IMG/VR virus record: IMGVR_UViG_3300025887_000126
Span: 1 to 26,382 of that record
Origin: a virus
Reading direction: 5' to 3' (one strand)
DNA length: 26,382 nucleotides
Position numbers and translations under genes: made by a program. This document shows, piece after piece, positions 1 through 26,382 of the stretch (its first letter is position 1; every line of letters begins with the position of its first letter). The notes under the pieces are model-generated. The model saw nothing but the letters and a program-made list of their open reading frames with translations, ran no database searches and was not told where the DNA came from.

Positions 1-603
1 GTTGTGCTCGACGGTACGACGGCGTGGATCGACATGGACGTAGCTCTGGGCGCGTCGGTGCCTTATGTGACGGCGGCGTTTACGGTGAGCATCCCCGAAG
101 CCGTGCCGAGTGTCGGCTTCGTGCTCAACTCAGGTAACGGCACAGGCGACTGGCACCTGTCACTGTTTGACAGCAACCAGCGGTGGTTCCTGAAAGCTGA
201 GAATACCGCGGGCTCCTCTATGGGGTCGGTGTACCTGACCGGTTCAGCCATGGCCACGGCTACTGAGCAGAAGTGGCTTGTTAAGACCCGCGTAGGTTCG
301 CAGCAAATCTGGATCGACGGTGTGCTTGCACTGGATACTGCCCTCAACGGTAATGCACAGAAGTCACCAATCCTGATCGGTGCAGGCAATATCGCTGGTG
401 GTGCAATGGGTGTGCTGCATGTCTCGAACATGTGGTACTCCATCGAGGACAACACCACAGCGGTCTACTCCGACTTCTACGACGGCGGTGGCAACGCGGT
501 GTACTCGGGGACAGTCGCGGGCATGGTCCCACTTGTGGACCTGAAGTCTCTCGCAGACTGGAACGCCAGTACCTACGCAGTCGGCACGTTCGTGGCGGCA
601 TAA
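1..603 (+). CDS. Tail/fibre structural protein with lectin-like C-terminal domain (5' end outside window)
   Basis: The frame is open from the first base, so this is the C-terminal part (about 200 residues) of a longer gene. It is rich in Gly, Ala, Thr, Ser and aromatic residues, with alternating beta-type segments such as WHLSLFDSNQRWFLKAEN, QQIWIDGVLALD and ILIGAGN. This pattern is typical of concanavalin/LamG-like jelly-roll domains at the ends of phage tail fibres and appendages that bind host surface glycans. That reading is based on pattern only; no catalytic motif is visible. The gene ends in TAA and is followed within 20 bases by an intrinsic terminator. Its base composition is clearly more GC-rich than the genes that follow (frequent GTG, GCG, GGC, ACG), as expected for a receptor-binding gene acquired by recombination. 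A decoration or tail-sheath protein is an alternative. Confidence 0.6.
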   Translation, partial: VVLDGTTAWIDMDVALGASVPYVTAAFTVSIPEAVPSVGFVLNSGNGTGDWHLSLFDSNQRWFLKAENTAGSSMGSVYLTGSAMATATEQKWLVKTRVGSQQIWIDGVLALDTALNGNAQKSPILIGAGNIAGGAMGVLHVSNMWYSIEDNTTAVYSDFYDGGGNAVYSGTVAGMVPLVDLKSLADWNASTYAVGTFVAA

Positions 604-615
604 GGAGAACGACAG

Positions 616-651
616 GTGATACCCCCGCTTAGATTTAGGCGGGGGTTTTAA
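616..651 (+). other. Orphan ribosome-binding site and 11-codon ORF running through the terminator
   Basis: The stop codon of the lectin-like gene overlaps AAGGAG (602-607). Eight bases later a GTG (616) opens an 11-codon frame encoding MIPPLRFRRGF, which ends at TAA 649-651. The whole terminator hairpin lies inside this frame. It could be a relic of a former downstream gene start, a leader peptide whose translation would unfold the terminator, or chance. Nothing in the sequence decides between these. Confidence 0.25.
621..649 (+). terminator. Rho-independent terminator after the lectin-like gene
   Basis: A perfect 8-bp stem, ACCCCCGC (621-628) with GCGGGGGT (639-646), encloses a 10-base loop and runs straight into TTTT (646-649). 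It should separate transcription of the upstream tail gene from the packaging genes. The loop heptamer GATTTAG (632-638) is complementary to CTAAATC at 654-660, so an alternative or pseudoknotted fold is possible. Confidence 0.85.
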
Positions 652-674
652 GTCTAAATCAAGTTCTTTACTTT

Positions 675-702
675 TTGATGCTTCCAATTTATTTAGTAAA
701 TT
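675..702 (+). promoter_or_regulatory. Candidate sigma70-type promoter for the late packaging genes
   Basis: The 604-730 gap follows a terminator, so a promoter is expected here. The best match seen is TTGATG (675-680), a 16-base spacer and TAAATT (697-702), each 4 of 6 to consensus. N4 late genes are known to be read by host sigma70 polymerase from weak promoters with help from a phage single-stranded DNA-binding protein, so a poor match is not surprising. TAATAC at 711-716 is an alternative -10. The assignment is tentative. Confidence 0.3.
686..702. repeat. Short inverted repeat in the late promoter region
   Basis: AATTTA (686-691) and TAAATT (697-702) form a perfect 6-bp inverted repeat around TTTAG. 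It overlaps the proposed -10 element. It could be an operator or simply a result of AT richness. Confidence 0.3.
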
Positions 703-730
703 TAAGTTCTTAATACTGGAGATTCTTAAA

Positions 731-1411
731 ATGCTAACACTTGGAGCTGTGCAAGAAACTCTCCCTGCACAACATCGACAAAATATTACTCAGGATATGG
801 TTGATCAGCTCAACTCCTTGTCAAAGGATCCTGAAGAGGCCCGGTATATCCGGGATAATTTTGTGACTTTCTCTCAGGTTTTACAAGAAGGTCGTTACAA
901 GGTTGGGGATTATGTCCGTGCTGTGATGTATGTCTCTCACAAGGTCATGGGTAAAACAAACTTGGATGCTTATCGAGCAACCTTCCCTGATCGCTATGCG
1001 TCGATGAAGAATGCCGGGAAAGAAGCCAAGGACATTGCTTCGATTGTGACTGCCTACAACAAAGGGCAGTTGGTCACGAAGATCATGGAACGTGCGATGG
1101 TTCCTACTTGGATTCTGAATCAAGATGTATTCCAGTCTGCCATCAATACTCAGTATGAATTGATGATGGACATTGATGTTTCACCAAAGGTCCGGAGTGA
1201 TGCAGCAAACAGCTTGCTGACCCACCTGAAGAAACCAGAAGCCACACACAAGACAGAGCTGAAGATCGACATTGGTCTGAACGATGGTATGGCTGCCCTT
1301 GAGCAGCAGCTCGTTGCTATGAGTCGGAAGCAGCTTGATCTGATTGAACATGATCCCAATGTCTCTGCGAATGACATCGCAGCATTACCCATGAAGACGG
1401 TGAATCCATGA
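731..1411 (+). CDS. N4 gp69-like protein, candidate small-terminase/packaging partner
   Basis: This is a 226-residue, soluble, mainly helical protein with no signal peptide or membrane segment. The ATG has GGAG (718-721) nine bases upstream, and the gene's TGA overlaps the terminase ATG by four bases (ATGA, 1408-1411), which indicates translational coupling. In N4-like phages gp69 lies directly upstream of the large terminase and is conserved. A role as small terminase subunit is inferred from this position and from the mixed charged helical composition. I see no clear helix-turn-helix signature. The middle (RYIRDNF...QEGRYKVGDYVRAV) and the helical C-terminus (MAALEQQLVAMSRKQLDLIE) could mediate oligomerisation. 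The gp69 position is fairly secure, the function is not. Confidence 0.6.
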   Translation: MLTLGAVQETLPAQHRQNITQDMVDQLNSLSKDPEEARYIRDNFVTFSQVLQEGRYKVGDYVRAVMYVSHKVMGKTNLDAYRATFPDRYASMKNAGKEAKDIASIVTAYNKGQLVTKIMERAMVPTWILNQDVFQSAINTQYELMMDIDVSPKVRSDAANSLLTHLKKPEATHKTELKIDIGLNDGMAALEQQLVAMSRKQLDLIEHDPNVSANDIAALPMKTVNP

Positions 1412-3033
1412 TCCAAGGTGAAGACTTCGTCCCAGAAAAGACCGTAGATGATTACCTCAACGAGGTAGACTTCATGATGCTCAACAGTCACGCTGGGTAC
1501 ATTCCCAGTGAGTTCTCGTTGAAATTCATGAACTTCATCAAGCTGGTCAACGGAGATCAGGGCGAAGACAACAAGACACCGGTCATGCACCTTGCTATGT
1601 TGGACAAGCTGGCCAGCAAAGAGAAGAAGATCGCCAACCTCTGTGCTCGTGGTACGGCGAAGACCACTCTCTTCATGGAATACCTGACTCTGTATCTGGC
1701 AATGTTTGGAACCCTCCCTAACTTTGGAGTGGTCACTGGGATGTTGTACATCTCGGACTCGATGGACAACGGTGTAAAGAGTGCTCGGAACTCAATCGAG
1801 TTTCGATACAACAACTCTGAATTCCTTCAGGCATGGATCCCCAAAGCAAAGTTCACTGAGAATTATCTGGAATTTGAGAACAAGCGTGGACACAAACTGG
1901 GCGTAAAGATGTTCGGTGCGAAGTCTGGTATCCGGGGTACAAAGATCTTCGGGAAACGTCCTGTGTTGGCAGTGATGGATGACTTGGTTTCAGATGCTGA
2001 CTCCAAATCCCAGACTGCCATGGAAGCAATCAAGGACACAGTTTACTCCGGAGTCCAGTATGCGTTGGATCCAACCCGGAACAAGATGATCATGAACGGG
2101 ACACCGTTCAATAAGAACGACATCGTCTATGAAGCAATTGAGTCCGGAGCATGGCATGTCAACGTGTGGCCGATCTGTGAGAAGTTCCCCTGCTCTCGTG
2201 AAGAGTTTCGTGGAGCTTGGGAAGATCGCTTCACCTATGAGTATGTCTTCGAGCAGTACAACTCTGCCAAGAAAGAGGGAAAGTTGAAGAGCTTCCGTCA
2301 AGAACTTATGCTCCGGATTACTTCGGATGAATCTCGTCTGGTTCAAGACTCTGAGATCCTCTGGCGTCCACGAGCACCCGTGCTCCAGAAGAAGCAGAAC
2401 TACAACTTCTACATCACCACTGATTTTGCTACGTCGTCGAAGCAGACAGCCGATTACTCGGTACAATCAGTGTGGGCATACAATCAATCTGATGAGTGGC
2501 ACTGGGTTGATGGGGTCTGTGAACGCTGGACCATGGACAAAGCTATTGATCAACTTTTTGAGTTTGTTGACGAATACCAACCTCAAGGTGTAGGTGTCGA
2601 GATCAGTGGACAACAACAAGGATTTATCCAATGGTTAATGAACGAAATGAATTACCGGAACAAATTCTTCAACCTGACGAACCAGAAGGGGAAACCTGGT
2701 ATCCGGCCAACCACAGACAAGCTGGCCCGTTTCAATATGGTTGTCCCATTCTTCAAGGCAGGAAAAGTGTTTTTCCCAAGTGAGTTGAAAAATACGAAGA
2801 CACTTGGTATCTTCATAGAACAGATCGCCCTTGCAACCAAGGACGGTATCAAAGGCAAAGATGACTGCATCGACACGATTTCCATGTTGCAGTATATGAA
2901 TCCTTGGACCCCCAGCTCAGATACGATGGACGATGGTGACATTTCATCAGTACGTTCGAACCAAGTTTGGGGTAGTAATTTACTCACTCCTGATGATACA
3001 GATGAAACGCAATATGGATCCTATGTGGTCTGA
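1408..3033 (+). CDS. terL: Terminase large subunit (N4 gp68-like)
   Basis: This is the 541-residue DNA-packaging motor, which pumps phage DNA through the portal and cuts concatemers. The N-terminal ATPase carries a variant Walker A, CARGTAKTT, with Lys85 and Thr86 (the xRGxxKS/T style also seen in T7-type terminases), and a Walker B, VLAVMDD, ending at Asp191-Asp192. The C-terminal RNase H-fold nuclease has acidic residues in the expected order: Asp339 in ITTDFA, Glu398 in VGVEIS, and Asp485/Asp486/Asp489 in KGKDDCID. Both domains look intact and the length is normal for the family. The start overlaps the upstream stop by four bases, so translation is probably coupled. The protein acts with the gp69-like protein upstream and the portal encoded at 5821-8151. 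Confidence 0.93.
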   Translation: MIQGEDFVPEKTVDDYLNEVDFMMLNSHAGYIPSEFSLKFMNFIKLVNGDQGEDNKTPVMHLAMLDKLASKEKKIANLCARGTAKTTLFMEYLTLYLAMFGTLPNFGVVTGMLYISDSMDNGVKSARNSIEFRYNNSEFLQAWIPKAKFTENYLEFENKRGHKLGVKMFGAKSGIRGTKIFGKRPVLAVMDDLVSDADSKSQTAMEAIKDTVYSGVQYALDPTRNKMIMNGTPFNKNDIVYEAIESGAWHVNVWPICEKFPCSREEFRGAWEDRFTYEYVFEQYNSAKKEGKLKSFRQELMLRITSDESRLVQDSEILWRPRAPVLQKKQNYNFYITTDFATSSKQTADYSVQSVWAYNQSDEWHWVDGVCERWTMDKAIDQLFEFVDEYQPQGVGVEISGQQQGFIQWLMNEMNYRNKFFNLTNQKGKPGIRPTTDKLARFNMVVPFFKAGKVFFPSELKNTKTLGIFIEQIALATKDGIKGKDDCIDTISMLQYMNPWTPSSDTMDDGDISSVRSNQVWGSNLLTPDDTDETQYGSYVV

Positions 3034-3056
3034 TTTTCTCGAAAGAGGGTAACACT

Positions 3057-3752
3057 ATGATCCCATTTAATTCCTTCAGCCAACGTCTGGCTTTCGGTCA
3101 ACTGAAAAACACATCTGCCGTGGATGAAGATAACCTTGGGGTTATCTGCCCAAAACACTATGGAACTATTTTGTCTTTGACCAATCAAGGTTTAGTAGAT
3201 CTGTCAACACGGTTTCCATTGATTAAAGGTCAAGTCGATTTGACATTTGTCTTGAACCAGAACATATACCCACTGACTCAAGCCAATCTGGGAACATCTC
3301 TCACAGATTCTCCGGATGATACATTTCTTGATGACGAGTTTGTGAAGGTGCTGGATCTGTTCGATGCAATCGGAGATCGACATGTGGTCAATACTAGTGG
3401 TCACATTCTGACACCATCATTCAACACTCTTCGTTTTACAGATGCGAAGATTACTGAATTCACAGAGATTGCTTCTCCAGACCCAGCACGGATTCGCATT
3501 CGCTATCAAAAGAAACATCCAACAATTACTTCGACTGGGAATATCAATTTACCCCCGAATCTAGAGACAGCATTGCAACTCTTCGTTGCATCGTTGTATA
3601 TAAGTCATATGGGCGGACCTGACCACTCAGCCAAAGGCGATAGCTATTATGCCGCCTACCTCCGGCACATCGGTGAGGATGAAATGAAAGATTTATCGTC
3701 CACCTCCGAAGTTGAGGAAAACGATAAGTTTACAAACCGGGGGTTTGTATAA
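3057..3752 (+). CDS. N4 gp67-like neck/tail connector protein
   Basis: This is a 231-residue protein following terminase after 23 bases, with AGAGGG as ribosome-binding site. Its position matches N4 gp67, a virion protein. The N-terminal half has beta-type segments (QVDLTFVLNQNIYPLTQ). The C-terminal part contains LPPNLETALQLFVASLYIS followed by HMGGPD and YYAAYLRHIGED, a helical pattern like that of head-tail adaptor proteins that bind below the portal. The adaptor reading is inference from this pattern and the context. The acidic C-terminal tail ends directly at the start of the next gene (TAA then ATG, no gap). Confidence 0.6.
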   Translation: MIPFNSFSQRLAFGQLKNTSAVDEDNLGVICPKHYGTILSLTNQGLVDLSTRFPLIKGQVDLTFVLNQNIYPLTQANLGTSLTDSPDDTFLDDEFVKVLDLFDAIGDRHVVNTSGHILTPSFNTLRFTDAKITEFTEIASPDPARIRIRYQKKHPTITSTGNINLPPNLETALQLFVASLYISHMGGPDHSAKGDSYYAAYLRHIGEDEMKDLSSTSEVEENDKFTNRGFV

Positions 3753-4094
3753 ATGGCTGACTTAAAAGATCCGAACCTAATCGGGGAAGTATTCAACCAG
3801 CGAGCTGCAATTCTGACGTTCATGGGATCGTTGGGTGGTAGCGTGCGAGCTGCTGTTTTGAAGACAACTTGGCGTGAAGGTCTTCGTGTGGTATTCGTTG
3901 GTGGAGCTGTCGCATTTGGCGTCGGTGTACTTGGGCCTGTAATCATGAAACCGTGGATTGGCGAATTACCTGATGAAATGGCTGGAGCTTTAGGGACTCT
4001 AACAGCCGCCTCCTTTTTTGTTGGTTTGGTGGCAGTAACACTCGTTGAGCGATTCATTTCTGGTCCTACTGATGGAGGTGGAAATGAGGCATAA
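3753..4094 (+). CDS. Holin candidate
   Basis: This is a 113-residue membrane protein. Two clear hydrophobic helices are visible at about residues 44-65 (VVFVGGAVAFGVGVLGPVI) and 77-100 (GTLTAASFFVGLVAVTLV). A weaker third segment (ILTFMGSLGGSV) lies near residues 20-31. Between them is the basic, aromatic stretch KTTWREGLR. Small size, Gly/Ala-rich helices and position at the head of a cassette with endolysin and spanins fit a holin, which permeabilises the inner membrane at the time of lysis. The start follows the previous stop directly. No topology or dual-start motif is obvious. It could instead be an antiholin or another small membrane protein. Confidence 0.65.
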   Translation: MADLKDPNLIGEVFNQRAAILTFMGSLGGSVRAAVLKTTWREGLRVVFVGGAVAFGVGVLGPVIMKPWIGELPDEMAGALGTLTAASFFVGLVAVTLVERFISGPTDGGGNEA

Positions 4095-4629
4095 TAACCA
4101 AAGTATAAAGGTTTTTCGGGCAGAAAAAACAACCAAGAACCAAGATGACTTCAAGGTTCTGGTAGTTGGTTTAATGATTTCAATTATAATTCTTCTCATG
4201 ATCCCATTCGTAGGTACTACCTATGATAAACAGTTTGCTGAACGTCCGTTTCTAACTGCGACCGTTGAGATCGTGAAGACAGATGACTATGAGCTTCCAA
4301 TGCTTCTGTATGATGCAGATGCGAAGCAGCATGTACAGGCAACATGGATTGCCACTATCCGGGATGCAAAAGACATTCGTTTGGAGACTCGTCGTGGAAA
4401 CGGAGATTACATTGTTCGTGAAGACAGTCCTCGTCTTTGGACATGGGAAGCCTTCTTCGACAATGAGTCAGGTGGTGCTTCTCCTCGTGTTCCAGAACAA
4501 CCTTTCATGGTTTGTCTGCGTTACACATCTCGGACTGTGGACACCAACACGGTCGATGAGACCCCGGAAGTTTGCAGCAAGGTTTTCTACCCTAGTGAGG
4601 GAACCCCAATCGTAGAGGAAGTCCAATGA
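4084..4629 (+). CDS. Single-pass membrane protein of the lysis cassette, unknown function
   Basis: This 181-residue protein starts at the ATG at 4084, because GGAGGTG (4074-4080) sits just upstream. The ATG at 4072 and the TTG at 4045 lack such a site. It overlaps the holin candidate by 11 bases and the endolysin by four. A basic cytoplasmic N-terminus is followed by one strong membrane segment (VLVVGLMISIIILLMIPFV, about residues 26-44) and a roughly 135-residue periplasmic domain of beta character with two late cysteines (MVCLRY and EVCSKVF) that could form a disulfide. The layout suits a signal-anchor protein working in the periplasm during lysis, for example a holin regulator or lysis-inhibition factor. 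The context is the only support for that and I do not recognise a family. Confidence 0.6.
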   Translation: MRHNNQSIKVFRAEKTTKNQDDFKVLVVGLMISIIILLMIPFVGTTYDKQFAERPFLTATVEIVKTDDYELPMLLYDADAKQHVQATWIATIRDAKDIRLETRRGNGDYIVREDSPRLWTWEAFFDNESGGASPRVPEQPFMVCLRYTSRTVDTNTVDETPEVCSKVFYPSEGTPIVEEVQ

Positions 4630-5303
4630 CTATTTCCGTTCGTGATTACCAGATCCGGTGCAACTCGCTTGCTCTTCCTGGTTCAACTGTCCTGAAGGTT
4701 GACGGGATGAATGGCCCGAACACCCGTCGGCAGATTGCCATCGTGAAGAATGCGATGCAGGTAGATGACGATGAAGACATCATGGATCCCTCCGGGATCT
4801 TTCGTGTTCACTGGCACTGGGCTGCGTCCACGTACACGGTGAACTGGAACGTGGTGAAACACTACAACGGTGTGTTTGACAAAGATGGCAACAAGCATGA
4901 CGGTGGGACACCTCCTCAACAGCAAGCTGTCTACCTCTCCGGCAAGTACGGCGTGAGCCATACCTTCAATGCCAACACAGGTGCTGTCGGTCTCTCTGTG
5001 GCAGCCATGGCTGAAGCCAAGGTGACAAACTGGGGAACTGGTGTCGTCGATCAGGGGAAGTACCCTCTGACTTGGGAAGGCATTGATGGGATGCTGAAGG
5101 AGACTGTGAAGCTGTGTCGTGAATTCGACATCAAGCCATCTCCGTGGACAACCATCACTCATGCTGAGGTCCAGACCAACATCGGGATCAAGCAGAAGAA
5201 CAAGTGGGACATCCGGGTTCTTCCGGACAATCCGACCAAACTTCTGGGTGAAAAGGAAGCCGGGGACATGCTCCGTGCTCGAATGATGGAGAAATTCTGG
5301 TGA
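4626..5303 (+). CDS. Endolysin: zinc N-acetylmuramoyl-L-alanine amidase with N-terminal peptidoglycan-binding segment
   Basis: This is a 225-residue protein predicted to cut the bond between muramic acid and the stem peptide at lysis. Residues about 5-46 resemble a peptidoglycan-binding domain (LKVDGMNGPNTRRQIAIV, the usual vDGxxGpxT pattern). The catalytic part looks like the Amidase_2/T7-lysozyme fold: His62 and His64 in RVHWHWAAS, a YNG segment near residue 81, SHTF, then His179 in THAEVQ and Lys193-Trp-Asp195 in KNKWDI. By analogy His62 (or His64), His179 and Asp195 would bind zinc. There is no signal peptide, so it needs the holin for release. The ATG overlaps the upstream TGA (ATGA) and its own stop overlaps the Rz GTG start. 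N4's own lysin is a muramidase, so this is a different enzyme class. Confidence 0.8.
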   Translation: MTISVRDYQIRCNSLALPGSTVLKVDGMNGPNTRRQIAIVKNAMQVDDDEDIMDPSGIFRVHWHWAASTYTVNWNVVKHYNGVFDKDGNKHDGGTPPQQQAVYLSGKYGVSHTFNANTGAVGLSVAAMAEAKVTNWGTGVVDQGKYPLTWEGIDGMLKETVKLCREFDIKPSPWTTITHAEVQTNIGIKQKNKWDIRVLPDNPTKLLGEKEAGDMLRARMMEKFW

Positions 5304-5635
5304 AATACCAACTCCAAATCATCGCTTTGATCGGAGGTCTCGCCCTGATGGGCGGGGCTTTCGTTTATGGGTATCACAAAGGTTCTCTTGCCGAATTGAC
5401 AAAAATCGCTGAAAAGACTGCTGAAACCCAAGAAGACTTGTTCGATCTGAATGAGGTGATTCGCAAACAGACTGAGGCTCTTCGTCAAGCTGAACGTGAA
5501 CGAGAGGAATTGATTGATGCACTCGAAGAAGAAGCCTCTGTGGCTGCTGGTTCTGATGGTCCCGGTGTTGTCACTACTGGGGGGATGCAGCGGCTCGAAC
5601 GTCGGTGGGGTCCGAATCCAAGAACTTCCAACTGA
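5300..5635 (+). CDS. Rz: Rz-like inner-membrane spanin
   Basis: This is a 111-residue protein starting at GTG 5300 and overlapping the endolysin stop by four bases (GTGA). An N-terminal membrane segment (IIALIGGLALMGGAFVYGY, residues about 7-25) is followed by a long charged coiled-coil region (about residues 29-80, rich in Glu, Lys, Gln and Ala). This is the standard i-spanin layout. It should pair with the outer-membrane lipoprotein encoded in the overlapping frame to fuse inner and outer membranes in the last step of lysis, and it implies a Gram-negative host. The family diverges fast, so the call rests on architecture and position rather than residue identity. Confidence 0.8.
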   Translation: MKYQLQIIALIGGLALMGGAFVYGYHKGSLAELTKIAEKTAETQEDLFDLNEVIRKQTEALRQAEREREELIDALEEEASVAAGSDGPGVVTTGGMQRLERRWGPNPRTSN

Positions 5636-5810
5636 CGTAACTGAACCTTGCCCACATCCTTTGGAAGTGATCCAAAGAGTTCGAGGTCTTTCCGTTGGTT
5701 CAGATGAGATCCGTATGGGTCGTCTAGGTGATGCGCTTATAGAGTGTGGCGCTGAGAAACAAATTGCTGTAAACGCAAATCAACAACTCATTGAGATCTT
5801 TCGAAACTAG
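5517..5810 (+). CDS. Rz1: Rz1-like outer-membrane lipoprotein spanin
   Basis: This 97-residue protein starts inside the Rz gene in another frame. ATG 5517 is preceded by GAGAGGA; the TTG three bases earlier is less likely. The N-terminus is a lipoprotein signal: basic KKK, hydrophobic core, and lipobox LLGGC with the lipidated Cys at position 24. The mature part is soluble, ends near PFAM-less helical sequence, and runs 175 bases beyond the Rz stop. It is therefore long for an Rz1 and not strongly proline-rich. Its stop codon overlaps the AGGAG that serves the portal gene. Out-of-frame overlap of an i-spanin by a lipoprotein is diagnostic for the Rz/Rz1 pair. Confidence 0.8.
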   Translation: MHSKKKPLWLLVLMVPVLSLLGGCSGSNVGGVRIQELPTDVTEPCPHPLEVIQRVRGLSVGSDEIRMGRLGDALIECGAEKQIAVNANQQLIEIFRN

Positions 5811-5820
5811 GAGTCGAATC

Positions 5821-8151
5821 GTGAAAAATGAAAACGACATGATCGAGAACGATGTCCAGTCCCCGAAGACTGACAACGACTCCACGTCCGAGATTTACAA
5901 CCCTGCGGACCTGAGCAAACCTCAATCTGAGAAGCTGACCAAGTGGGCGCAAGAGCCTTCGATTGCTGATTTGAAAGGCGATCTGGAATATGCTCGTCAA
6001 GAGAACACCGACCAAAAGGCCAACGTCGAAGGATGGATGGCTCTTCGAAATGCAACCGGTGCTGAGTCTGGAAAAAAGACCAAGACTCCAGGTCGTTCTT
6101 CTGTTCAGCCAAAGCTGATCCGGAAGCACAATGAGTGGCGTTATCCTGCGTTGAGTGAACCGTTCCTGAACACGGAACGTATGTTTAATATCAACCCCCG
6201 CACATTTGAAGATAAAGCTGCTGCTGACCAAAACCAGTTGATTATTAATTGGCAGTTCGACACCAAGCTAAATAAGGTTGATTTCATTGACCGATATGTC
6301 CGTAAGACTGTGGATGAGGGGACATGTGTGGTTCGTGTTGGCTGGGAACGGAAGACCGAGAAGGTCAAAGTCCTGAAGCCTGTTTATGAATACACCATGA
6401 TGGAAGTGGGTGATGAAGAGGGTATGCAGATGCTGGCTCAGGCAACTGAGATGGCGACATCTGATCCTGAAGCATGGGAAGCAGATCCTTCAATCCCTGA
6501 TGAACTTCGGGCTGCCGTTGAGTATGGGCTTGAGGACCAAGAGATGGTTGTCGCCACTCAGATCGACGAAGAGTGGGTTGAAGAGACCAAGATCACATAC
6601 AACCAACCTTCTTTGAAGATCGTCGATGTGGCGAACTTTTTCATTGACCCTTCTTGCGAGGGTGAGTGGGAAAATGCCCAATTTATGGTTCATACCTACG
6701 AGTCCACAAAGTCCGAGTTGAAGAAGCGTCGGATTTACAAGAACTTGGAAGAAGTGAACTGGGGTGCAAACCAGATCAAAGCACAAGTGGGTGATCCAGA
6801 TCACGAGACAACCACACCCATTCCCGATGGCCGGATGAACTCGGACAAAGCCAAGGTGCTGGTCTATGAATATTGGGGTCTGTGGGATGTTCACGGTGAT
6901 GGGGAGATGATCCCGATTGTTGCCACCTTCATTGGTGATACAATGATCCAGCTCACAGAGAATCCATTCCCTGACCGGAAGCCTCCGTTCGTTGTTGTTC
7001 CGTATATGCCTATCCTTGGTTCAATCTGGGGCGAAGCTGATGCTTCTCTTCTGCAAGACAACCAGCGGATCCTTGGTGCTGTTACTCGTGGTACGATTGA
7101 CCTGTTGGGTCGCTCTGCAAACGCACAGTCAGGCTATGCTAAGGGCTTTCTGGATCCAGTGAACCGGAAGCGTTTCGTGAATGGGGAAGACTTCGAGTAC
7201 AACCCGAACTCAGATCCTCGTGTTGCAATTCAGCAACTACAGTATCCTGAGATCCCGAACTCTGCTCTGACAATGATGCAGCTCCAGAACGCTGAAGCTG
7301 AGGGTCTGAGCGGGGTCAAATCATTCTCAGGTGGTATCACTGGTGAAGCCTATGGCCGAGTCGCTCGTGGTATCTCTGGTGCGTTGGATGCGGCTGGCCA
7401 ACGTGAGATGAGTATCCTCCGTCGTCTGGCCGAGGGTATGCGTCTGATTGGCCGTAAGATCATGTCGATGAACGCTTATTTCCTGGAAGAGAAAGAGATC
7501 ATCCGGGTCACGAACAAAGAGTTCGTCGAAATCAAACGCGAAGATCTGTCTGGGAACTTCGATCTGCTGGTGGACATCTCCACTGCTCAGGTTGACGAAC
7601 AGAAGTCTCAGGATCTGGGAATGATGCTTCAGACGATTGGTCCAGATATGGATCCCGGTCTCTCGAAGATCATCCTGGGTCAAATCGCAGATCTGAAGCG
7701 TATGCCTGATCTTGCAGAACAGATCCGTGCTTATGAGCCTCAGCCTGATCCGATGCAGGTTCGTATGCAGGAACTTCAGATCGAGAAGCTGGAAGCAGAG
7801 ATTGCTCTGGACCGTGCTCGTGCTCTTGAAGCAGAAGCCCGTGCTGAAGGCAAATCTCTTGATACAGAGCTTGAAGTTACTGGTTCTAAGCATCAGCGTG
7901 ATGTTGAGAAGATGGGTGCTCAGGCTCGTGGCAACCGTGATCTAGAAGTCACCAAGGGTCTCCTTAAAGGGGAGACTCCTGCTGGTATGATTGAGGCTGC
8001 TGTCGGTTTCAATAAGTTGGTGGAAGAATCAGATCGTATGCAGGCAAAGCCTGAAGCACCTTTGGGACGACCACCAGTTGAACAGCCAACGTTGCCAATG
8101 GCCCCCCTTGGAACTATTCCCCAACAACAACCTCTTGCTTTACCTCAGTAA
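5821..8151 (+). CDS. Portal protein (N4 gp59-like)
   Basis: This is a 776-residue protein, close to the size of the N4 94-kDa portal. The start is GTG 5821 with AGGAG (5809-5813) seven bases upstream; TTG 5791 has no such site and lies inside Rz1. The portal forms the dodecameric DNA gate at one capsid vertex and contacts terminase during packaging. The mid-region has typical portal features: a WRYPALSEPFLN segment near residue 105, FIDRYVRKTVDEG, VANFFIDPSCEG, the proline- and aromatic-rich PFPDRKPPFVVVPYMP, and a GITGEAYGRVARGISGA helix near residue 510. From about residue 640 a long Glu/Ala/Arg coiled coil begins and ends in a Pro/Gln-rich tail, which probably forms the internal barrel. 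The position between the lysis genes and the capsid cluster agrees with N4 synteny. Confidence 0.87.
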   Translation: MKNENDMIENDVQSPKTDNDSTSEIYNPADLSKPQSEKLTKWAQEPSIADLKGDLEYARQENTDQKANVEGWMALRNATGAESGKKTKTPGRSSVQPKLIRKHNEWRYPALSEPFLNTERMFNINPRTFEDKAAADQNQLIINWQFDTKLNKVDFIDRYVRKTVDEGTCVVRVGWERKTEKVKVLKPVYEYTMMEVGDEEGMQMLAQATEMATSDPEAWEADPSIPDELRAAVEYGLEDQEMVVATQIDEEWVEETKITYNQPSLKIVDVANFFIDPSCEGEWENAQFMVHTYESTKSELKKRRIYKNLEEVNWGANQIKAQVGDPDHETTTPIPDGRMNSDKAKVLVYEYWGLWDVHGDGEMIPIVATFIGDTMIQLTENPFPDRKPPFVVVPYMPILGSIWGEADASLLQDNQRILGAVTRGTIDLLGRSANAQSGYAKGFLDPVNRKRFVNGEDFEYNPNSDPRVAIQQLQYPEIPNSALTMMQLQNAEAEGLSGVKSFSGGITGEAYGRVARGISGALDAAGQREMSILRRLAEGMRLIGRKIMSMNAYFLEEKEIIRVTNKEFVEIKREDLSGNFDLLVDISTAQVDEQKSQDLGMMLQTIGPDMDPGLSKIILGQIADLKRMPDLAEQIRAYEPQPDPMQVRMQELQIEKLEAEIALDRARALEAEARAEGKSLDTELEVTGSKHQRDVEKMGAQARGNRDLEVTKGLLKGETPAGMIEAAVGFNKLVEESDRMQAKPEAPLGRPPVEQPTLPMAPLGTIPQQQPLALPQ

Positions 8152-8163
8152 AGTAAGTTACGA

Positions 8164-8177
8164 ACAATTTACTGTAA
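8164..8177. repeat. Intergenic 14-base motif, copy 1 (ACAATTTACTGTAA)
   Basis: The motif occurs in the short gap after the portal gene, 25 bases before the next start. A copy with one mismatch lies at 11883-11896, also in a gap. It might be a late regulatory site or an RNA processing site. Nothing more can be said from two copies. Confidence 0.35.
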
Positions 8178-8202
8178 CATATCAACCACAAAGGATGTGG
8201 CA

Positions 8203-8595
8203 ATGAACCTATACGACGAAAATGTGCAAGACACCGAGGAAACAGCACACCTCACAATGGAACAGTATCAGGAGTACAAAGCCTCCTGTGAAGAGCTGCT
8301 CCGTCAGGCAAAGGCTGCTGCAAAGCTGTCTGAGAATTCTGAGTTCAAAGAAATCGTTATGGATGCGTATTTTGACCAAGAGCCAAAGCGGCTTGCTGGT
8401 TTGATGGCAACTGGCCGTCTCTCGGACAAGCAGTTCGATGAATGTATTGGTGAGCTTCGTGCCATTGGTTCCCTCCGGACATTCCTTCAGGACTTCATCC
8501 AGAAGGGCAACATTGCTCAGTCGGAACTGGAAAATCTGGAAGCCGCTTGGAATGAAGCAGTTGAAGCAAATGCTTCGATCAAGGGGGGTGAATAA
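8203..8595 (+). CDS. Small helical virion-assembly protein (N4 gp58 position)
   Basis: This 130-residue protein starts at ATG 8203, which has AAGGA (8191-8195) seven bases upstream. GTG 8197 would place the site too close. The protein is acidic and almost entirely helical (EQYQEYKASCEELLRQAKAAAKL; a second helical block ELENLEAAWNEAVEAN near the C-terminus), with no membrane segment and no known catalytic motif. It lies between portal and the scaffold candidate, where N4 has gp58. A role in head assembly is a reasonable guess from position; I do not recognise a family. It ends two bases before the next ATG. Confidence 0.55.
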   Translation: MNLYDENVQDTEETAHLTMEQYQEYKASCEELLRQAKAAAKLSENSEFKEIVMDAYFDQEPKRLAGLMATGRLSDKQFDECIGELRAIGSLRTFLQDFIQKGNIAQSELENLEAAWNEAVEANASIKGGE

Positions 8596-8597
8596 TC

Positions 8598-9839
8598 ATG
8601 GCTGACGAGAACACCACACTCGACATCGACACGATGTCCGATGAAGATTTCATGAAACTCGACCCGTCTCAGATGCAGGAAGTAATTCCTGCTGACGAGC
8701 CAGAAGAGGAGACTCCAGTTGATGAGGACACTGGTTCAGAGGATGATGGTGAAACTGGTGAGACTGATCCGGATGAAGGAGATCCTTCTGGTTCAGAAGC
8801 CCCTGCTCCTGATTCCGATGAAGGTGACAAACCAGCCGATCCTCCTGCTGACCCGGAAGATGAAGGTGCCAATGAAGACCCTGAAAAGGGAAAGACATCT
8901 CCAGCTCCGGAAGGAAAAGATGAAAAACCAGCAGAACCAGCTCCTGCTGCGAAACCAGAATCGAAAGATGACCAGGCAAAATCTGGGGATGTGAAACCTG
9001 CAAAGGTTGATCCCAAGATTGCTCAGGACTTCTTCGAGAAGGTTTCTGCTCCTTTCAAGGCCGATGGTCGTGACATGCAAGTCAAGACTCCGGAAGATGC
9101 CATCCGTCTGATGCAGATGGGTGTCAACTATTCTCGTCGTATGCAGGAAATGAAACCCCTGCGTGCTCAAGATCAGATGCTGAAATCGAACGGTCTGAAT
9201 GATCCTGAGAAGCTGAACTTCCTGATCGACCTGTCAAAAGGCGACAAGGGGGCAATCAAAAAGCTGCTCCAAGATCACAAGATCGACCCTGTTGATATTG
9301 ACACCACTGCGGAAGATACTCCGTATCAGGCCAAGAATTATCAGGGTGATCCCAAAGATCTGGCCTTTGATGATGCTATCAAAGAGACTCTGGCTGCCGA
9401 AGGTGGTCGTGAGTTGATTGGTGACATCAACAAGGATTGGGACGAAGTTTCGAAAGAAGCTCTGCGAGATCAACCCACCATCTTCCAGAATATCCTTGCA
9501 CAAAAACATTCAGGGGTTTATTCGAAGATTAAAGCTGAATTAGATTACCAGCGGACGATGGGTTATTTGACCCAAGTTCCCTTCCTCCAAGCCTACCATC
9601 AGGTGGGTGAGGCGATGCAAAAGGCTGGTGTTTTCGACGAACCAAAAGCCCAACCGACTGTTGTCGGCACTGGCACCCGGAAGGCTGCTCCTAAGCCGAA
9701 GACTGAGCAACCCACTCCAAACGTCTCATCGGCAACTCCACCCCGATCCGCTCCAGCAAATGCTGGCGGGCAACACGCAGAACCGGACTATTCGTCTATG
9801 AGTGACGAGGATTTCAAGAAGTTGGCTCCCCCCTCATAA
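8598..9839 (+). CDS. Acidic scaffold candidate upstream of capsid (N4 gp57 position)
   Basis: This is a 413-residue protein. Residues about 30-135 form a very acidic, Pro/Ala/Lys-rich disordered stretch (DEP, EDDGE, PAPD and KPAEP repeats). A helical core follows (about 135-345) and then a Pro/Ala/Thr-rich tail. Extreme acidity, disorder and position directly before the major capsid gene fit a head scaffold. N4-like annotations sometimes call gp57 a tape-measure protein, which is the main alternative. The same short peptide occurs at both ends: MSDEDFMKLDP at residues 13-23 and MSDEDFKKLAP at 401-411, written with different codons, which suggests a selected docking motif. The ribosome-binding site is GGGGGTGA before ATG 8598. 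Confidence 0.65.
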   Translation: MADENTTLDIDTMSDEDFMKLDPSQMQEVIPADEPEEETPVDEDTGSEDDGETGETDPDEGDPSGSEAPAPDSDEGDKPADPPADPEDEGANEDPEKGKTSPAPEGKDEKPAEPAPAAKPESKDDQAKSGDVKPAKVDPKIAQDFFEKVSAPFKADGRDMQVKTPEDAIRLMQMGVNYSRRMQEMKPLRAQDQMLKSNGLNDPEKLNFLIDLSKGDKGAIKKLLQDHKIDPVDIDTTAEDTPYQAKNYQGDPKDLAFDDAIKETLAAEGGRELIGDINKDWDEVSKEALRDQPTIFQNILAQKHSGVYSKIKAELDYQRTMGYLTQVPFLQAYHQVGEAMQKAGVFDEPKAQPTVVGTGTRKAAPKPKTEQPTPNVSSATPPRSAPANAGGQHAEPDYSSMSDEDFKKLAPPS

Positions 9840-9876
9840 CGAAGAATCCAGTTGAGAAGTTTGAAAAGGAAATAAC

Positions 9877-11067
9877 ATGGCTCAACTTTACAATGCCCCT
9901 CCGGGTACGGCTTCGGACATTGGTCCGCAGTTCAACACTCACTACTGGGATCGTCGTTCTCTGATCGACGCTGCCGAACAGATGTTCTTCAGCCCTCTGG
10001 CTGACGTTCGCTCGATGCCGATGCACTACGGCAAAGAGCTGAAAGTCTACTACTACGTGCCTCTGCTCGATGACCGCAACGTCAACGACCAGGGTCTCGA
10101 TGCTACCGGTGCCGTCACTGCCTGGGGTAACATCTACGGTTCGTCCAAGGATGTTGGCCTGATCAGTGCTCGTATGCCGACGCTGACCGAAGAAGGTGGG
10201 CGTGTGAACCGCGTTGGTTTCACCCGTCTCGAACGCTCTGGCACGCTGCAAGAGCACGGCTTCTTCACTGAATTCTCGGACGACATGATGACCTTTGATA
10301 CGGATTCCGATCTGTATGGTCACATGAGCCGGGAAATGGTGGCTGGTGCCAACGAGATCACTGAAGATCTTCTGCAAATCGACCTCCTGTCGAATGCAGG
10401 GACTGTGGTCTACACTGGTGTATCGACTCAAGACAGCGAGATCACTGGTGAAGGTGCCAACCCGTCGGTTGTTACCTACATGGATCTGAAGAAACTGAGC
10501 ATCGTCCTCGACGATAACCGGACTCCGAAGAACACCAAGATCATCAAAGGTTCGACCATGCAGGATACGATGACGATTAATGCGTCGCGTATCATGTACA
10601 TTGGTTCGGAACTTCAGATCACTGTCGAGAACATGGTTGATGGTCTGGGCAACCCGGCTTTCGTTCCTGTTCGTAAGTACGCTGCTGCTTCGACGATCAT
10701 GAACGGTGAAATCGGTTCCGTGGGTGACTTCCGCGTTATCGTTGTGCCGAACATGATGAACTGGGAAGGTGCTGGTGCTGTTGCTACCGGTGCGAACCTC
10801 GGTTACTCGGACGACGGTGCCAACTACAACATCTTCCCGATGTTGGTTGTTGGTGACGGCTCTTTCGCAACTGTCGGTCTGCAAGGCTCCGGCAAGAAAG
10901 GTGCGAAGCAGAAGTTCAAGATCATCGTCAGGAAGCCCGGTAAGGAAATGGCCACGATTCAGGATCCTTACGGCAAGATCGGTTTCAGCTCGATCACGTT
11001 CTACCACGGCTTCATCGCCCTGCGTCCGGAACGTCTGGCTGTTGTCAAGACCGTTGCGGCTGAGTAA
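9877..11067 (+). CDS. Major capsid protein (N4 gp56 family)
   Basis: This 396-residue protein is close to the N4 gp56 length. It forms the icosahedral shell. Recognisable features of the N4-gp56 family include the N-terminal FNTHYWDRRSLIDAAEQMFF, LTEEGGRVNRVGFTR, the GTLQEHGFFTEFSDD segment (about residues 124-138), and C-terminal YGKIGFSSITFYHGFIALRPERL. The gene has a strong AAGGAA site before ATG 9877 and very uniform, GC-shifted codon use (AAC, ATC, GGT, CGT, CTG), which fits very high expression. It is followed by an intrinsic terminator, which probably boosts relative capsid output by ending many transcripts here. No protease gene or cleavage signal is seen nearby. Confidence 0.93.
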   Translation: MAQLYNAPPGTASDIGPQFNTHYWDRRSLIDAAEQMFFSPLADVRSMPMHYGKELKVYYYVPLLDDRNVNDQGLDATGAVTAWGNIYGSSKDVGLISARMPTLTEEGGRVNRVGFTRLERSGTLQEHGFFTEFSDDMMTFDTDSDLYGHMSREMVAGANEITEDLLQIDLLSNAGTVVYTGVSTQDSEITGEGANPSVVTYMDLKKLSIVLDDNRTPKNTKIIKGSTMQDTMTINASRIMYIGSELQITVENMVDGLGNPAFVPVRKYAAASTIMNGEIGSVGDFRVIVVPNMMNWEGAGAVATGANLGYSDDGANYNIFPMLVVGDGSFATVGLQGSGKKGAKQKFKIIVRKPGKEMATIQDPYGKIGFSSITFYHGFIALRPERLAVVKTVAAE

Positions 11068-11080
11068 TCAGCTCTAAGGG

Positions 11081-11106
11081 GAGGGGGCTAACGCCCCCTT
11101 TCTTAT
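11081..11106 (+). terminator. Rho-independent terminator after the major capsid gene
   Basis: A 7-bp stem AGGGGGC (11082-11088) / GCCCCCT (11093-11099) with the tetraloop TAAC is followed by TTTCTT (11099-11104). The stem can gain a G-T pair at its base. The T run is interrupted by one C, so it is probably leaky and allows downstream late genes some read-through. Confidence 0.8.
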
Positions 11107-11140
11107 CCTTTAACCTCTATCTAATATGGAAGATCATCCA

Positions 11141-11869
11141 ATGAACATCAGTAAACTCGCACCCGCTGAAGCTCTCGAAGCTGTCACGGCAATGGAAACT
11201 GTAGAGCAACTTCGTGAAGCAGCGACCTCAATTAACGTCACATTCTCCGGCAATACCGGTGAAGGTACGCTCCGGAAGAAGCTCATGGATACCCTGTCTG
11301 CCGATCTGAACGAGCTGGACACTGACGACGACGCTCCTGTCGATCTGACTGAACCAGAAGAAGAGACCATCCCTGATCTGGGCGGCGATAAGTTCGACCC
11401 GTCTGAAATCCAATCGACTGCTGGCCCTGCGAAGAAGGGTCCGTCGATGAAGGAAATCCTGGAGATGGATCCGAATGAGATCACTGATCCTCTGCTCCTG
11501 CGTCAAGTGGTTCGTGCCAAGGCACTTCGTCTACGTCGTGTGAAGATCACCAATCTTGACCCTGCTGATTCTCAGCTTAATGGTGCCATCATCACTGCTG
11601 TGAACAAGTTCACCGGCAAGGTTGCCAAGTATGTCCCCTTCAACGAAGAAGAACATCCCAACGGCTACCACATCCCTGAGATCATCTTGAACCAGTTGAA
11701 GAGCCAGAAGTTCCCTCTCCGGAAGGAGATTAAAGGCGGCCAATTCGGCGTCAAGAAGTACAAGACCACAATGATCAATAAGTTCTCTATCGTCGAGCTT
11801 CCACCGCTTAACGAGAAAGAATTGGCTGAACTGGCTGCTCATCAGCGTGCATCTCACGCTATTGACTGA
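11141..11869 (+). CDS. N4 gp55-like protein with SAP/LEM-like N-terminal motif
   Basis: This 242-residue protein starts at ATG 11141, which has GGAAGA (11128-11133) eight bases upstream. ATG 11126 lacks a site. Residues about 12-50 (TVEQLREAATSINVTF then GTLRKKLMDTL) look like a SAP/HeH-type helix-extended-helix, a fold that often touches DNA or protein. An acidic linker follows (DTDDDAPVDLTEPEEET). The basic C-terminal half (KALRLRRVKITNLDP, VPFNEEEHPNGYHIPEIILNQL, FPLRKE) is the conserved part of the protein that follows the capsid gene in N4-like phages. The function is unknown; a head-completion or decoration role is inferred only from its place between capsid and internal virion protein genes. 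Confidence 0.6.
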   Translation: MNISKLAPAEALEAVTAMETVEQLREAATSINVTFSGNTGEGTLRKKLMDTLSADLNELDTDDDAPVDLTEPEEETIPDLGGDKFDPSEIQSTAGPAKKGPSMKEILEMDPNEITDPLLLRQVVRAKALRLRRVKITNLDPADSQLNGAIITAVNKFTGKVAKYVPFNEEEHPNGYHIPEIILNQLKSQKFPLRKEIKGGQFGVKKYKTTMINKFSIVELPPLNEKELAELAAHQRASHAID

Positions 11870-11882
11870 TAACTGAAGAAGT

Positions 11883-11896
11883 ACAATTTATTGTAA
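11883..11896. repeat. Intergenic 14-base motif, copy 2 (ACAATTTATTGTAA)
   Basis: This is one mismatch from the copy at 8164-8177. This copy contains arms ACAAT/ATTGT around TT. It sits in the 33-base gap before the gp54-like gene, and its 3' end (TAA) runs into the AAGGA ribosome-binding site. Confidence 0.35.
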
Positions 11897-11908
11897 GGAC
11901 TTATGGCT

Positions 11909-12910
11909 ATGCCCGTAGAAGACACATGTAACGCAGACGCACAGGCTAATAGTCTTTACACTTCTTTGGTTGGAGATCTGGATCCGATTGACTCTGTAAG
12001 TCTCTCGGATCCAGCTTTTAATTTTGAGATTGATGAAGACAGTGACCTATATTCTGATCTCTCTTCAGTCTCACTAAAAGATTTGACTGAAGTTGAGATT
12101 GATGGGAACGGTGTATTCGACCGTTTGATGGCTGCTGTTAACAACCATCTGAATCAACAATTCAAACTAAACCGTATCACAGGGGCAGAGTATTCCCGTG
12201 TATACTCAGAATCTTTGCTTGGAGTTTTGGGTACTGCTTCTCAATTTGTTCTGAATAAAGACAGACAGAAATGGGAAGCAGTCTCAGCTCAGTATGCAGC
12301 TCAGGCTCTGGAGCTGGAAGGCAAGAAGTCTCTTCTCAACTATGAACAGTTGAAGCTTGAGTACAACAAAAATCTTCTTGAGACTAAAGTCGTGGGTACT
12401 CAATATGCACTCACCAAGATGCAGATTGCGAATGCTGATATAGCCTATTGTCTGACTGCTTCGCAGAAAAAGATGGTCGATGAGCAGTTCGAGAAAGAAC
12501 GTAGCCAAACCTTGGATACACGTTCTGATGGATCCTACGTGCAAGGTGTTGTTGGCAGCCAGAAAGCTAATCTCGATAAAGATGTTGAGACCAAAGCGTA
12601 TAGCCTGAACAACCTCTTCCCCGCTCAATTGAGTGTTCTCAATGAGCAAGTTGAGAGTGAACGTTCAAAGACACTAGTTACTCGTCGAGATGGTACTCCT
12701 ATTACTGGTTCTGTTGGTAAACAGATTGATCTGTATAATCAGCAGATTGATAGTTTCATTAAAGATGCAAAACAGAAAACTGCGAAAATGTATCTTGATG
12801 GTTGGATTACTTCAAAGACTTTGGACGAAAATCTTGCTTCTCCGAATGAGCTTGATGTCCCTTCAGTAAGTGAAGTGCTACTGTCTTTGAGAACAGAGAA
12901 TAATCTTTAA
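11909..12910 (+). CDS. N4 gp54-like internal virion protein
   Basis: This protein has about 333 residues. ATG 11909 is preferred because AAGGA (11895-11899) is nine bases away; ATG 11903, two codons earlier, would be only three bases from it and remains possible. An acidic N-terminus is followed by a helical block with GNGVFDRLMAAVNNHLNQQF and RITGAEYSRVYSESLLGVLG (about residues 68-113), then a long coiled-coil-rich half. This block and the position match N4 gp54, a virion protein thought to lie inside the head or be ejected. The C-terminal half holds two imperfect copies of an ERSxTLxTRxDG...VGxQ unit. The codon use is AT-richer than in the capsid genes. A structural role is likely; the exact function is unknown. 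Confidence 0.65.
   Translation: MPVEDTCNADAQANSLYTSLVGDLDPIDSVSLSDPAFNFEIDEDSDLYSDLSSVSLKDLTEVEIDGNGVFDRLMAAVNNHLNQQFKLNRITGAEYSRVYSESLLGVLGTASQFVLNKDRQKWEAVSAQYAAQALELEGKKSLLNYEQLKLEYNKNLLETKVVGTQYALTKMQIANADIAYCLTASQKKMVDEQFEKERSQTLDTRSDGSYVQGVVGSQKANLDKDVETKAYSLNNLFPAQLSVLNEQVESERSKTLVTRRDGTPITGSVGKQIDLYNQQIDSFIKDAKQKTAKMYLDGWITSKTLDENLASPNELDVPSVSEVLLSLRTENNL
12482..12727 (+). repeat. Two-copy peptide repeat within the gp54-like gene
   Basis: Unit 1 begins at 12482 (EQFEKERSQTLDTRSDG, then GVVGSQ). Unit 2 begins at 12644 (EQVESERSKTLVTRRDG, then GSVGKQ). The units are 54 codons apart and diverged at DNA level, so this is an old protein-level repeat in a coiled-coil region rather than a recent duplication. 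Confidence 0.65.
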
Positions 12911-12922
12911 AGGTGTCATCAG

Positions 12923-15658
12923 ATGGGTTTGTTTTCAGGGAGTAACGTGATCAACGTTTCTTCTTCAGTCTATAATCTGGCTGGAGAAGAACTTGATCGA
13001 CCGAATTTCTTGAAAACAACTTTGTTTTCAGCAGTCATGAGTCCATACGATCTGTACTTGGGCGAGAAAATTATAGACAATTACTTGAAGGGTCCGGGGA
13101 TCCTGCAACGATCTTTTTTCAATTGGGCTGTAAGAAATGAACTATCAGGTATCCCAACCTACTCTCAAAATATAATTGAAAATATATCACAGAGTATTGT
13201 AGAGCCATACATTCCTATTCCAGCCTCTCCTGCTGGGTTGGTTAACATTGTAATTTCTGCGGAAATTACATTTGGTGATTATTCTTTTTGGGCAGAACGT
13301 TGGTTGTTCGATAATGCCCCAGAAGAAGTCGCACTAAACTGGTTCGCAGACTACGATCAAACTAATCACCAAATTACCATTCAATATGAGAGTGGGGCTA
13401 CAGTTGTTATCCCTGCTGATTCTTATGACAAGAATGAGAAGTTTGTTGTTGCTCGATACTACCAAGTAGTGCCGACAAGTGTGGAACCTATACAGGTTGG
13501 TACAAAAATCTTAAACATCACACCAGAGCCTTCGAATTCTGGTTTTGTGTTCAGTGCCACAGCAAACATTAATACTGTTGGCCATTCTCTGGATCAAACT
13601 GTTCGAGTGACCAAGGAGTATTCTGATGGAAGTCCGACCACGACTACAAATACTCCAGAGACGAATGTGGAAAGCTTTACCACTATTCGAGACACCTACA
13701 CCAAAACAGAGTACGTCGGTAATACCGGTGGGACTCCAAACAACAATTCGAGCATAGAGACTACTCTTCTGATTTGGGAAAGAAGGAGGATCTATACTGA
13801 TCCCACTTTCACTGTTGAAAGTGTTGTTGTTAATGATCTCGGAGGGGGAGATACTGAGACTGTAACTACTTCACGGTCTGGTGAGTATCTTGAACCAATC
13901 TATGATTACCAAGAAAAAACCCAAGAAACCATCTTTGACAAGATTGATGGGGATGGTGGTATTTGGATTTATATGATTGGTGGGGGAAACACTGTACTCA
14001 ATGCTTTGGTGGTAGATACTGTTGCTGGGCCATCATACGAGTATTACCCTATTCTCCCCCTCAGAATTAACAATGAGAGCATCAGAGAACCTGGTTTTGA
14101 GGATCTGTATGCTGAAACCAAAAAAGCCTATAAGAAGGCCACAGGAGGTGGTCTTAAAGGGTATAATATTGATAACATCCTAGACAAGATTGAAGACAAT
14201 CCTGACATTGGAGACATTGACTACTCTTATGTTCAGTGGGGGTGTTCTGTTAACATAATTGATCTTTCGAGCAAACGATACATTTATCTGTGGCTGAAGA
14301 GTTTGATGAATATTCAAAACACCACGTCTGCGGATATTACAGCTTTTGAGGATAGTGTTGTATTATATTCTGATTTTCAGGCTCAGTTGATTACATGGAG
14401 TGCTGCACAAAATAATAGCTTAGATCCGTTGTTTAATACGCCGAGACCCACGTACCCTTTGTACACTTCCCCTAAGACAACAACTATTCAATTGAAGAGT
14501 GATCATCCCCAACTCGGTGGGTTTGATAACAGATATACGTGGATAAATATTAATGAAACTTTTCACTCTGGTTTGGGAAAAGCCGGGGCTGTGCTAGATG
14601 ATATTTGGTTTGATAATGGTTCAACGATTAACTGGAACATCTCTCAAGAGTTCGGAGAGCGAGAAGGATCTTCTTTTCGGATAATTGATAGAAGTGTCTC
14701 AAGTGTAGAGATGTTTAAACAAACAGGAGTAAATTCTTATTCAAAACTGACCATTTGGGGAATGTCTCACGACAACTTTATTTATCAAGGAAAAGCGGTC
14801 ACCACTTCATTGTTTGACGGTGTGAACGATACAAGTGAATCTGTATTCCTAATCCCATTACACGCTCCAACAGTAAAACTGTTGGGTATCAAAGACTTTA
14901 CTCAATTGAGTATTTCAAACACATTTATCACTTTTAATTCTTATGAGGTTGTGAAGAAAAAGTGGTATGAGTCCTTTTTAGGAATGTTGGTCGTTCTTGT
15001 TGTAGTAGTAGTGATCTCAGTACTTATTAACCCTGCACTAATGGCAAACGTGTCTGGTCTGTTGGGGTCTAATATTGCATTAGGAACAACTCTAGGTTTC
15101 ACAGGTACAGCAGCCATTGTAGCAGGTGCTGTTACAAACGCTGTGGCTGCTATGATCCTATCTCAAGTGTTGTCTCAAGTAACTATACAGGTTTTTGGTG
15201 AAAAGTGGGGAGCCATTCTTGGTGCTCTGATTGGCTTTGCTTTGAGCTTCGGGATCTCTAACGGATTTTCAAACTTTAACCTCAGTACTTTGATGAACCC
15301 TCGTACTATTCTTAGTTTTAGCTCTGCGATTGCTAACGGGTACTCTGGCTTTACTCAAGCAGAGACTGCCGAAATCAATGAAGAGATGATGGGGAACCAA
15401 GAAAGTTATGATAAATCTGTTCAAGATTTGAACACTTTGTTACGGTCTTTGGGTCTTGCAGATGACTTGCTTTTTGATCCACTGGGACTTACAGAGAGTG
15501 CAAGAGGCAATGAGTATGGTGCAAAATCTAGTTATGTACCTGAATCCCTTGATCAGTTTATATCAAGAACCATGATCACTGGTTCGGACATTGTTGATAT
15601 TACTCTCTCATTGATTACAGACTACACTGAACTACAGCTTACATTGCCTAAAGGTTAG
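12923..15658 (+). CDS. Large internal/ejection protein with hydrophobic C-terminal region (N4 gp53 position)
   Basis: This is a 911-residue protein with AAAGG nine bases before its ATG. Residues about 1-660 are soluble and beta-rich, with Thr/Ser/Asn/Gly-rich repeats near 225-290. They then carry a mixed domain with GGIWIYMIGGGN and YVQWGCSVNIIDLSSKRYIYLW. From about residue 685 the sequence becomes strongly hydrophobic: LVVLVVVVVISVLINPAL, then Gly/Ala-rich segments (GTAAIVAGAVTNAVAAMIL and AILGALIGFALSFGIS) up to about residue 785. A polar tail of about 125 residues follows. Such segments in a virion protein next to vRNAP suggest insertion into the host inner membrane during DNA entry. That is inference; no enzyme motif is seen. 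The gene is distinctly AT-rich compared with the capsid block. Confidence 0.6.
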   Translation: MGLFSGSNVINVSSSVYNLAGEELDRPNFLKTTLFSAVMSPYDLYLGEKIIDNYLKGPGILQRSFFNWAVRNELSGIPTYSQNIIENISQSIVEPYIPIPASPAGLVNIVISAEITFGDYSFWAERWLFDNAPEEVALNWFADYDQTNHQITIQYESGATVVIPADSYDKNEKFVVARYYQVVPTSVEPIQVGTKILNITPEPSNSGFVFSATANINTVGHSLDQTVRVTKEYSDGSPTTTTNTPETNVESFTTIRDTYTKTEYVGNTGGTPNNNSSIETTLLIWERRRIYTDPTFTVESVVVNDLGGGDTETVTTSRSGEYLEPIYDYQEKTQETIFDKIDGDGGIWIYMIGGGNTVLNALVVDTVAGPSYEYYPILPLRINNESIREPGFEDLYAETKKAYKKATGGGLKGYNIDNILDKIEDNPDIGDIDYSYVQWGCSVNIIDLSSKRYIYLWLKSLMNIQNTTSADITAFEDSVVLYSDFQAQLITWSAAQNNSLDPLFNTPRPTYPLYTSPKTTTIQLKSDHPQLGGFDNRYTWININETFHSGLGKAGAVLDDIWFDNGSTINWNISQEFGEREGSSFRIIDRSVSSVEMFKQTGVNSYSKLTIWGMSHDNFIYQGKAVTTSLFDGVNDTSESVFLIPLHAPTVKLLGIKDFTQLSISNTFITFNSYEVVKKKWYESFLGMLVVLVVVVVISVLINPALMANVSGLLGSNIALGTTLGFTGTAAIVAGAVTNAVAAMILSQVLSQVTIQVFGEKWGAILGALIGFALSFGISNGFSNFNLSTLMNPRTILSFSSAIANGYSGFTQAETAEINEEMMGNQESYDKSVQDLNTLLRSLGLADDLLFDPLGLTESARGNEYGAKSSYVPESLDQFISRTMITGSDIVDITLSLITDYTELQLTLPKG

Positions 15659-15669
15659 GAGAAACAAAT

Positions 15670-16104
15670 ATGGGACTATATGCTAATCCGGTTGAAAACC
15701 CGCTTATGCCTTCAATGCCGGGGTTGGACACTACTGCAACAAATGCTGCCGTTGCCGGTAATACCAATAACATGGGGACTGGTTCTTGGACCTCTTCTCA
15801 AAATGGTACAATCTTCAACAGTCAAACTGGTGCTGTACAGAAGCCCGGATTCTTCGGTCAAGGGGGTATGGCTCAAATTGGTTTGGGTGCCATCTCTACT
15901 CTTGGTTCACTCTGGAACAGTTTCCAGCAGAACAAGATCGCCAAAAAGTCTTTGGCTCTTCAAGAACGGACTTTTGAAACCAATCTTGCAAACCAGACAA
16001 AGACGTACAATACGGAACTCGAAGACCGGATCCGTACTCGGTATGATACCGAACGTCGTGACCCTTCCGAAGCACAATCATACATCGAAAAGAACAAGCT
16101 GTAA
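15670..16104 (+). CDS. Small virion protein (N4 gp52 position)
   Basis: This is a 144-residue protein with AGGAG ahead of its ATG, 11 bases after the previous stop. The N-terminal half is low-complexity (Asn, Thr, Gly, Ala, Ser, Pro). A short Gly-rich hydrophobic segment follows (GMAQIGLGAISTLGSLW, about residues 66-82). The C-terminal part is a charged helix (QQNKIAKKSLALQERTFE) ending in RTRYDTERRDPSEAQSYIE. N4 gp52 is a small virion protein in the same place, next to gp51 and vRNAP. An amphipathic helix plus coiled coil would suit a bridging or ejection protein. No catalytic motif is seen. Confidence 0.6.
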   Translation: MGLYANPVENPLMPSMPGLDTTATNAAVAGNTNNMGTGSWTSSQNGTIFNSQTGAVQKPGFFGQGGMAQIGLGAISTLGSLWNSFQQNKIAKKSLALQERTFETNLANQTKTYNTELEDRIRTRYDTERRDPSEAQSYIEKNKL

Positions 16105-16116
16105 GGGATACATATC

Positions 16117-18231
16117 ATGGCTCGCCTCACTATTGAACAAATCAAGGCACCAGATCTTTCGGTGGCTTCTCAGGCAACTGCTCGTGCAGGGGAGGCGTTT
16201 CGTAAAGGTATGTCTTCTGCATCGGATCTCCTGTCTCAATACCAATCTGGTCTTGAGACACAGGGTGATGCTGAACTGACCAACCTGCTGGCTGGTGCAA
16301 AGAATGAAGACGAATGGAACTCCATTCTGGCTTCGACTGACTTCAGCAAGATGAACATCTCTGCTGGAATGCGTCAGAATATCATGAACCGTCGAGACAA
16401 TATTCTGGGGTATGAGAACAAGCGTGCTGACACTCGTTTGGTTGATGCCAACACCGGCAACGTCAATGCTACTACTGCTCGGACACGGAATGCGACCGGC
16501 ATTGACACGAACCAAGACAATCGAGCTGGTGAGCTGCATGGTGTCACCATGGCTGATCACAATTGGCGTCAAGGTGCTCGTGCAGAGGATGCTTCTTTGG
16601 CAGGGGCTGCTCTTCGTGCTGCTGAGGAAAGTGTGACCAATGGTTATGACCAACCTGGGGTAGGCGGCCCGGTCAGTGGTCAAAGCTCTGGTGCTGCTGC
16701 TGTCACTCCAGGGACCAATACTGGTCCTCGTGCAGATGGTTCAGGTATTTCTGTTCCAAATTCTCGTCCCGCAATTCAAGCGAACAACGATGATGTCCTC
16801 ATGTTGGCTCGTACTCTGCAAGCTGAGGCTGGGAACCAAGGTCGTGAAGGCATGTTGGATGTCGGATCTGTCATTGCCAATCGTGTGGGTGACTCCCGTT
16901 ATGGTGATGGGACTATCCGTGGTGTTGTCATGCGTCGTGGTCAGTTCTCTGCTTGGAATGGGGAGACTGGACATGCTGGTGGTGAGCAAGGCCAGAACAT
17001 GAACTTCCAACCCAATGCAGATGCTATGGCTGCTGCTCAGGCCATCATCTCTGGGAATTATAAAGACCGGACAAATGGGGCAACCCACTATGTGAACAAG
17101 AACATCTCCAACCCTAGTTGGGGGAACAATGTTACATATCAGCGTGGAGATCACTGGTTTGGGCAAGCTGATGGGCCGGGCAATGGTCAACGTCCTACAC
17201 CTCCTGCTGGTGGACCTCAGCCTCGTCAACGTGTAACTCAGAACCCGAACCAAGGTGGTCCAGCTCAACAGGCTTATCTAGGTGCTCTGGCAAACTCTCA
17301 GTATCAATCGACTGCTGATGTTTTAGCTGCGTACCAGAACCAGTACGACTACAATGAGACTGGTCAAGCTGCCATCACTCTTGCTGACAACAAGTTGGCT
17401 GAAGAAGCACTGGCCCAACAGATGCTGGATATTGCAGCAACGAACGTTGATCCCACTGAGGCAGTGGTTCAGTTCCGGAATGAGAACCCCGGTGCAACTG
17501 CTGTCGAACGTCTTCAGTTTGAGGCTGATGTTCTGGAAGCCACAGGTGATGGTGGTGCTCTGAGTGCTGCTCGTCTCCAGATCGGTACGACTGGTGCTTC
17601 TCCCAATGACATTGGCATTGCTGATGCAGCACTGGCTGACATCTCTGAGCGTCAACAACGAGACCGATTCCAAGTGGCTCAGAATGGTGCTGGTGAATTC
17701 ACTTCTGATCCTGCCGGGATGATGACATCTGCTCTGAAAGGTCTGGGGATTTCGACCACACCTTCGGATGTGGAGTCTGCCATCAACTCTCTGGCAGAAT
17801 CTCAAGGGATTACCCGTGCTGAAGCTGCATATTCCTATGCTCGTGCTGCTGAAGAAGAAACTCGTCTGGGACGTGCTCTCTCCATCGGTGGTGACAACCT
17901 GAGCAACTGGGGTGCTGAACGTTTTGCCCAAGAGCACTTCAAAGGGGAGAATGCTGCAATAGCTCGTGCTGCTTTGGCTGATGACCGTCGAGTTGCTGAA
18001 CGCATCCAGACTGCCACAAGCAATCTTGGACGGATTGAACGGAAGATCCAGAAGCTCCGTCAACAAGGTGAGACAGTTCCTGTTGACTTGGTTTCTCAAC
18101 GTGATGAGGCACGTCGTGCTGTTGAAGGTTTCTATGAGCAATATGGGAACCGTGGACAGACTGATACCCCTCCTCCAGCCGGTGGTGCGAACCCCGGAGC
18201 ACGGATTGAGCAATCTCTCCGTGACGGCTAA
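16117..18231 (+). CDS. Virion protein with SleB-like cell-wall hydrolase domain (N4 gp51 position)
   Basis: This is a 704-residue protein. The N-terminal 200 residues are helical and polar, followed by a Gly/Pro/Ser-rich linker. Residues about 220-355 look like a Hydrolase_2/SleB-type peptidoglycan lyase: DDVLMLARTLQAEAGNQG with probable catalytic Glu237, GMLDVGSVIANRV, VVMRRGQFSAW, MAAAQAIISGNY and the late GATHYVN...HWFGQ block. A second Pro-rich linker and a long helical Ala/Glu-rich C-terminal half follow. The position just before vRNAP marks it as a candidate internal or ejected protein, and the enzyme domain would open the cell wall for DNA and polymerase entry. This is separate from the lysis amidase. 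The domain call comes from motif reading; the ejection role is inferred. Confidence 0.72.
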   Translation: MARLTIEQIKAPDLSVASQATARAGEAFRKGMSSASDLLSQYQSGLETQGDAELTNLLAGAKNEDEWNSILASTDFSKMNISAGMRQNIMNRRDNILGYENKRADTRLVDANTGNVNATTARTRNATGIDTNQDNRAGELHGVTMADHNWRQGARAEDASLAGAALRAAEESVTNGYDQPGVGGPVSGQSSGAAAVTPGTNTGPRADGSGISVPNSRPAIQANNDDVLMLARTLQAEAGNQGREGMLDVGSVIANRVGDSRYGDGTIRGVVMRRGQFSAWNGETGHAGGEQGQNMNFQPNADAMAAAQAIISGNYKDRTNGATHYVNKNISNPSWGNNVTYQRGDHWFGQADGPGNGQRPTPPAGGPQPRQRVTQNPNQGGPAQQAYLGALANSQYQSTADVLAAYQNQYDYNETGQAAITLADNKLAEEALAQQMLDIAATNVDPTEAVVQFRNENPGATAVERLQFEADVLEATGDGGALSAARLQIGTTGASPNDIGIADAALADISERQQRDRFQVAQNGAGEFTSDPAGMMTSALKGLGISTTPSDVESAINSLAESQGITRAEAAYSYARAAEEETRLGRALSIGGDNLSNWGAERFAQEHFKGENAAIARAALADDRRVAERIQTATSNLGRIERKIQKLRQQGETVPVDLVSQRDEARRAVEGFYEQYGNRGQTDTPPPAGGANPGARIEQSLRDG

Positions 18232-18236
18232 GACAA

Positions 18237-18273
18237 CTTTCAGGACTGGTATTTCGGTGCCAGTCCTGTAAAG
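18237..18273 (+). promoter_or_regulatory. Strong hairpin with possible UUCG loop in the vRNAP leader
   Basis: CAGGACTGG (18241-18249) pairs perfectly with CCAGTCCTG (18260-18268). The 10 bases between can continue the stem with U-G, A-U, U-G pairs closed by a UUCG tetraloop (18253-18256). Allowing one bulged T (18269), CTTT (18237-18240) also pairs with AAAG (18270-18273). No T-tract follows, so it is not a normal intrinsic terminator. It lies 29 bases before the vRNAP start and just upstream of its AAGGA site, so it may stabilise or process the mRNA, or tune translation. Confidence 0.6.
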
Positions 18274-18302
18274 AAGGGGAAACCAGATCAAGGATCCCAT
18301 AA

Positions 18303-21300
18303 ATGGCCAACGAATACACTCCCGTTTTTGATCAAGAAATGGCCCGCAAGATGGTTGTGGCCGCAAACGAGGGGAATGAGCTGGCAAACACTGAGTTTGC
18401 ACAAGACATTCAGACTGCTCCTTACGGATACCTCGTCAATAAGTACGGACAGGAAGTAGCTGACAATCGTCGGCTTTATACCCAAGAACGTGCAGCCGTT
18501 GCACAGATCGAGAACGCTGATCGAAGCAATGCACAGGTTGTGGGAGACACTGGTCTCGCTGTTGCTTCTGGTCTCGTCAACGCTGTTGGTTCTCTTGGTT
18601 CGCTGACATTGGCTGCTGCTGGTGAAACTGACCAATACTTCGACGAAGAGAATGATGGATTCTCCCGTGCAGGTGTTTGGGTCTCTGAGAAGACACAGCA
18701 AGCAACTCAGTGGATCAAGAGCTTCCAGTCTGATGAGCTTCAGGATCGTCAGGGTCTGTCTGGTGTTGAGCGTCAACTGGATGCTCAAGATAACCTCGAT
18801 CAATTCAACCGTGAAACCAACAATGGTGAGGATGCTTCCTTCATCGACGATTTGACATGGGTTGGTCGTGGTACTTTGAATAACCTTGGTCGGGTTGGAT
18901 CTAATGCTGCTATCGCAGGTGATGTGATTGCTGAGGGTCTTGGTTCATTGGGACCAAGTGCCAAACTGGCTTCGGTCGCTTCGGGCCTTGTGACACGCAC
19001 TGCAACGTACAACGCTGCAAAGATCGCAAATGCCATTGCTCCCACACAGGGAACGAAGTTCCTTGCTATGGGTGCTGAGGGTGTGAACCGTGCTGCAATC
19101 GCTTCTGCTGTTGGTGTTTCTGAGGCTGCTGGAGTCTATTCTCAGACTGTCAACGAAGTTCTGGGGATGAAGCATGGCGAGCTGATGGAGACATCTGAGG
19201 AATACGCCACGATGGTTGGTCAGGGTGTGGATCCTGATGATGCTAAGACAACTCTGGCTGCCAATGCCGGTATCGACGCTTTCAAGACATCTTTCCCGAT
19301 GGCTGCCAGCTTGGGTATCATCGCTGGTAGATTTGAAGCCATGCCAATAAAATCCTTCCGTGGTTCAGGTTTCATCGGTGGACTGCGTCAAGTTGGTGCT
19401 CAAACTCTAGAAGAAGGTGGTCAGGGTGCCTCTGGCCAACTGGCAACGAACCTTGCCATTCGTGACACAGGTGTGGATCCCAACCGTACTCCCGGAGAGG
19501 GTGTAGATGAGGCTCTGGCGACTGGTATGATCGCCGGTACAGGTATGGCTGGTGTACTCGCAGCTCCTTCTGCTCTCGGAGAAGCTCCTCGTAAAATCAC
19601 TGAAACCACAAAAGCTGTTGTTAACTCACCTGCTATAAAAGGTGCAGTATCGGCTGTTGGCAGTGCTGTCACTGCTGGTGGGAGTGCTCTGGATGCTGCT
19701 GCTAAAAACCTTGAGAACAGCCCTCAAGCAATGGCAGCACTGAGAGGTGTTCGTGCTGCTGGAGCAAAAGTCACTGAAAAAGTAACTCCTGTTGCAGATG
19801 CTGTGGTTAATCAAGCAAAGGATTTCAACACTCGTCCTGATCGAGATGCTCAGTCAAAAACACTCGCAGCATTAAGTGAGATTACTGAGCTGTCTGTGGT
19901 AGAGTTGACTACAAAGATTGATGGGAACCAGTCAGATAAAGAGCTTAATCTTGAGTTGGCTCGCAAATCTGCTGTTCAATCTATTGCACGCAACGAGGCT
20001 TCCGGTTCAGTTCCTTCAACATTCTCCAACACAACGACTGGTAACACTACACTGGCTCGTGTCGGTGGGATCATCTCCAAGCTGAGTGAGAAGGGTGTTC
20101 GCATCAACAAGATGAGCGATAGCGACGTTCTCTATGCCGCATCTGAGATACAAAACCTTCGCAGTTCGATTACAAACCTTCCCACTGCAATGCGGGCCAA
20201 GGTCAAGGACATCATTGCTTCTGAAGATTTCAAGAACATCCAGAAGCGTGTCACACGTATTGATCTGATGAAGACACAGGATGAAACCAAAGCAGTGACT
20301 GATGACATGGTCACAGAGACCAAACTGGTTGCTGCTGTGAACCCTGCCAACATCAATCCGGTGGTTGCTGGGAAGATTCTGGAACAGAATGATCGTACTG
20401 ATGTGACTCCACAGGACATCCAGAACCTGAAGACTGCCAAGCGTATCGGTGAGGCAATCACTTCTCGTTCTGAAGCCTATGTCGAGGCACAGAAGAAGGA
20501 AGTGGTCGAGCTGTCTGTGAAGCCTGAGTATCGTGAGGGCAAGAAGCAGACCAAGCCGGTCGATCTGGTCGAGGCAATCTCTCGCAATATCTTCCTTGGT
20601 TCAGGAGACACTCGTGCTCCGTCTGTGGGGCAGTTCGCTTCTCAAATCATGCAAGGTGCTCAGAACCCAGATGGGACTGTCGAGATCGACGGTATCCCAA
20701 CTGATGTGAATGCTGTCACAGATCACTTCACGAACTTTGCACAGCATATGATCAACAAGGTCGATGCTCTCAACCGGTCGTTTGCAAACCGTGATGCCAA
20801 TGGCAACGGTACTGCTGAGTCGTTTGACAACCTTGGCCCTAACCGGAAGATCCGTCCGGGGCGTACTGAGAATGGTGCTGTGCAAGGCAAGGCTGTCACC
20901 TATCAAGGTGCTTCTCCTGGTGGTATCCGCTTTGCTGATGAGATGTATGCTGACGCAGTGGCTGCTGTGGAGGTCTACAATGCTCTGGTTGAAGCCTTCC
21001 CTGAGCGTTTCCCTGCTGGAGTGCTTAGTGTCCCAGATTTCGCTCCAAATGCGACACAAAGTCCTTTGAGTGACACAAGTGATCCACAAACTGATGTGGC
21101 TGAAGTCGAGACCGAAGCGGCCCCAACGGCTGTCGAAGAGGTTTCTGCGCCAGCAGAAACCGATGAGCAGGACGCAGAGGTCACTCCTCCTACTCTTGCC
21201 GAGATGATGGCTGCTGAAACTCGCACCAAAGATGACTTCAGTGCAATGAGCTATGAGGATCTGATCGAGTCTGCAAACCGTTGGTTTGTGGAAGAAGAAG

Positions 21301-24300
21301 GTATGGGTCTGGAAGCAATGCCAGAAGCTCGTCAGACTGTGATCAAAGAGTACACTGACTCGATCATTGCCTACTTCAATCTGCCTACAAACTTGGTCAC
21401 TGGTATCACTTGGCTCCGTACTCCGGATGCTGGTCACATGGGTCAAGCCATGTGGGGTGAGCGTCTGATTGCAATGCGTGCCGGGGCTGTTCGTTCTCTC
21501 CTTGGCCCCAATGATACTGAGGGTTTCCGCACTGCTGAACACACAGTCTTCCATGAGCTGATGCACATCATTGATGCGTATGCCTCGAACGATGTCACTC
21601 GCCCTGTATCTCACAGCTCCAAGCTGTTTGATACGATCACAGGTGAAGAGGGTGCCATCTACAAAGAGGTGGTTGCTGCTGTCGATTCTGATCCAGAGAT
21701 GAAGACACACTTCGACTATGCTCTGTCGTACAACAACATCGACACACTGGATGCCTTGGCCTCTGAGATCTTTGCTGAGATTGGTGCACTCTATCTGAGG
21801 AACACTGATCTGGCTCGTGAAAAATTCCCTGAAGGAGTGAAATATGTCGAAAACATCATCGAACAAGCAGGAGGCACAATCGTCGGTGAAGCCACCGATG
21901 GAAGTGCCACACAAGAGTCCAGTGGTGAAGAAAACGTTTCCACCAAAACGTCCGTGGCAGACAAAACCTTTGACAACGTCAGTCCCCAGTTCAACGAATC
22001 CTTCCTGAAACGGAAGGGTGAGTTCTCCTACGCTGATGGTGATGGGATCCTGGCCATGGTTGAAGCTCAACCAGGGACTAAAAATTATGTCGAGTTTGTC
22101 CGTCTGTACAAAGACCGGGTCATCGCTGAAGCCAACAATCGTCTGGCCACACTGAAGGTGAACAAGTCCAAGAAGGACGAGCTGCCTATCAAGGACCGGA
22201 TCATTGCTGGTGACGAAGAGGTGGGCCTCTACCGTCGGAACAAGAACACGATCGCTGTTGACCGTACCACAGGTGAATACGATCCAGATCTCCTGTCGAT
22301 CGCTGCTGTTGCAGTTCTCGATTGGCTCACTGGTGCTCGCTCTCAGAACATCAAGAACCTGGATGAGACCCTGGAAGACATGAACCTGACCTATGACATG
22401 GTCACAGATGATCAGATCAACACGATCATGAATGGGATCAACCCTCGTGATGCTGCTGAGACCCTGGCCAAGGACATCGTCCGTATGTGGGGTCTCCGTA
22501 TCAATCCGGCTGCTCCTATGGTTGATGCCCGTGGTGCTGCTGAAGGTATGGCTAAAGAGCTGCTGGAAGCTCTCCTCACAGTGAGTGAGCAAGAAGTGGC
22601 TGCCAACCGTCAGGCTCTGATCGGTCGTAAGATCGTTCCGTATGTGGACCCAGAGAATGCTGAGGCACAGCGTCAAGAGATGATTGCCAAAGCAGAAGCT
22701 GATGAGATTGATCCAAACACAGTGATCTTCAAAGTGAAGCCTGTTGATCAGATCATCTTCGATACGTCTGTCATGCGTGAATTCCAGCAAGCCATTGGTT
22801 TGACTGGACAAGAAGCGTCTAAGAAGATGCTGGCTCCTGAGCTGGATACCATGCCTTCGATCGGTGCTCCTGCACGGTCGATCGACAACACCCAGTCTCG
22901 TGGTGATGTGAAGCTCTCTCGTCGTGAGAAGAAGACGCTTGAGCGTATGCAGAACCAAGGTCATGGACTGAACGTTGAGTTCTCTGGGATGGTCGATGTG
23001 GTTGGTCAGGAAGTTCTGGCCAAGTTCCTCGGTGAGAAGGACTTCAGCGAATTGAGTGATCGTCATCCAGTGCGTGCGTCGATCGCTGGTAAGAACCTGT
23101 CGATCGAGCGTGACTTCCAAGAAGCCATGAGTGTGATCAATGGTGTGAAGAATGCTGGGTTCACCGTGAATGGTGGACTGCCACAGGTATTCTACCGTGT
23201 GGGCATCTCTCGTGTTGGTCGTCACCAGTTCAAAGGGATCAACCCTCAGAACAACAAGATCCTTCGTGCTCTTGTGACACCAACTAAGTCTTTGTTGAAC
23301 ATGGATAAAAAGCGTCACAAGGATGCTTTCTGGCTGACAGTTGCTCAGGCTGCTGACATCTCTGGTTTCAACAAAGTGGAAAACCAACATCACAAGTATC
23401 TGTTGGAGAATATCCAACGTGAATTCTACGCCAAGTATGGCGAAGCTGTTGAAATGATTGGTGAACATCTGGAAGGTAGAGATCTCGATGGTGCTGCTCT
23501 GGTGGAAGCCATGGGTGGAACCGGTGAGATGCAGCAATTGGCTGCTGTCTTTGCCGTGGCTCAACTGGAGAAGGCTCTTCTGGATGGTACACAAGGTGCT
23601 TTCGAGACCACTCTCTCTTTCGAGCTGGATGGTAAGACCGATGGTCCCGGCAACATGATGGCTAACTTCGGACAGGGTATCCTGACCGAACAGGACTTCA
23701 TGAACTTCAAGCGTGTTGGTTTCTTCCTCGGAACCAAGAACATGACTCTGAACAAGTTCTTCGGAAATGGCACTGAGCGTGACCTCTATGAGGTGACATC
23801 GCTCAAGGGTCAGATGGCTCTGCACAATGCAATCTCGAATGGGAAATTCTCTGACAAGGCCAAGTTCCATGCCATTGCAAATCTGGCTTCTGCCTTTGGT
23901 GATCTGAAGATCGAGAATGGGCAGTTTGTCCTCACTCGTAATGCCTCGAAGAACCCGATGACCAAGACGGTCTACGGCTCTTCTGAGCGTGGTATCGGTG
24001 TGGGTCTGGCTCAGGACATGATGCTCAAGATGTACCAAGCCCTGATCGACAATCCTGATGGGATCGTGGATTACCCCGGTGGCAAGGAAGGCTTTGAAGC
24101 TGATTTCTCTACGGCTTTCGGGATGAAGTTCCCCACAGGCCGTAACTGGAAGAAGGACTATCTGGGCCAGAATGAAGTGGACAACTTCACGAAGGCTGTG
24201 ACCCAGACTCTGGGCAAGGTTCTCTCTGACACTGCCAAGGAAGTCATCGGTGATGAGATCACGAAGGTGAATGACACCTTGGTTCTGATGACTGCTTTCC

Positions 24301-26382
24301 AGACAGAATTCCTGACTGCGAAGTTCCGGGAACTGCTGGATGCCAAGGTTGCAGAGCGTGTCGCTGATGGTTCGATCAAGGTGAATGAGCGGACAGGTGT
24401 TCCTGATCGTTCATCCCTGACACAGGCTGACTATGATGCTGTGGTGGCTCAGATCCGTGCGTACAGCCCGACGTATGCCAACGGTATGCAGACGCTCGAC
24501 ATCGGCTCTCTGGGTGCCACAAACAGCGGTATCCGTCTGTCTGAGTCCATGACTGGCACTTTCCAGGCTCCATCGACGATGGTGTCTCCTGAGCTGGCCG
24601 GAGTGAAAGTCATCCCGTACATCACACAGGGTCGTGGTGATGCCATGATGATGAACTGGATCTACGGTGGGGAGACTGCTCCGGAGAATACCCTTCAGGT
24701 GTTTGATGGTATCGACATGCCTATCGACAAGATCTTTGAATACGCTCAACAGATCAACTCTGCTGTTCTCCAGAACTGGGAAGCAGATGTGATCGGTGAC
24801 ATCGTGAATGATGTGACAGGCTTCCTTGAGAAGACTACCAATGATGGGGATCTACTACTGAATGCTTGGACTCGTGCATTTGAGAGTGCTCAGAAGAAAA
24901 AGACCACAGCAACTGCAAAGACTCCTCAAGCGCTGATCGGTGATGTGAACGAGATGCAGCGTCGGAACCAAGCTCGTAAGGCTGTCTTCAAGCGAATTGG
25001 AGTCTCTGTCGATCACATGGGTGGTTCGGACACAGCCTTCACACAAGGGCCGGATGGTCGTGATTACACACTGGGTGAGATCAACGACATGATCCGTAAG
25101 GAATTGGGGGAACGTGCTCTTCAGAACCAGAACGATCAGACTGTGGACCCTGATGGGTCCATCGACGGTGAATTCACTGAGATCAATCTGGATGCTTTCC
25201 AGATCGAAGATCAACGTGCTCCTGTTGAAGGTGAGTTCTCCAAGCTGGTGGTCACTGATGCTGCAACAGTTATGGACAGTCTGCTCCGTGAAACTCGGAA
25301 CAAGCCTGTGGCTGCTGCTGTTCGGATCCTCCAGAAGGCAAACCTCCAGACTCGTATCGTCATTGGTTCTCCTGAAGAGGTGAGCCAGTGGTACTCGGAC
25401 AACATCGGTGAGATGGACGGTGGCCTGAAGCAGGACAAGAAGGGTATTTATGACCCGGTGAACGATGTCATGCTGATCACTGACAACAACCATGAGACCA
25501 TGGTTCATGAGCTGATCCATGCTGCGACGTTCAAGATCGTTGAAGCGTTCTACAATGGAGATCAAACCCACAAGGATACGATTGGTCGTCTGGAAGTGCT
25601 GAACCAAGAATTCCTCGACATGGACTTCAGCAATGCACCTCAGTCGGTGCAGGACAGTGCCAACAGTGCAAAGTCTCAGATCCTATCTCTTCAAGTAGAA
25701 GACACAGCTTTCTCGAAGGCTGCTGCTCTGAATGAGATGATGGCATGGACCCTCAGCAATGAAGGTCTGATGAAGGAACTGGGTCAGAAGCAGACAAGCC
25801 TGATGGCTCGCATGACCAAGGTTCTGAAGGCTCTCATGCAGCGTCTGCTGGGTGGGGTGAAGTCAGATATGCTGTCTAACATCCAATTCAACACCGAGTT
25901 GTTGATCATTCCATCGGAGACTCTGGCTCTGCCAGCTCCTGTGGAAGACACGCTAGATGAGCTGACACCCGGTGCTCAGAAGATGACGAACTTCTGGATC
26001 GACTTGGCCGAGCAACGTCTTGATGAAGCTGTGAAATCCACTGGTCGTGTGTCCGAAAAAGTGACACAAATTTCGGACTACCGGAAGAACGCACAGAGTG
26101 CGATTGATACTCTGACCTTCGGTGGGTTCACTCTCTCTGCATACCAGCGTGAGACGTTCAAAGCGATCCACATGGTTCTGGCCATGGAGATGCGTCTGAA
26201 CCCTCAGAGTGCTGCTGCGTTGAACGATATGTTCAAGCATGTGACAGACAACCTGACACCTGCTATGTTCGGCCCCACAAATGAACAGGACCGTTATTCT
26301 GCGGTCATGGAAATCTTCGGAGAAACCAAAAATGATGAAGGTGTATCAGATGCAATTGCTGTTCTTCTGGCTCTCAGCCAAA
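18303..26382 (+). CDS. Virion-encapsulated RNA polymerase (N4 gp50-like), giant protein flanked by metallopeptidase signatures; 3' end outside window
   Basis: The frame is open from ATG 18303 (AAGGA at 18290-18294) to the window edge: 2693 codons, no stop. N4 vRNAP has about 3500 residues. The single-subunit polymerase core is readable: TxxGR-like SRVGR ending at Arg1640 and followed by the T7-like INPQNNK; motif A Asp1776 in ELDGKTDGP; motif B Arg1879, Lys1883, Tyr1891-Gly1892 with T7/N4 spacing; motif C Asp2135 in VFDGID. Arg1640-Asp1776 and Asp1776-Arg1879 distances nearly equal those of N4. The protein is packaged, injected and transcribes early genes. Residues 1-450 are Ala/Gly-rich with hydrophobic patches. 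A Pro/acidic linker (908-970) precedes zincin signature HELMH (1084-1088, Glu1155); a Ser/Thr/Glu linker lies at 1190-1226. A second signature, HELIH (2402-2406, Glu2478), follows the polymerase core. Ser replaces Thr/Asp in TxxGR. Confidence 0.92.
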   Translation, partial: MANEYTPVFDQEMARKMVVAANEGNELANTEFAQDIQTAPYGYLVNKYGQEVADNRRLYTQERAAVAQIENADRSNAQVVGDTGLAVASGLVNAVGSLGSLTLAAAGETDQYFDEENDGFSRAGVWVSEKTQQATQWIKSFQSDELQDRQGLSGVERQLDAQDNLDQFNRETNNGEDASFIDDLTWVGRGTLNNLGRVGSNAAIAGDVIAEGLGSLGPSAKLASVASGLVTRTATYNAAKIANAIAPTQGTKFLAMGAEGVNRAAIASAVGVSEAAGVYSQTVNEVLGMKHGELMETSEEYATMVGQGVDPDDAKTTLAANAGIDAFKTSFPMAASLGIIAGRFEAMPIKSFRGSGFIGGLRQVGAQTLEEGGQGASGQLATNLAIRDTGVDPNRTPGEGVDEALATGMIAGTGMAGVLAAPSALGEAPRKITETTKAVVNSPAIKGAVSAVGSAVTAGGSALDAAAKNLENSPQAMAALRGVRAAGAKVTEKVTPVADAVVNQAKDFNTRPDRDAQSKTLAALSEITELSVVELTTKIDGNQSDKELNLELARKSAVQSIARNEASGSVPSTFSNTTTGNTTLARVGGIISKLSEKGVRINKMSDSDVLYAASEIQNLRSSITNLPTAMRAKVKDIIASEDFKNIQKRVTRIDLMKTQDETKAVTDDMVTETKLVAAVNPANINPVVAGKILEQNDRTDVTPQDIQNLKTAKRIGEAITSRSEAYVEAQKKEVVELSVKPEYREGKKQTKPVDLVEAISRNIFLGSGDTRAPSVGQFASQIMQGAQNPDGTVEIDGIPTDVNAVTDHFTNFAQHMINKVDALNRSFANRDANGNGTAESFDNLGPNRKIRPGRTENGAVQGKAVTYQGASPGGIRFADEMYADAVAAVEVYNALVEAFPERFPAGVLSVPDFAPNATQSPLSDTSDPQTDVAEVETEAAPTAVEEVSAPAETDEQDAEVTPPTLAEMMAAETRTKDDFSAMSYEDLIESANRWFVEEEGMGLEAMPEARQTVIKEYTDSIIAYFNLPTNLVTGITWLRTPDAGHMGQAMWGERLIAMRAGAVRSLLGPNDTEGFRTAEHTVFHELMHIIDAYASNDVTRPVSHSSKLFDTITGEEGAIYKEVVAAVDSDPEMKTHFDYALSYNNIDTLDALASEIFAEIGALYLRNTDLAREKFPEGVKYVENIIEQAGGTIVGEATDGSATQESSGEENVSTKTSVADKTFDNVSPQFNESFLKRKGEFSYADGDGILAMVEAQPGTKNYVEFVRLYKDRVIAEANNRLATLKVNKSKKDELPIKDRIIAGDEEVGLYRRNKNTIAVDRTTGEYDPDLLSIAAVAVLDWLTGARSQNIKNLDETLEDMNLTYDMVTDDQINTIMNGINPRDAAETLAKDIVRMWGLRINPAAPMVDARGAAEGMAKELLEALLTVSEQEVAANRQALIGRKIVPYVDPENAEAQRQEMIAKAEADEIDPNTVIFKVKPVDQIIFDTSVMREFQQAIGLTGQEASKKMLAPELDTMPSIGAPARSIDNTQSRGDVKLSRREKKTLERMQNQGHGLNVEFSGMVDVVGQEVLAKFLGEKDFSELSDRHPVRASIAGKNLSIERDFQEAMSVINGVKNAGFTVNGGLPQVFYRVGISRVGRHQFKGINPQNNKILRALVTPTKSLLNMDKKRHKDAFWLTVAQAADISGFNKVENQHHKYLLENIQREFYAKYGEAVEMIGEHLEGRDLDGAALVEAMGGTGEMQQLAAVFAVAQLEKALLDGTQGAFETTLSFELDGKTDGPGNMMANFGQGILTEQDFMNFKRVGFFLGTKNMTLNKFFGNGTERDLYEVTSLKGQMALHNAISNGKFSDKAKFHAIANLASAFGDLKIENGQFVLTRNASKNPMTKTVYGSSERGIGVGLAQDMMLKMYQALIDNPDGIVDYPGGKEGFEADFSTAFGMKFPTGRNWKKDYLGQNEVDNFTKAVTQTLGKVLSDTAKEVIGDEITKVNDTLVLMTAFQTEFLTAKFRELLDAKVAERVADGSIKVNERTGVPDRSSLTQADYDAVVAQIRAYSPTYANGMQTLDIGSLGATNSGIRLSESMTGTFQAPSTMVSPELAGVKVIPYITQGRGDAMMMNWIYGGETAPENTLQVFDGIDMPIDKIFEYAQQINSAVLQNWEADVIGDIVNDVTGFLEKTTNDGDLLLNAWTRAFESAQKKKTTATAKTPQALIGDVNEMQRRNQARKAVFKRIGVSVDHMGGSDTAFTQGPDGRDYTLGEINDMIRKELGERALQNQNDQTVDPDGSIDGEFTEINLDAFQIEDQRAPVEGEFSKLVVTDAATVMDSLLRETRNKPVAAAVRILQKANLQTRIVIGSPEEVSQWYSDNIGEMDGGLKQDKKGIYDPVNDVMLITDNNHETMVHELIHAATFKIVEAFYNGDQTHKDTIGRLEVLNQEFLDMDFSNAPQSVQDSANSAKSQILSLQVEDTAFSKAAALNEMMAWTLSNEGLMKELGQKQTSLMARMTKVLKALMQRLLGGVKSDMLSNIQFNTELLIIPSETLALPAPVEDTLDELTPGAQKMTNFWIDLAEQRLDEAVKSTGRVSEKVTQISDYRKNAQSAIDTLTFGGFTLSAYQRETFKAIHMVLAMEMRLNPQSAAALNDMFKHVTDNLTPAMFGPTNEQDRYSAVMEIFGETKNDEGVSDAIAVLLALSQ

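What the first reader, a model, noticed from the sequence alone, without database searches (positions are those of the whole stretch)
21024..25800. Two gluzincin-type metallopeptidase signatures flank the RNA polymerase core of the vRNAP
Seen: HELMH at residues 1084-1088 with Glu1155 (in SEIFAE) 67 residues on, and HELIH at 2402-2406 with Glu2478 (in NEMMAW) 72 residues on. The second is preceded by KKGIYDPVNDVMLI, a beta-strand lead-in typical of zincins in phage polyvalent proteins. Known: HExxH plus a downstream Glu is the gluzincin zinc site, and large ejected phage proteins often carry zincin domains. Inference: one protein delivers a polymerase and two proteases. They may cut the flanking linkers (908-970, 1190-1226) to free a mini-vRNAP in the host, or may cleave host defence proteins.
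Basis: partly seen in the sequence, partly recalled or inferred. Interest (0 to 1): 0.8.

Follow-up and report, generated by a model that had tools for sequence, protein, structure and literature searches.

The report
Viral polymerase carrying two metallopeptidase domains
A giant polymerase that a marine bacterial virus injects into its host carries two separate zinc-peptidase-like domains: one is an ancestral part shared by the whole virus family and already described, the other is an optional module in a linker where related viruses carry other effector-type enzymes or nothing, so it is more likely a co-injected weapon than a self-cutting tool.

Summary
Observation confirmed. The vRNAP ORF (18303-26381, cut by the record end; 3,661 aa in a near-identical sister record) has exactly two HExxH motifs. 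H1084/E1085/H1088/E1155 are invariant in all 17 aligned N-terminal domains (NTZ). H2402/E2403/H2406/E2478 are invariant in the 66 aligned C-terminal domains (CTZ). Both give good AlphaFold models with the zincin core order.

They are different things. CTZ is the family-wide zincin of N4-like vRNAPs, published in 2017 and present in the solved N4 structure. NTZ is a separate, M90/MtfA-like family in the NTD-RNAP linker, which holds no domain in N4. In 62 non-redundant vRNAPs this linker is a variable cargo slot: NTZ in 18, ADP-ribosyltransferase in 10, a third HExxH-type domain in 3, none of these in 38. The window's three closest relatives hold NTZ, ART plus another zincin, and nothing.

Cutting linkers to free the polymerase is not supported: most vRNAPs lack NTZ, and N4 vRNAP is packaged and purified intact. 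I favour NTZ as a co-injected effector protease (moderate confidence) and CTZ as an ancestral domain of unknown substrate. One lineage has lost all three CTZ zinc ligands but keeps NTZ.

The parts
18303..26381 (+). Virion RNA polymerase (vRNAP, N4 gp50-like) ORF, 3' end cut off by the end of the record; 3,661 aa in the sister record L001
   Evidence: (phrog_2206, E=0)
18303..21017 (+). N-terminal domain (aa 1-905), equivalent of the membrane-associated NTD of N4 gp50
   Evidence: alignment to N4, PDB sequence match
21018..22007 (+). Variable cargo slot between NTD and RNAP (aa about 906-1235); in N4 a linker of about 100 aa without a domain
   Evidence: N4 linker limits from PMC12633501
21255..21872 (+). 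NTZ: N-terminal zincin domain, M90/MtfA-like (aa 985-1190)
21552..21566 (+). HELMH, aa 1084-1088 (predicted zinc ligands H1084, H1088; general base E1085)
21573..21575 (+). Asp1091, invariant Asp three residues after HExxH
21765..21767 (+). Glu1155 (SEIFAE), predicted third zinc ligand
22008..25187 (+). T7-like RNA polymerase domain (aa about 1236-2295)
   Evidence: (PF21867, PF21894, PF21769)
25188..25232 (+). Linker RNAP-CTD (aa 2296-2310), equivalent of N4 2102-2123
   Evidence: PMC12633501
25233..25934 (+). CTZ: C-terminal zincin domain (aa 2311-2544), equivalent of N4 C1 (2124-2375)
25506..25520 (+). HELIH, aa 2402-2406 (predicted zinc ligands H2402, H2406; general base E2403)
25734..25736 (+). 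Glu2478 (NEMMAW), predicted third zinc ligand
25935..26381 (+). Start of the helical C2 domain (rest lies outside the record)

Best explanation
The protein is a schitovirus virion RNA polymerase, ejected into the host with the DNA, and it carries two unrelated gluzincin-type metallopeptidase domains. Shown: sequence, conservation, position, predicted folds and the pattern of presence and absence. CTZ is the ancestral C1 zincin of N4-like vRNAPs; its near-universal catalytic residues, including the general-base Glu, suggest that it is a working peptidase, and its place next to the RNAP-CTD linker makes that linker or an envelope or host protein a possible substrate (inferred). NTZ is an optional M90/MtfA-like zincin in a swappable cargo slot of the NTD-RNAP linker. 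Inferred: NTZ rides in with the polymerase and acts on a host protein at the very start of infection, as proposed for the ADP-ribosyltransferase that other phages carry in the same slot. It need not release the polymerase, since relatives do without it.
For: Domain identity: invariant HExxHxxD...E...E in 17 NTZ and HExxH...E in 66 CTZ. A model built only from other phages' NTZ finds the window's at 81.6 bits, E 3e-25. Predicted folds have a three-stranded sheet, an HExxH helix and a Glu helix, at mean pLDDT 84.6 and 94.4. Top PDB fold neighbours of NTZ are PPEP-1/Zmp1, with gluzincin aminopeptidases and selecase below; those of CTZ are N4 vRNAP C1, then lethal-factor-type zincins, though the hits beyond N4 are weak. 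M90 family: the L044 and L056 slots score 48.0 and 44.5 bits against a cut-off of 26.2. Swappable slot: lengths 144-798 aa; ART-PolyVal, a NADAR-like hit and a third HExxH domain found there. On the RNAP tree the presence of NTZ needs 8 changes and of ART 9. Window relatives L007, L002 and L003, in one fully supported clade, carry NTZ, ART plus another zincin, and nothing. NTZ evolves at the pace of the polymerase (66% against 65% identity to L007), so it is under constraint. NTZ and ART occur independently of each other (Fisher p=0.71).
Against: No zinc binding, proteolysis or target was shown. The window's own NTZ has no Pfam hit by itself, so the M90 link runs through relatives. Foldseek E-values for zincins other than N4 are weak (best 0.48 for NTZ, 0.14 for CTZ). 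NTZ sits beside linkers, which also fits self-processing. Sequence alignment inside the slot is loose, so slot limits are approximate to some tens of residues.
Confidence: 0.55

Rival explanations
1. Self-processing: NTZ and/or CTZ cut the flanking linkers after ejection, freeing the polymerase from the membrane-bound NTD and from the autoinhibitory CTD.
For: Both domains lie next to linkers. The CTD represses transcription in N4 and full-length vRNAP makes less RNA than the isolated RNAP domain (PMC12633501). Autoprocessing by polyvalent-protein zincins was proposed, with P1 DdrB as a processed example (PMC5512222).
Against: N4 vRNAP is packaged unprocessed (PMC5512222), and recombinant gp50 with its C1 domain showed no degradation and was solved as an RNAP-CTD complex (PMC12633501). 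44 of 62 vRNAPs lack NTZ. In L049/L050 the CTZ has lost its zinc ligands, so at least CTZ cutting is not essential there.
Confidence: 0.25
2. CTZ (and perhaps NTZ) is no longer a peptidase: the HExxH site is kept for structure, packaging or polymerase regulation, or works as a different metalloenzyme such as an alphaKG-HExxH hydroxylase.
For: The region with the zincin is needed for encapsidation (PMC5512222). C1 touches the RNAP and a clasp to it was seen (PMC12633501), where HExxH of other enzyme types is also mentioned. L049/L050 keep the C1 helices without the zinc site.
Against: The general-base Glu as well as both His and the third Glu are invariant in 66 sequences down to about 23% identity, more than a structural metal needs. 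Fold neighbours are mostly peptidases.
Confidence: 0.15
3. The two HExxH motifs are chance matches without zincin domains.
For: HExxH is a short motif; Pfam does not recognise either domain of the window alone.
Against: Shuffles give 0.018 motifs per protein; invariance in 17 and 66 relatives; predicted zincin core order; N4 C1 homology at E 1e-59.
Confidence: 0.02

Closest known systems
Zincin-like MPTase (C1) domain of phage N4 virion RNA polymerase gp50 (Iyer 2017, PMC5512222; cryo-EM PMC12633501, PDB 9pnr/9pnt)
   Same: CTZ is its direct equivalent: same position after the RNAP-CTD linker, same HExxH and downstream Glu, profile match E 1e-59, best fold match.
   Different: Only sequence divergence (about 30% identity). 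N4 has no counterpart of NTZ.
Two-zincin vRNAPs of Rhodovirinae roseophages (for example Roseovarius Plymouth podovirus 1, EE36phi1, R2C, R7L)
   Same: Same architecture NTD - (ART) - NTZ - RNAP - CTZ - C2; homologous NTZ. [quoted passage not shown]
   Different: The window's NTZ is only 17-20% identical to theirs, and the window has no ART.
Peptidase M90 (MtfA, Mlc titration factor A) and lethal-factor-like PPEP-1/Zmp1
   Same: HExxHxxD plus ExFA helix; relatives of NTZ pass the M90 cut-off, and their model aligns with E. coli MtfA; PPEP-1 is the top PDB fold neighbour.
   Different: The window's NTZ itself does not reach the M90 cut-off; the match covers only the C-terminal catalytic part of MtfA; and it sits inside a phage ejection protein.
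ART-PolyVal ADP-ribosyltransferases of polyvalent phage proteins
   Same: Found in the same slot of the same protein in relatives.
   Different: A different enzyme; not present in the window.

Membership tests
Schitoviridae virion RNA polymerase | Giant ORF matching the vRNAP family over its length, with vRNAP polymerase domains | tested here: met
   phrog_2206 E=0 over 19-2693; PF21769, PF21894, PF21867 above cut-off
Schitoviridae virion RNA polymerase | Downstream of gp51/gp52-like ejection protein genes in a late structural block | tested here: met
   Terminase, portal, major head and virion protein genes precede it, then three ORFs in the places of N4 gp53, gp52 and gp51 (N4 gene order); the gp53/52/51 equivalence is by position
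Zincin-like MPTase of polyvalent proteins (Iyer 2017) | HExxH helix and a Glu on the second C-terminal helix | tested here: met
   Invariant in 17 NTZ and 66 CTZ; on predicted helices
Zincin-like MPTase of polyvalent proteins (Iyer 2017) | Three-stranded sheet flanked by an N-terminal helix | tested here: met
   Strands and helices in that order in both models; predicted, not solved, for NTZ
Zincin-like MPTase of polyvalent proteins (Iyer 2017) | Zinc binding and peptidase activity | not testable with these tools
   No experiment available; not shown for N4 in the passages read
Peptidase M90 (PF06167, MtfA) | Score above Pfam's curated cut-off (26.2 bits) | tested here: not met
   Window NTZ has no hit even at E 10; relatives L044 48.0, L056 44.5 and L061 28.5 bits pass. 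Hence 'M90-like', not a member
Peptidase M90 (PF06167, MtfA) | HExxHxxD and ExFA motifs in the same order | tested here: met
   Aligned with E. coli MtfA HEVAHKLD...AECFAV through the relatives' model, 21.6 bits; the window clade's own model gives only -1.1 bits

The most novel reading that the evidence does not exclude
Schitoviruses use the NTD-RNAP linker of the virion polymerase as an exchangeable warhead bay, delivering different host-directed enzymes (M90-like protease, ADP-ribosyltransferase, NADAR-like domain, a third zincin) in the same early-entering protein, with the polymerase as carrier; and NTZ can take over the job of the ancestral CTZ protease in lineages where CTZ has lost its site.
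Probability: 0.3. Interest if true: 0.75.

Novelty: new variant of a known kind. Interest (0 to 1): 0.5.

Why it matters
If NTZ is a host-directed protease, its substrate would be one of the first host proteins that a marine phage has to remove, and the slot would be a ready list of early counter-host enzymes to test. The L049/L050 lineage offers a natural experiment on what the ancestral vRNAP zincin is for, a question that the N4 cryo-EM work left open.

Tried and rejected
Duplication of one zincin: rejected, profile-profile probability 8-17% over 10-22 columns only. Host gene origin of the window's NTZ subtype: no relative found in 84,980 species genomes with the two conserved peptide patterns, and in IMG/VR only vRNAP records; this is pattern-limited, so it does not exclude distant sources. 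tblastn of the window's NTZ alone against GenBank phages found nothing. A further HExxH in L005 (HEDLH 1386) lies in the polymerase region and was set aside as chance. NTZ as a releaser of the ART cargo: the two occur independently (5 of 10 ART proteins lack NTZ, Fisher p=0.71). NCBIfam gave nothing above cut-off. Bias check: one retrieval pattern for the 80 IMG/VR loci contained HExxH, but 57 of 59 loci that carry the polymerase pattern keep the CTZ HExxH, and all 17 GenBank vRNAPs fetched do (16 from a whole-protein search, plus N4 by accession).

Full report
WHAT WAS CLAIMED. Two gluzincin signatures, HELMH 1084 with Glu1155 and HELIH 2402 with Glu2478, were said to flank the polymerase core of a virion RNA polymerase (vRNAP), perhaps to free a mini-vRNAP or to cut host proteins.

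CHECK. The ORF 18303-26381 is a schitovirus vRNAP (phrog_2206, E=0 over nearly its whole length; three vRNAP Pfam domains above cut-off). The record ends inside it (G000 is a 26,382-base virus record). A sister record, L001, differs by 1 nt over the shared vRNAP part and gives the whole protein of 3,661 aa. The two motifs are exactly where stated and are the only HExxH in it; shuffled versions hold 0.018 on average.

LAYOUT. Aligned to N4 gp50, whose domains are known from cryo-EM (PMC12633501), the window protein reads: NTD 1-905; linker region 906 to about 1235, with NTZ at about 985-1190; RNAP to 2295; linker 2296-2310; CTZ 2311-2544 (N4 C1 2124-2375); then C2. In N4 the NTD-RNAP linker is about 100 residues (907-1006) and holds no domain.

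CTZ. It is present with HExxH in every GenBank vRNAP fetched, N4 (HELVH 2228) included. In 66 aligned domains only H, E, H, Glu2478 and a Phe are invariant. The model is confident (pLDDT 94.4, pTM 0.91) and has the zincin core order. Its best fold match is N4 vRNAP (prob 1.00), followed weakly by lethal-factor-type zincins, collagenases and selecase among other hits. This domain is already in the literature: Iyer et al. [quoted passage not shown] a 2021 review (PMC8472413) and the N4 structure paper repeat it.

NTZ. Seventeen aligned domains, the window's included, share invariant H1084, E1085, H1088, D1091, E1122, E1155 and A1158. A model made only from phages outside the window's group finds the window's NTZ at 81.6 bits, E 3e-25; profile-profile probability is 99.8%. 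The predicted fold (pLDDT 84.6, pTM 0.86) has a three-stranded sheet, the HExxH helix and a later helix with Glu1155. Fold neighbours in the PDB are weak (best E 0.48), but the leading ones are PPEP-1/Zmp1, with gluzincin aminopeptidases, selecase and collagenases below; among viral models the best are large polyvalent phage proteins. Several relatives pass the Pfam cut-off for peptidase M90 (MtfA): 48.0, 44.5 and 28.5 bits against 26.2. The window's own sequence does not, so it is M90-like and not a member. NTZ and CTZ show no common sequence origin beyond the motif.

THE SLOT. Among 62 non-redundant full-length vRNAPs, the stretch between fixed anchors in NTD and RNAP runs from 144 to 798 aa. 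It holds NTZ in 18, an ART-PolyVal-type ADP-ribosyltransferase in 10 (5 of them together with NTZ), a third zincin-like domain (HELxH...ERxAN; degenerate HGLAH in one) in 3, and none of these in 38. L046 adds a NADAR-like hit below cut-off. On the RNAP tree, NTZ needs 8 changes and ART 9. The window's own clade (support 100) shows the exchange directly: L001 NTZ, L007 NTZ, L002 ART plus the third zincin type, L003 none, although their polymerase domains are 65-69% identical to the window's. NTZ evolves at the same pace as the polymerase (66% and 65% to L007).

A NATURAL KNOCKOUT. In L049 and L050 (90% identical to each other, different contigs) the CTZ sheet is deleted and the ligands are replaced: the HELVH of relatives becomes EEIIQ, and the Glu of NEFMAW becomes Ala. 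The rest of C1 and the reading frame are kept, and their NTZ is intact. CTZ catalysis is thus dispensable in one lineage. That NTZ takes over is a guess from one event; 18 of 62 proteins have NTZ anyway.

MECHANISM. Shown: two conserved zincin-type domains, one ancestral, one optional and exchangeable. Inferred: NTZ is a passenger enzyme delivered with the polymerase. Its slot-mates are enzymes thought to modify host proteins (PMC5512222), and its comings and goings do not track the polymerase's needs. Self-release of the polymerase is less likely: most relatives lack NTZ, N4 vRNAP is packaged unprocessed (PMC5512222) and recombinant gp50 showed no degradation (PMC12633501). It is not excluded, least of all for CTZ after ejection, because the N4 CTD represses the polymerase (PMC12633501) and CTZ borders the linker that would have to be cut.

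NOVELTY. CTZ is known. A vRNAP with more than one MPTase is covered in general terms by the 2017 paper; I could not see its figures, so whether NTZ was drawn in RPP1 is unknown to me. I found no paper in the open library that describes the M90-like slot domain, the exchangeable slot or the CTZ knockout, but most subscription papers are not held.

Noticed in passing
L049 aa ~2170-2320, L050 aa ~2140-2290: CTZ naturally decatalysed: beta sheet deleted, HELVH of relatives replaced by EEIIQ, zinc Glu replaced by Ala, while the N-terminal zincin is intact.
   Followed up: partly
L002 aa 1213-1357, L036 aa 1023-1167, L033 aa 1129-1269: A third, unrelated HExxH domain (HELxH...ERxAN) in the same linker slot; in L033 the motif is degenerate (HGLAH).
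   Followed up: partly
L046:5744-8083 (slot): Slot with ART-PolyVal, a NADAR-like hit (below cut-off) and NTZ in one vRNAP.
   Followed up: no
L063:5537-7933 (slot): Longest slot (798 aa) with only a weak DprA-like match (E 2e-4, below cut-off); content otherwise unknown. L077, L083 and L045 slots are also long and mostly unidentified.
   Followed up: no
window 16117-18231: The gene in the place of the gp51 ejection protein carries a cell wall hydrolase domain (PF07486, E 1.7e-19); the N4 structure paper notes that N4 ejection proteins seem to lack a peptidoglycan hydrolase.
   Followed up: no
PDB 9sfn chain G (1,337 aa internal virion protein): The CTZ profile matches this internal virion protein at E 8e-4, so a related zincin may sit in another ejection protein.
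   Followed up: no
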